NCBI GenBank assembly: GCA_002869845.2
Contig: NEWS02000004.1
Coordinates: forward strand, 851,954 to 915,953
Length of the DNA stretch: 64,000 bases
Direction of reading: 5' to 3'
Origin: Nitrospira sp. CG24B
GTDB lineage: Bacteria; Nitrospirota; Nitrospiria; Nitrospirales; Nitrospiraceae
The stretch's first letter is position 1. Every line of letters starts with the position of its first letter. Below the pieces are notes generated by a model, which was not told the origin of the DNA, made no database searches, and saw nothing but the letters and a program-made list of their open reading frames with translations. This document shows positions 1-64,000 of the stretch, one piece after another. The translations under genes were made by a program, and so were the position numbers.

Positions 1-413
1 AGCTCAGCAATCGGATCCGACGCGCCGTCGTCATGGCGGAGGGAGAGGAGATTACTCCACGGGACTTAGATCTGGCCGGCGAAGAACTTCATACGGTGGA
101 CACACTGGATTCCCTCCGGGCCGCTCACCGCCGGATTGAGATGGAGTTGCTGGTGAAGGCGATCAGTCTGCATCAAGGAAACTTGACCCGGGCAGCCAGA
201 GACTTGGAGGTGAGCCGCTCGACGTTGTATCGCAAACTACGAGCCTATGGGCTTGAGAAGTTTGTGCCCGCCGCAACCCCGCATTCTCTTAGTTCCAAAA
301 CCAGGGTCAAGAAATCGGCAACACTCTCCGCGCAGGAGAACAGGTGTGGTGGGGAATCGCCCGAATCTGCTCCGGTGGGTACCCCCTTGGAACCGGTGCA
401 TCAGCTCTCTTAA
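1..413 (+). CDS. C-terminal part of a sigma-54-dependent response regulator (PrsR-like), 5' end outside window
   Basis: The reading frame is open from the first base, so only the C-terminus is present. It begins with the end of an AAA+ sigma-54 activator domain (LSNRIRRAVVMAEG, followed by ITPRDLDL). A Fis-type helix-turn-helix follows (GNLTRAARDLEVSRSTLYRK) at about window residues 55-75. The Fis-HTH directly after the RRAVVMAEG stretch is typical of NtrC-family regulators, including the PEP-CTERM-box regulator PrsR. The choice of PrsR is only a guess because the receiver domain is not visible. After the HTH there is a tail of about 50 residues rich in Ser and Pro that looks poorly conserved. 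The protein would bind DNA upstream of -24/-12 promoters and activate sigma-54 RNA polymerase. A good sigma-54 site lies about 550 bp downstream. Confidence 0.85.
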   Translation, partial: LSNRIRRAVVMAEGEEITPRDLDLAGEELHTVDTLDSLRAAHRRIEMELLVKAISLHQGNLTRAARDLEVSRSTLYRKLRAYGLEKFVPAATPHSLSSKTRVKKSATLSAQENRCGGESPESAPVGTPLEPVHQLS

Positions 414-963
414 ACAGTTCGTAGAGTTGGTTCATTACAAAAGAATTGCCTTCCTCCAGCATGTCTGCTCGCCAACCATCGAGGGGATGGTTCACTCCTT
501 CACAAGGTATATTCGTTTGTGCTTGAAATTGTCGACTCGTCGAACAGCATCGACTTGAGAAGTGTTTCATAATACAACACCATGATGAAGAAGAATTTTA
601 CGCAATATCTAGGTATGTCTTCATGATGATTCGTATTCCATGTGGTGAACACATCAAATTAGACGATGGTACGGGTCCTAGCGCATTCGAAAAGTTCGTA
701 CGCTGTGTCCCATAATGAAACAGTTCATGATTGGCATACCATCATCATGCGTGAAACAGAATCGGCGTCTGACTCTCAAGAAAATTGGCCATTCTTTTCT
801 CCTATTGGAGAAAGAAGTCTGCTCAATTTAGAAGCGAGGAATCGAACGCGGGATAAATTAGTGTCCTAAAATAATACACGTGGATACGATTTCAGACAGT
901 CAAGTCACTCACCCTCTGTAGGAATATCTTACAATACCTTAGTAAACAGAAATATTACGTATT
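414..963. other. AT-rich intergenic region without a convincing gene
   Basis: About 550 bases separate the regulator gene from the sigma-54-type promoter. The short open frames here, such as the one at 666-869, lack a convincing ribosome binding site and show no recognisable family. Base composition is visibly lower in GC than in the flanking genes. It may hold upstream activator sites for the promoter at 964-980, but I cannot identify a repeated operator. Confidence 0.5.
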
Positions 964-980
964 GGGCACCTGAATTGCTT
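964..980 (+). promoter_or_regulatory. Predicted sigma-54 (-24/-12) promoter
   Basis: The sequence GGGCACCTGAATTGCTT contains GGCAC, five bases, then TTGCT, which fits the core consensus GGCAC-N5-TTGC. GG at 965-966 and GC at 977-978 have the required 10-base gap. Transcription would start near 990, leaving a very short leader before the GTG at 1001, which carries AAGGTG just upstream. The nearby end of an NtrC-type activator gene makes the site more believable. Confidence 0.6.
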
Positions 981-1000
981 AAACCATTTAAGGTGATGCG

Positions 1001-1417
1001 GTGTGTAGCACAAAGCGGTATGGGGAAATTGTGGATAACGTAAAACCGAACGAGCAAATTGTTCTGCTGCATCAGTTGACGGCCACGAAACCTCGTCAGA
1101 ATGAGTTGGTACGTAGCCCCATGCCACAGGTTCAAGCCTTGCGAGCGTCATCCAGAGAAGACGTAGAAGAAAATATATCGCCAGACTGGTGGTTCCATCA
1201 CTTTGAGCCAATCTGGAAACCATTTCTTCAATGGCTTCGCAGTCAGAAGAATGTGACTCTGCTTGAATTTGAACGAGCCGCTTCTCAAGTTCCCGGTCTT
1301 ACACCTATCGAGAAAACCATCGCTATATCCGCGTTCCGTCAACAACAAGAACAGGGATCAGTCCCTTCCCAGGCCGCTCCCGCGTTTCGTCCTGAACACA
1401 GCCTGTCCGCGGTGTAA
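1001..1417 (+). CDS. Hypothetical protein of about 138 residues behind a sigma-54 promoter
   Basis: I do not recognise this protein. It starts with GTG preceded by AAGGTG and would be 138 residues, soluble, with no signal peptide or membrane segment. A Trp-rich central part (DWWFHHFEPIWKPFLQWL) is followed by a probable helical region ending in a Gln-rich stretch, and a Pro/Ala-rich tail. The -24/-12 promoter directly upstream supports a real gene and suggests control by a sigma-54 activator, perhaps the one whose end opens the window. The mRNA leader would be about 11 bases, so a later GTG at 1031 is an alternative start. Coding status is moderately supported; function is unknown. Confidence 0.5.
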   Translation: MCSTKRYGEIVDNVKPNEQIVLLHQLTATKPRQNELVRSPMPQVQALRASSREDVEENISPDWWFHHFEPIWKPFLQWLRSQKNVTLLEFERAASQVPGLTPIEKTIAISAFRQQQEQGSVPSQAAPAFRPEHSLSAV

Positions 1418-1616
1418 CTGACTATTCCATCTTCGTCTGACCCGGTTCTACGCCACACGTGGCCCGTGCGCGTCGTTGAAAGCCTGAGAAGCAGCCTGCT
1501 TGTTTCTCCGCGACGATACCACGACCCTCACCCCGAAGGGCTTTGGGTTGAGTACTCAGACCTCAAGAGCCAGGTCCACGAGACATGCCTGGCTGGGTTC
1601 GATGGAGGAGCGGTTC

Positions 1617-2456
1617 TTATGGAGTCGTGTTCTCGGTGAGATAGTAGTACTGAATCAGGCGTTCTTGCACGAGCGGAAGCGCGGAAGCCGTAGCGTTTTG
1701 TGACGGAGAAGAGTGTTCTGCGGTCAGCTCTTTGATCCAGTTGCCCATGTCATCATACTCATAGGTGGTGATCCACTTCTGTTGCTGATCTTGGCCAAAC
1801 GCTTCGGTCGTCGCTCGCACCCGCCTTCCCCTGTCGTCATAGTCGTTCGTAACCCGACCAGCCACAGTCCCGTGCGCATTGTAAATGACGAGCTCATGTA
1901 GCCGTCCCCACGCGTCATATTGGTGTTTCAACTCACTGAACAACTCACCCTTACTGTACCTTGCGGAATAAATGCGCCGCCCGAATACGTCGAACAGACT
2001 CTTGTAGGCCATCGAATGGTTGACCCACAGTTGTTCCGAGAGGTGGCCCTGCTGGTCGTACAAAGAAAACTCGGCATACTGAAAACCGCCGTTTTCTGAG
2101 GTCGTCACAGATGCAGTGTCACGGCCTTCTGAGTCTTGTGCATACACAACCTGCTTCCGAAACATGAGCCTCCCGCTGGGATCGAGCGCGAGTTCCTCCT
2201 GAAGATGGCCGTCCTGGTCGTACCGGAAGAGGGAATACGTGGCAGTATTGGCATATGCCATGTCGATGACGGCCTCGATGAGGTGGCCCGCGCGATCATA
2301 GGTTTCCGTCGTAGAGTAACCTAGTTTCTTGATGGTCACGCTGCGAACAGGCCCAATGAGCTCATTCGTGGTTCTGGTTGTCTCGGCAACACCAGCCGTC
2401 TCCCAGAAACTCGCCAGAAGAGTTGCCAATAGGATTGAGACCAATCGAAGATACAT
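1617..2456 (-). CDS. Secreted YD-repeat (RHS-like) protein
   Basis: A predicted secreted protein of 279 residues. The ATG at 2456 is chosen over the GTG at 2462 because GGGGAGG lies six bases upstream of it. The N-terminus is a signal peptide (MYLRLVSILLATLLASF, cleavage probably after GVAE or nearby). The rest contains about five degenerate YD/RHS-type units of the form Y-D-x-x-G-x-L, for example YDRAGHLIEAV, YDQDGHLQEEL, YDQQGHLSEQL, YDAWGRLHELV and YDDMGNWIKEL. Such repeats build beta-hairpins that wrap into a shell in RHS/teneurin proteins, but five are too few for a closed cocoon and no toxin domain follows. It is probably a periplasmic or surface protein of unknown function. No partner gene is adjacent. 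Confidence 0.75.
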   Translation of the reverse strand: MYLRLVSILLATLLASFWETAGVAETTRTTNELIGPVRSVTIKKLGYSTTETYDRAGHLIEAVIDMAYANTATYSLFRYDQDGHLQEELALDPSGRLMFRKQVVYAQDSEGRDTASVTTSENGGFQYAEFSLYDQQGHLSEQLWVNHSMAYKSLFDVFGRRIYSARYSKGELFSELKHQYDAWGRLHELVIYNAHGTVAGRVTNDYDDRGRRVRATTEAFGQDQQQKWITTYEYDDMGNWIKELTAEHSSPSQNATASALPLVQERLIQYYYLTENTTP

Positions 2457-2769
2457 ACACACCTCCCCTCAACATCCTACGACCAGACTTCAAAAATATG
2501 AAGCAAGAGCAGGAATTTAGGCAGGTGAGGTGAGTGGACCATCGCCTTCATCATCTTGCCAGACCGACCTTTCGAGAGAGGGATGCAACCGTCTTATCCG
2601 AACGCGAACCCTGTGCATTCTCACGCCAACGAACACCTGTGGAATTTACACCTCGTTCGGCTGTATCCTTTGTGACCCCGTATTCGGAAGTGTAGTCTTC
2701 CAAGCATACTCAGAAAACAGCAACGGGGTGATTTGACTCGTTGAATAGCGCAGCGAACGGCAGCGGTAC
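2457..2769. other. Intergenic region between divergent genes
   Basis: About 310 bases between the YD-repeat gene and the hemerythrin gene. It must hold both divergent promoters, but I see no clear -35/-10 pair, operator or repeat. Short open frames here look like chance. Confidence 0.5.
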
Positions 2770-3306
2770 ATGCAACCAGACACACATCCATCGTCGGGAC
2801 CCATGACGCGGTTTCTCGAAGACGACCATCGACGGCTGGAGAAACTCCTCAACAAAGCCATGATCACCGGGGGCCGGATCGACCAGGGACACTATGATGA
2901 GTTTCGATCGGGACTGCTTCGCCACATTGGGATGGAGGAGAAGATTCTGTTGCCTGCGGCTCAGCGATCCAACGGCGGCGCGCCGCTATCAATCGCGGCA
3001 ACGCTTCGGCTCGACCATGGGGCCATTGCTGCCTTACTCATGCCCACTCCCACACCCGAACTCATCGCCGTACTGCGCTCGATCTTGAACAAGCACAACG
3101 AGGTCGAGGAAGGCCTTGACGGCTTGTACGCCATCTGCGACAAGTTGGCGGGCGCTGAGACGGATGATCTGATGGCGAAACTCCGTGCCGCCCCAGCCGT
3201 GGCTGTGCTTCCACATTCGGATACTCCCGCTGTGCTCGGTGCCGTCCGTCGCGCTTTGGAGCGGGCCAAGTATGAGTATCTCTCCGATTCGATGCCATCC
3301 TCATGA
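2770..3306 (+). CDS. Hemerythrin HHE domain protein
   Basis: A 178-residue all-helical protein with the spaced His and Glu ligands of a non-haem diiron hemerythrin-like domain. These are the His in FLEDDHRRLEKLL near residue 20, His and Glu in LLRHIGMEEKILLP (about 54 and 58), the His in LRLDHGAIAALL, and His and Glu in LNKHNEVEEGLD. Proteins of this family bind oxygen or nitric oxide, or act in iron and redox sensing; the sequence does not tell which. The C-terminal 40 residues (Ala- and Pro-rich, then a short helix) lie outside the four-helix bundle. An internal ATG at 2803 (MTRFLEDDH) is a possible alternative start. The gene lies 43 bases before prfC on the same strand but is not clearly linked to it. 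Confidence 0.85.
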   Translation: MQPDTHPSSGPMTRFLEDDHRRLEKLLNKAMITGGRIDQGHYDEFRSGLLRHIGMEEKILLPAAQRSNGGAPLSIAATLRLDHGAIAALLMPTPTPELIAVLRSILNKHNEVEEGLDGLYAICDKLAGAETDDLMAKLRAAPAVAVLPHSDTPAVLGAVRRALERAKYEYLSDSMPSS

Positions 3307-3349
3307 TCATCCGCTTTGATATGCGATATGGTATGCTGCGCCTCCAATC

Positions 3350-4954
3350 ATGACGACTGAAACGACTCTCTCCACAGAACTGGCGGCCGCCACAGGGCGA
3401 CGGCGGACCTTTGCCATCATCAGCCATCCTGATGCCGGCAAGACAACCTTGACCGAAAAGCTCCTGCTCTATTCAGGGCTGATCCGTACCGCCGGCATGG
3501 TGCGCGGGCGCAAGGGCGGTAAAGCCACCGCGTCGGATTGGATGGGGATGGAACAAGAACGAGGTATTTCCATCACAGCCTCTGCGATGCAGTTCCCCTA
3601 TAAAGGCGCCGTGATCAACTTGCTCGACACGCCGGGCCACCAAGATTTTTCTGAGGACACGTATCGCACCTTGACGGCGGCTGACAGCGCCATCATGGTG
3701 ATCGATGCGGCCAAAGGCGTTGAAACACAGACTCGCAAGCTCTTTGCCGTATGCCGTCTGCGGCGGATTCCAGTCCTGACGTTGATCAACAAGATGGACC
3801 AGCCGGGTCGCCCGCCGCTCGATTTGATGACCGAAGTGGAACAAGCCTTGAACATTCACGCAAGCGCGATCAATTGGCCGATCGGATCAGGCAGCGACTT
3901 CGTGGGCATCGTGACCCGCGCCGACAACCGGGTGCAACTGTTCAGCAAGACCGCGCACGGCGGAGCCGCGAAAGTGGCGACGGAGACCTTGCCGCTCACC
4001 GAACTCGGCGCCACCGGTCGGGTCTCGCAGGAGAGTCTGGACCAGGTCCAACACGACTTGGACCTCTTAGACATCGCCGGCAATCCCTTTACGCGCGAAC
4101 AGTTTCTGCAAGGCGACATTACCCCAGTGTTTTTCGCATCGGCACTCACCAACTTTGGCATCGAGAGTTTTTTGGATGCCTTCGTGCAGATGGCGCCGAG
4201 CCCCGGCGCACGGCTGGCCGACCGTGAGGATGGGGCTGACGTCTCCGTCAGCCCGGTTGAGATACCGTTCAGCGCCTATGTGTTCAAGCTCCAAGCCAAC
4301 ATGAACCCCAAGCATCGCGACAGTACCGCGTTTCTTCGAGTCTGCTCCGGGCGGTTTGAGCGGGATCTGGTGGTCAAACATCACCGATTGGGTCGGGATA
4401 TTCGACTGGCGAGACCGCACAGCTTGGTAGCGCAGGAACGCAGTACGGTCGAAGAGGCCTATCCTGGGGATATCATCGGTATCATCAATCCCGGGGTCTT
4501 CGCCATCGGTGATACGGTGTCGCTGACTGGGGGCTTTAATTTCAAACCGCTCCCGCAATTCCAGCCAGAAATCTTTGCGCGTCTGAGACCGACTGATGTC
4601 GGCAAACGCAAAGCATTCGACAAGGGCCTGTCCCAGATGGCGCAAGAGGGCACGGTGCAGATCATGCGAAGTCTCCATGATCAAGAGGCATTAGTTGCTG
4701 CAGTCGGCCGACTGCAGTTCGATGTGTTGCAATACCGACTGCGCCATGAATACCGTGTGGAAACTATCTTGGATGCGCTGCCATTTACCTGTAGCGCGTG
4801 GCTGGAGGGTGATCCATCTACCTTCAAGTCACCGTCGGCCTCGATGCTTGTGAAAGACCAACGGGACCGAGTTGTCGTTCTGTTCGGCGATCAGCTCATG
4901 AAGAATATCGCCCGCGATCGGAATCCCGATCACGTGCTGCGAGACATGGGATAG
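3350..4954 (+). CDS. prfC: Peptide chain release factor 3
   Basis: A GTPase that removes RF1 and RF2 from the ribosome after peptide release. At 534 residues it matches the usual length of about 530. The GTPase motifs are intact: SHPDAGKTTL (P-loop, about residues 26-35), DTPGHQDF (switch II with the catalytic His) and NKMDQPG (guanine specificity). A second domain follows from about residue 290 (SPVEIPFSAYVFKLQANMN) and the RF3 C-terminal domain carries VGRLQFDVLQYRLRHEY. This last stretch, together with RGISITASAM in switch I, separates it from EF-G. It is convergent with the three-gene operon downstream. Confidence is high. Confidence 0.97.
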   Translation: MTTETTLSTELAAATGRRRTFAIISHPDAGKTTLTEKLLLYSGLIRTAGMVRGRKGGKATASDWMGMEQERGISITASAMQFPYKGAVINLLDTPGHQDFSEDTYRTLTAADSAIMVIDAAKGVETQTRKLFAVCRLRRIPVLTLINKMDQPGRPPLDLMTEVEQALNIHASAINWPIGSGSDFVGIVTRADNRVQLFSKTAHGGAAKVATETLPLTELGATGRVSQESLDQVQHDLDLLDIAGNPFTREQFLQGDITPVFFASALTNFGIESFLDAFVQMAPSPGARLADREDGADVSVSPVEIPFSAYVFKLQANMNPKHRDSTAFLRVCSGRFERDLVVKHHRLGRDIRLARPHSLVAQERSTVEEAYPGDIIGIINPGVFAIGDTVSLTGGFNFKPLPQFQPEIFARLRPTDVGKRKAFDKGLSQMAQEGTVQIMRSLHDQEALVAAVGRLQFDVLQYRLRHEYRVETILDALPFTCSAWLEGDPSTFKSPSASMLVKDQRDRVVVLFGDQLMKNIARDRNPDHVLRDMG

Positions 4955-4956
4955 CA

Positions 4957-4972
4957 GCTGATGGCGATCAGC
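4957..4972. terminator. Small stem-loop after prfC
   Basis: GCTGAT, a four-base loop and ATCAGC form a six-base-pair hairpin three bases after the prfC stop. No T-run follows on either strand, so termination activity is uncertain. Confidence 0.3.
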
Positions 4973-5046
4973 GAACAGCAGGTGGCTTCATCCACGTAAG
5001 TTTCGTGTCGCGCAAGACCGGCGTGCGCCGAACGCAGTGGAACGGT

Positions 5047-5643
5047 TTAGCGCCCGGTAGAAGATTTCATCAGGCTGTTGGCCTGAGGCGGGAGGAATCC
5101 AAGATAGCCTCGATGTCGTTCCGCTAACTCCAGGACGGAGAACGGTTGGCCGTCAACCATCTCCGGAGAAGAAAAAATCTGTCGGAGATGGTCTCCCGGA
5201 GCTCCGACGATATTGCCGGCAAATACCACCCCTTTCTGCTTGAGCCTGGCCACTGCGTGGTCGATATCCTCCACCCGAGCGGCGACATGGTGAAACACCT
5301 TGTCACCGAATTTATCGACCCAACCGGGAATGATGCTGGTTGTGCCTCGTTCATCCGGATAGGCCTGGTCGACAAAGAGCGCCGGATAGCCTGGCTTCCG
5401 ATAGACCTTCGCGTACCAATCGTCGTACTGCAACGTTTCCTCATAGGTATAGCCCAGTGAGACAAACGGTTCAGCACCCCGGTCGATATTGAACGTTCGA
5501 ATTGTGACATGGTCGATGAGAGGAGAAAACCCCACGCCGGTCTCATCGAGCATCGCCTTCAACACCGTGGCGGCGCGATTGCGCGCTAGATAGTCGGCAA
5601 CCATCCGCACCATGAGATCATCGAGTTCTTGGGCCTGATCCAT
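5047..5643 (-). CDS. Compact HglS-like (DUF1338/VOC) putative 2-oxo acid dioxygenase
   Basis: A 198-residue protein; the ATG at 5643 has GAGG eight bases upstream. The segment DHVTIRTF (residues 44-51) followed by LGYTYEE, and later FHHVAARVED and SVLELAERH, resembles the metal-binding pattern of the VOC superfamily and especially of the DUF1338 family (HglS/YdcJ), which converts 2-oxoadipate to 2-hydroxyglutarate. Candidate metal ligands are H45, H118 or H119, and E172 or E175. HglS proteins are about twice this length, so this would be a minimal version or a relative with another substrate. It is the third gene of an operon whose first two genes look like lysine / alpha-aminoadipate-semialdehyde oxidation, which supports a role in that route. 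The substrate assignment is inference. Confidence 0.6.
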   Translation of the reverse strand: MDQAQELDDLMVRMVADYLARNRAATVLKAMLDETGVGFSPLIDHVTIRTFNIDRGAEPFVSLGYTYEETLQYDDWYAKVYRKPGYPALFVDQAYPDERGTTSIIPGWVDKFGDKVFHHVAARVEDIDHAVARLKQKGVVFAGNIVGAPGDHLRQIFSSPEMVDGQPFSVLELAERHRGYLGFLPPQANSLMKSSTGR

Positions 5644-5656
5644 GGTCACACCTCAT

Positions 5657-7186
5657 TTACGATCCAAACTTAATGCCTTGAGCCAGCGGGAGTTCCGTTC
5701 CCCAGTTGACGGTGTTGGTCTGGCGGCGCATATAGGCTTTCCAGGAATCCGATCCAGCTTCGCGGCCTCCCCCTGTTTCCTTCTCTCCACCGAATGCCCC
5801 GCCAATCTCGGCGCCGGACGTTCCGATATTGATATTGGCGATGCCGCAATCGCTGCCGGCGGCGGAGATAAACCGTTCGCCATGACGCAGATGATTGGAA
5901 AACATGGCGGAGGAGAGTCCTTGAGGCGCGTCGTTCTGTATCTGAATCGCCTCATCGATCGTCTGAAAGGTCATGATATACAGAATCGGCGCAAAGGTTT
6001 CGCGTTGTACGACGGGCCAGTGGTTCTGTGCACGCACAATCGTGGGCTCGACGAAAAAGCCAGCTCGACTCAGGACGTGACCGCCACAGAGAATCTCGCC
6101 ACCCTCTTTTTTAATTTCATCGAGGGCAGCGCGATAGCCTTCCACCGCCACCTGATCGATGAGCGGCCCCATGAGCACATCTTTTTCGAGAGGATTACCG
6201 ATCTGCACTTGAGCATAGGCCTTCACGAGTCTGCCGACGAGCTCCTCACACCGCGATTCATGGACAATCAGACGCCTGGTTGTCGTGCATCGTTGCCCCG
6301 CAGTCCCGACGGCACCGAACACAATCGCGCGCACGGCCATGTCCAGGTCAGCGGTCTCATCAACGATGACGGCATTGTTACCGCTGAGTTCGAGCAGCGT
6401 GCGTCCCAATCGCTGACCAACAGCGGCGGCCACTCGTCGCCCAACCGGCACCGATCCCGTGAACGAAATCAGCGGCAACCGGGGATCCTGCACCATGTTG
6501 TCCGCCAGGGCCGGTTGGTCGGTGATGAAGAGTGAAAAAATTCCCGCATACCCTTGTTGCTGCATCACGCGATTGCAGATCTGTTGCACCGCCACGGCGC
6601 AGAGCGGCGCCTTGGGTGACGGTTTCCAGATGACCGTATCGCCGGCGATGGCGGCCACAAAGGCATTCCAGGCCCACACGGCAACTGGAAAATTGAATGC
6701 GGTGATGACGCCGACCGGTCCTAACGGATGCCACTGTTCGCTCATCCGGTGGGCCGGGCGCTCGGACTGCATCGTGGCGCCATAGAGCATCCGAGATTGA
6801 CCGACGGCGAAATCCGCCATGTCGATCATTTCTTGGACTTCGCCATCGCCCTCTGCTTTGATCTTGCCGACTTCCAGAGAGACGAGCGTGCCTAATTGAT
6901 CCTTCTTCTCACGGAGGGCTTGGCCGATGAGCCGAACAATCTCGCCACGCTTCGGTGCAGGAACCATCCGCCAGGCACGGAACGCTTCACGCGATTCTTT
7001 CACAATCCGTTCGTAATCCTCCGGCGAACAGGGATAGACGCCGGCAATCTGCTCACCAGTAGAAGGATTGATCGAGGGGAGGAGAGACCCATCATTACGA
7101 CCGGACCACCAACTACTGCCGGTACTCCCCCCGGAATTCACAGCTTGAATGCCCAGGTCTCTCAGCGCAGTGTGACTCGTGCTCAT
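5657..7186 (-). CDS. ALDH7-type aldehyde dehydrogenase (probable alpha-aminoadipate semialdehyde dehydrogenase)
   Basis: An NAD(P)-dependent aldehyde dehydrogenase of 509 residues. Visible motifs are FNFPVAVWAWNAF and WKPSPKAPL (cofactor site), FTGSVPVGRRV, the catalytic Glu in LLELSGNNAV (about residue 265), the catalytic Cys in GTAGQRCTTTRR (about 300) and the late motif ETFAPILYIM. The GQRCTTTRR context and the C-terminal INIGTSGAEIGGAFGGEKETG stretch (split here: INIGTSGAEIG then GAFGGEKETG) are typical of ALDH7/antiquitin enzymes, which oxidise alpha-aminoadipate semialdehyde to alpha-aminoadipate. Its start overlaps the stop of the upstream saccharopine-dehydrogenase-like gene by four bases (ATGA), implying translational coupling. 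Family assignment is strong; the exact aldehyde is inferred from the neighbour. Confidence 0.88.
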   Translation of the reverse strand: MSTSHTALRDLGIQAVNSGGSTGSSWWSGRNDGSLLPSINPSTGEQIAGVYPCSPEDYERIVKESREAFRAWRMVPAPKRGEIVRLIGQALREKKDQLGTLVSLEVGKIKAEGDGEVQEMIDMADFAVGQSRMLYGATMQSERPAHRMSEQWHPLGPVGVITAFNFPVAVWAWNAFVAAIAGDTVIWKPSPKAPLCAVAVQQICNRVMQQQGYAGIFSLFITDQPALADNMVQDPRLPLISFTGSVPVGRRVAAAVGQRLGRTLLELSGNNAVIVDETADLDMAVRAIVFGAVGTAGQRCTTTRRLIVHESRCEELVGRLVKAYAQVQIGNPLEKDVLMGPLIDQVAVEGYRAALDEIKKEGGEILCGGHVLSRAGFFVEPTIVRAQNHWPVVQRETFAPILYIMTFQTIDEAIQIQNDAPQGLSSAMFSNHLRHGERFISAAGSDCGIANINIGTSGAEIGGAFGGEKETGGGREAGSDSWKAYMRRQTNTVNWGTELPLAQGIKFGS

Positions 7187-8274
7187 CGGAAGCAGGCTCC
7201 AAAATCATTCGCCAAGAAATCTTTCAGTAGTACGGATTCCTGAGTGATGAATCCATGGTACGCTGATGGATGGGTCAACACAAGATCCATGACACAGCAG
7301 ACACTCGATGCGGTCGTGACTTGGATCGCCGACCAGAGTTTTCCCTTGATACATTGCGGATACACTTTTTTCACATAATTCTCCTCAAAGAACCCATCCT
7401 CCCTCTTACCCATGACCGAGGCATAGACCAAAACGACATCCTGCAGGGTCTGGGGAACGGCATGTTCAAGCACACGCTTCAGAGTCCCTCGGTCTTCGTT
7501 GAGCTTGAGGTCCTTCATCAATAGTTGTATTTTTTCACAGTGGCCGGGATAGCGGAGAGTCTTGTAATTCATGGTTCGGACTTTTCCCTCGTAGCTGTCG
7601 GCCAAGGTACCCAATCCGCCTGATGTATTGAAGGCTTCGTACAGCAGCCCGTCCAGCTCGATCGTTTCGTACCCTTCGAGCGGTTGCAGTGGGACTTTCT
7701 CGCCTTGTTCGATGCCGTAGCACACATTGCCATATTCATTGATCAGCCCATCGGTCGACCAGGTGAGCGAATACTTGAGCGCATTACTAGGATGGACCGG
7801 CAGCGCGCCCACCCGCATCTTGACCGTATCGAGCGTTTCAAAATGCGTCATGAGCTCATGCGCCACAATGCTGATGAAGCCTGGCGCCAGCCCACATTGC
7901 GGCATGAACGCATGCGTGGCGCCTGTGCTCAAGACCTTGATCTGGTTCGTCACTTCGACGTCTTCGGTCAGGTCGAAGTAGTGCAGATGATGGGTCAAGG
8001 CCAAACCGGCGACGGTCGGATTACAGAAATAGGGGAGACTCGAAAGAACCGCGTCGAATCGATGCGCGGAGAGATAGGTGCCAACGGCATCCGGATGCCG
8101 TACGTCCAGCAGACAGGGGGTGACCCGTTCCAAACCGAGCTCTTCGACCAGATGTTTCGGCGCATCCAAGGTCATGTCGCCCAGATGAACCTCGTACTGG
8201 CCACGTTGATTCAGGAGACAGGCGATCAGAGACCCGATCTTGCCGGCACCGAGGACGAGCACGCGATGCATCAT
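7183..8274 (-). CDS. Saccharopine dehydrogenase / lysine 6-dehydrogenase family protein
   Basis: A 363-residue oxidoreductase with an N-terminal Rossmann fold (VLVLGAGKIGSLIACLL). It continues with YFDLTEDVEVT and MPQCGLAPGFISIVAHEL, the hallmark of the LYS9/saccharopine dehydrogenase (COG1748) family. The single-domain length fits bacterial saccharopine dehydrogenases and lysine 6-dehydrogenases; both yield alpha-aminoadipate semialdehyde. It is the first gene of a three-gene operon and overlaps the next gene, an ALDH7-type dehydrogenase that would oxidise that same product, by four bases. No lysine-ketoglutarate reductase is visible in the window, so direct lysine dehydrogenation is the simpler reading. 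Either of two adjacent ATG codons could be the start. Confidence 0.85.
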   Translation of the reverse strand: MMHRVLVLGAGKIGSLIACLLNQRGQYEVHLGDMTLDAPKHLVEELGLERVTPCLLDVRHPDAVGTYLSAHRFDAVLSSLPYFCNPTVAGLALTHHLHYFDLTEDVEVTNQIKVLSTGATHAFMPQCGLAPGFISIVAHELMTHFETLDTVKMRVGALPVHPSNALKYSLTWSTDGLINEYGNVCYGIEQGEKVPLQPLEGYETIELDGLLYEAFNTSGGLGTLADSYEGKVRTMNYKTLRYPGHCEKIQLLMKDLKLNEDRGTLKRVLEHAVPQTLQDVVLVYASVMGKREDGFFEENYVKKVYPQCIKGKLWSAIQVTTASSVCCVMDLVLTHPSAYHGFITQESVLLKDFLANDFGACFR

Positions 8275-8345
8275 GAGACATTATACTCCACCGTCGCTTT
8301 CTGACCACTGGCTTTGAGAAATGGAGCACCAAACAGGGCAAGTCG

Positions 8346-8666
8346 TCAGTGTTGTTCTAGAGCATCGACAACATACTGTAGACGGTCGGTTGGCGGGACT
8401 GAGGCCTGACTGTACCGGCAGGGAGGAATATCGGCTTGCAGTCTTCGTAAGAGCGTCGTCATCTTCATCGTACTTGGCACTTCGCAGATCCAGACATGCA
8501 TGCCGGATTCCAATTCATCAAAATGGCGCTGCACGCGAAAGCTGGGCTGCTCCATAAAGTAGGCGGAGAGAAAACCGTTCACGGCCGTCACGACCCAGGG
8601 CTGTTCCTTGATGTAGCGATAGCTCAACCGCAGTTCTATTATCGTGGCTTGCGCTTCGGACTCCAT
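8346..8666 (-). CDS. Hypothetical protein, 106 residues
   Basis: I do not recognise this small soluble protein. It has plausible alternating polarity (ATIIELRLSYRYIKEQPWVV, then FRVQRHFDELESGMHVWICE) and no signal peptide or membrane segment. It lies between the lysine-type operon and a SnoaL-like gene on the same strand. The ribosome binding site is weak. An overlapping frame at 8518-8829 looks less protein-like. I accept it with low confidence. Confidence 0.45.
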   Translation of the reverse strand: MESEAQATIIELRLSYRYIKEQPWVVTAVNGFLSAYFMEQPSFRVQRHFDELESGMHVWICEVPSTMKMTTLLRRLQADIPPCRYSQASVPPTDRLQYVVDALEQH

Positions 8667-8722
8667 CGCTGCACTCTATCAAGTCCGTTATGAGTCCGCC
8701 ACTGCCCAAACAGAATATATTG

Positions 8723-9247
8723 TTATGGCCGAGCTGGGCTGGAAGATGCAGCAGGCCGTGAAGCAAGAGGCCCGCCGAACTGAGCAGACCGAAAGGATTC
8801 ATGCCACGATAACAATTGCCAATGGCCATTGCGGCGTTCGAGCACCCCGGTTTCCCGCATCGGTAACACAGTCCGTTTCACGTCAGGTCCGTCGGCCACA
8901 TAGCGAATATAGTCGAGTTCCATCGCATACCAAGCCAGATCTCCTTTCGTCCAGACCTTCAGTTCATTGATCGGAATCTCGAGTTTCTGGGAATTAACGA
9001 ATTCCTCCCGCATGCCCTCCTCAAGCTCCGTCCAACCGACATACTTACGGCCGGCAACCCCGTAACTGATGATATCGACATCGTGTGCCATCAGTCGTGA
9101 AAGCGTCGGCAGGTCCTTTTCGGCATTGGCTCGCACCATGCGGCGGATGGCGGACTCTGGATCGGAAGGTTCCAACGCCCTCGCGGCGGTCGAGGCACTG
9201 ATCAACAGTGTCAGGACACACCACGCACACAGTCTGAGGCGGATCAT
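8723..9247 (-). CDS. Exported SnoaL/NTF2-like protein
   Basis: A 174-residue protein with an N-terminal signal peptide (MIRLRLCAWCVLTLLISAST, cleavage near ARAL). A cone-shaped NTF2/SnoaL-like domain follows: SAIRRMVRANAEKDLPTLSR, LMAHDVDIISYGVAGRKYVG, then LKVWTKGDLAWYAMELDY and TGVLERRNGHWQLLSWHES. The final part is the classic last two strands of this fold. The start has GGGAG seven bases upstream. Exported SnoaL-like proteins are common and mostly unassigned; a ketosteroid-isomerase-like or ligand-binding role cannot be chosen from sequence. The Ser/Ala/Pro-rich tail of about 15 residues is probably disordered. Confidence 0.75.
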   Translation of the reverse strand: MIRLRLCAWCVLTLLISASTAARALEPSDPESAIRRMVRANAEKDLPTLSRLMAHDVDIISYGVAGRKYVGWTELEEGMREEFVNSQKLEIPINELKVWTKGDLAWYAMELDYIRYVADGPDVKRTVLPMRETGVLERRNGHWQLLSWHESFRSAQFGGPLASRPAASSSPARP

Positions 9248-9379
9248 GAATGACTCCCTTCATCAACCAGCTCGAAGAATCGAATCAGCGCTCCCATCAA
9301 TGCCCAACAAGAACTGGCATAACCCTCAACAGGCCTAGCGCACCGAGGGGTGCTACTCCCACAACGGAATTTTCCCATA

Positions 9380-9946
9380 TTACTCTTCAATTCCCTCACA
9401 GCTGGCGCGAAGCCACTTGCCTTTGATGTCCATGTGAGTCTTGCCCGATCCTTTGAGGTTCCTGTCACCGGTTGCCACAAGACTTTCGGGTGTCTTTGCT
9501 TCGATCGTGAGGTGTCCAGTTGATGCCGGTGGGCCGGGGCAGATTTGATCGATGACAAGTTTCGATGAAGATTTCGAAATCACTTTGACCTTGCAGTTCA
9601 CCTCAGCATCGTCATCTTCGTCTTCCATCTCCTTGATGATCCGGTCCTGCGATACATCCTCCTTTGTAACGCAGGATGCTACCGTCATCGTGTGAGGCTT
9701 GCCTTCGCGGGCGTTCATCATCTGCTCCGTTTGAACCCGTTGTGCCGGCGTCATGTTGGCTGCCGTCTCCGGTGAGAGCTTCATCCCCGATACAACGGTT
9801 GTCACTGTCATTTCCCATGCACCGGGTTTCACGTTGAGCGATTCGGCTCGTGCATCCAGTGCAAGCATAGGGATACAGAGCCCAAGTATCAGACCAACTC
9901 CCAGCGTCGCGAGTTGATACTCCAATGTCTTTTGTGCCTTGCGCAT
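9380..9946 (-). CDS. DUF3617-family exported protein
   Basis: A 188-residue predicted periplasmic protein. The start at 9946 (MRKAQKTLEY) is preferred to the upstream ATG at 9982 because AAAGGAGGG sits directly before it. After the signal peptide (LGLCIPMLALDARA) comes the DUF3617 pattern: LNVKPGAWEMTVTTVVSGMK, a central region with PAQRVQTEQMM, the conserved Cys in ASCVTKEDV, a second Cys near CKVKVISKSS, and the C-terminal strands ending KWLRASCEG. The two or more cysteines could form disulfides. Function of the family is unknown. An acidic insert (EMEDEDDDAEVN) interrupts the central part. Confidence 0.78.
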   Translation of the reverse strand: MRKAQKTLEYQLATLGVGLILGLCIPMLALDARAESLNVKPGAWEMTVTTVVSGMKLSPETAANMTPAQRVQTEQMMNAREGKPHTMTVASCVTKEDVSQDRIIKEMEDEDDDAEVNCKVKVISKSSSKLVIDQICPGPPASTGHLTIEAKTPESLVATGDRNLKGSGKTHMDIKGKWLRASCEGIEE

Positions 9947-10474
9947 GAGCCCTCCTTTCATGACGAAGTTCAAATGATGCAATCATTGTAATGATTCCTG
10001 CCAGATGGGTAAATGGCCATGGAAGTTGGATGGACAGCTTCCAGCCAGCGGACTTATCCAATGGAGCGTCACAGCGTTCCAAAATTTTCAACCTTGACCT
10101 GTATATTATCCCAGGCATAGGCTGTACGTAGTACTTCTCTGCCTCATTCTGGAGGTGGACCCATGGTCCTCCGTGGAGCACAATTCCAACGGTCCGAATC
10201 TGCCAGGTGTAGATTCCTCGCTAGACGGTTCCTCTCCACATATCGTGTCACGTTCGTGCAAAGGCGGGCTAATGCCGACTGCCTCCCGCAAGGAAGGCGG
10301 ACGACACGCAGACGTCTGATGCACTCCTACGGTATGGGCCAGTGTTGGCAACCGCACAAAGGACTCGCGTCGTATAGCGCGAGCGGGCGATCTATGTCAT
10401 GCGGGAATTGGAGGCGTGGGTGGTGCCCATAAACACTCGCTCGATGATCTGAACCTACACAAGGGGAGGGCGCG
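9947..10474. other. Intergenic region of about 530 bases
   Basis: No open frame here has a good start site or recognisable family. The region lies between the DUF3617 gene and the oppositely oriented zinc-ribbon gene, so it should hold both promoters. I see no clear promoter pair, repeat or RNA. Confidence 0.5.
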
Positions 10475-10834
10475 ATGGGACCAACAAAGGCAATCGTGAA
10501 AGGACAGGCTCTCTACGAAGCGTTGGGGGGGAAGTTGATCAAGGACGGTTTCACGAACCGGCAGGACATGGAAGAATACGTGAGCCGTCATTATCTCACC
10601 CTGCCGGTCGTCGATCAACAAGGGCGGCCATGGCTCCTCGATGGAAAGCCAGTCTATTGTCTGCACGGAACTCAATTCGAAACGATGAATGATGCGCAGG
10701 TCTATCTTGTCCGCTGTCCGGATTGCGGAGGCATGGGGATTCGATTCGACGAACTCGTCATCGAATCGGACTGCATCCACTGCACAGCCTGCGGACATGA
10801 ATTCGATGTCAGGCTGGAAATGATGGAGACATAG
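10475..10834 (+). CDS. Hypothetical protein with C-terminal zinc ribbon
   Basis: A 119-residue protein with a strong ribosome binding site (AGGGGAGGG) before the ATG. The N-terminal 80 residues (EALGGKLIKDGFTNRQDMEE, then YLTLPVVDQQGRPWLLDGKP) are of no family I know. The C-terminus holds a four-cysteine zinc ribbon, CPDCGG at about residue 82 and CIHCTACGHEF near 99-109. Such small treble-clef or ribbon proteins bind zinc and often touch nucleic acid or other proteins. No operon partner is evident: upstream is an empty region and the aldo-keto reductase starts about 200 bases downstream. Expression looks real; the role is unknown. Confidence 0.7.
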   Translation: MGPTKAIVKGQALYEALGGKLIKDGFTNRQDMEEYVSRHYLTLPVVDQQGRPWLLDGKPVYCLHGTQFETMNDAQVYLVRCPDCGGMGIRFDELVIESDCIHCTACGHEFDVRLEMMET

Positions 10835-11038
10835 AACGGGCTCACCAATTAGCACCTTGGCTCTACGCACGTGTTCAATTCTTACTGGAGGCGCGTCTGG
10901 ACTGGGCTTCGGGGCAGATCTTGCATTATGTATCTTCTGAAAGATATCTCCATCATCCATACGAGGGCACAATCATTCTCACCTTGAGACCATCAGCACG
11001 AACTGTGTATGGTACAAGGCCTGACAGGGAGATCTGTG

Positions 11039-11878
11039 ATGCTATTGACCACCTATCACAACGTCCAAGTTCCCACTTTCATGTACGGCACGGCCTGGAA
11101 GAAGGAGGCCACCACCGAGCTGGTACGGCAAGCAGTCGAAGCCGGATTCACCGCAATCGATACAGCCAATCAACTCGTTCATTACGATGAAGCGAGGGTG
11201 GGGGAGGCGCTCCTCGAATTGGCAACGCAGGGCATCACCCGCGATAAGCTGTTTCTGCAAACAAAATTCACATCCGTCAACGGCCAGGATCATCGTCTAC
11301 CCTACGATGCACGAGCAAGCATCACGACGCAGGTGCAGCAATCCTTTGCCAGCTCTCTCACACATCTCCACACGGACTATCTCGACTCGTATGTCCTGCA
11401 CGGGCCCTATTCGCGGCGTGGCTTGGGAGCTGAGGACTGGGAAGTCTGGACGGCGATCGAATCCCTCTATGATGCCGGGAAGACGAAGATGATTGGGATC
11501 AGTAACGTCACGGCCGATCAGCTGACCTCGCTCTGCGTCAAAGCCAAGCACAAGCCCATGATGGTGCAGAACCGTTGCTATGCGGTCTTTGGCTGGGACA
11601 AGGAGGTGCGGGAGATTTGCCGAATAAACCAGATCATTTACCAGGGGTTCTCGCTCCTCACGGCCAATTCAGGAATCTTTGCCGAACCAGAATTGAGGGC
11701 CATGGCAGCCAAGTATCAGACAGGTCTCGCACAAATTGTCTTCCGCTTTGCCCAGCAAGTCCGCATGCTGCCGCTCACCGGCACGACGAATCCTCAACAT
11801 ATGAAAGAAGACCTGCAATCGGATCGATTCACCCTCCTCCCAGAAGAGGTTCAGCACATCGAAACCATCGGTCTCTAG
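11039..11878 (+). CDS. Aldo/keto reductase
   Basis: An NADPH-dependent TIM-barrel reductase of about 279 residues. The ATG at 11039 ([12 protein letters not shown]) has GGGAG upstream and matches the usual N-terminus better than the ATG 30 bases earlier. The catalytic tetrad is visible: D in AIDTAN, Y in [10 protein letters not shown] in LFLQTKF and H in YVLHGP. The cofactor-binding end has [16 protein letters not shown] in place of the usual IPG(S/T) stretch. The sequence of [11 protein letters not shown] differs slightly from the standard DxAxxYxNE. Substrate cannot be predicted. A DUF488 remnant begins seven bases after its stop, suggesting a former operon. Confidence 0.88.
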
Positions 11879-11885
11879 TGTAGCG

Positions 11886-12104
11886 ATGAGGATTCAGGTC
11901 AAACGCGTGTATGAGCCCACGGCCAAGTCTGATGGGTTCCATGTGCTGGTCGATCGCTTGTGGCCACGGGGACTGTCCAAATCTGACGCGAAGCTTGATC
12001 TCTGGCTACCCGAGGATACGTCTCTTCAGGGTACTCCGGATCGTTCGGCACAGGATGTTAGGCATTCACTCGCACTGACTTGTAAGGCGAGGGGGGAGAT
12101 TCAA
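11886..12104 (+). pseudogene. Truncated DUF488 gene, running in frame into the next gene
   Basis: The first 41 residues ([11 protein letters not shown], then [20 protein letters not shown], then DLWL) match the N-terminus of DUF488 proteins, which are normally about 115-125 residues. After DLWL, at about 12010, similarity stops and the frame continues through about 32 unrelated residues into the start of the beta-propeller gene without a stop codon. The conserved core that should follow (a Trp-Phe-x-His-Asp type segment) is missing. I read this as the 5' stump left by a deletion or recombination that brought the propeller gene next to it. Confidence 0.65.
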
Positions 12105-13559
12105 ATGATCAGACCACTTGTCCGAATTGCGGCCGCCGCGATGTGTGGCGTGATTGTACAGGTTGCGACTCCGGCGAGTGGCGCGTGGGAACGTTTCCAT
12201 GGCGACGCCGCCAATCGCGGGTTTGCCGATGTGGATACGAAACCGGCTGCCGGGGGCTCCCTCAGCGTTCCCGGCCTCGGCACGTTCACGCCAGGCGCGG
12301 GTCCGGTCATCGCACCCGATGGAAGCGTCTATCTCGGCACGCAGGAAGGAAAAGTTATCGCTCTGCATGCGGACGGCAAGCCGTTCTGGAGCCGGGACAT
12401 CAACAAGGACGAATCGATCGTCGCCTCTCCCGCCGTCGGCGCGGATGGTTCGGTCTATGTGATCGGCGCCAAGTCGAAGATCACCAAAATAAAGTTGGGG
12501 ACGTTGGGGGCAAAAAAGACAGAGATCGCATCGATCTTGTATGCATTCAACGCGACAGGCGCCCTGCTGGCGCGGACGCCATTCCCCACTCGGACAGGCC
12601 TCCGTGGCGCCACCACGGCACCACCCAACATCGTCAGCGTAGGTGGGAAGGAGGTCATTCTCACACCCGCGATCTACCGACAGCCACACGGCGTGGAAAT
12701 GCGGCTTATCGGATTCGTGCCCACTGGAGGCGTCGTGCTCGATCAGTTGGTGACTCTAGAATTCGGGACCCCAACCGGCGGCGGCGAGTTCACTGGAATC
12801 GGCCTGGACGATGCTCTTTGCCTTATTCCCCCCCTAGGTTTCGTCTATTGCGCGATTTGCGGATTCGGCCAATGCGACTACAATCCGTCTGTGGCTCCGA
12901 GGGTTCCTCCGCCCATGCCCGGCGTTGGGGTCTTCACGTTCGCCGGTGGCGGCGCGCCGCATGTCATCGTCAGTAACCAGCTTCACAGCATCAAGGGATT
13001 CACCGCGACCTCCGCGCTCGGCTTGACCGATACGTTTCAAATACGCGATGGCGGACGGTCGTTATTTTCCGCGCCGATGGTCCTGCCTAACGGCCACACG
13101 CTTGTCAGCACCGGCAACAGGGAAATCGTCTTTGCTGAACCCAATGCAAACAAGTTGTCGTCTGTCCGCAGCCCGGGCCTAGTGTATGGACCGGCGACCC
13201 TCACCGTGAACGGTTTTGCCGTAGTCGTTGGCGAATTGGGGCTGGCAGTCTTGAACAACGGCAACGTGGTGTCGCAAGTGTCGCTTCCACCCTCTTATAC
13301 GTCGGCTGCGGCGTCGCGCACGCATGTCTTCGTCTCGACAACCGACGCCTTCTTCACCTTAGATGCCGACGCGCAGTTGGAGTTGCAGAAGTTCGACTGG
13401 GTCGGGGGCGGGAAATCACCGCCGGCCATCGGACCCGACGGCCGCGTCTATGCAATCGCCTCCGACATTCTGTTCATATTCCCGCCGCCGCTCAAGGTCT
13501 CCAAGCCGCTCCCGCACTCGACTGGCGCTGTCCTGCAAAAAGACCCCGGCGGACAATAA
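12105..13559 (+). CDS. Exported PQQ-like beta-propeller repeat protein
   Basis: A 484-residue predicted periplasmic protein. The start at 12105 is set by GAGGGGGGAGA just upstream and by the signal peptide that follows ([20 protein letters not shown], cleavage near PASGA). After [17 protein letters not shown] come blade-like repeats of the PQQ/WD-type propeller, such as [37 protein letters not shown] and [19 protein letters not shown]. No quinoprotein dehydrogenase catalytic residues are recognisable, so an assembly or binding role is more likely than enzymatic. A Cys-rich insert with [19 protein letters not shown] lies near the middle, probably disulfide-bonded. The upstream frame is open but belongs to the DUF488 stump. 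Confidence 0.75.
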
Positions 13560-13601
13560 TCGCGGCGTGCCTAAGCGGGCGACGCCAGGTCATATGTCTC
13601 G

Positions 13602-13754
13602 ATGGACGATACGGGTTGGATGATTCTCATAGGAATTGGTGGTGTCGTACTTTGGTTGGTGATTCACCAGCGGTACCGCCGGTGGAAAGCCGGAAAATTA
13701 GCCGATCAACTTTTGCAGAACGTAATTAAAAGCAAGGCCGCGTTTCGGCGATAG
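13602..13754 (+). CDS. Small single-span membrane protein, 50 residues
   Basis: A short gene translated as MDDTGWMILIGIGGVVLWLV, then IHQRYRRWKAGKLADQLLQN, then a basic tail. It has one strong membrane helix (WMILIGIGGVVLWLVI) followed by a positively charged amphipathic stretch, so the C-terminus should be cytoplasmic. The start has only a poor ribosome binding site. It lies 42 bases after the propeller gene and 56 before tag. The clean membrane-plus-basic layout argues for a real gene, but conservation is untested. Confidence 0.45.
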   Translation: MDDTGWMILIGIGGVVLWLVIHQRYRRWKAGKLADQLLQNVIKSKAAFRR

Positions 13755-13810
13755 CGTCTATGGTAGACATCGGGTGATTGAAGACCCTCAGTAGGTACGA
13801 AGGTCGGGTT

Positions 13811-14398
13811 ATGCCTCTTGAAAAGACACTGCGGACGCGATGCCTATGGGCCGGAGACAAACCGCATATGATCCGCTATCACGACCGGGAGTGGGGGAGG
13901 CCGGTGCATCACGATCGTCGGCTTTTTGAACTGTTGCTACTCGAAAGCGCGCAGGCTGGCCTCACCTGGGACACAATATTAAAGCGCCGAGAGAACTATC
14001 GAAAGGCCTTTGATGGCTTTGATCCCGCCAAAGTCGCCAAGTTTACAGCCGCCAGAAAGAAACAGTTATTGGGCAATCCTGGCATCATCCGCAATCGGTT
14101 GAAGATCGACGCGGCAGTGACGAATGCGCAGGCCTTTCTGGCGGTACAGAAAGAATTCGGATCGTTCGATCGGTATGTCTGGCAATTTGTCGACGGGAAA
14201 CCAAAAGTGAATCGTCGGCGAACGATGGCGGATGTCCCAGCTACAAGCCCGGAGAGCGATGCGCTGTCAAAAGACCTGAAGAAACGCGGGTTCCGCTTCG
14301 TGGGAAGCACGATCGTCTATGCCTTCATGCAGGCCATTGGAATGGTGGATGACCATCTCAACGGCTGCTTCGCCAAGACGCGAGCGGCCGCCAAGTAA
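13811..14398 (+). CDS. tag: DNA-3-methyladenine glycosylase I
   Basis: A base-excision repair enzyme of 195 residues that removes 3-methyladenine from DNA. The ATG at 13811 has AAGG nine bases upstream; an in-frame TTG at 13778 is less likely. Visible Tag-family features are RCLWAGD near the start, MIRYHDREWGRPVHHD, LFELLLLESAQAGLTWDTIL (the core helix with the conserved Glu and Trp), the FVDGKP loop and FVGSTIVYAFMQAIGMVDDH near the end. The first zinc-ligand Cys is in RCLW, and the late His and Cys are in DDHLNGCF, so the zinc site looks complete. No operon partner. Confidence 0.95.
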   Translation: MPLEKTLRTRCLWAGDKPHMIRYHDREWGRPVHHDRRLFELLLLESAQAGLTWDTILKRRENYRKAFDGFDPAKVAKFTAARKKQLLGNPGIIRNRLKIDAAVTNAQAFLAVQKEFGSFDRYVWQFVDGKPKVNRRRTMADVPATSPESDALSKDLKKRGFRFVGSTIVYAFMQAIGMVDDHLNGCFAKTRAAAK

Positions 14399-14462
14399 CC
14401 CAGTGCTTACGCGCGCCCAGTGACCTAAGCGACAGACAGAGTCCGAGCCCCAGGCGGGGGCG

Positions 14463-14891
14463 TCACATGGAGCGCCTTGTTGGTGACTCACTGGTTTCCC
14501 AGTGGCTCAAGTGCCTTAGCTGGTACAGCTTCTGCGATCCCTTCTGCTTGTTGGTGAGGTCAATCCGCGGATCATGTCGAAAAATGCCCAGCAGAAGCGC
14601 CTCTATTTCTCTTATCTCGTCACGAGTGATGTTGTAATGCACCTCGAACAGAGAGAAATGTGTCCAGCTCTTCTGTTTCGCGTTGTGGCTTTTTAGTCGG
14701 CCGCGCGCACCTCCGCCACCAGTCTTCCCAAGTCCAGCAACGCCAATGTATGTGACCTTGAAGGTGTCGCCTTTTCTATTTTCGTAGAGCACGTAGACGC
14801 CGCGCGTTTTCGGCGGGACCTGCCTCCAATTGGCGCGTGGCTCGTAACGCTTCCAGCGCTTAATGAGTCGGAGTAGCGATTGATTAGGCAT
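14463..14891 (-). CDS. GIY-YIG nuclease domain protein
   Basis: A 142-residue protein with a full GIY-YIG catalytic set: G31-V-Y33 in RGVYVLYENR, Y48-I-G50 in VTYIGVAG, R65 in GRLKSH, E97 in REIEALLLGIF and N114 in IDLTNKQKG. The domain makes up nearly the whole protein, with no added DNA-binding part. GIY-YIG enzymes cut DNA in repair, restriction and homing; this small stand-alone form could be any of these. AGAGGAA precedes the ATG. It lies about 200 bases downstream of a PD-(D/E)XK-like gene and a beta-CASP nuclease-like gene on the same strand, so three nuclease-type folds occur side by side. Confidence 0.8.
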   Translation of the reverse strand: MPNQSLLRLIKRWKRYEPRANWRQVPPKTRGVYVLYENRKGDTFKVTYIGVAGLGKTGGGGARGRLKSHNAKQKSWTHFSLFEVHYNITRDEIREIEALLLGIFRHDPRIDLTNKQKGSQKLYQLRHLSHWETSESPTRRSM

Positions 14892-15098
14892 ATTTCCTCT
14901 GTGAGCTTCAACGCACAGGACTTAGCCGCTTCGGCTCATGATTACCGGTCCACGGAAGCAGGCTTACCGTCACGCTTCTCTGAGTGGAAGGTAATTCGAT
15001 TTCCCCATCCATATGTTGAAGGGTAGCCCGGCGTCGAATTTGGTCAAGTGAACCCACTGTTGCTATTTGTCCTGGCTCTTCGCCGATATCCAACGAGT

Positions 15099-16034
15099 CT
15101 ACGCTCTCTTCGTTCTTCTCTTTCCAACCCATGCCCCTGGCACAGCGGGCGCGCCACCGGTCGCACATCCAAACCTCTTGGCTTCGTCTCGCCACTGTTG
15201 CCCGATGTTTTCTATCTTCTGCCGGTCTTTGAGAGCTTCTTTTACGAGAGCTCTATCTCGAATACTTTCTTCAGCAGAAAAGTCCCTCGGAAATGCCTGG
15301 AACTGGAAGTCCATCACATAGCCTTCAGACTTTTTGATGAATCCCTTCAGTCCCTTCGTGATTTCCATCTCAAGCCATTCAAATTGGTAGCCCTTGTAAT
15401 ATTCACAAGGGGCAAGGACAACTAAATGGATCGTCTTTGCTTGAAGTAACGGCTGCTCAGTGACGTCGTATCTAAATTCTTTGAGGTACCGCCTAGAGAA
15501 AATATAGAGAACACCATAAAGCAGCACCTCTATCGCCGCATAAACGGGATGGCCGCTCTTCCTGTCCACTTTGAGTTCTATAAATTCCACAGTATCGTAG
15601 CGATTCTGACCGGGGCGCACATGAACGAGATCGATAGCACGATGCTTGTCACACTTGTGATCCCATAGCCCAGATGCAGTCGGCACATGGTTCGTCCAAT
15701 TCTCGGCATCCGGCCACATCTTCTGGTTGATGTTGACCACCGCGCGTTGAAGTTGAATCTCCAAGCTCGGATTCTTCTTCGCCATACTTCTCTTTGGCTG
15801 GAAGCGCCAATTTTTGTCTGAGGGTGGCTCCTTGCGCGGTCGCGCTTTCCAATTCTTTTTAATCTGGTCGTAGACCTTTTTCAGAAGTTCGTCAGCAAAG
15901 TTCTTGAGTGGAACGCGATGGAGCTGATCACAGGCCTCCTTGTGGCGATAATGTGGCGACGTTTTACCGATTGACCAGACTCCGAGTTTCTTATCGATAA
16001 TTCCGTTCACACCTTTCAGAATCCCATTCTGCAT
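15099..16034 (-). CDS. PD-(D/E)XK nuclease-like protein of unknown family
   Basis: A 311-residue protein that I cannot place in a named family. A PD-(D/E)XK-type core can be traced: E92 in SLEIQLQRAV, D135 in RAIDLVHVRP, then E153-L-K155 in VEFIELKVDRKS, and a helix AAIEVLLYGVLY. The order of acidic residue, D, ExK and helix with a polar residue matches restriction-endonuclease-like folds. The N-terminal 85 residues are basic (KKNWKARPRKEPP) and may bind nucleic acid. The C-terminal third has VMDFQFQAFP and a charged helix. The start has GGAGAGGG upstream and lies 17 bases after the stop of the beta-CASP gene, so the two are surely co-transcribed. Codon use looks less GC-rich than in neighbours, hinting at transfer. 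Confidence 0.6.
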   Translation of the reverse strand: MQNGILKGVNGIIDKKLGVWSIGKTSPHYRHKEACDQLHRVPLKNFADELLKKVYDQIKKNWKARPRKEPPSDKNWRFQPKRSMAKKNPSLEIQLQRAVVNINQKMWPDAENWTNHVPTASGLWDHKCDKHRAIDLVHVRPGQNRYDTVEFIELKVDRKSGHPVYAAIEVLLYGVLYIFSRRYLKEFRYDVTEQPLLQAKTIHLVVLAPCEYYKGYQFEWLEMEITKGLKGFIKKSEGYVMDFQFQAFPRDFSAEESIRDRALVKEALKDRQKIENIGQQWRDEAKRFGCATGGAPAVPGAWVGKRRTKRA

Positions 16035-16051
16035 GATTGCCCTCTCCTAAA

Positions 16052-17296
16052 CTAACTGATCTCCCACCACTTGCCGTCTTCTTTCTGTTCAACGCGATCA
16101 AAGAACTCCTTGAACCGCCCGGTCTCGAATGAGTGAATCGGCACGAGCATCTTGGGATTTATCGCTTGGGCGAAGGCTTGCAAATCCAATAGGGAGGCAT
16201 GACCGGAGGTATGGCAATGAGTCAGGGGAATGTGATGGCGCTCCAGCCATTCGAGAAACGGATACTGTTCTTTTCGCTTGAGATAGCCAGGCCATAACGA
16301 ATAGATCACGTGCGCACCCTTGAGGCACGCAGCCTTTTCCAAATCCCGGCTCATCGACGGGCGAAACAGCATGACTGAGCTGGATGCCTGCTCTGCCAGT
16401 TGCTCGGGATAGATGCGAGCGGCCTTGTAGCATTCAGCCAATGAGAATAGCTTCGCTTTGATGATCTGGCGTTTCTGTGACTGCGGAAGGAAGACCTTGA
16501 TGCCGTCCCAAGTGGCCTGTGGAAGTTTTGGATTTCCGGTGGCACGAAGGATCTCAGCCGTGTACATATCGATCATCAACTGCCGGCCGCTTTTCTTACA
16601 GGCTTTGAACATCGTGACAAACCGATCGATGTTCTGAGCCGAGGCCCAGACCAAGACCAGGCCTGGGGTTTGCCGTATCTGTTCAAGGAAACACGCTTCA
16701 AGTTCTCGTTCGGCAGGAAATTGCTTGGCAGCACTGACACGTCCGATAGTGGTGCCTTCCATAAGCAGAACATCGATATCTTCCGGCGGATTCTTTAGAA
16801 TCTGTTGGAAGATCCTTGCCTTCCGTCCATGTCCACGCAGATCTCCCGAATAGAAGACCCGCTGTCCGTCCGCTTCAATGAGGAGAGAATAGGCGTCGTA
16901 AGCAGAATGATCATTCAGGAAAGGCGTGAGCGTAAAAGGCCCGATCGAAAGCGGGACTCGATGTTCTAAATGACGAACTCGCTGAAACGCGACGCCGGCC
17001 GGAGTAAAGAAGCTTGCTGCCTTGAGGATTCGTTCGGCAGCGGCCCCCATGATCATTGGCGTGTCAGGCAAAAGATACTTCGCCAACCCATAATGATCCT
17101 GATGCGGGTGTGAGATGACGACCGCCAGTAATGATGACTCGCGTTCACGAAACCCTTTCACCTGGGGCAAGCTGGCCTCGGAATCTTCGGCTTCCAACGG
17201 AAGACCGACATCCAAGACGATGCGCTTGCCTCCAGATTCGATCTCAATGCAGGTGCCACCGACCTCCTGAGTTCCCCTATGAATGCATACCCGCAT
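16052..17296 (-). CDS. Metallo-beta-lactamase / beta-CASP RNase J-like hydrolase
   Basis: A 414-residue MBL-fold protein. The metal-binding motif H63-P-H65-Q-D67-H68 is intact, followed by NDHSAYDAYSLLI, FYSGDLRGHGRKA and LMEGTTIGR. The second half has beta-CASP features: VLVWASAQNIDRFVTMF, LFRPSMSRDLE, CHTSGHASLLDLQAF and the final LVPIHSFETGRF. These are typical of RNase J and related RNA- or DNA-cutting enzymes, though RNase J itself is longer (about 550) and has an extra C-terminal domain, missing here. It is the first gene of a unit with the PD-(D/E)XK-like gene 17 bases downstream. I infer a nucleic-acid nuclease; the substrate is unknown. Confidence 0.8.
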   Translation of the reverse strand: MRVCIHRGTQEVGGTCIEIESGGKRIVLDVGLPLEAEDSEASLPQVKGFRERESSLLAVVISHPHQDHYGLAKYLLPDTPMIMGAAAERILKAASFFTPAGVAFQRVRHLEHRVPLSIGPFTLTPFLNDHSAYDAYSLLIEADGQRVFYSGDLRGHGRKARIFQQILKNPPEDIDVLLMEGTTIGRVSAAKQFPAERELEACFLEQIRQTPGLVLVWASAQNIDRFVTMFKACKKSGRQLMIDMYTAEILRATGNPKLPQATWDGIKVFLPQSQKRQIIKAKLFSLAECYKAARIYPEQLAEQASSSVMLFRPSMSRDLEKAACLKGAHVIYSLWPGYLKRKEQYPFLEWLERHHIPLTHCHTSGHASLLDLQAFAQAINPKMLVPIHSFETGRFKEFFDRVEQKEDGKWWEIS

Positions 17297-17654
17297 GACA
17301 AGCCTGAGGTTACCATTGACGATAATAAAAGCTACTCTTAGCTATCTTTCGCCCCAAGCTGGTTGGAGCACCGATAGGCCTGGCGAAGTTGACGCTCGGA
17401 GGTGTCGGCGCATTCACTGGATTGTCAATTCGTCCCAATTTTGTGGGATGTTTGAATGCCTGTGGCTTCCTCGGTGGCCTACCAGCAACCAGCTGTCGTC
17501 CCGTAACCTATCCAGGATTCCGCTGACTTTCATGCATGTGGGATAGCTCATGCGCGGTGAAAAACCAATGCACATTGCGTCCTTTTCGAAGCTCCTCCGT
17601 CTATAGAGATGAGTGGCGGAATCATCCGCGGCTCTCTCAGAATGAGGTGCTCCC
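17297..17654. other. Divergent intergenic region
   Basis: About 360 bases between the beta-CASP gene and the ArsI/CadI-like gene, which point away from each other. No convincing gene, repeat or promoter pair can be named. An open frame at 17414-17695 overlaps the next gene and resembles nothing. Confidence 0.5.
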
Positions 17655-18098
17655 ATGCGTCCGCATATTTCACTTGATGTCCGTGATGTGTCCAAATCAG
17701 TCGCGTTCTACGAAAAGGTATTCGGGGTGAAGCCACAGAAACAGGTGGTCGACTATGCCAAGTTTGACCTAAAAACCCCAGCGCTGAACTTCTCGTTGGT
17801 GTCCTCAACCGGAGCGGTGAGTGCCGTGGATCACTTGGGGATCGAGGTCGAGACGGTCGAGGAGATTGCCGAATGGAAGGCCCGGTTGCAACATGAAGGG
17901 ATACTTGAACGAGTAGAGGATAACATCGCCTGTTGCTTCGCTCGACAAGATAAGCTTTGGTTTGCCGATCCAGACGGCAATGCGTGGGAAATCTTTACCG
18001 TCCATGAGCAGTTGGAAGTGACAGGACGACTCAGTCAAACAGGCTGTTGTGTGCCGAAGAAGGTCGGTGCTCATGAGCCTGCCACTTGCGGCGCCTGA
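17655..18098 (+). CDS. ArsI/CadI-family VOC protein
   Basis: A 147-residue vicinal-oxygen-chelate protein. It opens MRPHISLDVRDVSKSVAFYE with metal ligand His4, and has VDHLGIEVETVEE (His) and FADPDGNAWEIF (Glu), the three-ligand facial set of extradiol-type enzymes. The pair of adjacent cysteines in NIACCFARQDKLWF is the mark of ArsI/CadI proteins; in ArsI it binds the trivalent arsenical before C-As bond cleavage. More cysteines occur near the C-terminus (TGCCVPKK and the last residues). GAGG precedes the start. It is followed 46 bases later by a SigZ-type sigma factor gene, so both may be one metal- or metalloid-responsive unit. The natural substrate is not shown. Confidence 0.82.
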   Translation: MRPHISLDVRDVSKSVAFYEKVFGVKPQKQVVDYAKFDLKTPALNFSLVSSTGAVSAVDHLGIEVETVEEIAEWKARLQHEGILERVEDNIACCFARQDKLWFADPDGNAWEIFTVHEQLEVTGRLSQTGCCVPKKVGAHEPATCGA

Positions 18099-18143
18099 GT
18101 TGGAGCAGTACTGTATGTAAGGTTGATGCGAAAGGAGGCCATC

Positions 18144-18770
18144 ATGACAAAGACGACGGAAGAACTCTGGCAACTCGTTCATGATGGCCTCCGTGCCTTT
18201 ATCGCCAAGCGAGTGACCGATCAGGGGCATGTCGAGGATATTCTGCAGGACGTGTTCGTGCGTGTCCATCGGCAGATAGACTCTGTGAGCGATCCAGGCC
18301 GGTTGATGTCATGGATCTATCAAATCACGCGACATGCGATCATTGATCATTACCGGAAGCCAGGAAGACAGCGAGAGGTTCCAGCAGGGTTGAGTTCAGA
18401 ACTTGAAGTATTACGTGAATCGCCGGTAGTCTCAGAATTGATTTATGATGGCGATGCGGCTGAGCCTCGTGCAGAACTCGCTCATTGCCTTCGCCCCATG
18501 ATTGAACGACTCTCAAAAGACTATCGAGATGCGATCAACCTTGTAGAACTCGAGGGCCTGACACAGCAGGCTGCAGCCACACAGATGGGCGTTTCATTGT
18601 CTGGCATGAAGTCTCGGGTGCAACGGGGGCGCAAACAACTCAAACAGATGCTCGACGACTGCTGCCTGATCGAACTAGATCGCCGGAAAGGCGTCATTGA
18701 CTATCAGCAGCACAGAGCCGACTGCAATCTCTGTGGATCTGACCAAAAAACGCCAGAAATAGACTTCTGA
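18144..18770 (+). CDS. sigZ: ECF-type RNA polymerase sigma factor, SigZ-like
   Basis: A 208-residue extracytoplasmic-function sigma factor. The start at 18144 has a full AAAGGAGG eight bases upstream. Region 2 is clear (VEDILQDVFVRVHRQID, then RLMSWIYQITRHAIIDHYRK), and region 4 has LSKDYRDAINLVELEGLTQQ followed by AATQMGVSLSGMKSRVQRGR. The C-terminal CC pair in LDDCCLIELDRRKGVIDY, together with CNLCG, is typical of SigZ and may bind metal or sense thiols. No anti-sigma gene lies next to it, as is usual for SigZ. The upstream gene is ArsI/CadI-like. It converges on the haem peroxidase gene across a strong hairpin. Confidence 0.88.
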   Translation: MTKTTEELWQLVHDGLRAFIAKRVTDQGHVEDILQDVFVRVHRQIDSVSDPGRLMSWIYQITRHAIIDHYRKPGRQREVPAGLSSELEVLRESPVVSELIYDGDAAEPRAELAHCLRPMIERLSKDYRDAINLVELEGLTQQAAATQMGVSLSGMKSRVQRGRKQLKQMLDDCCLIELDRRKGVIDYQQHRADCNLCGSDQKTPEIDF

Positions 18771-18781
18771 AACTCTATGCC

Positions 18782-18810
18782 ATGGGTACCCTCTGAAAGA
18801 GGGTACCCAT
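18782..18810. terminator. Strong hairpin between convergent sigZ and peroxidase genes
   Basis: ATGGGTACCCTCT, a GAA loop, and AGAGGGTACCCAT form a perfect 13-base-pair stem. It begins 12 bases after the sigZ stop and lies 20 bases from the peroxidase stop. No long T-run follows on either side, but the stem alone suggests a bidirectional terminator or mRNA end. Confidence 0.6.
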
Positions 18811-18829
18811 CGATACCATCAGGCAAAAT

Positions 18830-20461
18830 CTATTGGAGCGGGTGAACGACGCCGGCGAAGGTCAGCAAATCGGTAATCTCGAAATCGCCGGACTTCGCCG
18901 ACGGCAAGGTCGGTTTCCAATTCTTGTCGACCACCAGGTAGGAGTCTTTATCGGCCTTGAGTAAGCCGATGAACACTTCCCCGACAATCCGGCTGCCAAC
19001 CGGTCCCAACCGCAAGCCTTGTTCAAGGACTTCTGCTTCTTTCAAGATGTAGTACCAGAGTGGGGTACTTTGGTCCATCTTGAAGGGAACCAGTTCTGCG
19101 AGTTGTGCGGGGGTGAGAACCTGGGCGCCCATGACTCGCGCGATCGCTTGTCCGGATGGAATACCGAAGTTCACATGGCGCATCAGATTGCGTGAAGCCA
19201 GAGACTGAACCCCGTCATTCGGTAAACCGGGAGCCGGACCGCGTGATCCCGGAAGAAGCATCAGGGGGGTTGACAGTTTGCTGTCGATCAGTTTGTTGGG
19301 TCGGAAGTTCACAGCGTCCAGCTTAAAGAAGGTCTGCCAGTCGACGAATCGACGGGGCGCCCGCTTGCCGCCGCGCGTGTCGTTGGGATCAGGATCGTTG
19401 GGATCGGCAGAATCATCGAAGAGGAAGCCGAAGAACTCGCTGCCCGGAGCCGCTCCGAAGTTGAGCCGATAGCTGGGACGAACTTGGGAATGACCGAATC
19501 GATAGGCCGCCACCGCGAATTCGACAGGGATCAGTGGCTCTCGCCTTGGGCTGCGGAACAGCGAATCTTGACTCCGATCATGGACTCTGTAGAAACGCGG
19601 ACCGTTCTTCAAGATTTCATCCACCCGATCCTGCCCGATGGTCAAAGGCAAGAACTCGTTAAGAATGATCCATTGATAGTGCCATTGAACCTGACGGCGT
19701 GCCTCTCTGAAAATCTCCTTAGCGGAACGATTGGCCTGTGCCGGATCGGCGCGCAACCGATCCACCACGGCATTGTGGAACTTCAGCATCGCCAGGTGAA
19801 ATTGACTAAGAACAACATTCTCGTCGTTCCGACTGTCCGCGATGATCGCATTGTTGTTCGGGTCACGGGGCAGATCGAACCGAACGACACCTTTTCGGGA
19901 AACTTGCTCCGAACCAGGAATAACCTCGACACGGAATTTGATGTCGCCGGAACTGATGTCGTACAGTTCAGGCGATCTGTCAGGGCCATCACCGTAGACG
20001 CTGTCGAGATCAAACTCGGCGCTGCGAAAATTCGTCGTCCGTCTGGGTTGAGTTTGTTCCAGCAGTGGAGCCTTTAAGGCGAGAGTGAGATCGTGGTCCA
20101 GGAACTGCCCGAAGAATGTCACCCCGGCCGTCATGTTCGGATTGTTGGGATTGTTCAGGCTTAAGTTCGGATCTGTAATCGACAAGATCGGATCGTTTAA
20201 GTTGTCCTTGGCATCGAGGCCCCCTTCTTTCACGCCAAGCTTTTTCGCTTCTTCTCTGGACTCATCGGTCTGCGGAGCAAAGGACGGGAGCCCGGGAAAC
20301 ATACGGCTGAAGACATCATCTGGAAAACGCGGACGAGTAGGTTTTGTGACGTGCAAATTGTTTCGTTCTGACAGATCCTCGGCTGCAATAACTAGTTCGG
20401 TCGTGCCGGCGATCAGACCGGCAAGACCGAGTACCACGACGCATATTGCTCGAGCGTGCAT
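18830..20461 (-). CDS. Exported animal-type haem peroxidase
   Basis: A 543-residue peroxidase of the animal (peroxidase-cyclooxygenase) superfamily with a signal peptide (VVVLGLAGLIAGTTELVIAA). Core haem residues are visible: the distal His in FFGQFLDHDLTL near residue 122, the catalytic Arg candidate in IIADSRNDENVVLSQFHLAM, and the proximal His in YRFGHSQVRPSY near residue 320. SQFHLAMLKFHNAVVDRL is the typical helix after the Arg. Such bacterial enzymes oxidise halides or organic donors with hydrogen peroxide; the donor is unknown here. GAGGAGG precedes the ATG. A low-complexity Asp/Pro segment (DDSADPNDPDPNDTRGG) lies in a loop. It is monocistronic. Confidence 0.9.
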   Translation of the reverse strand: MHARAICVVVLGLAGLIAGTTELVIAAEDLSERNNLHVTKPTRPRFPDDVFSRMFPGLPSFAPQTDESREEAKKLGVKEGGLDAKDNLNDPILSITDPNLSLNNPNNPNMTAGVTFFGQFLDHDLTLALKAPLLEQTQPRRTTNFRSAEFDLDSVYGDGPDRSPELYDISSGDIKFRVEVIPGSEQVSRKGVVRFDLPRDPNNNAIIADSRNDENVVLSQFHLAMLKFHNAVVDRLRADPAQANRSAKEIFREARRQVQWHYQWIILNEFLPLTIGQDRVDEILKNGPRFYRVHDRSQDSLFRSPRREPLIPVEFAVAAYRFGHSQVRPSYRLNFGAAPGSEFFGFLFDDSADPNDPDPNDTRGGKRAPRRFVDWQTFFKLDAVNFRPNKLIDSKLSTPLMLLPGSRGPAPGLPNDGVQSLASRNLMRHVNFGIPSGQAIARVMGAQVLTPAQLAELVPFKMDQSTPLWYYILKEAEVLEQGLRLGPVGSRIVGEVFIGLLKADKDSYLVVDKNWKPTLPSAKSGDFEITDLLTFAGVVHPLQ

Positions 20462-20790
20462 TAAAACTCCTCCTCTAGTTGAATTCTGCGCCTGTTCTCA
20501 GGCCAGACGGGAACATGAACAATGTGGTAAAGCGATGGCCATCGCGGTTGACACGTTCGATATCAGCAAGAGTCAAAAGCAAAAGTCAGGCCGCCATGAC
20601 CAACGAACAAATCGCATGTGAATAGGGCATATCGCGATATATGCGTTCTCACGCAAATTGTATTTCCGTAGTAACGTGCCAACGTAGGCTGAATCCTTCG
20701 AATGAAGCATCCTGCAGCTCAGACCTCTTCTGACTACAGGTGTTACTCTGTAGGGACAATGATGTGCGGTCTCGGACTCTTAGGCGCTTG
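20462..20790. other. Divergent intergenic region
   Basis: About 330 bases between the peroxidase gene and the flavoprotein gene. Open frames here overlap by chance. I see neither a clear sigma-70 promoter nor a sigma-54 site with correct spacing; a GG/GC pair near 20495 is one base too far apart. Confidence 0.5.
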
Positions 20791-22029
20791 ATGCCAACGA
20801 TCGTCATTATCGGCGGAGGTCCTGCCGGACTGATGGCGGCGGAAGCAGCCGCGACTGCAGGCGCACAGGTTGAGCTCTACGATGCTATGCCGTCGGTGGG
20901 GAGAAAGTTTCTGCTGGCGGGAAAGGGCGGGTTGAATCTCACGCATTCGGAACCGATTGACCTCTTTCTTTCTCGCTATGGCCGCCAACGCGCATTCATC
21001 GAGCCTGCGATTCGATCATTTCCCCCAAGTGCCGTGCGGGATTGGGCTCGCAAGCTTGGTGTGGAAACATTCGTTGGCACGTCCGGACGGATCTTTCCGA
21101 GTGATCTGAAAGCGGCCCCGCTCTTACGCGCCTGGCTGCGACGGTTGCGACAAGCCGGAGTACAGTTCCATGTCAGACATCGATGGCACGGGTGGGATGC
21201 AGAGGGCAGGTTGCGGTTCACCACTCCACAAGGGCTTGTTCATGCTCATGCCGACGCTGTGGTATTGGCGTTGGGCGGTGGCAGTTGGCCGCACCTCGGC
21301 TCCGACGCCGCATGGACTCAGATTCTGGCTGAGCACAAAGTACTGATCGCTCCGCTAAAGCCGGCCAATTGTGGATTTGACGTACGGTGGAGCGAGCACT
21401 TTCGGACGAAGTTTGCCGGACAGCCAGTGAAGACCGTCGAAGTCACCGCGAAGACCGTGGACGGGATTATGATCTGCCAACGAGGAGAGTTTGTCGTCAC
21501 GGAGACCGGTGTGGAAGGAGGCGTTATCTATACGGTCTCAAACCATGTTCGCGATGCCATCGCCACAGAAGGAACGGCCGCACTGTGGCTCGATCTCGCC
21601 CCGGATCGATCGCTGCAGCAACTCACAAAGGATCTTTCAAAGTCACGCGGGAAACGGACGCTGGCGACGCATCTCACACGGTGCGCCGGTGTCGCGGGAG
21701 TCAAAGCCGGTCTCTTGCGTGAAGTGGTGTCCAAAGAAGTGTTGGGGGACTCTACTCGCCTGGCCTCAGCCATCAAATCCATCCCGCTCACACTCATGGC
21801 GCCTCGACCACTGGCAGAAGCCATCAGCACGGCCGGCGGTGTCTCGTTCGACGCGCTTGATGGCAACTTGATGCTGCACGCATTGCCTGGTGTCTTTTGC
21901 GCGGGCGAAATGTTGGATTGGGAAGCGCCGACCGGAGGATATCTGCTCACTGGTTGCATGGCGACCGGACAGCTCGTCGGGACCGCAGCAGCCGCGTGGG
22001 CTCACGCACATCCTGCGAAGCCTACGTGA
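20791..22029 (+). CDS. FAD-dependent oxidoreductase of the HI0933/BaiN type (TIGR03862-like)
   Basis: A flavoprotein of 412 residues. The ATG at 20791 is chosen because AGG lies eight bases upstream and the FAD-binding strand starts at once (PTIVIIGGGPAGLMAAEAAA). Further motifs are VGRKFLLAGKGGLNLTHSEP, VGTSGRIFPSDLKAAPLLRA, ALGGGSWPHLGSDAAWTQIL and the C-terminal FAD-contact region AGEMLDWEAPTGGYLLTGCM. The GKGGLNLTH motif and total layout fit the HI0933-like family and particularly the TIGR03862 subgroup. Members are flavin reductases of mostly unknown substrate. It converges with the lipoprotein gene, sharing a hairpin. Confidence 0.85.
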   Translation: MPTIVIIGGGPAGLMAAEAAATAGAQVELYDAMPSVGRKFLLAGKGGLNLTHSEPIDLFLSRYGRQRAFIEPAIRSFPPSAVRDWARKLGVETFVGTSGRIFPSDLKAAPLLRAWLRRLRQAGVQFHVRHRWHGWDAEGRLRFTTPQGLVHAHADAVVLALGGGSWPHLGSDAAWTQILAEHKVLIAPLKPANCGFDVRWSEHFRTKFAGQPVKTVEVTAKTVDGIMICQRGEFVVTETGVEGGVIYTVSNHVRDAIATEGTAALWLDLAPDRSLQQLTKDLSKSRGKRTLATHLTRCAGVAGVKAGLLREVVSKEVLGDSTRLASAIKSIPLTLMAPRPLAEAISTAGGVSFDALDGNLMLHALPGVFCAGEMLDWEAPTGGYLLTGCMATGQLVGTAAAAWAHAHPAKPT

Positions 22030-22050
22030 GATATCATCCTTCTTCAGTCA

Positions 22051-22074
22051 GGCGTGATGCGTCCGCATCACGCC
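22051..22074. terminator. Hairpin shared by convergent genes
   Basis: GGCGTGATGC, GTCC, GCATCACGCC form a ten-base-pair stem with a four-base loop. It starts 22 bases after the flavoprotein stop and includes the stop codon of the opposite lipoprotein gene. T-runs are poor. Confidence 0.5.
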
Positions 22075-22781
22075 AATAACCAGTTCCAGATTTTGGAAAG
22101 CCAGCTGGTGATCATTTCGATCCAGGAGTCGATTATCGATGGTGGATCAATCTTCACGGAGGGTGATGGTGCCGCAGGTTTGAGAGGAGCGAGACTCGGC
22201 GGGAAGGGGGCAGCTTGTGCAACCTGTGTCAGTTGGGTATTCTGAGCATGTACGACTGAAGATATGGACTCTTCAGAGATAACCGGCTCGGGTATGACGA
22301 GTTTCTCTCTTTCCGAATCCACCGTCACAGATGCTTGCGGCCGTTCTATTTTCTCCTTGTACTGAGCAACCTTGGTTTGCAAGGAGACGCTCTCTTGCCG
22401 AATATCCACGATCCTACGCGCCAGCTGCCAACTCTGATTCATCAAGGTCGCCACCTGTGTCTTCAGCGACGCGAGTGCATCCTCCGCTCGCTGTCTCATA
22501 ATCGGCAACTGTTCTTCTTCTCGCTGAATCGTACCCCGCAGTTCAGACATGGCGGCATCTTCACGTCGGTTCGAAGCCTGTAGTCCCGCGATCTCCTGAT
22601 CCAGCTCCCTGACGTCTCCGCGTACCGCTTCCAAAGCTTGAGTCTGTTCCAGCGTCTCCGACTTGACTTTTTCGTACGTACGCCGACTGACACAGCCGAC
22701 TTCCAAGAGCACAACTGCGGCGAGCACACAGAAGACAATTCGTTGAACGGCTAGGGACCTGGTGCCGGTAGGACGTGTCAT
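22068..22781 (-). CDS. Coiled-coil lipoprotein of unknown function
   Basis: A 237-residue protein. The start at 22781 (MTRPTGTRSL) is supported by GAGG upstream. A hydrophobic signal (VFCVLAAVVLLEVGC) ends in a lipobox with Cys, so the mature protein should be lipid-anchored. A long coiled coil follows, with segments such as LEAVRGDVRELDQEIAGLQA and IQREEEQLPIMRQRAEDALA, then a Pro-rich linker. The last 25 residues (IIDSWIEMITSWLSKIWNWL) form an unusual Trp-rich amphipathic or membrane-associating helix. This layout suggests an envelope spacer protein. No family recognised; the neighbours do not help. Confidence 0.7.
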   Translation of the reverse strand: MTRPTGTRSLAVQRIVFCVLAAVVLLEVGCVSRRTYEKVKSETLEQTQALEAVRGDVRELDQEIAGLQASNRREDAAMSELRGTIQREEEQLPIMRQRAEDALASLKTQVATLMNQSWQLARRIVDIRQESVSLQTKVAQYKEKIERPQASVTVDSEREKLVIPEPVISEESISSVVHAQNTQLTQVAQAAPFPPSLAPLKPAAPSPSVKIDPPSIIDSWIEMITSWLSKIWNWLLA

Positions 22782-22955
22782 AAGCGATGCCTCATGGGTT
22801 AGCCAAACTGCAACCCGTGCAACCAAGTTTGCAGTCGGTCCGGTGAGTAGCTACGCGTAAGATGTACACAGTTGATGGCCATCCGTCAACCATGCTCACT
22901 CCCTCTTCGACGCACGCTTGGATAACCAGTCGGAGTGTGCGTACTATGGGCCATC

Positions 22956-23558
22956 ATGTCGTCTGATGCGGCCATGTCCATTCGGCTCCCCCCAGAGTGT
23001 GAGACCGCTCTCTTGGAGCGTTTTCTCAAGGCTGAGGCCATGGCGCTGTGGACCGTACGGTCAGCACGCTTACAGGATGTGCCTCCCAACGTTTATACCT
23101 TTCTCCGAAAACATGAGGAGGATGAGCAGCAGCATCTGGCACAATTTGAAACCATGATCGGACGTCAGCCGCGTGAACGGGAACGGCTTCCGTCTGTGCC
23201 ACGACAATGGCCGGCCCTGGCTGTTCAGATCTATGGCTATGAGTCATTGGGTTTAGAATTCGCGAGGTTGCTTCTGCCGCTACGACCGGACCTCTCCTCG
23301 ATTCTGGAAGACGAGGTCGTGCACGTAGGGTTCTTTGAGGATGAGGTGCACCGTATCCTGAGAGGGAAGGGCGAGTCTGCGGAACAGGCACGGATCTCTG
23401 CCCGTGCGTGGTGGCGGAAACTACCCCGAACCGTCCATCGGTATTTGGAAGCGCCGGTGCTTGAGACGTTTAGACTGAGACTGGCGACTCAGATTCTCAC
23501 AGCAGTCGAACAACGATTCATCGGAAGTGGACTTCTGAAGGGCGGGACGGCCCCCTGA
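22956..23558 (+). CDS. Ferritin-like diiron-fold protein
   Basis: A helical protein of about 200 residues. Diiron-type ligands can be traced over a four-helix bundle: Glu in FLKAEAMALW, Glu-x-x-His in KHEEDEQQHLAQF, Glu in YGYESLGLEFA, and Glu-x-x-His in LEDEVVHVGFFEDEVHRIL. This matches the ferritin-like / rubrerythrin superfamily, perhaps the group with DUF455-like or tRNA-hydroxylase-like members. The last 50 residues are basic and helical. Several ATG codons (22935, 22956, 22974) are possible starts. It converges tightly on accA, with six bases between stops. Confidence 0.65.
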   Translation: MSSDAAMSIRLPPECETALLERFLKAEAMALWTVRSARLQDVPPNVYTFLRKHEEDEQQHLAQFETMIGRQPRERERLPSVPRQWPALAVQIYGYESLGLEFARLLLPLRPDLSSILEDEVVHVGFFEDEVHRILRGKGESAEQARISARAWWRKLPRTVHRYLEAPVLETFRLRLATQILTAVEQRFIGSGLLKGGTAP

Positions 23559-23564
23559 AGGAAA

Positions 23565-24536
23565 TCAGGCTTGGCCCGAGAGTAGTCCGGTGACGGCTCC
23601 CATCTTGCGGTACTTCTGCTCCCGCCGTGCAAGAAGTTGCTCGACAGGCAGATCAAGCAGATCAAACAATTGGTTCGTCAGCGCTTTTCCAACCAGGTCG
23701 CAGACGGCTCGCGGCTCGCGATGCGCACCACCCACCGGTTCAGGAACAATCGTGTCGATCACGCCAAGCTCAAACAGGTCGTTGGCAGTCATTTTCAATG
23801 CGGCGGCGGCATCGGGAATCTTTTCCGGGTTGTCCCAAAGAATCGCGGCACAGCCTTCAGGTGAAATGACCGAATAGACCGAATGTTCCAGCATCAAGAC
23901 ACGGTCGGCAACGCCGAGAGCTAGAGCCCCTCCGCTGCCCCCTTCACCGATAACCACAGCAATAATCGGCACGCTCAAGCGAGACATGACAAACAAATTG
24001 CGAGCGATGGCTTCAGCTTGCCCACGCTCCTCGGCACCGATACCGGGATAGGCACCGGGCGTATCGATAAAAGTCATGATCGGGCGGTTGAACTTTTCCG
24101 CCATCCTCATGAGGCGAAGGGCCTTCCGATACCCTTCAGGGTTGGGCATGCCGAAGTTCCGTTGCATGCGCTCTTTAAGGGTTTTGCCTTTTTGATGACC
24201 GATAATCATCACCGGTCGGTCGTTGAATCGGGCAAATCCTCCCACGATGGCCCGATCGTCTCCAAACAGACGATCGCCGTGCAGCTCAAGGAAATCTCGC
24301 GTCAACTCGTTGATATAGTCCAGCGTGCTCGGGCGTTGAGGGTGGCGGGCCAGCTGCGTTCGTTGCCAGGGGGTCAGATTTTTGTAGAGATCGTGTTCTA
24401 CTTGCGCGAGTTTGGTGCGAAGCTTCCGCATGTCGTTCTGTGAAGACGACTTGCCGTTGGTGGCCGCAGCGGATAGCTTTTCGATCTTCTCTTCGATCTC
24501 ACGAATCGGCTTTTCAAATTCAAGGTAGTCGCGCAT
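23565..24536 (-). CDS. accA: Acetyl-CoA carboxylase carboxyltransferase subunit alpha
   Basis: The alpha subunit of the carboxyltransferase that makes malonyl-CoA for fatty-acid synthesis; it works with AccD, not in this window. At 323 residues it has the usual length. Clear family motifs are LEFEKPIREIEEKIEKLS at the N-terminus, PQRPSTLDYINELTRDFLEL, HGDRLFGDDRAIVGGFARF, TPGAYPGIGAEERGQAEAIA, GEGGSGGALALGVADRVLML and SVISPEGCAAILW. The gene lies 47 bases downstream of dnaE on the same strand, an arrangement known in many bacteria, so it is probably co-transcribed with it. Confidence 0.97.
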   Translation of the reverse strand: MRDYLEFEKPIREIEEKIEKLSAAATNGKSSSQNDMRKLRTKLAQVEHDLYKNLTPWQRTQLARHPQRPSTLDYINELTRDFLELHGDRLFGDDRAIVGGFARFNDRPVMIIGHQKGKTLKERMQRNFGMPNPEGYRKALRLMRMAEKFNRPIMTFIDTPGAYPGIGAEERGQAEAIARNLFVMSRLSVPIIAVVIGEGGSGGALALGVADRVLMLEHSVYSVISPEGCAAILWDNPEKIPDAAAALKMTANDLFELGVIDTIVPEPVGGAHREPRAVCDLVGKALTNQLFDLLDLPVEQLLARREQKYRKMGAVTGLLSGQA

Positions 24537-24583
24537 AGCCTCAATTCCGTAGAATAATCAGCCAACCGGCCCAACTCAGATCG

Positions 24584-27500
24584 CTAGGATAGCAAAGAAA
24601 GAGCCCCTTTGCCTAGCACTTCCTCAACCTCCGACACAAAGTGATCACTGGGACACACGGTCAGGTTGGGGAGGGGATTTGTTTCAGCTTCCCAATTTGC
24701 ATCGGTTCGAAACAACATGGAGATCGTGGTGCTTCCGGGATGTCGCAGAAAAACGTCACGCAATCGAGGCAATTGCTCTGGCAGCTCCGGACGATCCATG
24801 AGGCTGATGCGGATGCGCTTGATCGCCTGGACCTGCACCTCGGCCAGCGGTTCGATCTTGCTGCCACGGAGTTTGGTGCCTTTGTCGCCGCGATCGATCG
24901 TACCTGTGATACGAACGATCCGTTCCGGTGCGATCAGCTCACCAGCGGTCCTGAACAAATCAGGAAACACGATCACTTCCGTGGTCCCTTGTAGGTCTTC
25001 CACCGTGAGGTAGGCCATCCGATCGCCCTTCTTCGTCAGCATCGATTTGACCGAGGCGATAATGCCGCAGAGCTTTACCTCGCTGCCGTCCCCGCAGTCT
25101 TTCAATCCCACGGTTGTTGTGGTCGACAAGGCACTCAGCGTCGCTTCGTAGCGGGTGAGGGGATGGGCGGAAATATAGAACCCGGTCAACTCCCGCTCAT
25201 ACTTCAGCCGCTGCGCCTGATCCCATTCCGCAAGGGAAGGCAGTGGTGGAGCAGGCAAGGGCGCCGAGGCGGCATTCCCGTTCAGCTCTTCGCCGAAGAT
25301 GCTGGTTTGCCCTAGATCGCGCTCCCGCTGCGCGGCCGCACCCTCTTCTACAGCTTGATCGAGGATCGCCATGAGTTGCGATCGTTTTGCACCGGTAGAA
25401 TCAAAGGCACCAGCCTTGATCAGGCCTTCCAGCATGCGTTTATTGACTTTATGCAGATCGACCCGACGGCAGAAGTCGAAAAACGAACCAAATGGGCCGG
25501 TCTGAGCCCGAACTTCCAATACCGATTCGACAGCCCCCTCGCCGACGTTCTTGATGGCCGCCATACCGAACCGAATGGCCCCGTCGGCCACGGCAAAGTG
25601 CTTTTGGCTGGCATTCACGTCCGGCCCCAGCACTTTGATTTCCAGGTCCCGACATTCCGTGAAATAGCCGACCAGCTTATCCTGGTTGCCCATATCGGTC
25701 GTCATGAGGGCCGCCATGAACTCGGTCGGGTAGTGGGCTTTCAAATAGGCCGTTTGATAGCAGACGACGGCATACGCGGCTGCATGCGATTTGTTGAAGC
25801 CATATCCCGCGAACTTCTGGATCAGCTCATAGAGCTTCTCCGCTTTCTTCTCAGGAATCTTCTTCTGTGTCGCGCCCTCGATAAACTTGACGCGTAGCTT
25901 TTCCATCTCCTCCGGCTTCTTCTTTCCCATCGCTCGACGGAGAATGTCCGCTTGGCCCAGCGAGAAGCCAGCCATCTTATTGGCGATCGCCATCACCTGT
26001 TCCTGATAGACGATCACGCCATACGTGTCCTTGAGGATCGGTTCCAATTCCGGAACTTCATAGGCAATCGGAATCTTGCCTTGTTTTCGTTTGATGAAGT
26101 CGGGGATGAGATCCATTGGACCGGGCCGGTACAGCGCGATAATGGCGATGATATCTTCGAATCGGTCGGGTTTCAGTCCGGTCAGCAGATCCCGCATGCC
26201 AGAGCTTTCCAGCTGGAACACACCCGTTGTTTTTCCAGAGCTCAGCAGCGCGAACGTGGCCACGTCATCAAAAAGCACGTGATCGATCGCCAAGGACGGT
26301 GCCTGAGGATGAGTCTCGTTGATGAGGGTCTCGGCTCGTCGAATCATCGTGAGGGTCTTGAGACCGAGGAAGTCGAACTTCACCAACCCGATTTTCTCGA
26401 CATCCCCCATCGAGTACTGGGTCACGATTTCATCGTTGGCACCCTTGTAGAGCGGCACATGGTCGGTGAGCGGTCCTTCAGAGATCACGACACCCGCAGC
26501 ATGGGTCGAGGCGTGACGGGCGAGTCCTTCAAGCGATTGCGCGTTGGCCATCAGCTCTTTAACCTTGGGATCCGTGTCAACCAGCTCGCGCAGGCGGGGT
26601 TCTGTCTCCAATGCCTGCTTCAGCGTAATATTCAATTGGGTAGGGACAAGCTTGGCCACCTTGTCGGCGTCTGCGTAGGACATTTCCAGCACACGTCCCA
26701 CATCGCGGATCGCTGCCTTGGCGCCGAGCGTTCCAAACGTGATGATCTGCGCGACGTGGTCGGGGCCATACTTGTCCACCACATAATTGATCACTTCCCC
26801 GCGCCGGTCCATGCAGAAATCCATATCGATATCGGGAAGCGAGACGCGTTCAGGATTCAAGAAACGCTCGAACAATAGGGTATAGACGAGCGGATCAAGG
26901 TCGGTAATGCGCAGGGCATAGGCCACAAGACTGCCGGCGGCAGAACCCCGCCCTGGCCCTACAGGAATCCGTTTTGATCGAGCGAAACGGATAATGTCCC
27001 AGACAATGAGAAAGTAGCCGGCAAATCCCATCGAGCAGATCACTATCAATTCTTCTCGGAGACGCTGATCGTAGACAGCGGACGCAACCCGGCCAGGCCT
27101 TTCTCGTAATCGTTCCTTCAGCCCGGCAAGCGCGAGATGTTCCAGATAGGACTCACGATCCTTGAATCCTTCAGGAATTCGATACTGTGGAAGATAGGTT
27201 TTGTTCAGCGGGAGATCGAGATCGCACTGGTCCGCAATGCGGCAGGTGTTCGTCACGGCGCCAGGAAACTCTGCAAACGCCGGGGCGATCTCCTCTGTCG
27301 ATTTGACATACAGCTGATCCGTGTCGAACTTCATCCGGTTCGGATCGCTCACCGTCTTTCCGGTCTGCAGACACAACATCAATTCATGCGGTCGCGAGTC
27401 TTCCTTCTTCAGGTAGTGACAATCATTGGTGCCGGCGAGAGGAATCCCAAGCTTCTTATGGATCTCCATGAGGCCAGCATTGGCAACCCGCTGATGATCC

Positions 27501-28048
27501 AGTCCGTTGGCCTGCACCTCGAGATAGAAATGATCTTTGCCGAAAATTTCCTGAAATTCACCGGCCGCCGCCATTGCGCCGGCCATATCGCTCTGGCCAA
27601 TCAAGTAGGGAATTTCACCGCTCAGGCAACCGGAGAGGGCGATAATCCCATCATGATGCAGCTTTAATAGCTCCTTATCAATCCGTGGTTTATAGTAAAA
27701 TCCTTCAAGATATCCTTTACTCACAAGCTTAATAAGATTCTGATAGCCCGTGAGGTTTCTCGCGAGAAGGATCAAATGGTAGTAATCGTTATGCGCAAGC
27801 CCACTGTCTTTCTTGGCATGCCGACTTCCTAAGGCCATATAGGCTTCACAGCCGATGATCGGCTTGACGCCCGCCTCGTTGGCTTTGCGATAAAACTCGA
27901 CCGCGCCGAACATATTGCCATGGTCGGTCATGGCCACCGCCGGCTGGTCGAAGGCCTTGATCTGCCGAACCAGCGGCTCGATCTGATTGGCGCCGTCGAG
28001 GAGACTGAACTGGGTGTGGAGATGCAGATGAACAAAAGAGGAAACCAC
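24584..28048 (-). CDS. dnaE: DNA polymerase III alpha subunit
   Basis: The replicative polymerase catalytic subunit, 1154 residues, usual for DnaE1. The N-terminal PHP domain shows FVHLHLHTQFSLLDG and MTDHGNMFGAVEFY. The polymerase core has GPGRGSAAGSLVAYALRITD, then LPDIDMDFCMDRRGEVINY with the catalytic aspartates, and HASTHAAGVVIS. After it come the YGFNKSHAAAYAVVCYQTAY finger region, a helix-hairpin-helix stretch and an OB fold (LCGIIASVKSMLTKKGDRMA). A decayed copy of its first 40 codons lies at 33478-33613. Upstream is the coiled-coil/HhH gene (gap 121 bases), downstream accA. Confidence 0.97.
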   Translation of the reverse strand: MVSSFVHLHLHTQFSLLDGANQIEPLVRQIKAFDQPAVAMTDHGNMFGAVEFYRKANEAGVKPIIGCEAYMALGSRHAKKDSGLAHNDYYHLILLARNLTGYQNLIKLVSKGYLEGFYYKPRIDKELLKLHHDGIIALSGCLSGEIPYLIGQSDMAGAMAAAGEFQEIFGKDHFYLEVQANGLDHQRVANAGLMEIHKKLGIPLAGTNDCHYLKKEDSRPHELMLCLQTGKTVSDPNRMKFDTDQLYVKSTEEIAPAFAEFPGAVTNTCRIADQCDLDLPLNKTYLPQYRIPEGFKDRESYLEHLALAGLKERLRERPGRVASAVYDQRLREELIVICSMGFAGYFLIVWDIIRFARSKRIPVGPGRGSAAGSLVAYALRITDLDPLVYTLLFERFLNPERVSLPDIDMDFCMDRRGEVINYVVDKYGPDHVAQIITFGTLGAKAAIRDVGRVLEMSYADADKVAKLVPTQLNITLKQALETEPRLRELVDTDPKVKELMANAQSLEGLARHASTHAAGVVISEGPLTDHVPLYKGANDEIVTQYSMGDVEKIGLVKFDFLGLKTLTMIRRAETLINETHPQAPSLAIDHVLFDDVATFALLSSGKTTGVFQLESSGMRDLLTGLKPDRFEDIIAIIALYRPGPMDLIPDFIKRKQGKIPIAYEVPELEPILKDTYGVIVYQEQVMAIANKMAGFSLGQADILRRAMGKKKPEEMEKLRVKFIEGATQKKIPEKKAEKLYELIQKFAGYGFNKSHAAAYAVVCYQTAYLKAHYPTEFMAALMTTDMGNQDKLVGYFTECRDLEIKVLGPDVNASQKHFAVADGAIRFGMAAIKNVGEGAVESVLEVRAQTGPFGSFFDFCRRVDLHKVNKRMLEGLIKAGAFDSTGAKRSQLMAILDQAVEEGAAAQRERDLGQTSIFGEELNGNAASAPLPAPPLPSLAEWDQAQRLKYERELTGFYISAHPLTRYEATLSALSTTTTVGLKDCGDGSEVKLCGIIASVKSMLTKKGDRMAYLTVEDLQGTTEVIVFPDLFRTAGELIAPERIVRITGTIDRGDKGTKLRGSKIEPLAEVQVQAIKRIRISLMDRPELPEQLPRLRDVFLRHPGSTTISMLFRTDANWEAETNPLPNLTVCPSDHFVSEVEEVLGKGALSLLS

Positions 28049-28169
28049 GAAAAGTACACCTCGTTATGGGATTGTAGTGAGGGCGTAATAAGGAGTCAAC
28101 GACGGACCTGGAAAAGGGAAATCATCCCGGAAAGAGACGCCGTCGAAACACCATCTGATTGTGAGATTG

Positions 28170-29498
28170 CTAGAGCCGTTCTCCATACTTTCGGAAGTGT
28201 TGCTCCTTGGCGTCAGCAATCCACTTGTCTCGTTTAATGCGATCTGGATCGGTCTCCAGCTTCTTAGCGATCTTCTCGATATCATCTGGTTTCCAACGAG
28301 CAATTTGGATGAAGGTGTAGGTGCCCATCTTATTGAGGGTCTGCGCAAACACTGACCCGATCCCGTGGATCTTCTTCAGATCGTCCTTCTGACTGTTCTT
28401 CCCCACCACCTTGGGTGGTCCTACTTGAGACCTTAGCGTAGCTCTATTCTGACGAGTCAGAGGAACCCCCGCTGTTGCTGAATCCGGTTTCGTGCGAAGA
28501 GTCACGCGCAGTTCTTTGAGGCGTTGCTGTAAGCGATCAATGTGCTCATCTTTCTCTGGAATACCCTGAACCTCCTTGAGAAGAGTTCGACGCTCCGATT
28601 GGAGCACATGCAACTCACGATGGAGACTCGCAATCTGCTCGTCTCGTTCATGCAGACGTTGCTCGTTGAGCAGATGTTGGGAACGGAGTTGGTCCTGTGC
28701 GGCACATTGCTCCTGAAACTTCGCCGTTTCACCTTCAAGCGCTTGCACGGTGCGCGCATGAGATCTTTCCCATTCCTTGAGCTCTGATTGCTTCTCGCGA
28801 AGGAGGTGGGTGACCGGCACAAGCTCTTCGATCCGCCGATCGCGCTCTGCGATGGATTGTTCCAGTTGCTGGATCACGCCGCGATGGGCAGCCTCCCGAT
28901 CACTCAGTTCCACCTCCAACTCATGGACACGACTCTGTACCGATTCAAACTTCTCCAGCCGGGCTCGAAGCTGTTCCCGGTCGGCAAGGCCTTCGTTGAG
29001 TTGGGCGATATGCTCGCGCTGCACACGGACTTCCTGCTCCATCACCTCGCGCGCCTGTTCAGCGGCCCGACACGCCTGTTGGGCCCCTTGAAGTGCTAGA
29101 CCATGGGCGGCCGCCTGTGCAGTGAATTCATTCTCACGTCGGCAGGCCGCGACTGATTCAGTTTCCAAGTCCGCCAACCGTTTCGATCGTACGGCCAATT
29201 CTGCTTCGAGCGCTTTCACCCGTTCACCGCGTGCGGTGACTTCTCGCTGGGCTGACGAGTGCAACGTCTCGGACGACATGATCTTCTGTTCGAGAATCTG
29301 CATCCCTGACGTCTTCACCTTCAAATCATGTGACATCGTCTCCAGTGCCTGTTCTTTGCTTCGCAACAGATTGGCGAGATCCCCGTAGGAATGATCGGGC
29401 GAATTTCTTGGGAGTCCTCGCAATAACCAGCCAACCGCGACACCAATTCCTGCCGCGATGAGGAGACATCCGAGCATCTGGCTCATCAGTGTAATCAT
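28170..29498 (-). CDS. Membrane-anchored coiled-coil protein with C-terminal helix-hairpin-helix
   Basis: A 442-residue protein: an N-terminal membrane helix (LGCLLIAAGIGVAVGWLL), about 300 residues of charged coiled coil, a Lys/Arg/Ser linker and a C-terminal domain starting DDLKKIHGIGSVFAQTLNKM. That last part (GIG hairpin, then FIQIARWKPDDIEKIAKKLE) is the helix-hairpin-helix unit often annotated as flap-endonuclease-like; it binds DNA or proteins but has no nuclease residues. The middle contains one copy of a 101-residue unit (LQGAQQACRAAEQAREVMEQ onward) that is repeated five times in the paralogue at 30607-33105. It follows the OmpA-family gene by 14 bases, so they form an operon and may link envelope and nucleoid. 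That link is inference. Confidence 0.75.
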   Translation of the reverse strand: MITLMSQMLGCLLIAAGIGVAVGWLLRGLPRNSPDHSYGDLANLLRSKEQALETMSHDLKVKTSGMQILEQKIMSSETLHSSAQREVTARGERVKALEAELAVRSKRLADLETESVAACRRENEFTAQAAAHGLALQGAQQACRAAEQAREVMEQEVRVQREHIAQLNEGLADREQLRARLEKFESVQSRVHELEVELSDREAAHRGVIQQLEQSIAERDRRIEELVPVTHLLREKQSELKEWERSHARTVQALEGETAKFQEQCAAQDQLRSQHLLNEQRLHERDEQIASLHRELHVLQSERRTLLKEVQGIPEKDEHIDRLQQRLKELRVTLRTKPDSATAGVPLTRQNRATLRSQVGPPKVVGKNSQKDDLKKIHGIGSVFAQTLNKMGTYTFIQIARWKPDDIEKIAKKLETDPDRIKRDKWIADAKEQHFRKYGERL

Positions 29499-29512
29499 AC
29501 GTCAGTCCGTCC

Positions 29513-30373
29513 TTACATCAGTAATTCGATCCGCTCATTCTGGTGAAGGCCCGATGGCGATCTCCCCGGAGCAAGGGGGCGTGTTGAACCATAGCCGATT
29601 ACGGTAAACGGATTTGGAAGTCCATGACTGGTCAAATACTGCTTGACCGCTTCGGCACGGCGCCGACTCAGTTGCATATTGTACTCCGCTTCGCCTCCCG
29701 CATCGGTATGGCCCGCGATTTCAATTGGCGTGTCGGGAGCTCTCTGTAAAAGTGTGATGATGTGGTCGAGCACCACCTGTCCTTTGGGCGTGATCGTCGC
29801 GCTCTTGGGTTCGAACTCGATCGAGGATTTCGTCAGGACTTGGTTCAACAGCAGCTGGAGCGCCGACAGAGGAACGGGAGCAGAAGACGATGCTGTCCTC
29901 GATACCACCACCACACGGTCTTCAATTCGTAAGCCCGCTCGTATCACCGGAGCCAACGCCTGTAAGATCTCCGCCTTCTCACGATGACCGGCCACCTGAC
30001 CGTTGACCAGCAGCGAACGTCCATCGATGATGATGGAGCCTCGCTCGACCATCACGCCAAAGACCGGCAAGAGTTGCGGCACCATATCCACCCACGCCGC
30101 CGTCTTGACCTGCTGATCAACGGTAAACTGGTCGATCACACGCATGCGCGTTTTCGCAGCGAGCGTATGCGCCTGCTCAAGAATCGTCGTCTTACTGCGT
30201 TCAGTGGGCAACGAACCGCGAAGGATCAGGCTGCCTTGCTCGACACTGATGTGAAGGCTGGCGGGAGTTGCGATCGCGGACCGTGGCGGGGAGGCGAGGT
30301 GCCGAGGAAGGCACACCGCGCCGAGAAGCATGAGCGCAACTGCCCCTCCGGTGAGAACCCCTGCACGTCTCAT
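29513..30373 (-). CDS. BON-OmpA family envelope protein
   Basis: A 286-residue protein with an N-terminal hydrophobic segment (GGAVALMLLGAVCLP) acting as signal or anchor. Two BON-like modules follow, LHISVEQGSLILRGSLPTER and IIIDGRSLLVNGQVAGHREK. The C-terminal OmpA peptidoglycan-binding domain has SSIEFEPKSATITPKGQVVL, IEIAGHTDAGGEAEYNMQLS, RRRAEAVKQYLTSHGLPNPF and GYGSTRPLAPG. The His-Thr-Asp and Arg-Arg-Ala features that bind diaminopimelate are present. The BON-BON-OmpA order resembles mycobacterial OmpATb/ArfA. It should tie the envelope to peptidoglycan. It lies between two paralogous coiled-coil genes; a decayed copy of its 3' end sits at 33118-33275. Confidence 0.85.
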   Translation of the reverse strand: MRRAGVLTGGAVALMLLGAVCLPRHLASPPRSAIATPASLHISVEQGSLILRGSLPTERSKTTILEQAHTLAAKTRMRVIDQFTVDQQVKTAAWVDMVPQLLPVFGVMVERGSIIIDGRSLLVNGQVAGHREKAEILQALAPVIRAGLRIEDRVVVVSRTASSSAPVPLSALQLLLNQVLTKSSIEFEPKSATITPKGQVVLDHIITLLQRAPDTPIEIAGHTDAGGEAEYNMQLSRRRAEAVKQYLTSHGLPNPFTVIGYGSTRPLAPGRSPSGLHQNERIELLM

Positions 30374-30606
30374 GGGATCAACTCGCTGTGGAATGATGGA
30401 ACAACCGGGGCGCGAGGCGGCACGGTACCACAGTTGATGATGTTTGTACTAGGTGAGAAATGGCCAGCCAAGCGGAGGGAACAAGAACACGCACAAACAC
30501 GGGTTGCTGATGGGGCATGGGAAATATAAGGAACTGCTAGAGTGGAAAGGACTGGGAGGCACCCAACCTCATAGCACGATCGCCTCTCACACCAACCGCA
30601 GGCTAG

Positions 30607-33105
30607 TTAGAGCCGCTCCCCGTACTTTTGATAGTGTTGCTTCTTGGCATCGGCGATCCATTTCTCCCGTTTAATGCGATCAGGATCGGTCTCGAGCTTC
30701 TTAGCAATTTTCTCGATATCTTCTTGTTTCCATCGAGCAATTTGGATGAATGTATGAGTGCCCAGCTTGTGAAGCGTCTGTGCAAAGGCTGGTCCAATCC
30801 CGTGGATCTTCTTGAGATCATCTTCCTGCTTGTTCTTGGTGACCTTGGGCTGTCCCGCTGGAGCGCTCTGCTCGGCTCCATTCTGACGGGTCTGGCGAGG
30901 CCCCTCCTTTGTCGGGGCTGCCTTTGCCGGCACTGCTTTGTCACGAAGTGTCCCGCGCAATTCTTTGAGACGTTGTTGCAGGCGATCGATCTGTTCATCC
31001 TTCCCAGGAATGCTCTGCACCGTTTGCGCGAGCTGCTGACGTTCTGCTTGGAGATCTTGTAATTGACGGTTGAAATTTGCAATCTGTTCGTCTCGTCCTT
31101 GCAGCTGTCGCTCAGTGAGCTGTAGTTGCTCGCGGAGCTGCTCCTGTGCTGCGCATTGTTCTTGAAACCGTGCCACCTCTGACTTGTGTTCTTGGACCGT
31201 TCGTGCGTATTTTTTTTCCCATTCCTTGAGCTCTGTTCCCTTCTCACGGAGGAGGGTGGTGGCTGGCATAAGCTCGTCGATCCGGCGGTCGCGTTCCGCA
31301 AGGGACTTTTCAATCTGCTTGATGGTGCTCCGATGGGCCGCTTCCCGATCACTCAGCTCGACCTCTAGCTGATGGACACGGGCTTGTATCGATTCCAGCT
31401 TCTCGACCTGGGCCCGGAGTCGGTCTCGGCCAGCCAGGTCTTTGTTGAGTTGGGCGATCTGTTCGCGGAGGACGCGGATTTCCTCCTTGTGAACCTCGCG
31501 GGCCTGCTCGGCGGTCCGACAGGCTTCCATGGCATCCTGGACTTCGTCCGCCTGAGCAGCCGCAAGCGAATCGAACTCATTGACCCGCCGGTCTCGCTCC
31601 GCAATGGATTGCTCCAGTTGCTGGATCGTGCCGCGATGGACAGCTTCCCGATCGCTCAGTTCGACCTCCAGCTGATGCACACGGTCTCGGGCCGATTCCA
31701 GCTTCTTCACCTGGGCGCGGAGCTGGTCCCGGTCGGCGAGCCCTTCGTTGAGTTGGGCGATCTGGTCTCGCAGAACCCGGATTTCTTCTTTCAGGACCTC
31801 CTGGGCTTGTTCGGCAGTCTGACAGGCCTGCTGAGCCCCGTGGAGTTTGTCGGCCTGATCCACCGCGCTCGCGTCGAACTTACTGATGCGCCGGTCGCGC
31901 TCCACGATGGACTGTTCGAACTGCTTAAGGGCTCCACGATGGGCGGCTTCCCGATCACTCAATTCGACCTCGAGCTGATGCACACGATCTTGCACCTTGG
32001 ATAGTTTCTCTAGGTTCGCACGGAGGCGATCTCGGTCGGCGAGGTCTTTATTGAGTTGGGCGATCTGATCTCGCAACACCCGGTTTTCCTCTTTCAACAC
32101 CTCCTGAGTGTGTCCAGCAGCCTGACAAGCCTGTTGAGCCCCACGGAGTTCATCCAGCTGAGCAACCGCACTCGCATTGAACTCACCGATCCGCCCATCG
32201 CGCTCCGCAAGCAACTGTTCGAACTGCTGGATCGCTCCACGATGAGCCGCCTCCCGATTACTCAGTTCGACCTCCAGCTGATGCACGCGATCTTGCACTG
32301 AGGCCAACTTCTCCAGGTGGGCACGCAGACGATCCCGATCGGCGAGGTCATTGTTGAGTTGGGCAATATGGTCTCGCAGAACTCGGATTTCCTCTTTCAA
32401 CACCTCCTGGGTGTGTTCGGCTGCGTGACAAGCCTGTTGCGCCCCGCGAAGCTCATCTATCCGGACGGCCATGTTGCCATCGAATTCACTAATCCGGTGG
32501 TCGCGCTCGACCAGAGACTGTTCGAACTGCTGGAGCGCCCCCCGATGAGCCGCTTCTCGATCACTCAACTCGACCTCTAACTGATGGACTCGGTCTTGCA
32601 CCGACTCAAGCTTTTCGACCCGGGCGCGGAGGTGATCCCGGTCGGCGATGCTTTCATTGAGCTGGGCGATGTGCTCGCGTAGGACCCGGATTTCTTCCTT
32701 CAAAACCTCGTGTGTACGTTCGGCGACCTGATAGGCCTGTTGAGCCCCACGGAGTTCGTTGGCCAGCGCGCTAATGGTCGCGCTGAGCTCACCCACGCGT
32801 TGGCGTGCTGCAACTCCTTCAGATTCTAAGTCTGTCAGTTGTTTCGACTGTGTCGCCACTTCTGCTTCAAGCACCTTCACCCGCTCACCTCGTGCGGTGA
32901 GTTCTCGTTGGGTTGAGGTGGACTGCGTCTCGGACGACATGATCTTCTGTTCGAGCATCTGCATCGCCGCAGTCTTGACCTTCAACTCGTGCGATGTTGT
33001 TTCCAGCGCCTGTTCCTTCACCCGCAGTAAATTGGCGAGCTGCTGGCATTGTTGCTCGAACGAATTCTTAGAGTTCTGCTGCAACCATCTGTTCAGTGTA
33101 CTCAT
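30607..33105 (-). CDS. Large coiled-coil protein with five 101-residue repeats and C-terminal helix-hairpin-helix
   Basis: An 832-residue paralogue of the 442-residue protein at 28170-29498. It begins MSTLNRWLQQNSKNSFEQQC without the membrane helix of its paralogue, so it should be cytoplasmic. Residues 1-117 are coiled coil. Residues 118-622 are five tandem copies of one 101-residue unit (each with VHQLEVELSDREAAHRG or close to it). Residues 623-745 are a further coiled coil and basic linker, and the end has DDLKKIHGIGPAFAQTLHKL plus the same helix-hairpin-helix as its paralogue. The fifth repeat diverges in its last ten residues where it joins the common tail (LLREKGTELKEWEKKYA). Function is unknown; a long spacer bearing a DNA- or protein-binding tip is my inference. 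Confidence 0.75.
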   Translation of the reverse strand: MSTLNRWLQQNSKNSFEQQCQQLANLLRVKEQALETTSHELKVKTAAMQMLEQKIMSSETQSTSTQRELTARGERVKVLEAEVATQSKQLTDLESEGVAARQRVGELSATISALANELRGAQQAYQVAERTHEVLKEEIRVLREHIAQLNESIADRDHLRARVEKLESVQDRVHQLEVELSDREAAHRGALQQFEQSLVERDHRISEFDGNMAVRIDELRGAQQACHAAEHTQEVLKEEIRVLRDHIAQLNNDLADRDRLRAHLEKLASVQDRVHQLEVELSNREAAHRGAIQQFEQLLAERDGRIGEFNASAVAQLDELRGAQQACQAAGHTQEVLKEENRVLRDQIAQLNKDLADRDRLRANLEKLSKVQDRVHQLEVELSDREAAHRGALKQFEQSIVERDRRISKFDASAVDQADKLHGAQQACQTAEQAQEVLKEEIRVLRDQIAQLNEGLADRDQLRAQVKKLESARDRVHQLEVELSDREAVHRGTIQQLEQSIAERDRRVNEFDSLAAAQADEVQDAMEACRTAEQAREVHKEEIRVLREQIAQLNKDLAGRDRLRAQVEKLESIQARVHQLEVELSDREAAHRSTIKQIEKSLAERDRRIDELMPATTLLREKGTELKEWEKKYARTVQEHKSEVARFQEQCAAQEQLREQLQLTERQLQGRDEQIANFNRQLQDLQAERQQLAQTVQSIPGKDEQIDRLQQRLKELRGTLRDKAVPAKAAPTKEGPRQTRQNGAEQSAPAGQPKVTKNKQEDDLKKIHGIGPAFAQTLHKLGTHTFIQIARWKQEDIEKIAKKLETDPDRIKREKWIADAKKQHYQKYGERL
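31240..32754 (-). repeat. Five tandem 303-base coding repeats
   Basis: Five in-frame units of 303 bases (101 codons) in the large coiled-coil gene, beginning at residues 118, 219, 320, 421 and 522. Each has the same landmarks in the same places: GAQQAC, EVLKEEIRVLR, IAQLN, LADRD, HQLEVELSDREAAHR and ERDRRI. All four complete internal units have exactly 101 residues with no gaps. Differences between units are scattered, so the array is not brand new. The paralogue carries a single such unit. Confidence 0.9.
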
Positions 33106-33117
33106 ACGTCACTCAAT

Positions 33118-33275
33118 CCTTAGATCAGGAGTTCGATGGAATGATTCTGTCTGAAGGCTGGCCTGATGTCCAAGATGGGAGAGGGGGTATGCCGAACCAT
33201 CACCGATTGCGGTCATCGGAGTCGTAAGTCCGTTACTAGTCCGCCTCAGTCCCATAATTTGTACTCTGCACGTTG
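33118..33275 (-). pseudogene. Decayed copy of the OmpA-family gene 3' end
   Basis: Read beside the intact gene end at 29512-29700, this stretch aligns over about 155 bases: TTCGATGGAATGATTCTG against TTCGATCCGCTCATTCTG, then GAACCATCACCGATTGCGGT against GAACCATAGCCGATTACGGT, then AAGTCCGTTACTAGTC against AAGTCCATGACTGGTC. An internal deletion of about 27 bases and smaller indels destroy the frame. The rest of the gene is gone. It sits just upstream of the large coiled-coil gene, exactly where the intact ompA sits relative to the small one. Confidence 0.75.
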
Positions 33276-33324
33276 GGAGAGAATCCCCACAGGCCTCATG
33301 AGCTCAGTCAGCTAACATGATGTG

Positions 33325-33415
33325 ACCACAGGGGTTAGACACGTGACGGTATCACATTTTATGATGCATGTACTAGGGTAAGATTTGGCCAGTTGAGCGG
33401 GTCCAGCAGGAGGGT
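33325..33415 (-). repeat. Copy of the leader region of the OmpA-family gene
   Basis: About 57 bases here match the region just upstream of the intact OmpA-family gene (30415-30480): GACGGTATCACATTTTATGA against CACGGTACCACAGTTGATGA, then GCATGTACTAGGGTAAGATT against GTTTGTACTAGGTGAGAAAT, then TGGCCAGTTGAGCGG against GGCCAGCCAAGCGG. About three quarters of positions agree. It may hold the promoter of the unit. Confidence 0.6.
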
Positions 33416-33477
33416 GCGCAGGCTCTCTTTGCGACTCGGTCAGAGCTGATCAGTGCAGATGTTTGTCCACGAAGGGA

Positions 33478-33613
33478 TCCACGCAACACATGGTGCTGTG
33501 GTCGGTCATGGTGACAGCCGGTTAGTTGAACGATTTGATCTATCAAACCACCGGCTTCATCTGATTTGTCCCCTCGAGCAGGTTGAACTGGGTGAGGTGT
33601 CGGTAGACGAAAG
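33478..33613 (-). pseudogene. Decayed copy of the dnaE 5' end
   Basis: About 100 bases align without gaps to the first codons of the intact dnaE (27919-28018), for example TGGTCGGTCATGGTGACAGC against TGGTCGGTCATGGCCACCGC and GAGCAGGTTGAACTGGGTG against GAGGAGACTGAACTGGGTG. About three quarters of positions match. This is the segment encoding LLDGANQIEPLVRQIKAFDQ and AVAMTDHG. In the copy the frame holds a stop and start-codon context is lost. It is a fossil of a duplication that once included dnaE. Confidence 0.75.
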
Positions 33614-33756
33614 ACAAAGGCATGGAGAGGTTCGATGAGAGCGGGGAGGGGCAGTCGAAGGAGGAAAACGAGGTAAACATATTGGCGGTAGCAGCGAATC
33701 AGCGTAGAATCTTCATCGTATTCTTGCCTGTGGTTGTATCGTGAGTGAGGTAGACG

Positions 33757-34083
33757 TTGTCATCGGGTGCAGCCAATTTCCGCACGGAAGGCTTTCTGCA
33801 CGAAGTCGTGAATCGTCTGCGAGCCTTATCATTCAAGGAAATTGCAAAGTGGCCAGAGTATCCTGACAAGCCCGACATCAATCTGCACGTTCCAGCTGAG
33901 TTAGCCGACTACACATTCACATTGATGAAGGATACGTTACCTGACGGAGATATCCGAATCGGCATTCAATGCTATCGCCACGGCTTCCTCGGCACAGGTC
34001 GAATGACGGTGGACGGATTTGTGGTTTCATCGGACGGGAGAATGCGATCACTCAACGACCAGGACGTTTGGGATTTGACGTGA
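33757..34083 (+). CDS. Hypothetical protein, 108 residues
   Basis: A small soluble protein with a TTG start; GAGGT lies eight bases upstream and a stop codon (33751) closes the frame before it. The sequence FLHEVVNRLRALSFKEIAKW, then INLHVPAELADYTFTLMKD, then IRIGIQCYRHGFLGTGRMTV has a sensible helix-then-strand pattern. I know no family. The end, SDGRMRSLNDQDVWDLT, is compact. It follows the graveyard of duplicated fragments and precedes the SDR gene by 127 bases. Coding potential is moderate. Confidence 0.5.
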   Translation: MSSGAANFRTEGFLHEVVNRLRALSFKEIAKWPEYPDKPDINLHVPAELADYTFTLMKDTLPDGDIRIGIQCYRHGFLGTGRMTVDGFVVSSDGRMRSLNDQDVWDLT

Positions 34084-34210
34084 GTTCTATGATCGTTCTC
34101 CGTTCACATCAAGCGAATCGACTGGCCACCAGTTACGATCAACGGTCTTCTGTACAACTTGCTATCAAACCAGGAAGTTACGCATCAAAACACTCATCTG
34201 CGAGCTGAAA

Positions 34211-34969
34211 ATGTCTACTCATAAATATATGCTTAAAACCAATGACAAGTACGGAAGACTTAAAGAAAAAGTTGCGATCGTCACGGGTAGTAGCAGCGGA
34301 ATCGGCAAGGCCATTGCGCTTCGGTTTGGTCAGGAAGGTGCCAGAGTGGTCGTCGCTGCGAGGAGGATAGCTCTGTGCGAGCAGACTGTTGCGCAAATCA
34401 GGGAGCAGGGTGGGGAGGCGTTGGCCATTCAGACCGATGTTGCCGACGAGCGGCAGGTGGAACGACTGATCTCAGAGACGGTAACCCGCTATGGTCGACT
34501 CGATATTCTCGTTAACAATGCTGGTATCGGTGGCGGGAGTCGAGTGGCGGACACGAGCACCGAGGCATTTGATCAGGTCTTGAATGTCAATTTGCGCGGC
34601 ACGTTCTTCTGCTGTCGAGCGGGCTTTCGGCAGATGAAACAACAGGGTGGTGGAGTGATCATTAACATGTCGAGTGTGGCCGGCGTACAGGCTTGGGCAG
34701 GCACCGGGACGTACAGCGCTTCAAAGCACGGCATCATGGCACTCACCAAGTCATTGGCGGATGAAGGCCGTCAATATAACATCAAAGTCAGCGCGATCTG
34801 TCCAGGGGCCGTGGCAGACGAGCTGGTAGATGCGTCTCCGACGGACATCGAACGCAGTGAAAAGATCGACCCGTTCGACGTGGCCGAAGCGGCCATATAC
34901 CTTTCGACGCTTGGAAAGCATGCAGTGGTGCACCAGATCGTCATTGACCGGGCAGGCGCGGATTGGTGA
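34211..34969 (+). CDS. Short-chain dehydrogenase/reductase
   Basis: A classical SDR of 252 residues. The cofactor motif is TGSSSGIGKAIALRF (about residues 26-40), followed by NNAGIG (about 98), the catalytic Ser in INMSSVAGVQ and the Tyr-x-x-x-Lys pair in GTYSASKHGIMAL. The Arg pair after the second strand (VVVAARRIAL) suggests NADPH preference. Substrate cannot be told; the similarity in length and the ICPGAV segment fit 3-oxoacyl reductase-like or alcohol dehydrogenase SDRs. The ribosome binding site is weak. It converges on rbgA. Confidence 0.88.
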   Translation: MSTHKYMLKTNDKYGRLKEKVAIVTGSSSGIGKAIALRFGQEGARVVVAARRIALCEQTVAQIREQGGEALAIQTDVADERQVERLISETVTRYGRLDILVNNAGIGGGSRVADTSTEAFDQVLNVNLRGTFFCCRAGFRQMKQQGGGVIINMSSVAGVQAWAGTGTYSASKHGIMALTKSLADEGRQYNIKVSAICPGAVADELVDASPTDIERSEKIDPFDVAEAAIYLSTLGKHAVVHQIVIDRAGADW

Positions 34970-35203
34970 AGCTCCACGGTCGTTGAGAGAATACCGGACA
35001 GCAGTTTCTATCACATCCCAATAATCGTGCAACTCGCACGATCCGGAGGCGGACTCAACATCTCAACCTGACTGCCCCTCTTCCTTGTGCCCACGATGTC
35101 TTTGATTTTTGAGAAGTGGTACCCGAGAAAATTCGAGAAGGAAGAGTCGCAGGCCGCCATTCCATTAGGACCGATAACCCCGCTTCCGGCGCTTGAGGAG
35201 CCT

Positions 35204-35226
35204 CCAGCCCACGCCCTTCGGGCTGG
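35204..35226. terminator. Hairpin after rbgA
   Basis: CCAGCCC and GGGCTGG, separated by nine bases, form a seven-base-pair stem six bases beyond the rbgA stop. No T-run follows on the minus strand, so activity is uncertain. Confidence 0.35.
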
Positions 35227-35232
35227 TTCAGA

Positions 35233-36087
35233 CTACGCTGTGTGCCCTACCCCTGGAACTTCCAAACTGGCACGGCCCAGCGTGCCATCGCGGTAGTCGG
35301 AGAGGAGAATCCTCGCGGCCTTATCCCGGTCCAACGCCCCGCCGCTTCCGGCCAGCAGACAGCCGCGCTTTCTGGCGATCGCTTCAATCACCCTCGCGCT
35401 GGTCAGCCCCTCTACCCCAAATCCGTAGCGGGCCGTGAGTCTGGCGGGATACCGCATGAGCAGCTTCCCGGCGAGAAAGTCGGCGACAGTTTCATCATCC
35501 ACGACCGTGTGCCCAACGGCATTGATCGTCGCAAGCAACAAACCCACCTCAGGGTCCTTGATCGTCCCCCAGAGCAGTCCAGGCGAGTCGATGATGGCCA
35601 TCTGGTCACCCAATTTGTGCCGCTGTTGAACTTTGGTCACCGCCGGTTCATCCCCCACACGGGCGATGCGCCGCTTCAGGAGCGTATTCATCAAGGTCGA
35701 CTTGCCGACATTGGGAACACCCATGATCAGCATACGCAGCGGCTTCACACTGCTGTTGCGATGGGGAGCGAGTTGCTGGGAGAGCCGGGGAATCTTGGCA
35801 GCATCACCCGCACCTTTGCACGATAGAGCCACGGCCAAGACGCCTTCTTGTTGGTTGAACCGTTCGAGCCAGACCTTTGTGACCGCCGAGTCGGCAAGAT
35901 CGGCTTTGTTGAGAACTTTCAAGCACGGGCGCTGCCGGGGCAGCCGCAGCTCTTCGATCAATGGATTGGAACTGGCCTGGGGGGCACGCGCATCCAGCAC
36001 CTCGACAATGACATCGATCACCTCCATCGTCTTGACCGCTTCTTTGCGCGCGGCATTCATGTGACCAGGAAACCACTGTATCGACAT
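35233..36087 (-). CDS. rbgA: Ribosome biogenesis GTPase YlqF/RbgA
   Basis: A circularly permuted GTPase needed late in 50S subunit assembly. At 284 residues it has the usual length. The N-terminus IQWFPGHMNAARKEAVKTME is diagnostic. The motifs appear in permuted order: NKADLAD (G4) near residue 60, SCKGAGD (G5), GVPNVGKSTLMNTLL (P-loop) near 124 and DSPGLLWG (G3) near 166. The C-terminal domain (YGFGVEGLTSARVIEAIARK) should touch ribosomal RNA. It converges with the SDR gene. Confidence 0.95.
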   Translation of the reverse strand: MSIQWFPGHMNAARKEAVKTMEVIDVIVEVLDARAPQASSNPLIEELRLPRQRPCLKVLNKADLADSAVTKVWLERFNQQEGVLAVALSCKGAGDAAKIPRLSQQLAPHRNSSVKPLRMLIMGVPNVGKSTLMNTLLKRRIARVGDEPAVTKVQQRHKLGDQMAIIDSPGLLWGTIKDPEVGLLLATINAVGHTVVDDETVADFLAGKLLMRYPARLTARYGFGVEGLTSARVIEAIARKRGCLLAGSGGALDRDKAARILLSDYRDGTLGRASLEVPGVGHTA

Positions 36088-36452
36088 ACTGAAGCATCTT
36101 TCTGATCAAGAGGACAGACTGACAGCGTCGCAGAGAGGGGCAAGAGACGTCAAGCACAGACCCTACAGGCGCAGGCAGTCACCAGGAAGTCGAGTGGTAC
36201 CAATGATATGAGAATCCGGCATCGAGAGTGGGCAACAGCGATTTGAGCTGTACGGCCAGGCCCATGTCTCCGCTCACGTGGAGGCGACCGGTCGTCACAC
36301 TGGCTGGAACAGTATTAACACGTGCGGACTGTCAGCGTAGTAAAGACAGCCTCAGAGGGCCGGCATAGCTCAGTAGAGATCATTACAGGCTCACCTTCTT
36401 TATGGTGAGCCCGTAGGCATTGCAGATACAGACATTCCACTCGTGTGGAATC
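36088..36452. other. Intergenic region holding a tRNA-like fragment and a hairpin
   Basis: About 365 bases without a gene between rbgA and the RsbRD-like gene, both on the minus strand. Two items stand out. GCCGGCATAGCTCAGTAGAG at 36359-36378 equals the 5' end of many tRNAs (acceptor stem and start of the D arm) but no tRNA body follows. GGCTCACC and GGTGAGCC at 36388-36411 form an eight-base-pair stem with an eight-base loop, 41 bases beyond the stop of the RsbRD-like gene, and may terminate it. Confidence 0.55.
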
Positions 36453-36938
36453 TTACGCGTGCACTTTCTGATGATCGTCCCGGCGCCTGCGGAGATTCGA
36501 TCCGATGCGCGTCCGCTCACGCTCATACCCCATGGCGGTGTAATACAAGGCGCGATCGAAGAACTGGCCGAGGATGTGCATCAGTTCCAGCTCTCCCTGC
36601 AGTTGCATAGGAGTATCGGAAAACCCTTCGCGTTGGACGAAGGCTGTCATGTGTTCTCTCGTAGCGGTGATGGCCCAGAGAAAGTGGCTATAGGCGACAC
36701 CCTGTGCGGCACGGCGGGCACCTAGCTCTGTGTAGCGCTGTTCAACCTCCGCCTCGGTCAGGTCCATCAACCAATTATTCAAGTTTTGGTAGATCTCACG
36801 GGTGCGGGCTTGGAGCTCGTCCGCTGGGACTTTACGGAGATCGCTACAGCGGGGAGAGTTCCACACCTTTTCGCTGAGCTCTCGGGCAAGCTGTTCGGAG
36901 TTTTTCTCGATGAGCCGCACCAATCGGCGTGCCGGCAT
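36453..36938 (-). CDS. RsbRD-N-like sensor domain protein
   Basis: A 161-residue helical protein. The start at 36938 (MPARRLVRLIEKN) is fixed by GGAGGTG ahead of it; the frame is open further upstream but without a start site. The sequence LIEKNSEQLARELSEKVWNS, then LQARTREIYQNLNNWLMD, and YSHFLWAITATREHMTAFVQ resembles the N-terminal globin-like domain of RsbRD (PF14361), found alone here without a STAS partner. Stand-alone forms probably sense a small ligand or bind partners. It points away from purH, sharing the promoter region of about 320 bases. Confidence 0.7.
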   Translation of the reverse strand: MPARRLVRLIEKNSEQLARELSEKVWNSPRCSDLRKVPADELQARTREIYQNLNNWLMDLTEAEVEQRYTELGARRAAQGVAYSHFLWAITATREHMTAFVQREGFSDTPMQLQGELELMHILGQFFDRALYYTAMGYERERTRIGSNLRRRRDDHQKVHA

Positions 36939-37165
36939 AGCGCACCTCCATTTAATTGGTTGTGTACAGGAATATCTGCGCTTCCTCGCCAGGGCAGACA
37001 ATACTTGAATGATGCCGTCAAGGTCAATGACACGTTCGTCGGGGCTGGCAGATGCCGCCTTCCCATCTCGGTGTAGAGAAACATGCCCTTCAACCATCTC
37101 CGCCGCTCCTCTCACGGATCGAAAGAAGTCCTCATCTCAGGTTGGATAATTGGACGCCTGTTGCC

Positions 37166-37194
37166 TTGAACTTACCCCACCCATTTGCTATTCT
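37166..37194 (+). promoter_or_regulatory. Predicted sigma-70 promoter of purH
   Basis: TTGAAC at 37166-37171 and TATTCT at 37189-37194 are separated by 17 bases, close to the sigma-70 consensus. Transcription would start near 37201, giving a leader of about 58 bases to the purH ATG. The rest of the 36939-37258 gap shows no gene; the opposite promoter for the RsbRD-like gene was not found. Confidence 0.55.
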
Positions 37195-37258
37195 TCGCCC
37201 ACCTTTCGTAGTCGACATATCTCATCCACATCTACACACGATTCCAAGGAGTACTCAC

Positions 37259-38812
37259 ATGGCCGGCATCAAGCGGGCGTTGATCAGTGTTTCAGATAAG
37301 ACCGGGGTCATCGAAATGGCAAAGGGGCTGAACGCGATTGGCGCGGAGATTTTGTCTACGGGGGGAACAGCCAAAGCGTTGCGCGACGCCGGGATAAAAG
37401 TCACGGATGTCGCAGCCTACACGGGCTCACCGGAGATTCTCGATGGTCGGGTGAAAACGTTGCACCCCAAGATTCATGGCGGCTTGCTGGGACGCCGCTC
37501 CCTGCCTGCGCATGTCGAGCAGATGACTCAACATGGGATCGGTCCCATCGATGTGGTGGTGGTCAACCTCTACCCCTTTGAAGCCACGATCGCCAAACCC
37601 GACTGCCGTTTCGAGGATGCCATTGAACAGATCGATATCGGTGGCCCATCCATGCTGCGGTCAGCCGCGAAGAATCATGACGATGTGCTCGTTGTCGTCG
37701 ATCCTGCCGATTATTCACGTGTACTGGAAGCGGTGAACGGCAATAGGGTGACCCCAGCACTGCGTCGTGAGTTGGCCATGAAGGTGTTCCAGCATACATC
37801 CCGCTATGACGGATTGATCGCCGGCTACCTGGAGAAACACGCTCAGGCCAGGGAGATCAAGTTCCCGAAAGTGTTGTCGCTGCAGTTTGAGTTGGCTGAG
37901 TCCCTCCGCTACGGAGAAAACCCTCACCAGCAGGGCGCGTTTTATCGTGAATTGGACAGCAAGGAGCCATCTGTTGCTCGCGGAAAGATCTTGCATGGCA
38001 AAGCGATGTCCTACAATAACTTCCTCGATGCGAATTCCGCGCTCGAGTTGGTGAAGGAATATGAGGAGACGGCTGTCGCAATCATCAAGCACAATAATCC
38101 CTGTGGGGTGGCACTCGGTGAGACGCCGGTGGAGGCGTACGTCAAGGCGAGAGAGACGGATCCCGTGTCTGCCTTCGGCGGGGTGATTGCCTTCAACCGG
38201 CCGGTGGATTTGGCGGCTGCCAAGGAAATCACGTCTACGTTTGTTGAGGTCGTGATTGCTCCAGGATTTATTGAAGATGCCTTGGCTGAATTGAAGAGGA
38301 AGAAGGATTTACGTCTATTAGACGTGGGCCCCTTGACGAAGGTGAAGCAGGAAGGATTCGATCTGAAGAAACTTGTCGGCGGACTCATCGTGCAAGATCG
38401 GGATCTCGGGGTGTTGCCGGATCTTCGGACGCTTGCCGTGCCGACCATCCGTAAGCCGACAGATGAAGAATATGCCGCGTGTGCGTTTGCATGGAAAGTC
38501 TGCAAACACGTCAAGTCTAACGCCATCATCTATGCCAAGCCAGGCCAGACCGTCGGCATCGGGGCAGGACAGATGAGTCGTGTGGATTCCGTGAAATTGG
38601 CGGCCATGAAGGCGCAAATGCCTGTCAAAGGCTGTGTCATGGCCTCCGATGCGTTCTTTCCATTCCGCGATGGCCTCGATGCTGCAGCCGAAGTCGGGAT
38701 CACAGCCGTCATTCAACCAGGCGGATCGATCCGAGATCCGGAAGTTGTCAAAGCCGCGGATGAACATGGAATGGCGATGCTTCTCACCGGAATGCGGCAT
38801 TTTAGACATTGA
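37259..38812 (+). CDS. purH: Bifunctional AICAR formyltransferase / IMP cyclohydrolase
   Basis: Catalyses the last two steps of purine synthesis to IMP. The ATG at 37259 ([16 protein letters not shown]) has AAGGAG eight bases upstream, giving the typical length of 517 residues; the frame is open further upstream but that is not coding. Motifs of the cyclohydrolase part are [16 protein letters not shown] and [13 protein letters not shown]; those of the transformylase part are the Lys-His in [26 protein letters not shown] and the C-terminal [11 protein letters not shown] and QPGGSIRD. purD follows 124 bases downstream. Confidence 0.97.
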
Positions 38813-38936
38813 GAACGATCGCGAGCCGTGATGAGTGATGGGTGAGTAGTTGACTCGTCTCCTGTTGCCACGATTATCTACCCACACCGTCTTCCTTCTT
38901 AACTCGTCACGTATCACACGTCACTGAGGACCTGAC

Positions 38937-40211
38937 ATGAAAATTCTCGTTGTCGGCAGTGGGGGACGTGAGCATGCAATAGTGTGGAAGCTCGCACAAA
39001 GTCCCCGTAAGCCGATCCTGTACTGTGCTCCCGGCAATGCGGGGATCGCGTCATTGGCGAACTGCATCCCGATTAAGTCGGACGATATTGCCGGTCTGAA
39101 GAACTTCGCCCTCCAAGAAAAGATTGATGTGACCGTAATCGGCCCAGAAGCGCCGCTCGCGCTAGGCATCGTGGATGAATTCCGCAAAGCTCGGCTCAAA
39201 GTGTTTGGACCGACCAGGAATGCCGCCCGCCTGGAAGCGAGTAAGGTCTTCTCGAAGGACGTCATGGCACAAGCCAAGATCCGGACGGCTCATGCCAAGA
39301 GTTTCGAAAAAATCAAGGATGCACTGGCCTATGTCGAGCAGCAGACGCTACCGGTCGTGATTAAAGCGGACGGGCTGGCTCAAGGAAAAGGCGTCATCAT
39401 TGCAACCACTCAAGACCAAGCAAAAGAGGCAATCATCGATTCGATGGAGAAGGCCGTGTTCGGCCAAGCCGGAAAACAGGTGCTGATCGAGCAGTTTCTC
39501 GACGGCGAGGAACTGACGATCATGGCGTTTACCGATGGCAAGACCGTGGTGCCGATGCCACCAGCGCAGGATCATAAACGGGTCGGCGATGGAGACACAG
39601 GCCTAAACACCGGTGGGATGGGCGCCTATTGCCCGGCACCACTGGGAACATCCAAGATCCAAGATCACGTCCGTTGCGAGGTCTTACAGCCGATGGTAGA
39701 CGCCATGGCGCGGCTTGGTTCGCCGTTTCAAGGTGTCCTGTATGCCGGACTGATGGTAGTGAATGGGACGCCATATGTGCTCGAATTCAACGCTCGTATG
39801 GGCGATCCAGAAACTCAAGTCGTGTTGCCCTTGCTGAAGAATGACTTAGTTGATGTTCTTGAAGCGGTGATAGAACACCGGCTTGACCAACTTCCTGTTG
39901 AGTGGCATTCGGACGCGACGGTCTGCGTGGTCATGGCATCGGGAGGCTACCCTGGTACCTATCAGCAGGGAATACCGCTCGCTGGACTCCCCACGGCGAC
40001 AACCTTATCGGACTCCTCCGTGGTCTTTCATGCAGGAACAGCACAGAGAGGGCATGAAATCGTGACAGCAGGAGGCCGGGTCCTCGGCGTACTCGGTCGA
40101 GGGCGAACGTTATTGGAGGCACAAGGCGAGGCCTATCGAGTCGCGAAGACGATCTCTTTCGAGGGCTGTCACTTCCGAACGGATATCGCACACCGGGCTC
40201 TGAAGACATAA
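38937..40211 (+). CDS. purD: Phosphoribosylamine-glycine ligase
   Basis: An ATP-grasp enzyme of purine synthesis, 424 residues, standard length. Motifs: KILVVGSGGREHAIVWKL at the N-terminus, VIGPEAPLALGIVDEF, PVVIKADGLAQGKGVIIAT, EELTIMAFTDGKTVVPMPPA and TGGMGAYCPAPL, plus YVLEFNARMGDPETQVVLPL with the metal-binding Glu and Asn. GAGG precedes the ATG. The gene lies downstream of purH on the same strand; the purH-purD pairing is a common arrangement. Confidence 0.97.
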   Translation: MKILVVGSGGREHAIVWKLAQSPRKPILYCAPGNAGIASLANCIPIKSDDIAGLKNFALQEKIDVTVIGPEAPLALGIVDEFRKARLKVFGPTRNAARLEASKVFSKDVMAQAKIRTAHAKSFEKIKDALAYVEQQTLPVVIKADGLAQGKGVIIATTQDQAKEAIIDSMEKAVFGQAGKQVLIEQFLDGEELTIMAFTDGKTVVPMPPAQDHKRVGDGDTGLNTGGMGAYCPAPLGTSKIQDHVRCEVLQPMVDAMARLGSPFQGVLYAGLMVVNGTPYVLEFNARMGDPETQVVLPLLKNDLVDVLEAVIEHRLDQLPVEWHSDATVCVVMASGGYPGTYQQGIPLAGLPTATTLSDSSVVFHAGTAQRGHEIVTAGGRVLGVLGRGRTLLEAQGEAYRVAKTISFEGCHFRTDIAHRALKT

Positions 40212-40483
40212 ACCGGGACAGTCACTCTTCTCGAGCAACCCATTCAGTGAACACATTGATCTCACCCCGATCTCTCATCCACGCAGCTTGTTAGAGCCAC
40301 CTGGATCTAGCCCAGGAAGTTGCCGTAGATCCGAACATCCGTGGCCGATCTTCTTCTCAGCCAATTCCTGCGATCTGTTACAATATCCTTCCACGAGAGT
40401 CAGTGTACAACATGCAAGGGACACAGCATGTCTACACCAGCACCTGGTAAAGACAGATTATTTCTGATGAAAGGGGAATGGCC

Positions 40484-40921
40484 ATGACACGCCATCCGAT
40501 GCGGGTACTCAGTACAGTCGTTGCTTTCGGCTTCGCCCTTGGCCTTATTGGATGTGATTATTGGCCGCCAGCCTTGCAGGCTGAGATTGAACAATTGCGG
40601 TCGGAAGCCCAAACCCTGACCATAGAGAAGACTCAGCTTCAGGCCCAGGTCACCGACTTAACTCAGACCAAACAAGAGCTGCAGGGGCAGTTTGATGAAC
40701 TGAGCCGTATCAGCCGAGAAAAAACTGGTATGATCACCAGCCTCCAAAATCAGCTGGATGCGACCCGCGCGAGGGCATTGAAGGCCATGGCTCCGAAGAC
40801 ACCGCCTCATAAAAATAAGGCACAACCAACCGGAAGGACCGCGACCAAACTACCCACTAGAAGCATCCCGAAAACGCCGACAGGCAAACACCAGACTCCC
40901 GTGGGAATGGGTGTCCGATAA
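40484..40921 (+). CDS. Coiled-coil lipoprotein, small
   Basis: A 145-residue lipoprotein. The ATG at 40484 is chosen over that at 40478, because the AAAGGGG ribosome site would be too close to the latter. The signal VVAFGFALGLIGCDYW contains a lipobox with Cys. The central part (LQAEIEQLRSEAQTLTIEKT onwards to LQNQLDATRARALKAM) is coiled coil of about 70 residues, in the style of Lpp-like spacers. The C-terminal 45 residues are basic and rich in Pro, Thr and Lys and could bind peptidoglycan or another polyanion. Its function is not known. It converges on the FmdB-type gene. Confidence 0.7.
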   Translation: MTRHPMRVLSTVVAFGFALGLIGCDYWPPALQAEIEQLRSEAQTLTIEKTQLQAQVTDLTQTKQELQGQFDELSRISREKTGMITSLQNQLDATRARALKAMAPKTPPHKNKAQPTGRTATKLPTRSIPKTPTGKHQTPVGMGVR

Positions 40922-40934
40922 TCGACCCACGAGT

Positions 40935-41327
40935 CTATTTTGAAGAGGAGGGCGTCGTTGTACTCGGTGTAGACGTTGATGAGCTGCTCGACGCCGCAGT
41001 CGACGTCACTGTAGAAGAAGAAGGGGCAGGGCTTGATGGAGCAGCCGCGACCGGCTCCTTCTTTTCCCCGGCATTCTTCTCTCCGGAACTCTTTTCCCCT
41101 GAACTTGTCCCACCGGTTTCGCTGCCCGTGCTGGACGGAGGTTTGAGCTTGTCGGAATAGTCGGTGACGTACCAGCCGCTCCCCTTAAACATGATTCCAG
41201 GCGATGAAATAAGCCGTCTGATTGCTTTCCCACACCGGTCACAGGTCGAGAGCGGATCATCCTTGATGCTCTGCTTCACTTCAAAGCGATACGAACAGCC
41301 GTCGCACTGATATTCATAAATCGGCAC
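40935..41327 (-). CDS. FmdB-family zinc-ribbon protein with Ser-rich tail
   Basis: A 130-residue protein. A GTG start at 41327 fits the family N-terminus (PIYEYQCDGCSYRFEV) and has AGGGGGGA upstream. Two Cys pairs, CDGC and CDRC, make the FmdB zinc ribbon, followed by GIMFKGSGWYVTDY, also typical. The C-terminal 65 residues are low-complexity: repeated GEKSSGEKNAGEKKE, then a long Ser/Thr run. FmdB proteins are putative regulators, named from formamidase operons; actual function is unsettled. The tail looks variable and may be disordered. Confidence 0.85.
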   Translation of the reverse strand: MPIYEYQCDGCSYRFEVKQSIKDDPLSTCDRCGKAIRRLISSPGIMFKGSGWYVTDYSDKLKPPSSTGSETGGTSSGEKSSGEKNAGEKKEPVAAAPSSPAPSSSTVTSTAASSSSSTSTPSTTTPSSSK

Positions 41328-41367
41328 CGGTTTCCCCCCTCTTATCGTTGCAGCGACCTCAATTCTC

Positions 41368-42561
41368 TTACACCAACTTCGCGAACGCCTGCCCCATTCG
41401 CTCAAGTCCTCGGGTGATATTCGTCATGCTGGTGGCATAGGAGAGCCGGAGATGCTCCAGACTTCCAAACGGTTCACCCGGAACGACCGCGATCCGCGTA
41501 TCATGCAAGAGATACTGCGCCAGGTCATTCGGGGTCTTCAGCACTCCCGAAGGGCCACGTTTCCCCAACAAGCCTTTCACATTAGGGAAGGCGTAGAAGG
41601 CCCCACTCGGCATTCGGCATGACACACCGGGAATCTTGTTCAACCCTTCCACAATGGCAGTTCGACGGCGGGAAAACTCTTCCACCATTATGCGCGTGAA
41701 GGGCTCCCCAAGGCGCAATGCAGCGACGGCGGCCTTTTGCGAGATGGAGCAAGGATTCGACGTGCTCTGGCTCTGAATATTGGCCATCGCGGTCAACAGA
41801 TCCTTGGGACCGGCCGCGTACCCGATTCGCCACCCTGTCATGGCGTAAGACTTTGAGACGCCATTGATAATGATGGTGCGTGCTGCGATCTCTGGTCCCA
41901 ACGAGGCAATGCTGATGTGCGTCGCCCCATCGTAGAGCACCTTTTCATAAATTTCATCAGATATCACCAGAAGGTCATGCCGGACCGCTACTGAGGCAAT
42001 CTGTTCCAGCGTCGCCCGATCATACGTTGCCCCAGTAGGGTTGCATGGGCTGTTCACAATGATGGCCTTGGTTCTCGGCGTAATGAGTCGTTCCAACTCT
42101 GGAGTATGAACTGCGTATCCGTCCTCTTCTTTGGTCGGTAACAGAACCGGCGTCGCATCGTTGAGCAGCGCCTGATCTGCATACGAAACCCAGTAGGGGA
42201 TCGGAATGATGATCTCGTCACCCGCTTCGAGCAAGGCCTCCGCCAAATTATAGAGCGAGTGCTTTGCCCCGCAGGAGACAAGGATTTGGGACTTCTCATA
42301 TCGGAGTCCAAGTTCAGCTTGCAGCTTGTCAGCAATCGCGCTCCGCAACTCATCGATCCCAGATGAAGGCGTGTACTTCGTAAATCCCGCGCGTATGGCC
42401 GCTTCTGCCGCGGCCTTCACCGGCTCTGGCGTGTCGAAATCTGGTTCTCCGGCTGAAAAGTCGATGACATCGAGTCCTTGCGCGGCCATGGCCTTGGCAG
42501 TTGCAGCCATGGCCAACGTCGGAGAGGGCGCAATACGACCGACACGTGCTGCCAATTTCAT
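41368..42561 (-). CDS. Aspartate aminotransferase-like PLP enzyme (class I)
   Basis: A fold-type-I aminotransferase of 397 residues. PLP-site motifs: the Asn in NSPCNPTGATYDR, the Asp and Tyr in ISDEIYEKVLYDG, the Schiff-base Lys in GVSKSYAMTGWRIGYAAGP, and the substrate-binding Arg near the C-terminus (LRLSYATSM). The N-terminal FSAGEPDFDTPEPVKAAAE matches the Igamma aspartate aminotransferase group (Thermus/Bacillus type), which may also act on prephenate. Its ATG overlaps the stop of coaD by four bases. It is the last gene of the rsmD-coaD-aminotransferase operon. Confidence 0.92.
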   Translation of the reverse strand: MKLAARVGRIAPSPTLAMAATAKAMAAQGLDVIDFSAGEPDFDTPEPVKAAAEAAIRAGFTKYTPSSGIDELRSAIADKLQAELGLRYEKSQILVSCGAKHSLYNLAEALLEAGDEIIIPIPYWVSYADQALLNDATPVLLPTKEEDGYAVHTPELERLITPRTKAIIVNSPCNPTGATYDRATLEQIASVAVRHDLLVISDEIYEKVLYDGATHISIASLGPEIAARTIIINGVSKSYAMTGWRIGYAAGPKDLLTAMANIQSQSTSNPCSISQKAAVAALRLGEPFTRIMVEEFSRRRTAIVEGLNKIPGVSCRMPSGAFYAFPNVKGLLGKRGPSGVLKTPNDLAQYLLHDTRIAVVPGEPFGSLEHLRLSYATSMTNITRGLERMGQAFAKLV

Positions 42562-43046
42562 GATTTGAGACTCCGGATACGAGATTGAAGGCGTTGGGCG
42601 ACTTCCGGATGAAGAAAATCGACCAAATCTCCACCGTGTTGTGCCACATCTTTGATGATCGTCGAAGACAAGTATGAGTATTCTTCGCTCGGCATCAAAA
42701 ATACCGTCTCCACCGTCTTCGCAAGCTTTCGGTTAATGAGCGCCATCTGAAATTCATGCTCAAAGTCTGAAATGGCGCGCAAGCCACGGATGATTGCATG
42801 GGCGCCTGAACGCTCAACATAGTTGACGAGCAACCCATCGAACGGTGTCACCTCAACCTGTCCGACATCCTTCATGACCAGCTGTACCATATCAAGGCGT
42901 TCAGCCAAATTGAAGAGCGGATGTTTCGACGGATTTGGAGCAACAGCCACGATCACCTTGTCGAATATGCGGAGGCTTCGGGTGATGATGTCAGCGTGGC
43001 CATGTGTAATAGGATCAAACGTGCCTGGATAGATGCCGATTTTCAT
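42558..43046 (-). CDS. coaD: Phosphopantetheine adenylyltransferase
   Basis: Fourth step of coenzyme A synthesis, a nucleotidyltransferase of 162 residues. The motif GIYPGTFDPITHGHADII includes the TxGH-type ATP site; others are VAVAPNPSKHPLFNLAERLD, RGLRAISDFEHEFQMALINR and YSYLSSTIIKDVAQHGGDL, all characteristic. It overlaps both rsmD upstream and the aminotransferase downstream by four bases, so all three are translationally coupled. rsmD-coaD adjacency is widespread. Confidence 0.97.
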   Translation of the reverse strand: MKIGIYPGTFDPITHGHADIITRSLRIFDKVIVAVAPNPSKHPLFNLAERLDMVQLVMKDVGQVEVTPFDGLLVNYVERSGAHAIIRGLRAISDFEHEFQMALINRKLAKTVETVFLMPSEEYSYLSSTIIKDVAQHGGDLVDFLHPEVAQRLQSRIRSLKS

Positions 43047-43612
43047 GCCAGTTCAGTAGCGGAACGGAAATAGAGGGATAAGGCGGTATCACCGTAGCGA
43101 TACCGGCGCAAAAACTGGGTGCATCCCAACGATATGGGCAAATTGGTTTTCGCAGCATGTTCGATGACTAGCCAGGAATCCATGGCAAACAGATCGTAAG
43201 TCCGAGACTCAGCCAATAATGATGGCAGCTCGGATGCCTCCGCATAGGGTGGATCGGCGAAGACAATATCATAGGGACCGTTCCACTGATTGGGATAACT
43301 GAGAAACTGTTGAACAGTCTGACTCCGCACGGCTATTTCCTCACCGATGTGACACAGCTCCAGGTTTTGGTGTAGTAGTTTTAACGCATCACGGTTCGAC
43401 TCGACGAAGGTCACGTGTTCAATGCCACGACTGACAGCTTCGATCCCCACGGCTCCAGTCCCAGCGTAGAGCTCCAAAAAGCGGCCATTCTTCAGCCGGT
43501 TACCGAGAATTGAAAACAGGGCCTCTCGAACCCGGTCAGAGGTTGGGCGAAGAGCACGTGTTCGCGGCCCGTAGAGTCGACGACCTCGGTGGGTACCAGC
43601 GATTACACGCAT
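43043..43612 (-). CDS. rsmD: 16S rRNA (guanine-N2-)-methyltransferase RsmD
   Basis: Methylates G966 of 16S rRNA. A 189-residue Rossmann-type methyltransferase: MRVIAGTHRGRRLYGP at the N-terminus, RPTSDRVREALFSILGN, the SAM site ELYAGTGAVGIEAVSRG and the catalytic DPPY in YDIVFADPPYAEA. First gene of a three-gene operon with coaD and an aminotransferase. Upstream 255 bases are AT-rich and separate it from a small zinc-ribbon gene on the same strand. Confidence 0.96.
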   Translation of the reverse strand: MRVIAGTHRGRRLYGPRTRALRPTSDRVREALFSILGNRLKNGRFLELYAGTGAVGIEAVSRGIEHVTFVESNRDALKLLHQNLELCHIGEEIAVRSQTVQQFLSYPNQWNGPYDIVFADPPYAEASELPSLLAESRTYDLFAMDSWLVIEHAAKTNLPISLGCTQFLRRYRYGDTALSLYFRSATELA

Positions 43613-43867
43613 ACTAGAAACATTATCTACTAAATGTCAGAATTTAACATAGCGTTTTTACAGGGGTCAAGAAATGCCGAATGGAAGGGAGACTATTTGG
43701 GTCACAACTGAGTTGGGGAGGAGAACTTAAATACTTTTTTGACCGTCTTCTTTCAGAAGACTATAATGCGCTCATTGAGCTTGTTGGTACGTTAAGGACG
43801 AGAGGACCGTCCTGGAGTCTAGGTAGGCCATCAGGCGGACCAGACCCCGAGTACTAAACGCTATAAT

Positions 43868-44041
43868 TTACCGAGCCGAGACGGGCTGAGGGACGCGGGT
43901 AGCCAGACTTTTTCTACGGTTATTGGAGATGGTGCGGTCAATAATAGCGCCACAATTAATGCATTTCCATGCATAGAACACGAGAAAAAAATCGGAGAAC
44001 CGTTCTAACATCATCATCCCTTTGCACTTTGGACACTCCAT
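43868..44041 (-). CDS. Small zinc-ribbon protein, 57 residues
   Basis: A short gene with a textbook ribosome site (GGGAGGG, then six bases, ATG). The product starts MECPKCKGMMMLERFSDFFL, continues VFYAWKCINCGAIIDRTISN and ends with a basic tail (NRRKSLATR). Two CxxC pairs (C3, C6, C27, C30) form a zinc ribbon; between them lies an unusually hydrophobic stretch. I believe small proteins of this kind recur in Nitrospira genomes, but that is memory. It sits alone in an AT-rich region between rsmD and radC. Function unknown; an RNA- or protein-binding role is a guess. Confidence 0.75.
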   Translation of the reverse strand: MECPKCKGMMMLERFSDFFLVFYAWKCINCGAIIDRTISNNRRKSLATRVPQPVSAR

Positions 44042-44225
44042 GGATCCCTCCCAAGTTAGCGACGTTCACAGCTGGTGGCAAACTTAAGCAAAAGCTGCAC
44101 CAATTTGTCATATTTAATAATTTCAAATGGTTACGGATTACGTATTTTCCGTAGACGGGTAATTTTGCCTTATTTGCCAGTACAAAAGCGTCCGGGTCGT
44201 CATTTTTTTGTCACCTGAGGTCTTC

Positions 44226-44951
44226 GTGGCAAGCAAGGAACCAAAAAAGGGCATTGCGCACTGGCCAAAGACCGAACGTCCCCGTGAACGTCTTCTTGCC
44301 AAGGGGCCCGAAGCGTTATCCGATGCCCATCTTCTCGCCATCCTCCTGAGAACTGGCCGCCGCGATTCATCCGCTGTGCAAGTGGCCATCGAACTCCTCG
44401 ACCGAATCGGTGGACTGGGTGGATTGGCGGCCTGTGGTATTGAAGAACTCTGCACCATCCCTGGCGTCGGTCCCGCCAAAGCCGCCCAACTCAAAGCCGC
44501 ATTGGCCTTAGGGAGACGGTCGCTGGCTGTTCCAATGTCCACGGGCACTCGCATTTCCTCAAGCTCGGATCTGTTCAAACATTTTCACCCTGCGCTCCGC
44601 GATGTGAAACACGAACTCTTCAAGGTCATCCTGCTCGACGCAAAAAATATCGTGATCAAAGAGGCCACGGTTTCAGAGGGAAGCCTCACACTCAGCATCG
44701 TGCATCCACGTGAGGTTTTTGCGCTCGCCGTGCGTGAATCGGCAGCCGCCGTCATTTTTCTTCACAATCATCCCAGCGGAGATCCAACTCCAAGCCCGGA
44801 GGATCGGCGATTGACCGATCGACTGACAACGGCTGGCACCCTATTGGGAATCCGAGTATTGGACCACGTAATCATCGGAGATGGTCGATACGTAAGTTTT
44901 GCCGACGAGGGATGGCTGACAGGACAGCAGAATGAGTACGAAGAGCCCTGA
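44226..44951 (+). CDS. radC: RadC-type JAB/MPN protein
   Basis: A 241-residue protein of the RadC family. The GTG at 44226 (MASKEPKKGIAHWPKTERPR) has GAGG six bases upstream and is preferred over a TTG 18 bases before. The N-terminal half has helix-hairpin-helix features (IPGVGPAKAAQLKAALALGR). The C-terminal half is the JAB1/MPN metalloprotease-like fold with Glu in KEATVSEGSL, and HNHPSGDPTPSPEDRRLTDR carrying the His-x-His-x7-x-Asp zinc site. The historical DNA-repair role is doubtful. It is followed 83 bases later by an EF-G paralogue. Confidence 0.95.
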   Translation: MASKEPKKGIAHWPKTERPRERLLAKGPEALSDAHLLAILLRTGRRDSSAVQVAIELLDRIGGLGGLAACGIEELCTIPGVGPAKAAQLKAALALGRRSLAVPMSTGTRISSSSDLFKHFHPALRDVKHELFKVILLDAKNIVIKEATVSEGSLTLSIVHPREVFALAVRESAAAVIFLHNHPSGDPTPSPEDRRLTDRLTTAGTLLGIRVLDHVIIGDGRYVSFADEGWLTGQQNEYEEP

Positions 44952-45034
44952 AGATGATGTCTGACCAAGACACCAGCCCAAGGAATGTGAGGACGCGAAT
45001 GGTCTAACCCCATACTCAACAAGGAGGGCAGACT

Positions 45035-47137
45035 ATGGACACAGCCCGTCTGGAGCCCATCAGAAACGTGGCCATCGTATCCAGCGCCGGTGCCGGTAAG
45101 ACCTCTCTCAGTGAGGCCTTGCTGTATGTTGGTGGTGCGATCCCCATGCTCGGGTCCGTGATGCACGGGACTACCGTTTCCGATTTTGAACCCGAAGAAC
45201 TTCGGCATCGCACATCGACAAGTACCAGCCTTCTTCAGTTCACGTGGAATGACACCAACATCAACCTGATTGACCCTCCCGGTGCACTCGATCTTCTTGG
45301 TGAATCACTCGCTGCCTTGCAGGCCGCCGATGCAGTCATCCTGATTCTGAGCGGAACCACGGGGGTAAGAACAGAGCTGACACGACTCTGGACAAGGATC
45401 AAAGAATTGGACCTTCCTTGTCTGGTATTCGTCAATGGACTTGATAAGGAAGACGCATCGTTTGAGAACACTCTAGAGATCTGTCGCAAACAGCTCGATT
45501 GTGTTCCACTCCCTATGACAGTACCGCTCAACTCTAGTATGAGCTTAGACGGCGTAGTTGATGTACGACATGAGAAGCTTGTGCGATCCGGACCGAGTTC
45601 CGCCACTGTCGAACATCTACTAGTCCCCCCCCCACTAGAGGGCATGCTGAATAGAGCGCGCCAGCAACTCGTGGAGGCGGTCGCGGAAAGCGGGGAAACC
45701 TTGTTGGAGACCTACTTGACCCAGGGAGAGTTGAGCCAAGAAGACCTTCTGCAAGGACTCCGACGCGACATCCAGACGAAACAATTCCTTCCCATCTATG
45801 GCGGATCTTCCACGCATAATATCGGAGTCTGGTCCTTGTTGGATGCGATAGTCGCCTTATTGCCGTCACCCTCCGAACGTGGTGCGGCCCATCCATGGCA
45901 CGGCATTCACCCAGAGACGCACGAGGGTTGTGAGCGGAAGGGAAGTCTGCAGGAACCGTTTTCCGCCTATGTCTTCAAGACCATCATCGACCCATTCGTT
46001 GGTCGACTGTCCTATTGCCGTATCGTGTCCGGAACCATCCATGCCGATGCCACAGTGCTGAATGCTTCCAAATATGTCCGGGAGAAGCTCGGCCATTTCT
46101 ACACGGTGTTGGGCAAACGTCATGTGGCCATTGACTCCGCACGAGCGGGAGAGATCGTGGCAATCGGGAAGCTTAAAGACACGCATACCGGTGACACCCT
46201 CTGTCAAGAGATTGCTCCCATCTGTTATCCCATACTGAGCCTACCAAAGCCGATCTTGTCGTTCGCGATTGACGCCAAGTCCAAGACAGACATCGACAAG
46301 GTCAGCCTTGGGCTTCACAAACTCATTGAAGAGGACCCCACCCTGGAATTCGCGCGCAATGCCGAAACCAAGGAGATGGTGCTCAGCGGCATGGGGCAAT
46401 TCCACATCGATTTGGCCCTCGAAAAGCTCCATCGAAAGTTTGGAGTCGATGTCATACCGCACACGCCTAAAGTCCCGTACCGAGAAACGCTCAAGACGAA
46501 ATCGCAGGCACAGGGTAAGTACAAGAAACAAACGGGCGGGCATGGGCAATACGGCGATTGCTGGCTTGAAGTGGCCCCGCTCCCGCGCGGCCACGGGTAC
46601 GTGTTTGAGAATCGCGTGGTCGGAGGAGCGATTCCTCGAAATTTCATTCCCGCCGTGGAAAAAGGAGTCCTCGATGCCATGCATGAGGGACCGTTGAGCG
46701 GGTTCCCGGTCGTCGATGTGCAGGTCGCCGTCTATGACGGATCTTATCATGCGGTGGATTCGTCTGAGATGTCGTTCAAGATCGCGGGATCAATGGCATT
46801 CAAGAAAGCGATAGAGACCGCGCATCCCGTGTTGCTTGAGCCGGTCATGACGGTCGAAATCGACACACCGACTGACGCAGTCGGAGCCGTCATGGGAGAC
46901 TTGAGCGCACGACGGGGTCGAATCCTATCCGTCAACGCGCAAGACCATGCCGAACAGATCAAAGCGTTGGTTCCGCTAGCCGAGCTGCTTCGCTATGCGA
47001 CAGCCCTCAACGCCATGACCGGAGGGCGAGGCAGCTACGTTATGGATTTCACGCAGTATGATGAAGTACCGAAAGAATTGGCTACAAAGGTCATCGAGCG
47101 ACAGAAGGCAGAAGGACGAGCCGCCACGGCCCATTGA
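45035..47137 (+). CDS. EF-G-like translational GTPase paralogue with altered GTPase motifs
   Basis: A 700-residue protein with the full EF-G domain order: G domain, domain II (FSAYVFKTIIDPFVGRLSYC), domain III (MVLSGMGQFHIDLALEKLHR), domain IV (GGHGQYGDCWLEVAPLPRGH) and domain V (MTVEIDTPTDAVGAVMGDLS). The P-loop SSAGAGKTS is sound. But G3 reads D80-P-P-G-A84 instead of DTPGH, so the catalytic His is replaced by Ala, and G4 reads N134-G-L-D137 instead of NKxD, losing the Lys. This places it with EF-G2-type paralogues. It may bind GTP poorly or hydrolyse it slowly. AAGGAGGG precedes the ATG. It is convergent with the DegP gene, seven bases away. Confidence 0.85.
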   Translation: MDTARLEPIRNVAIVSSAGAGKTSLSEALLYVGGAIPMLGSVMHGTTVSDFEPEELRHRTSTSTSLLQFTWNDTNINLIDPPGALDLLGESLAALQAADAVILILSGTTGVRTELTRLWTRIKELDLPCLVFVNGLDKEDASFENTLEICRKQLDCVPLPMTVPLNSSMSLDGVVDVRHEKLVRSGPSSATVEHLLVPPPLEGMLNRARQQLVEAVAESGETLLETYLTQGELSQEDLLQGLRRDIQTKQFLPIYGGSSTHNIGVWSLLDAIVALLPSPSERGAAHPWHGIHPETHEGCERKGSLQEPFSAYVFKTIIDPFVGRLSYCRIVSGTIHADATVLNASKYVREKLGHFYTVLGKRHVAIDSARAGEIVAIGKLKDTHTGDTLCQEIAPICYPILSLPKPILSFAIDAKSKTDIDKVSLGLHKLIEEDPTLEFARNAETKEMVLSGMGQFHIDLALEKLHRKFGVDVIPHTPKVPYRETLKTKSQAQGKYKKQTGGHGQYGDCWLEVAPLPRGHGYVFENRVVGGAIPRNFIPAVEKGVLDAMHEGPLSGFPVVDVQVAVYDGSYHAVDSSEMSFKIAGSMAFKKAIETAHPVLLEPVMTVEIDTPTDAVGAVMGDLSARRGRILSVNAQDHAEQIKALVPLAELLRYATALNAMTGGRGSYVMDFTQYDEVPKELATKVIERQKAEGRAATAH

Positions 47138-47144
47138 GAGATCG

Positions 47145-48536
47145 TTAGTCGGAGGCTTTGAGCACGACATAAAATGCGCGGCTTTCCCGAAGCACGCGGA
47201 GCAACAGGGTGTCGCCACGCTTGGACCGTGCAATGGCTGACATAAATTCTCCTACGGAAGACACTTCCAGACGGTTGACCTCTTTAATGAGGTCACCTTC
47301 GCGGAGGCCTTCGGCTTGAGCTCGACTGTTGGGCTCAACCTTTGCGATGAGCACACCTTTTGATTCACGAAGCTTGAACCTCTCCGCCAGAGCGGACGTC
47401 AGATCTTGGAGGTCAAGGCCAAGCTTCACCTCCAACTTCTCCTCTTGTTGAGGAAGCGATGCGATGATAGCTGCATCACGCCGCTCGGTGAGAGGAACGT
47501 CCATCGTCAAGCGTTTCAGATCCCGGACGACTTCAATCTTTGAGGTCGTGCCCGGAATCAGCGTCGCGATCAGACGAGACAGCTTATTTGGTGAATCGAC
47601 AATGGCGCCGTCGATCCGGACGATGACATCGCCCGGCTTGATCCCAGCCAAGGCTGCGGGGTCTTTCTCGAAGACTTCGTTCACGAGTACCCCTTCGCCT
47701 TCAGTGACTCCAAATTTTTTCGCCAACTCAGCCGTCAACGGTTGAATCCCGACGCCGAGCCAGCCCCGCACAACCTTCCCTTTCGCAAGTAACTGTTCGA
47801 TGACCTGCTTGGCCATATTCGAGGGAATGGCGAATCCGATGCCTTGAGCGAAATTAATGATCGCCGTATTGATGCCGATCACCTCACCCCGCAGGTTAAA
47901 GAGCGGACCTCCAGAATTTCCAGGGTTGATCGAGGCATCGGTCTGGATAAAGTTTTCGTACCGTGAGAGGTTAATATTTTCTCGACCGATGCCGCTGACC
48001 ACCCCAAGCGTCACGGTCCGGTCCAGTCCGAATGGATTTCCGACGGCCAGCACCCATTGGCCGACCTTGACGCCGGCGGAATCACCAAATCGTGCGCTGG
48101 GCAGGGGTCGATCGGTGGTCACTTTGAGCACCGCTAAATCGGTGTCCGGATCTTTGCCGACTACATGAGCAATACGCTTCGTCTTATCGGAAAACCGCAC
48201 TTCAATCTCATTGGCGTCACCAATCACATGATTGTTCGTCACGATATGGCCGTCACTGTCGACGATCAGGCCCGAGCCGGAGCCTGACGCATTCGGCGTA
48301 CGCTCGCCGGCCCCTTCGTGAAGCCTACTTGTGCTGGTGATGGGAAACAGATTGACGACGGAAGGCTTGGCCTGCTCAGCAAGTTCGGTAATGACGGCTT
48401 GAATCTCTTCGAGCATGCGAATGCCGGGTGAGTCAGGCGATACGGCCTCAGCCACGCCGCCTCCGATGACAGCAGGGAGGAGGGGAGCGATACAATAGAA
48501 CAGCACACGTACTGATAGGAATGCGCGGGCTAGCAT
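47145..48536 (-). CDS. degP: DegP/HtrA-type periplasmic serine protease
   Basis: A Do-family protease-chaperone of 463 residues with an N-terminal signal segment (VLFYCIAPLLPAVIGGGVAE). The catalytic triad is visible: His in VTNNHVIGDANE, Asp in DPDTDLAVLKVT, Ser in NPGNSGGPLFNLRG. Two PDZ domains follow, one near GWLGVGIQPLTAELAKKFGV with GIKPGDVIVRIDG, the other near SKGVLIAKVEPNSRAQAEGL. It degrades or refolds misfolded envelope proteins. It lies 34 bases downstream of a TrkA-C gene on the same strand. The gene symbol could equally be degQ or mucD. Confidence 0.93.
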   Translation of the reverse strand: MLARAFLSVRVLFYCIAPLLPAVIGGGVAEAVSPDSPGIRMLEEIQAVITELAEQAKPSVVNLFPITSTSRLHEGAGERTPNASGSGSGLIVDSDGHIVTNNHVIGDANEIEVRFSDKTKRIAHVVGKDPDTDLAVLKVTTDRPLPSARFGDSAGVKVGQWVLAVGNPFGLDRTVTLGVVSGIGRENINLSRYENFIQTDASINPGNSGGPLFNLRGEVIGINTAIINFAQGIGFAIPSNMAKQVIEQLLAKGKVVRGWLGVGIQPLTAELAKKFGVTEGEGVLVNEVFEKDPAALAGIKPGDVIVRIDGAIVDSPNKLSRLIATLIPGTTSKIEVVRDLKRLTMDVPLTERRDAAIIASLPQQEEKLEVKLGLDLQDLTSALAERFKLRESKGVLIAKVEPNSRAQAEGLREGDLIKEVNRLEVSSVGEFMSAIARSKRGDTLLLRVLRESRAFYVVLKASD

Positions 48537-48570
48537 TGGACGATATTGTATCTGATCTCTGTCGATATGC

Positions 48571-49227
48571 CTACTTGTCTACACCGAATCTCGTGAACGA
48601 CGCGGTAAAGGGACGCTGGCCGGCAAACCATGGGACAAGTTGATCGAGTTCCGTTTGCGCACCAACCAACACCACGATGTCTCCCGGTCGGAACTGAAGA
48701 TCGTGGGTCGGAGCCAATAGAAAAGGCCCTCGCAAAACGGCAGCCACGGAAGTGGAGAAACACTGTGGAAGCGCACTGAGCGGCTGTCCCACCGCGGCCG
48801 CCCCTCGAACAACGGTCAGCCGTTCAATACCTCCTGAACGAAGTGCCAAATCATTTTGGAGAGAGAGCAAATCCTGATGGACCGTCTCGATTTTGAGCTC
48901 GCGAATCTCGGCATCGACGCTGATCAACACTTGTTTCAACTCTTGAACACGAGAGATGGCATCGGCAAGCGTCTGGTCAACCACGCCGACAACCGAATCG
49001 GAGTGACTCTGGTCCTGAAGTCGATCAGAGACCTGCGAAACGATTTGTTGACCGACCTTAGCCGTCACATCGTCAATCTGCTGAAGCAAGGTAGACGCCT
49101 GCCAATGGAGACGAATAATCTGAACCTTTCGATTAACGAGTTCGGAAATCGAGAGAATCGTTTCATAGAACGCATGTCCGGTAATTGAAAGCTCTTTATG
49201 TACGCGGCCAAGCAGCTCAAACGTCAT
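48571..49227 (-). CDS. PhoU-like helical / TrkA-C (RCK-C) domain protein
   Basis: A 218-residue protein. The first 130 residues are helical and coiled-coil-like (YETILSISELVNRKVQIIRL, then KIETVHQDLLSLQNDLALR), perhaps a PhoU-like module. The last 80 form a TrkA C-terminal domain: GGIERLTVVRGAAAVGQPLS, then FLLAPTHDLQFRPGDIVVLV, then AQTELDQLVPWF. RCK-C domains bind ligands such as c-di-AMP and gate ion channels or transporters; no channel gene is adjacent, so it probably acts in trans. It is followed by degP. Upstream is a 450-base AT-rich gap. Confidence 0.75.
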   Translation of the reverse strand: MTFELLGRVHKELSITGHAFYETILSISELVNRKVQIIRLHWQASTLLQQIDDVTAKVGQQIVSQVSDRLQDQSHSDSVVGVVDQTLADAISRVQELKQVLISVDAEIRELKIETVHQDLLSLQNDLALRSGGIERLTVVRGAAAVGQPLSALPQCFSTSVAAVLRGPFLLAPTHDLQFRPGDIVVLVGAQTELDQLVPWFAGQRPFTASFTRFGVDK

Positions 49228-49676
49228 AGTCTGATAAGATATATTATGTAAACTTTAAACTCTTCGCCAGTCACCGGTCGACCACTCGAGTCCTTCGCAT
49301 CGGTCATCCCTACTTCATAGCGGATCGTGGTTCGGAGGTCAATCGCGCAGGAGATTTTGGAAGTTCCACAGAATCTCCCGTTAAGCACACATGACCTTTC
49401 AATCTTCTCACGCTGTCCGCTGATGCTGTTTGCGCGTTCATACTAATAAAGTGTTACTTTAACTTTTATCTCGACCTATTGCTTGAAGACACCACCTTCT
49501 ATTTAATGTAACTATTCGTCTGTGCCTGCTAGTCGCATGCGAAATCTACTCTCAATCTAGGCTCATGGCACGGGAGAAAACTTCGACTTCTTGCTGATCC
49601 GTTCGGCCCTTGCAAACCAGGCCTACACTCCGTAAGCTGATCCAGATGATGATGTTCCTCATCTCCTAAATCACGT
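49228..49676. other. AT-rich divergent intergenic region
   Basis: About 450 bases between the TrkA-C gene and dnaJ-like gene. The centre (near 49440-49540) is clearly AT-rich, as expected for promoters of both genes, but I cannot name a -35/-10 pair with good spacing. No open frame is convincing and no repeat or RNA is seen. Confidence 0.5.
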
Positions 49677-50720
49677 ATGGCAACGACCCCTCGCGACTAC
49701 TATCAGGTGCTCGGCCTCCCGCGCACGGCTTCGCCCGACGATATCAAAAAAGCCTATCGCCGGCTCGCCCGCCAGTACCATCCTGATCTCCATGCGGGGG
49801 CGAAGAAGGCCGAGATGGAAAAGAAATTTAAAGAGCTCAATGAGGCGCAGGAAGTCCTGACCGATCCGGAGAAGCGGAAAAAGTATGACCAGTACGGGGC
49901 CGATTGGGAACAAGCGCAAGCCTTCGAGAAAGCTCGTCAGCAGACCGGAGGACAAGGGTTTGGCGGACCCTGGGGCTCCGATGGAGGCTACAGCCGTCCA
50001 GGAAGTGGAGGAGCCGGGAGCGAGCAATTCTCCGATTTTTTCGAAAACCTCTTTGGAAACCGCAGCCGCGGCGGAGCTGGAATGCCAGGAGAGGACATCG
50101 AGACCGACGTCCAGTTGGGGCTGCGCGAGGTGCTCACCGGTGTGACAAGGCGTGTGAATCTGCGTGAGCCTCGGACCTGCTCGACCTGTCAAGGGAGCGG
50201 CACTGTGCGTAGCCGATCGTGCATAACCTGTCAGGGTGCCGGCATGACAACCGAATCCAAGACCATTGAAGTGCGGATTCCCGCTGGAGTGCAAGACGGA
50301 ACACGGGTTCGGGTTGCCGGGAAAGGCCAGCCTGGAACGCATGGCGGAAAGCGCGGGGACCTGTATCTGCATGTGGTCATCCCCTCCGATCCCATCTTTC
50401 GTCGGCAAGGTTCGGACTTGCATGTCAGTCTGCCCGTTTATCCTTGGGAAGCCATGCTCGGAGCTGAGGTGACTGCGCCAACCTTAGCGGAACCGGTGAA
50501 AGTCAAGGTTCCACCGGAGAGCAAAGCCGACGGAAAACTCCGACTCAAGGGGAAGGGGCTTCCCTCAGCCACAGGCGGGCATGGCGATCTATTCCTGACG
50601 TTGCAGATTGTCATACCAGCCAGCGTCAGCGAAGACGAACGGATGTTATACGAACGTTTGAGCACACAACGGCATCCAGACCCGCGAATGGAACTTCTCT
50701 ATAGCGCCCAACGGCGTTAA
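49677..50720 (+). CDS. DnaJ-type co-chaperone with half zinc finger
   Basis: A 347-residue Hsp40. The J domain ([20 protein letters not shown], with the HPD triad in [11 protein letters not shown]) is followed by a Gly-rich linker and a C-terminal substrate-binding part ([20 protein letters not shown], then [20 protein letters not shown]). Between them are only two CxxCxGxG motifs, CSTCQGSG and CITCQGAG, where DnaJ has four and CbpA none. It therefore seems to hold one zinc site. It should stimulate DnaK, with unusual client properties. No dnaK or grpE is nearby. A Spy-like gene follows. Confidence 0.9.
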
Positions 50721-50824
50721 ACCAGAAACATGATCGACCTTGGCAACGCCAAGCCCCTCACTTGCGTTACGCGGACTGCTATGGCAATCTTCGACTCCAG
50801 GACCTCTCAACCAAGGAGGAATTC

Positions 50825-51451
50825 ATGATATCTCTCGCAAAGACGACGGCTGCATTTGTCGTCGCGTCAGCATGTCTGTTGGCGGTGGACATGCCAAGCC
50901 TGTGGGCCAATGATCCGAGCTATGGTCATGCTGGAGGGGGGCACGGCGGCGGCGCCCACAGCTACGGCAAGGAAATGATGCATAGCGGGACCGGCCATCT
51001 GATTCGACATCTCTTGAAGCACGAAAAAAATATTGGGCTCACGGCGGATCAGGTTGCCAAACTGAAGGACATCCAGCTCAATCTTGACAAAGCGCGGATC
51101 AAGGCCGAAGCCGACATCCAAATTGCGGAACGTGAGCTGAAGGCGCTGACCGACAATGACCAGTCCGATCTCGCTGCAATCGAAACCAAGCTGAGACAAA
51201 GCGAAGATCTGCAGGTCGGGCTGCGGATGACATCCATCAAGACCCGTCGCGACGTGATGGGCTTGCTGACTCTGGAACAACGAGCGAAGGAACAGTCCGA
51301 GCACGCCAAGATGATGAGCCAGCCCAAGGGCCATGGCACTCCACATGGAGGCGTGATGCCCTACGGTACGAATCCCCATGGTGCCACTCCGCACGGCAAG
51401 AACCCCCATGAGGCAGCCCCTGCACCACCAAGCAACATGTCTGTACAGTAA
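50825..51451 (+). CDS. Exported Spy/CpxP-like His-rich protein
   Basis: A 208-residue periplasmic protein. AAGGAGGA precedes the ATG at 50825. A signal peptide ([20 protein letters not shown]) is followed by [19 protein letters not shown], a His/Gly-rich, possibly metal-binding stretch. The central part, [20 protein letters not shown] to [19 protein letters not shown], resembles the LTxxQ-containing helical fold of Spy, CpxP and the heavy-metal-sensing CnrX/ZraP group: LTADQ and LTLEQ are the two LTxxQ motifs. The C-terminal tail repeats [21 protein letters not shown] and is again His-rich. A role in binding metal and protecting envelope proteins is a fair inference. Confidence 0.75.
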
Positions 51452-51468
51452 AGGGACGACAAAGACCG

Positions 51469-53142
51469 ATGAAGAAAGCAGTGAAACTCCAGAGTCACGA
51501 TCTCCTCGTTGGGGCCGGCCGCGCGCCGGCCAGAGCCATGTTAAAAGCCGTTGGTTTTACGGACGATGACCTGTCGAAACCTCTCGTTGGCGTGGCTAAT
51601 ACCTGGATCGAGGTCATGCCTTGCAATTTTCACTTGCGACGGCTTTCCGAGCGAGTAAAAGCCGGAATTCGAGCCGCCGGAGGAACTCCGATCGAGTACA
51701 ACACTATTGCAGTATCCGACGGGATCTCGATGGGAACCGAAGGAATGAAGGCGTCCCTGATCAGCCGCGAGGTCATCGCGGATTCGATCGAGCTCGTCGC
51801 ACGTGGACACTTGTTCGATGCCGTCGTCGCCCTGTCTGGGTGCGATAAGACAATTCCAGGCACCGTCATGGCTCTCGCTCGATTGAACCTGCCATCACTC
51901 ATGCTATATGGCGGTTCAATTATGCCGGGACAGTTTCAAGGACATGATGTGACCATTCAGGATGTCTTTGAAGCAGTCGGCAAACATGCGTCGGGAAAGA
52001 TGACCGACGCCGAGCTGAAGGACTTGGAAGATCACGCGTGCCCGGGGCCTGGAGCTTGTGGAGGTCAATTCACCGCCAATACGATGGCCATTGCTTTTGA
52101 ATTCCTGGGTATTTCACCGATGGGCCGCAATGGAGTGCCCGCCATGGACGGCCGGAAAGACGATGTCGCCTTCGAGTGTGGCAAGATGGTGATGGAGCTC
52201 GTGAAGCAGAATCTGCGCCCTCGCCAAATTATCACCAGAAAGTCATTGGAGAATGCCATCGCCGCCGTCGCCACGACCGGAGGCTCAACAAACGCGGTAC
52301 TCCATCTCCTCGCCATCGCCCGTGAGTCTGGGATCAAGCTGAGCATTGACGATTTCGACAAGATCAATCGCAAGGTTCCCTTGCTAGCCGACCTCAAACC
52401 AGGGGGCCGATTTGCTGCCGCCGATCTTTATGCGGCAGGCGGCACAACCCTCGTGGCCAAACGGTTGCTCGAGGCCGGGCTCCTATATGGGGATCAGCCC
52501 ACCGTCACCGGTCGAACAATCGGTGAAGAAGCAGCGAACGCTCGTGAAACGCCAGGACAACAAGTCTTGCGTCCCCTCGCCTCCCCCATCAAACCGACAG
52601 GCGGTCTGGTCATTCTGAAGGGTAATTTGGCGCCAGAAGGTTGTGTCGTGAAGGTTGCCGGCCATTCGATGACCAAGTTCCAGGGACGGGCGAAGGTCTA
52701 TGAGCGGGAGGAGGATGCCTTCGTGGCAGTCAAAGCGGGGCAGATCAAGCCTGGTGATGTCGTCGTTATTCGGTATGAAGGTCCGTCTGGAGGACCAGGC
52801 ATGCGCGAGATGTTAGGCGTGACGGCTGCCATCGTGGGTGCCGGCCTTGGTGACTCTGTGGCCCTGCTCACTGATGGCCGCTTCTCCGGAGCCACCCATG
52901 GATTGATGGCAGGCCATGTCGCCCCTGAAGCCGTGAAAGGGGGGCCGATCGCGGCGGTCAAGAACGGCGACACGATTACCTTCGATATTCCCAAACGTCG
53001 ATTGGATGTGGCCCTCTCGCAGAGAGAAATCGCCGCTCGGCTGAAGAAGGTCAAACCACCGGTACCGCGCTACACCTCAGGCGTGATGGGGAAATATGCC
53101 AGACATGTCTCGTCTGCTTCGGAAGGTGCCATTACGAGCTAG
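51469..53142 (+). CDS. ilvD: Dihydroxy-acid dehydratase
   Basis: Third common step of branched-chain amino-acid synthesis, 557 residues, standard length. Iron-sulfur and active-site motifs are seen: [36 protein letters not shown] and [20 protein letters not shown] (cluster cysteines), with [19 protein letters not shown] near the C-terminus. The gene starts 17 bases after the Spy-like gene, so both may share a transcript, although they are not functionally linked in an obvious way. A long hairpin follows its stop. Confidence 0.97.
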
Positions 53143-53187
53143 GCTTGATCGAATCCATCTTCATCTAACCTTCAGAAGATAGTCTTC

Positions 53188-53230
53188 GCCCTTCCTCACG
53201 TCATCATGCATGTGCTCGCTGAGGAAGGGC
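53188..53230. terminator. Bidirectional hairpin between ilvD and ABC permease gene
   Basis: GCCCTTCCTCA and TGAGGAAGGGC are perfect 11-base inverted repeats separated by 21 bases, midway between two converging genes. The loop itself holds the palindrome CATGCATG. T-runs are short, but position and stem fit a shared terminator. Confidence 0.6.
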
Positions 53231-53241
53231 CTCTCGATCTA

Positions 53242-54003
53242 TTACTGAAAATCCCGTCGTTGGAAGATTACACTCGCCAAAAGGAGCAGAAACGCCGCAT
53301 AGGTTAACCCATACGCCAAGGTGAGAGCCATATCAGCCATGCCGAAGTCAAGATGGTGAATCACATGCCCCTTGAGGTTGAATCGATCGAGATTGGGAAG
53401 CGTATAGTAAATGGCATTGACGGCCATCTGGCTGACGTCATCTAATTTCCTAGCAAATTCCTTGAGGTCACCGGACAAGTGCCCGATCACATACACAGCA
53501 AGGGTAAAAATGGCGCTCAACGTCGCGCTCGTAAACGTCGAGAAGAGAACTGCGACGGCGGTAATAACCATCAGCTCCAAAAAAATGAGGGCCAGGGATT
53601 TAAACACCAGACTGGTGATCGGCACGTCCATGACCTGCAGCACGATCAATAACCCAACCACCATCACCACTGTATTCGCAAATAATGTAATGACCAACCC
53701 ACAATACTTGCCCAGCAGGAACTCATATCGAGGAATGGGCTTCGACACGATCGTGTAGATTGTCTTTCGATCGACTTCCTTGCTGACGAGCCCGATCCCT
53801 ACGAAAATCGCGATGAGCACGCCAAACAGATTGATGCTGGCAAGCCCAAGATCCAAAATCAGTCGGTGGTAATCTCCCAGCGTGATTCTTGAAAGAAGGA
53901 TTGAACTCCCGATCATCAACAAGGCAAAGAATAATAAATTGTACAGCAGCTTTTCGCGAAGGTTTTCTCGGAACGTATTGATGGCGATAGACAGAATTCT
54001 CAT
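53242..54003 (-). CDS. ABC-2 type permease, PilI-like
   Basis: A 253-residue membrane protein with about six helices: LLYNLLFFALLMIGSSILL, LASINLFGVLIAIFVGIGLV, GLVITLFANTVVMVVGLLIV, LALIFLELMVITAVAVLF, AIFTLAVYVIGHLSG and MALTLAYGLTYAAFLLLLAS. The cytoplasmic EVDRKTIYTIVSKPIPRYEF segment is typical of ABC-2 permeases. Its ATG overlaps the ATPase stop by four bases (ATGA). The pair and neighbouring pilin match the PilH-PilI ABC system needed for type IV pili in Myxococcus; this is inference from context. Confidence 0.85.
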   Translation of the reverse strand: MRILSIAINTFRENLREKLLYNLLFFALLMIGSSILLSRITLGDYHRLILDLGLASINLFGVLIAIFVGIGLVSKEVDRKTIYTIVSKPIPRYEFLLGKYCGLVITLFANTVVMVVGLLIVLQVMDVPITSLVFKSLALIFLELMVITAVAVLFSTFTSATLSAIFTLAVYVIGHLSGDLKEFARKLDDVSQMAVNAIYYTLPNLDRFNLKGHVIHHLDFGMADMALTLAYGLTYAAFLLLLASVIFQRRDFQ

Positions 54004-54962
54004 ACGGCTTCCCTTAACTCCGGCTGTTTGTTCTTGACCTCCCGAATAAAGAGATCTTCCAGCGACCCCTTCTGTGGAGTCAGTGAAACCAATGTCGCTT
54101 TGGCTCCTCTGATGATCTCGAGCACCGCCCCCACGTGCTGGCGACCTGGCAGCACCACTAAGACCTGAGTGCCTTGAACAATGACACGATCAGCCATTTG
54201 ACGCAGACGCGCCAACCCTTCAGGGCCAAGCCCATCGATGACGACCTCCACCGAGTGCGCCACACCTTCATCAATCAGTCCACTGACACGACCGCACGCC
54301 ACTTGTCGGCCTTTGAGAATAATGGCAACCCGGTCACAGAGAACCTCGGCGTCGTGCAGAATGTGAGAACTGAAGAAGATCGTCTTCCCGGACTCTTTTA
54401 AACGCAGGATCAAGTCCCTGATCTCTTTGCGCCCGACCGGGTCCAGGCCGGACATTGGCTCATCCAGCACCACTAATTCCGGATCGTTGATGAGCGCCTG
54501 GGCAATCCCCACCCGCTGCAGCATCCCTTTGGAAAACTTTCGCAATTGAAGATGGCGGGCATGAGACATCCCGACGAGCTCCAACAGCTCATCAATACGT
54601 TTCCCTAATACCACTCCGCGAAGTCCGAAGAGATGGCCATAGAATTGGAGGAACTCAAGACCGGTGAGGTAATCATAAAAATAGGGAGATTCCGGCAAAA
54701 ACCCAAGCCGGGCCTTCGACTCCTGGTCCCCTATGGGACGACCAAAGAGCCAGGCTTGTCCGCTCGTGGGATAGATCAATCCCATCAGCATCTTGATCGT
54801 CGTCGTTTTGCCGGCGCCGTTGGGACCGAGAAAGCCAAAGACCTCTCCCTGCTTCACTTCGAGATCAAGACCTTCCAGTGCAGTCACCTCGCGCCCCCAG
54901 AACCCGACTTTGAATGTTTTTCTGAGCCCTTCGGTCTTGAGAATAATATTTGAGTGTTCCAT
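54000..54962 (-). CDS. ABC transporter ATPase, PilH-like
   Basis: A 320-residue ATPase. The start at 54962 (MEHSNIILKTEGLRKTF) has AGAGG seven bases upstream. Walker A FLGPNGAGKTTTIKMLMGL, signature LRKFSKGMLQRVGIAQAL, Walker B PELVVLDEPMSGLDP and the switch His in TIFFSSHILHDAE are all intact. The extra C-terminal domain of about 90 residues (VEVVIDGLGPEGLARLRQMA) is typical of ABC-2 exporters. It follows the PilG-like gene by seven bases and overlaps the permease gene, forming one operon. Similar to Myxococcus PilH in context. Confidence 0.9.
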   Translation of the reverse strand: MEHSNIILKTEGLRKTFKVGFWGREVTALEGLDLEVKQGEVFGFLGPNGAGKTTTIKMLMGLIYPTSGQAWLFGRPIGDQESKARLGFLPESPYFYDYLTGLEFLQFYGHLFGLRGVVLGKRIDELLELVGMSHARHLQLRKFSKGMLQRVGIAQALINDPELVVLDEPMSGLDPVGRKEIRDLILRLKESGKTIFFSSHILHDAEVLCDRVAIILKGRQVACGRVSGLIDEGVAHSVEVVIDGLGPEGLARLRQMADRVIVQGTQVLVVLPGRQHVGAVLEIIRGAKATLVSLTPQKGSLEDLFIREVKNKQPELREAV

Positions 54963-54969
54963 GCAACCT

Positions 54970-55902
54970 CTATTCGATATCCCCTCGTGTTGCAAGAGAA
55001 TCAGCCGGCACGTAGACCCCCATCCGCTCGTCGTGTGTGCTGCTCATGACCTTTCCGGTCTTCGAATCATACAGATAGTCACCGCCATATGGCTCAGACG
55101 GGATGCCCGGAAGTAACCCGGCCAACACGAGTTCCATAAGCGAAGCTGGTCTCCTCCCTCTCGAATCGGCATACTGGCGAATCTGTTGTTCCAGCATTTG
55201 AAGATCTCTTTCCAGGCTTATCCGCCTGATTCGCCGCTGCAGCTTCTCACGGAGCAACTCATCAGTTGTTTGATCAAGCATCGCCTCCAGAAACTCAAGC
55301 GCCACCTCAGGGTTCTTTCCTTGGACATAGAGACGAGAGGCCAGCCTTGCGGTGTAATGAGGGGGGCCGATGGGAAACAGCCCAGGGATTCGAGCCGCCT
55401 GCGCCATGTACTCAGCAGCTCGGGAATGATCACCGAGATGAAAAAAATGATTAAACCCTAGTCGAAACGGAATCTGCCACGAGGATGTATTGGGAGCCAG
55501 TCCCTTTTCCAACAACCTATTGCTCAAGTCGACCCGCCCCGCTAGTTCAGCCAGTACAACCCCTCCCGCTTCATAGGCGTAGACGTACTTGGGATCCACG
55601 GTGGTAATGACATCGAGCGCGTGATAGAGCCATTCATAATCTTTGTCGCGGACCACCCGATCACCCAAAACCTGTACTACCCGCAGCCAAAGCAAGTCTG
55701 CTCCCAACTGGTGATAGCCCAAGAGAGCTGGCCGTAAAATCTCCCCTTTCGGCAGGAGTCGAAGTTGCTCTAGCTTAGTGGCGCGACCATGACTGCGCTG
55801 TTCCAGCAGATATTGTGTCGACAGACTAGCGCCAAGCAATAGGACGAGAGCTAGAAAGGAAAGAAGGTATCGGCGTCTTGCGCTAATCACTTTGAAACTC
55901 AT
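54970..55902 (-). CDS. TPR-like membrane protein, candidate PilG
   Basis: A 310-residue protein. The ATG at 55902 (MSFKVISARRRYLLSF) is favoured because the preceding frame crosses the pilin terminator. One N-terminal membrane helix (YLLSFLALVLLLGASLSTQY) leads to helical TPR-like repeats: HALDVITTVDPKYVYAYEAG, then NTSSWQIPFRLGFNHFFHLG and GDHSRAAEYMAQAARIPGLF. The C-terminal GIPSEPYGGDYLYDSKTGKV is a recurrent motif of pilus/secretion accessory proteins. Placed between a pilin and a PilH/PilI-like ABC pair, it occupies the position of Myxococcus PilG. Sequence similarity to PilG was not tested. The ribosome site is weak. Confidence 0.7.
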   Translation of the reverse strand: MSFKVISARRRYLLSFLALVLLLGASLSTQYLLEQRSHGRATKLEQLRLLPKGEILRPALLGYHQLGADLLWLRVVQVLGDRVVRDKDYEWLYHALDVITTVDPKYVYAYEAGGVVLAELAGRVDLSNRLLEKGLAPNTSSWQIPFRLGFNHFFHLGDHSRAAEYMAQAARIPGLFPIGPPHYTARLASRLYVQGKNPEVALEFLEAMLDQTTDELLREKLQRRIRRISLERDLQMLEQQIRQYADSRGRRPASLMELVLAGLLPGIPSEPYGGDYLYDSKTGKVMSSTHDERMGVYVPADSLATRGDIE

Positions 55903-55962
55903 GACAGGATGATCATACCGAGTGGTGAGATTTCGAGAAACGAACTTCTGGTAATACACAAG

Positions 55963-55991
55963 CCGGTCAGGGCTCTGTAAGCCCTGACCGG
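55963..55991 (-). terminator. Strong terminator of the pilin gene
   Basis: CCGGTCAGGGCT and AGCCCTGACCGG form a perfect 12-base-pair stem with a five-base loop, 21 bases beyond the stop at 56013 on the minus strand. The bases after it (CTTGTGTATT) are moderately T-rich. It would isolate high-level pilin mRNA from the genes that follow. Its position shows that the pilin gene should end at 56013. Confidence 0.7.
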
Positions 55992-56012
55992 ACATTGCAG
56001 CCTGACGACGAG

Positions 56013-56655
56013 TTAGAATATGCTTTCGTCCCCCAGACAATTAACCACGTTGCCCAAGTCTGATACCCGGAAGTCCCCGTTGGCACCATTACCATCCAAG
56101 TCACCGAGCGCCTGAGCCATGAAGCCCAGGGTCGGAGAAAGACCAGGACCAGCACCCAGCGGTCCAGTGCTCGCGGCACCGCACGCTCCCTTCACAGGAG
56201 TCGGAACACCAACCACCCGCCAATGGCGTCACAGCAGCGCTGGCACTCAGCAGGTATTGATAGCGAACAGCACCCGCCGGCACCATACCGATATCACCAT
56301 AAGTGCCGGTGGCAGTCGATGGAGCTCCCGCATTAGTGAAACACCACACGGTAACACCAGGCGTCGGTGCCGCACTTTGACCAAGCTGTCCAGGCCACGC
56401 CACCAGCGAACCGTTGTTCGGAATAGCCGCAGGTGCCGGAAGGGTTGAGCTTAAGAAACAGCGGTTCTCCGCCTGGAAGGCAAAGTTCGCTGTCTTGACC
56501 GCGCTCAGATTCGTCTTGGCTTCCGAGGTGCGCGACCGCATCTGATACTGAATGAAGTTGGGAATGGCGATGGCCGCCAAGATCCCGATGATCGCCACGA
56601 CGATCATCAACTCAATGAGGGTAAATCCCTCTTGTTTCCGCATTACCTTCAACAT
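56013..56655 (-). CDS. pilA: Type IV pilin with an apparent +1 frameshift
   Basis: Prepilin-like gene. The ATG at 56655 has AAGGAGG ahead of it. The leader [10 protein letters not shown] is cut before the Phe of [20 protein letters not shown], the classical type III signal with Glu5. The globular part has the first Cys in AENRCFLSS and continues in one frame until about 56213 ([17 protein letters not shown]). There the frame breaks: the original frame reads on to a stop at 56101 through Cys/Trp-rich nonsense. The other frame ([20 protein letters not shown], then [20 protein letters not shown], ending [10 protein letters not shown]) looks like a normal pilin C-terminus. One extra G in a run of three near 56213 would explain it. 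Joined, the protein has 213 residues. Sequencing error and true mutation cannot be told apart here. Confidence 0.75.
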
Positions 56656-56746
56656 CGTCCTGCCTCCTTGTTGATGGTTCACTGACGGCCCGTTTTATAC
56701 CCTGTCATAACCTGCGGCGCTTCTGTTGCCGCCTACCGGTTGCTCT

Positions 56747-56762
56747 AGCAGGTTTGGTGCCG
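56747..56762 (-). promoter_or_regulatory. Predicted sigma-54 promoter of the pilin gene
   Basis: On the minus strand GGCACCAAACCTGCT holds GG at 56761-56760 and GC at 56749-56748 with the required 10 bases between. It matches GGCAC-N5-TTGC except C for the first T. Transcription would start near 56736 and leave an 81-base leader. Sigma-54 control through PilS/PilR is established for pilA genes in several bacteria. Confidence 0.6.
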
Positions 56763-57077
56763 ATCAATGACAAGGCCTAGCGTACCATCGATCCCTGATG
56801 ATGCAACAACTTAGGAGAAATCAGCGCGTGATCGATCAGAAAGAAGGCCACGTTCCTTCCGTAATCTGCTCCCGATAGCCAAGAATTGACACTTTTTTGC
56901 CTGGAGGACTGACACCCTTCCCCGCGCTCGCCCGCCTGCCTGGCGGAGGGTAGGTCTGCGCGTGGTGTCCTGTCCCCTTCAAACGGGGACAGGGGCCAGG
57001 ATGAAGAAGCCAGTTCTCCAACAGTACTGTCGAGGTGTTAAGGAAGGAGAACCTGGTGACGGAGGTCGTGAATAGAC
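56763..57077. other. Gene-free region with REP-like hairpins
   Basis: No gene is seen. CCTGTCCCC (56969-56977) and GGGGACAGG (56985-56993) form a nine-base-pair stem with a seven-base loop. A second, smaller one (CGCC and GGCG around CCTGC, near 56931-56945) lies beside it. GC-rich paired hairpins of this sort resemble REP-type elements that are moved by RAYT transposases, but no second copy was found in this window. Confidence 0.4.
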
Positions 57078-58925
57078 TTAGGGGGTAGCTACTGGACTGG
57101 GCACCTTCTCTAATATGCGGCGCTTGGCTTGCTGGATGCGGTCTTCATTGGCTGAATTGGCTAGCCCCTGTTCTCGGAAGCGTTGGAGCAGCTTGTCATT
57201 GGATGGATCAATTTCCAGTGAGTGGAGCCAGGCATCACGCGCATCGGACACTTTCTGCTGCTTCAAATAAATTTCTCCCAGATGCTCGTAGATGACGGGG
57301 TCATCGCCGACTAGCGCCACGGCTTTCTTGATCTCCATGAGGGCCTCGGCCAGCAATCCTGATTTATACAAGACCCATCCTAGACTATCGATGTAGTACC
57401 CGTTCTCCGGCTTAAGCGCGACGGCACGTTTCGTCAGGGACAAGGCTTGATCAATCTTGATGCCGCGCTCCGCATAGCTATACCCAAGATAGTTCAAGGC
57501 ATCGGCGTGATGCGGGTCGAGAGAGAGCACCGTTTCCATGGCACGCTCCAGCTCGTCAAACCGATTCAACTTGTCGTAGGCCGTGCCGAGGTTGAAATGA
57601 AGATCGGCGTTCTTGGGATTGTTCCGAATCCCTTCCTCAAACGCCTGAGATGCCTTTTCGAATTGCTCACTCTGGAAATGGGCCAACCCGAGGACGATAT
57701 GCGGTTCGGGCTGTTTTGGCGTGAGACGGATGGCTTCATGGAGATGCGTCACTGCCTCAGGAAATTGCTTGAGTCGATAGAGGAGCACACCCAGATGAAT
57801 ATGACTGTCGGCAAATTTTGGATCCAGATGAATATTATAGCGATAGGTCTCCATCGCCTTGGAGACGTCCTTAGTCTCTTCGTACAAGTACCCGAGATAA
57901 TCTCTCACTTTGAGCTCAGCTGGTTTCGCCTTCAAGATCTCGGTCAATTGGCTGATCGCCTTGGTAAACTCTTTCTTCTCTCCATAGATGAGCGCCATGC
58001 GTAACTGTGCATCGAGGTCGCCAGGGTTGTCTTCCAGCAGCTTTTCCAGCTCTGCAAGACCTCCAGCGTAATCTCTGGTCGCGACATACAACTGGACCAG
58101 ATGTTGTCGAATATCCCGGTTCCGAGGGTTAACTTGTGAAAGATACTTCTTGAGCACGGCGATCGCTTTGTCCTTCTCTTGGCGTGATTCGTAGACCGAT
58201 GCTTGAGCTAAATACGCGGGCTCGAACGCCTGATTCACGGCGATGGCCCGATCGAAGTTGGCCACCGCCTGCTCGCTATTTCCCGCTTCGATCGAAATGC
58301 GGCCCAAATAGTAGTAGCCGATCGGCGAATCCGTAGTATATTGCAACCCTTTTTTGACAACCTGCTCAGCCTCGGCCAGGCGCTTCTGGTTCAAGAGAAT
58401 GAGTCCCTTCGGGAAGTAGGATTCGCCTCGTTCCGGATCACTCTCGATGGCCTTGTCCAACAACTCCACGGCACGCTCTGGCTTCCCCGCGCTGGCCAAG
58501 ATGCCGGCCATGTGGGTCAACATTTGTGGTTCTTGTCCCGTTCCTTCTCCGACTTCATCCGCATACTGCACCGCTTGGGTCACATCACCCAACGCAAAAT
58601 ACAGTGCAGCCAAACGAGACTTGACCTCGCGAGACTTGGGATCAACCTTCAGAGCAGCATGATATTCCTTCAACGCGCCGTCGAGGTCCTGCGCGAGTTC
58701 CGCTTGATGTCCCATCATGAAATGGTAGGTCGCATCGGACTCCGGAGTCGGTAGCGGAGATGGTGACATTGTAGCTGGTGGCGGAAGTGTTGTCCGCAGC
58801 TGAGGTGCGGCTGCGCAGGCGACCATGGTGCCGGAAAGGAACAGAAAGAGCAGCATCGTGCCCAACAAAGGCCTCCCATACAGTCTGAGCAACCGATTGT
58901 CGAAGATCATTCCTGTGTTTCGCAT
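57078..58925 (-). CDS. Multi-TPR lipoprotein
   Basis: About 615 residues. The frame is open further upstream but into dnaB; the starts at 58925 (MRNTGMIFD) or 58910 (MIFDNRLLR) are realistic, both with weak ribosome sites. A signal with lipobox (LLFLFLSGTMVACAAAP) is followed by a Pro-rich linker and at least 14 TPR-type 34-residue repeats, for example ALKEYHAALKVDPKSREVKS and AVANFDRAIAVNQAFEPAYL, through to AWLHSLEIDPSNDKLLQRF. Such lipoproteins act as scaffolds in the outer membrane or periplasm. It follows dnaB (gap 82 bases) but no function link is apparent; the pilus locus downstream is a possible partner. Confidence 0.85.
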   Translation of the reverse strand: MRNTGMIFDNRLLRLYGRPLLGTMLLFLFLSGTMVACAAAPQLRTTLPPPATMSPSPLPTPESDATYHFMMGHQAELAQDLDGALKEYHAALKVDPKSREVKSRLAALYFALGDVTQAVQYADEVGEGTGQEPQMLTHMAGILASAGKPERAVELLDKAIESDPERGESYFPKGLILLNQKRLAEAEQVVKKGLQYTTDSPIGYYYLGRISIEAGNSEQAVANFDRAIAVNQAFEPAYLAQASVYESRQEKDKAIAVLKKYLSQVNPRNRDIRQHLVQLYVATRDYAGGLAELEKLLEDNPGDLDAQLRMALIYGEKKEFTKAISQLTEILKAKPAELKVRDYLGYLYEETKDVSKAMETYRYNIHLDPKFADSHIHLGVLLYRLKQFPEAVTHLHEAIRLTPKQPEPHIVLGLAHFQSEQFEKASQAFEEGIRNNPKNADLHFNLGTAYDKLNRFDELERAMETVLSLDPHHADALNYLGYSYAERGIKIDQALSLTKRAVALKPENGYYIDSLGWVLYKSGLLAEALMEIKKAVALVGDDPVIYEHLGEIYLKQQKVSDARDAWLHSLEIDPSNDKLLQRFREQGLANSANEDRIQQAKRRILEKVPSPVATP

Positions 58926-59007
58926 CTCTCTTAGGTTAGGACAGGTAAAAGGTGAGCCGATGAGGTGATTATACCGAGTGTCCGGACGATGCGCAAACGA
59001 CACTCCA

Positions 59008-60360
59008 CTACGACTCGCGAAGATCGAGGCTTTCGAATTTGGCGAATCGGTCCTGAAAAAACAACTCTTTTTTCCCAATGGGTCCATTACGGTGTTTACT
59101 GACGATAATGTCGGCAATCCCTTTGCGCTCCGAATTCTGGTCATACACATCTTCACGATAAATGAACATGACCACATCGGCATCTTGTTCGATCGCTCCG
59201 CTCTCTCGCAGATCGGCCAGCATGGGGATCGGCGGCTTACGGGCTTCCACCGCTCGGCTCAACTGGGAGAGGGCAACCACCGGCACATTCAGTTCCTTCG
59301 CCAAGGCCTTTAATGAGCGGGAAATATCGGAAATCTCTTGCTGGCGAGATTCTGAATCGCTTCGCCCTTGCATCAGTTGGAGATAATCCACAATGAGGAG
59401 ATCAAGCCCCTTCTCTGCTTTGAGCCGGCGGGCTTTGCCTCGCATTTGCTGGACTGTGATGCCGCCCGTGTCGTCGATATAGATCGGCGCAAGCTCCAAC
59501 CGGCCGGCCGCCTCTGCCAATCGCCACCAGTCTTCTTTTTGAAGCTTCCCCGTCCTCAACGCATGCGAATCCACCCGCGCTTCCGACGCGAGCATGCGCA
59601 GAACGATCTGTGGCTTGGACATTTCCAAGCTGAAGATCCCAACCACCGTATTGGCATGAATGGCGGCATGAGTGGCAAACCCTAACGCGAGACTTGTCTT
59701 GCCCATACTTGGCCGCCCCGCCACCACCACCAAGTCCGACGGCTGAAGCCCGGCGGTAATATCGTCGAGGTCGTAGTATCCCGTGGGAACCCCCGTGACG
59801 TGTTCCTTTCGCTTCGAAAGTTTATCGATGACATCCAGACTTTCCTTAATGACCTGGCTGATCGGGCTGAACGACCGTTCCAGTTTGCCTTGCGCAATGC
59901 TGAAGACCGATCGCTCGGCAAAATCCAGCAGATCATCGATTGAGGCGGTGCCTTCATAGCCTCTCGTCAGCACCTCGGTCGAGGTGCTAATCAACTGACG
60001 GGCCACTGCTTTGTCCCGAACAATCTTACAGTGATACCGGATATTGGCTGAGCTAGGAACGATCTGGACCAGTTCTGCGAGAAAGGCAGCGCCTCCAATC
60101 GCTTCAAGTTCACCGCGAGATTTCAAGCGCTCGGTCAGCGTAATCTGATCGATCACTTCGCCGGTGTCGGACAGCTCAAGCATGGCTTGAAAGACTTTCT
60201 TGTGGGCTGTCCGATAGAAATCTTCCTCTACCAGCAGCTCCATCGCCTTCGGCATGGCGGCGTTATCGAGGAGGATGGCACCGAGCACCGACTGCTCTGC
60301 CTCCAAGTTCTGTGGAGGAAGTTTTGGTTGAGAGAGATCCACCATCCCGACGGATTTCAT
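59008..60360 (-). CDS. dnaB: Replicative DNA helicase
   Basis: The hexameric helicase at the replication fork, 450 residues, standard. The N-terminal domain starts PPQNLEAEQSVLGAILLDNA. The RecA-type motor has Walker A VVAGRPSMGKTSLALGFATH, H1a-like EMSKPQIVLRMLASEARVDS, Walker B DLLIVDYLQLMQGRSDSESR, and the H3/H4 motifs VPVVALSQLSRAVEARKPPI and RESGAIEQDADVVMFIYRED. Its start overlaps the end of hisZ by four bases, an unusual pairing of replication and histidine genes. No intein or insertion is present. Confidence 0.97.
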   Translation of the reverse strand: MKSVGMVDLSQPKLPPQNLEAEQSVLGAILLDNAAMPKAMELLVEEDFYRTAHKKVFQAMLELSDTGEVIDQITLTERLKSRGELEAIGGAAFLAELVQIVPSSANIRYHCKIVRDKAVARQLISTSTEVLTRGYEGTASIDDLLDFAERSVFSIAQGKLERSFSPISQVIKESLDVIDKLSKRKEHVTGVPTGYYDLDDITAGLQPSDLVVVAGRPSMGKTSLALGFATHAAIHANTVVGIFSLEMSKPQIVLRMLASEARVDSHALRTGKLQKEDWWRLAEAAGRLELAPIYIDDTGGITVQQMRGKARRLKAEKGLDLLIVDYLQLMQGRSDSESRQQEISDISRSLKALAKELNVPVVALSQLSRAVEARKPPIPMLADLRESGAIEQDADVVMFIYREDVYDQNSERKGIADIIVSKHRNGPIGKKELFFQDRFAKFESLDLRES

Positions 60361-61751
60361 ACGGTCCCTTCAAGCTCGGCACGCAGGCTTGCGATGAGAC
60401 CTGAGGTCGAGACCGTTCTCTTCCGAAGATGACCGCGACCGGGCGATCCTACGATTCCCCGGCCATCCCTCGGATGGAGCACCACGATCTGCTCGGGTTT
60501 GGAACGGTCCACCCCGACGACTATAATGGTACCGATATTCGCTTCAAGACCAGCCTTGACCGCGACATCAACCAAGTCCCGTCCCGATGGATCTACCGCT
60601 TGTTGAACCGTTCGTATCCCCGCCTGGCGAAGCTGTTGTGCGACCGAAACTAATCGCGTCGACAACCCTCGAGGCGCGACGACCAAGACCTCTGGCCCCA
60701 CAGACTTCGTCCTATCTGGCAGGCTCAGCCCGCGAAAGAGCCGGTCCACAGTGAGGGCAAATCCGGTCGATGGAAGGTTCCGACCAAATCGTCCGATGAG
60801 CTGGTCATAGCGCCCACCACCGCCTAACTCCACCCCAATACCCTCGGTAAAGACGTCAAAGACGATCCCGTCATAGTAGTCGAACCCTCTGAATTCTCCA
60901 AGATCCAACAAAACGGTCTCTTGAAACCCCGTTGCGCAGAGCAACTGGTACACGTTCTCCAGTCGGTCCAACGCTTGGACCAGTGGCCGTTCACCCTTGG
61001 CTAATGTGCGTCCTTTCGAGAGGACTTCAGCTTGTCCACACAGCTCCAGCACGTCCAAAATTCTGTGAGCTGACTGTTTGGTCACCCGCTCCTGCGACAG
61101 GATCTCTCCCAGCCTCGGTAGATCTCTTCTTGCCGCTGCCTGCTCAGCCCGCTTCTGCCCTTCCGGCGACAGTCCTGCACGGATGAGAAGCCCCTTAAAA
61201 AACCCGACATGCCCCAGTGAAATCTTGAATGAACGCAATCCAACCTGTCGCAGGCACTCGATCAACAGGATGATGATTTCACTATCGGCGGACGCATCAT
61301 CAGCCCCGATGAGCTCGGCGCCGACCTGAAAGATTTCCCGATCTCGGCCGGCATGTTCCGGTTCATACCGAAAGACGGTCGCCCGGTACGACAGGCGCAA
61401 CGGAAAGTGCGTGCCCACCATGCCCATCGCCACCGAACGGGCAATCTGCGCCGTGACGTCTGGCCGCAACAACAGAATACGGCCGGTCGTCCGGTCAACG
61501 ATCTTATAGGAATTCTCTAATAGCGTCGGTTCGAGGCCTGGTGCCAACACATCGAGGTACTCGAACGTCGGAAGGATAATTTCGTCGTACCCAAAACGAT
61601 TGCAGTACGCCAGCAATTCAGCTTCCAGGTGCCGAACCTGGCAGGCAGCCTCCGGGAGGATGGTGGCCATCCCAACCGGAACCAATGAATGCTCACGCAA
61701 AGAAGGGGGCTGCCCCGAAGAAGTCCTACGCACCGGAGGAGCAGAGGCCAT
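60357..61751 (-). CDS. hisZ: ATP phosphoribosyltransferase regulatory subunit HisZ
   Basis: A 464-residue HisRS paralogue that lacks tRNA charging and activates the short form of HisG. The ATG at 61751 (MASAPPVRRTSSGQPPSLRE) has AGGT nine bases upstream and lies 22 bases after serA. HisRS-like motif 2 is FPLRLSYRATVFRYEPEHAG, followed by REIFQVGAELIG; YDGIVFDVFTEGIGVELGGG and GRYDQLIGRFG resemble HisZ rather than HisRS. It also has a C-terminal HisRS-type anticodon-binding-like part (EVLVVAPRGLSTRLVSVAQQ), which many HisZ lack, so a true HisRS is not wholly excluded. No hisG is in the window. Confidence 0.75.
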   Translation of the reverse strand: MASAPPVRRTSSGQPPSLREHSLVPVGMATILPEAACQVRHLEAELLAYCNRFGYDEIILPTFEYLDVLAPGLEPTLLENSYKIVDRTTGRILLLRPDVTAQIARSVAMGMVGTHFPLRLSYRATVFRYEPEHAGRDREIFQVGAELIGADDASADSEIIILLIECLRQVGLRSFKISLGHVGFFKGLLIRAGLSPEGQKRAEQAAARRDLPRLGEILSQERVTKQSAHRILDVLELCGQAEVLSKGRTLAKGERPLVQALDRLENVYQLLCATGFQETVLLDLGEFRGFDYYDGIVFDVFTEGIGVELGGGGRYDQLIGRFGRNLPSTGFALTVDRLFRGLSLPDRTKSVGPEVLVVAPRGLSTRLVSVAQQLRQAGIRTVQQAVDPSGRDLVDVAVKAGLEANIGTIIVVGVDRSKPEQIVVLHPRDGRGIVGSPGRGHLRKRTVSTSGLIASLRAELEGTV

Positions 61752-61773
61752 AAGTACCTGGTCGCGAGAACCG

Positions 61774-63372
61774 TTATAAAAGGTTGGCGACCTTGACGGA
61801 CAAAATATTCGAGCTGGAACGAATCTGATCCAGGACCGCAGATGGGAATTCCGTATCGGAACCAATGATCAGCAACGCATCCCCTCCTCGCTTCTCCAAG
61901 GCACACTGCATCCGTAAGATATTGATGCCCTGATCCCCTAGGACCTTTCCAACCATACCGATAACCCCTGGACGGTCAACGTTATGAATCAACAGCATAT
62001 GTCCTTCAGGCACTACTTCAACCTTAAATTGTTCGATCTCCGTCACGCGGGCATCTTTCTTATGATACAGCGTCCCCGCGACTTGATGCGAAACCTTGCC
62101 GGCCTCAACCCGAACCCGGATCAAGCTCGTGAAATCCCCGGCATCGGAGCTCTTAATTTCTTTGACTTCAATACCTCGCTCTTTCGCCACAATCGGGGCA
62201 TTCACATAGTTCACCGGATGTTCCATGATCGGACTGAGCAGACCTTTTAAGACGGCGATGGTCAACGGTGCGATGGAGAGCGTGGTGACCTCCCCGCTGT
62301 ATTCCACCGTCACTCGTTCGATTCCCCCTTGAACAAGTTGAGTTTGAAGCGCGCCGAGCTTTTCTGCCAGCGCCAGAAATGGTTGCAACCGAGGCAACAA
62401 CTCCGGAGCGACTGACGGAATATTGACGGCCCCCTTCGCCACTCCCTTGGTAAAGTAGTCGACCATCTGCTCCGCAATGCCAATCGCGACGTTTTCCTGA
62501 GCCTCAATCGTTTGGGCTCCGATATGCGGGGTGCAGATGAAGTTATCCAAGGCGAGGAGCGGATTATCAGGCTTGACCGGCTCCTCTTCAAACACGTCGA
62601 AGGCGGCGGCGGCGACGCGCTTGGTTTTCAAGGCTTCGCATAAATCCTGTTCGTTGATGATGCCGCCTCGGGCGCAATTTGCGATGAGCACGCCGGGTTT
62701 CATCTTAGCGATGGCCTGCGCGTTGATGATCCCACGTGTCTCCGGCGTCAGCGGCGTATGGACCGAAATCACGTCTGCTCGTTGGAGTAGGTCTTCAAGT
62801 TCCAGCATCGTCACGCCCATTTGCTCGGCCCGTTCAGGGGCCAGGTACGGGTCAAACGCGACGACGCTCATGCCGATCCCCTGGGCCATCTTGGTCAGGT
62901 GACTACCGATCTGTCCGGCGCCGATGATGCCGAGCACCTTGTTGTAGAGCTCGACGCCCATGAATTTGTCCTTTTCCCATTTGCCCGCCTTCACCGACGC
63001 GGTGGCTTGGGGAATGCGCCGACTCATCGCACAAATCATCGACATCGTATGTTCAGCCGTGGTGACGGTGTTGCCTCCCGGCGTGTTCATGACGACGATG
63101 CCGCGACGGGTCGCGGCAGGCGTGTCGACATTATCCAGGCCGGACCCGGCCCTTCCGACGACCTTGAGTTTCTCCGCAGCCGCGATCAGTTCCGCCGTCA
63201 CTTTGGTGCCGGATCGCACGATAAGCCCGTCGGCATCCTTGATCTCCTTGAACAGCTCGTCCTTCGGCATTTTAGATTTCACCACCACGGTGAATCCCGC
63301 CTTCTCAAGCGCCTCAACGCCCTGTTTTGACAGGCTGTCACTAATCAGAATCTTCATTCCCGCTGCGGCCAT
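61774..63372 (-). CDS. serA: D-3-phosphoglycerate dehydrogenase, long form
   Basis: First enzyme of serine synthesis, about 532 residues, typical of the long (type I) form. The ATG at 63372 has AAGG ahead at good spacing. NAD site: VLGIIGAGQIGSHLTKMAQG. Catalytic residues: Arg in LIANCARGGIINEQDL, Glu in AAFDVFEEEPVKPDNPLL, His in ICTPHIGAQTIEAQENVAIG. An intervening (allosteric substrate-binding) domain and a C-terminal ACT domain (MLLIHNVDRPGVIGMVGKVL) follow, suggesting feedback control by serine. It is followed by hisZ and preceded by a class V aminotransferase 17 bases upstream; these last two may form a serine/glyoxylate-related unit. Confidence 0.96.
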   Translation of the reverse strand: MAAAGMKILISDSLSKQGVEALEKAGFTVVVKSKMPKDELFKEIKDADGLIVRSGTKVTAELIAAAEKLKVVGRAGSGLDNVDTPAATRRGIVVMNTPGGNTVTTAEHTMSMICAMSRRIPQATASVKAGKWEKDKFMGVELYNKVLGIIGAGQIGSHLTKMAQGIGMSVVAFDPYLAPERAEQMGVTMLELEDLLQRADVISVHTPLTPETRGIINAQAIAKMKPGVLIANCARGGIINEQDLCEALKTKRVAAAAFDVFEEEPVKPDNPLLALDNFICTPHIGAQTIEAQENVAIGIAEQMVDYFTKGVAKGAVNIPSVAPELLPRLQPFLALAEKLGALQTQLVQGGIERVTVEYSGEVTTLSIAPLTIAVLKGLLSPIMEHPVNYVNAPIVAKERGIEVKEIKSSDAGDFTSLIRVRVEAGKVSHQVAGTLYHKKDARVTEIEQFKVEVVPEGHMLLIHNVDRPGVIGMVGKVLGDQGINILRMQCALEKRGGDALLIIGSDTEFPSAVLDQIRSSSNILSVKVANLL

Positions 63373-63389
63373 ATACATCCTTGTCGTGA

Positions 63390-64000
63390 TTACTTTGCCA
63401 TTAAAATTTCTTGCGCTTTTCCGACACCGCTTCCCAGCTTCACAGAATGACCGAGTCCTTTCAGGACCATTTCGGTCGCGGCCAATGCGGCGATCACGTC
63501 AAACGAATCCGCATACCCCATGTGAGACAGTCGAAAGATCTTTCCCTTCAGATGATCCTGGCCGCCGGCCGCCGTCATGCCGTATTGCACACGGAGATTC
63601 TTATAAATAGCCTGCCCGTCAATTCCATCAGGGGCACAGACAGCCGTCAAGGCATCGCTCGGCGATTCTTTCGCGAACAGCGCCATTCCGGCGGCCTTCA
63701 CCCCTTCTCGCATCGCCAGAGCCAGGCGTCCCTGCCGTGCAAACATGTTTTCCAACCCCTCCGCCTTCATTATTCGGAACACCTCTTGAAGTCCAACGAT
63801 GAGGGAGACCGTTGGGGTCCAGGCAGTCTGGTTCTTGGTTTGAGTTTCACGCTCTTTTTTGAAATTAAAATAAAAGGCGGCATTCTTCGCCTTGTCAGCC
63901 AGAGCCCAGGCCTTGTCGCTGACGCTGACAAACGCCATACCGGGAGGAAGCATCAGGGCCTTTTGAGAGCCTGTGATCACAACGTCTAAGCCCCAGGCAT
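63390..64000 (-). CDS. Class V aminotransferase (alanine/serine-glyoxylate type), 5' end outside window
   Basis: The C-terminal 203 residues of a PLP enzyme of fold type I, class V. The frame is open to the window edge, where it reads AWGLDVVITGSQKALMLPPG; the Lys in SQKAL binds PLP. Further markers are QTAWTPTVSLIVGLQEVFRI, with a Thr-Pro-x-Val substrate contact, MREGVKAAGMALF, and FRLSHMGYADSFDVIAALAA with the Arg that holds substrate carboxylate. It resembles alanine- or serine-glyoxylate aminotransferases and phosphoserine-independent serine routes. Its location 17 bases before serA (AAGGATG just upstream) implies co-transcription and suggests a link with serine metabolism. Confidence 0.9.
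   Translation of the reverse strand, partial: AWGLDVVITGSQKALMLPPGMAFVSVSDKAWALADKAKNAAFYFNFKKERETQTKNQTAWTPTVSLIVGLQEVFRIMKAEGLENMFARQGRLALAMREGVKAAGMALFAKESPSDALTAVCAPDGIDGQAIYKNLRVQYGMTAAGGQDHLKGKIFRLSHMGYADSFDVIAALAATEMVLKGLGHSVKLGSGVGKAQEILMAK

Follow-up and report, generated by a model that had tools for sequence, protein, structure and literature searches.

The described system nearest in idea to the locus reported here is the trypsin–MBL module of Hachiman, AVAST and Lamassu, in which a ComEC-like MBL is activated by a trypsin-like protease (PMC12799240). In both, an MBL nuclease is found repeatedly alongside another enzyme of a defence type, but our MBL is of the beta-CASP type and its partner is of the PD-(D/E)XK type rather than a protease, and we do not place the pair in that module. 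For the MBL alone, the closest described enzymes are RNase J and related beta-CASP ribonucleases (TIGR00649; PDB IDs: 5a0t, 7pcr, 2az4), which share with it the MBL and beta-CASP motifs and a His at motif C. Such a His marks the RNA-processing beta-CASP enzymes, the DNA-type ones having Val (PMC3095777), a rule that is a correlation, as a Val-to-His change in SNM1A left selectivity unchanged (PMC7458816). The paired MBL differs from RNase J in its length (414 rather than ~550 residues) and in being accessory, patchily distributed and usually found beside a PD-(D/E)XK-type gene. An RNase J-like beta-CASP domain is also present in Cas14 of Type VII CRISPR, whose HMM matches our MBL weakly (36.7 bits against a cut-off of 800); there are no direct repeats at positions 13000–18800 of the window, by which we mean the whole 64,000-nucleotide stretch of Nitrospira sp. 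CG24B DNA analysed, and we rejected this assignment.

On the side of the partner, Shedu SduA, Hachiman HamA, Lamassu LmuA, Upx and Can2/Card1 have the same core fold and catalytic layout, but no sequence-level relationship to any of them was found. Moreover, the constant gene in the PD-(D/E)XK defence systems that we compared is a helicase, SMC or CARF module, whereas here it is a beta-CASP MBL. PADLOC-DB 2.0 contains no match for the MBL or for its partner in the window, even at an E-value of 10, and the matches of ten other partners were all at the level of domains, to the candidates PDC-S11 (best 6.8e-8), PDC-S18 and PDC-S26 (1.3e-12), with a marginal one to PDC-M23A. A search of the open literature, which covered few bioRxiv-only or subscription papers, gave no description of the pairing, and the two-gene unit is apparently undescribed. 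The pair fits among the multi-enzyme nuclease modules and is not a member of any named system; we found no described system in which PD-(D/E)XK nucleases are combined with an enzyme of the RNase J type.

The paired genes in the window

The features of the locus, all on the minus strand, are as follows.

16052..17296, minus strand: beta-CASP MBL nuclease ("MBL"), 414 residues, RNase J-like but short, the conserved component; motifs H63-H65-D67-H68, H130, D152, E180 (motif A), H366 (motif B) and H388 (motif C)
16040..16048, minus strand: Shine-Dalgarno-like, ribosome-binding-like AGGAGAGGG, in the gap between MBL and B, read directly
15099..16034, minus strand: protein "B" with a predicted PD-(D/E)XK fold, 311 residues, the variable component, downstream of MBL; helical N-terminal part, catalytic core at ~87–250 with E92/D135/E153-L-K155, variable low-confidence C-terminal tail
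14463..14891, minus strand: GIY-YIG-type ORF, 142 residues, a neighbour outside the module

A first-pass annotation of this DNA had described three adjacent nuclease-type genes, and its three ORFs are all present at the coordinates it gave. From the stop of the MBL to the start of B there are 17 bases, as it had said, and from the end of B to the start of the GIY-YIG ORF there are 207 rather than its 200. It had also called the middle gene poorer in GC than its neighbours, which holds: at 48.9% (the MBL being at 53.3%), B is unusually AT-rich for the window, whose 42 ORFs have a mean of 55.3% (sd 2.5).

The MBL contains the HPHQDH motif read in it earlier together with all of the motifs that define beta-CASP MBL nucleases (HxHxDH, the motif 3 His, the motif 4 Asp and motifs A, B and C), with His at motif C, and none of the nine catalytic motif residues tested varies in any of the 88 MBL sequences. 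It matches Lactamase_B_2 in Pfam (4.7e-11), and its MBL/beta-CASP part matches solved RNase J-type structures with E-values of 5e-12 to 6e-13 (PDB IDs: 5a0t, 7pcr; EF2904, 2az4). The RNase J family HMM also finds it (3.7e-17), at 61.9 bits against an NCBIfam cut-off of 400. With this score, a length of 414 residues rather than ~550 and separate canonical copies present, we rejected its identification as a canonical RNase J. The hosts examined have a separate RNase J-type protein of ~500–640 residues, 20–26% identical to the paired MBL, which is therefore an accessory relative and not the housekeeping enzyme.

B has no match in Pfam or NCBIfam, nor does its profile match any PDB sequence. The residues E92, D135, E153 and K155, pointed out in the first-pass annotation, are present and are invariant across 12 homologues, down to ~25% identity. 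The AlphaFold2 model (pLDDT 76.6, pTM 0.79, with pLDDT below 50 only after residue 252) has a core of helix 91–100, strands 113–118, 133–139 and 148–154, helix 163–182 and strand 201–208, with E92 on the first helix, D135 on strand 133–139 and E153/K155 ending strand 148–154. When the model was compared to the PDB with VIA-align, the proteins found were mostly of the PD-(D/E)XK superfamily (Can2 at the top with Z 6.4, then XisH, BamHI, Upx, SduA, PaqCI, LmuA and HamA); Foldseek gave no significant PDB match, either for this model or for that of the commonest partner described below. The predicted PD-(D/E)XK fold of B rests on the consistency of the VIA-align list, in which Z values are modest, and on the conserved signature. 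B and the partners share the features of the superfamily, namely an alpha-beta-beta-beta-alpha-beta core, D...(E/D)xK and an upstream acidic residue, and a structure prediction devoid of the nuclease core, which had been named beforehand as speaking against the annotation, was not what we obtained.

Two distant homologues of B (~29%) lie without an MBL in one genome of the same order (L007 1267–2055 and L009 1387–2172). Next to each are an ORF with ankyrin repeats and another conserved ORF that is PD-(D/E)XK-like ('IGIESKRFEPF'), an arrangement that may represent a further pairing of this nuclease family.

The third gene is assigned to the GIY-YIG type because GVY, YIG, R, E and N can be read in its sequence and because it weakly matches PADLOC PDC-S14 (1.5e-9); it has no match in Pfam or PDB sequence searches. 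Among 79 Nitrospira genomes it occurs in one, the window's own, with no relative found in the other 78, including the five other carriers of the pair, and we rejected it as a third component of the module.

The opposite strand carries, immediately upstream of the pair, a glyoxalase-fold ArsI-like gene and then an ECF (SigZ-like) sigma factor (17655–18770). Elsewhere in the window, the ORF at 11886–13559 consists of ~45 N-terminal residues, which we take to resemble DUF488, followed by a secreted beta-propeller-like protein, and it has the appearance of a truncated gene that reads on into a different ORF.

Recurrence of the pair in other genomes

We searched for B and the MBL in 98 related genomes, 59 of them Nitrospira. 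Full-length homologues of B and the MBL occur in exactly the same six Nitrospira genomes and are adjacent in each, B being split over two contig ends in one of them. The MBL alignment, run against 84,980 species genomes, gave 315 encoded relatives, and the best 80 of these, together with nine plasmid loci, make up the 89 loci analysed here. They span some ten phyla: Nitrospirota, Thermodesulfobacteriota, Planctomycetota, Pseudomonadota, Acidobacteriota, Gemmatimonadota, Myxococcota, Verrucomicrobiota and Actinomycetota, as well as plasmids of Bacteroidota and Bacillota.

When considering ORFs near to the MBL and in the same direction, 58 of 137 carry a strict PD-(D/E)XK signature, as against 17 of the 847 remaining ORFs of those loci; because the pattern was devised with a few plasmid examples already in view, and because loci that are related do not count as independent, the Fisher value of 5e-40 is only indicative. 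Counted by locus, a gene with the strict signature lies nearby in 58 of the 89 MBL loci compared to none of 20 canonical RNase J-type loci from the same genomes. Looser, partly hand-added signatures identify a partner in 75 of the 89, and homology searches of the remainder found one in L061 and L064, plus a partner on the opposite strand in L052. The MBL and partner form a single ORF in L045 and a C-terminal fusion in L101, though both come from draft assemblies and the L101 MBL is frameshifted, so these fusions may be errors. With L055 lying at a contig end, 88 loci are testable, and 79 of them (~90%) have a partner, 78 being co-directional and adjacent or fused and one on the opposite strand. 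L068 retains a partner remnant, L078 and L080 have partner homologues 1–3 kb from the MBL, and in six testable loci (L025, L030, L069, L087, L088 and L095) no partner was found. A later, independent sample of four more distant Nitrospirota loci had a partner in three.

The relationship was also examined in reverse. Among 199 genomes from a distant order of Alphaproteobacteria, the MBL and the commonest partner family, which differs from that of B, were found in the same three, and the two are adjacent in four of four loci. The repeated pairing with a beta-CASP gene in unrelated genomes, which the first-pass annotation had proposed as a check, is thus what we found, and not a picture in which the two are never adjacent. 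The annotation's more sober alternative, that independent nuclease or repair-type genes have come to lie side by side by chance, applies well to the GIY-YIG gene, seen only in the window's genome. For the MBL and B it is very unlikely, and we regard it as refuted by the exact co-occurrence in six Nitrospira genomes and the 0 of 20 in the RNase J control, with the alphaproteobacterial replication pointing the same way. That the MBL and its partner form a real two-gene module is strongly supported.

Partner exchange and signs of mobility

By BLAST the partners fall into 16 sequence clusters, some of which hhalign joins (the cluster of B with cluster 2 and cluster 4 with 11, each at probability 85; 0 with 12 at 67). 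The largest, cluster 0, covers 42 loci, and the AlphaFold model of its representative (pLDDT 90) matches Upx (Z 8.7), XisH, Can2, MunI, SduA and HamA, which places this second family, like B, in the PD-(D/E)XK fold. The B HMM found no match among the plasmid partner proteins (E > 0.3), so what B shares with the common partner family is the fold and the catalytic signature, and no detectable sequence relationship. A third cluster corresponds to Pfam PDDEXK_4 (9.5e-12), and for most of the partners tested Pfam gave nothing informative. The N-terminal parts differ by family, helical in B and beta-rich in cluster 0. In the L049 and L106 partners the usual E-x-K reads E-x-E, and their activity is therefore doubtful. 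Most clusters follow the MBL tree, with 18 changes for 16 labels; however, the close MBL sisters L058 and L062 carry different partner families, and the partners of L071 and L105 likewise differ from those of their tree neighbours. The partner is fast-diverging and exchangeable beside a constant MBL, a contrast that would fit an arms race, and other conflicts would give the same.

The pair shows signs of horizontal mobility in its patchy distribution, its presence on plasmids, its differing chromosomal sites and its integrase and resolvase neighbours. It occurs in 6 of 59 Nitrospira genomes, and the MBL in 9 of 295 genomes of the phylum and 3 of 199 of the alphaproteobacterial order. Copies on conjugative and mobilisable plasmids lie beside relaxase, Tn3 or Tni genes. 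In the window the pair sits between Tag and the ArsI-like/ECF-sigma pair. Three other Nitrospira genomes have it next to ribE and an MFS gene, and one more has it ~5 kb from ribE; none of the genes flanking these other copies matches a window gene. Neighbours of the MBL elsewhere include WYL regulators (14 of 89 loci), integrases, resolvases, PP2C phosphatases and double-AAA ATPases. Searches of phage and viral collections (viral contigs, phages) gave no match to the MBL or B, and B also had none on plasmids. The proposal in the first-pass annotation of a mobile module of three nucleases therefore stands for its first two genes, through their pairing in unrelated genomes, patchiness, plasmid copies and differing sites, and falls for the GIY-YIG gene.

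This distribution bears on two other explanations. A host unit for nucleic-acid processing or repair, unrelated to defence, would be in keeping with RNase J and other RNA-processing beta-CASP enzymes being the closest solved relatives of the MBL, but such a unit would sit poorly with so patchy an occurrence, with a separate canonical RNase J in the same genomes, with plasmid copies and with replacement of the partner, and we think it improbable. Slightly less probable again is a function for a mobile element, such as the control of excision, transfer or competition between plasmids or integrative elements. The relaxase, Tn3 or Tni genes, integrases and resolvases found nearby would suit it, as would the structural matches of the partners to XisH, an element-excision factor. 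However, the XisH matches are at the level of fold only, the pair has no fixed element or recombinase, and some chromosomal copies lie among ordinary genes such as ribE.

A candidate role in defence

We consider a role for the pair as a mobile two-gene nuclease module, cooperating in anti-phage or anti-plasmid defence, to have a little better than an even chance. The MBL and its partner would cooperate, probably by forming a complex or with one as sensor and the other as effector. The PD-(D/E)XK partner may recognise or cut foreign DNA and so give specificity, and the beta-CASP enzyme would cut RNA, either phage transcripts or cellular RNA; joint action on DNA and RNA could then provide the defence. 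We put the chance no higher because the matched-control neighbourhood test was not positive: known defence genes near the pair represent 43 PADLOC families in 125 neighbours compared to 54 in 123 matched control genes, a crude comparison that counts families rather than genes and has ABC-transporter false positives in the control. The lack of a match for the MBL or B in PADLOC and in the phage and viral collections also speaks against a defence role.

The same linkage could instead reflect a toxin–antitoxin-like or addiction module, with one nuclease toxic and the other restraining it or processing its transcript. Tightly linked, often overlapping co-directional genes, some of them on plasmids, and a patchy distribution are what such a module would show. 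Yet both components are enzymes of 300–414 residues with complete catalytic sites, unlike a typical protein antitoxin, and the conservation of the partner lies in fold rather than sequence, leaving this explanation unlikely.

A bolder proposal is that the pair represents an unrecognised immune or inter-element conflict system, in which an invariant RNA-type beta-CASP enzyme and an interchangeable PD-(D/E)XK partner attack RNA and DNA on one infection signal and swapping of the partner brings diversity. We hold this tentatively, at somewhat less than an even chance; if true, partner swapping would be a route of arms-race diversification. In the defence and domain catalogues that we searched there is no entry for the two-gene unit, although its constant gene has 315 encoded relatives. 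The unit can serve as a natural experiment on how partners are exchanged and, as a candidate defence system, is compact and testable. It also gives an annotation lead for proteins now called 'MBL fold metallo-hydrolase' and 'hypothetical protein'.

Several further families lie next to the MBL. A small family of ~125–165 residues without a Pfam match ('GIFW...HYR') adjoins it in 11 loci, mostly from Alphaproteobacteria (for instance L023 4558–4953, L024 4516–4992, L025 4555–4998 and L029 6256–6630). In two loci from Nitrospirota (L038 4745–5710 and L039 6048–7004), the gene immediately upstream of the MBL belongs to a family of 318–321 residues ('VLVIANKSWEATALM') and is a possible third component. 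PP2C phosphatases (L070 3298–4062, L109, L065) or double-AAA ATPases (L088 805–3315, L147 2690–4867, L090) are found directly beside the MBL in some lineages, which suggests lineage-specific regulators.
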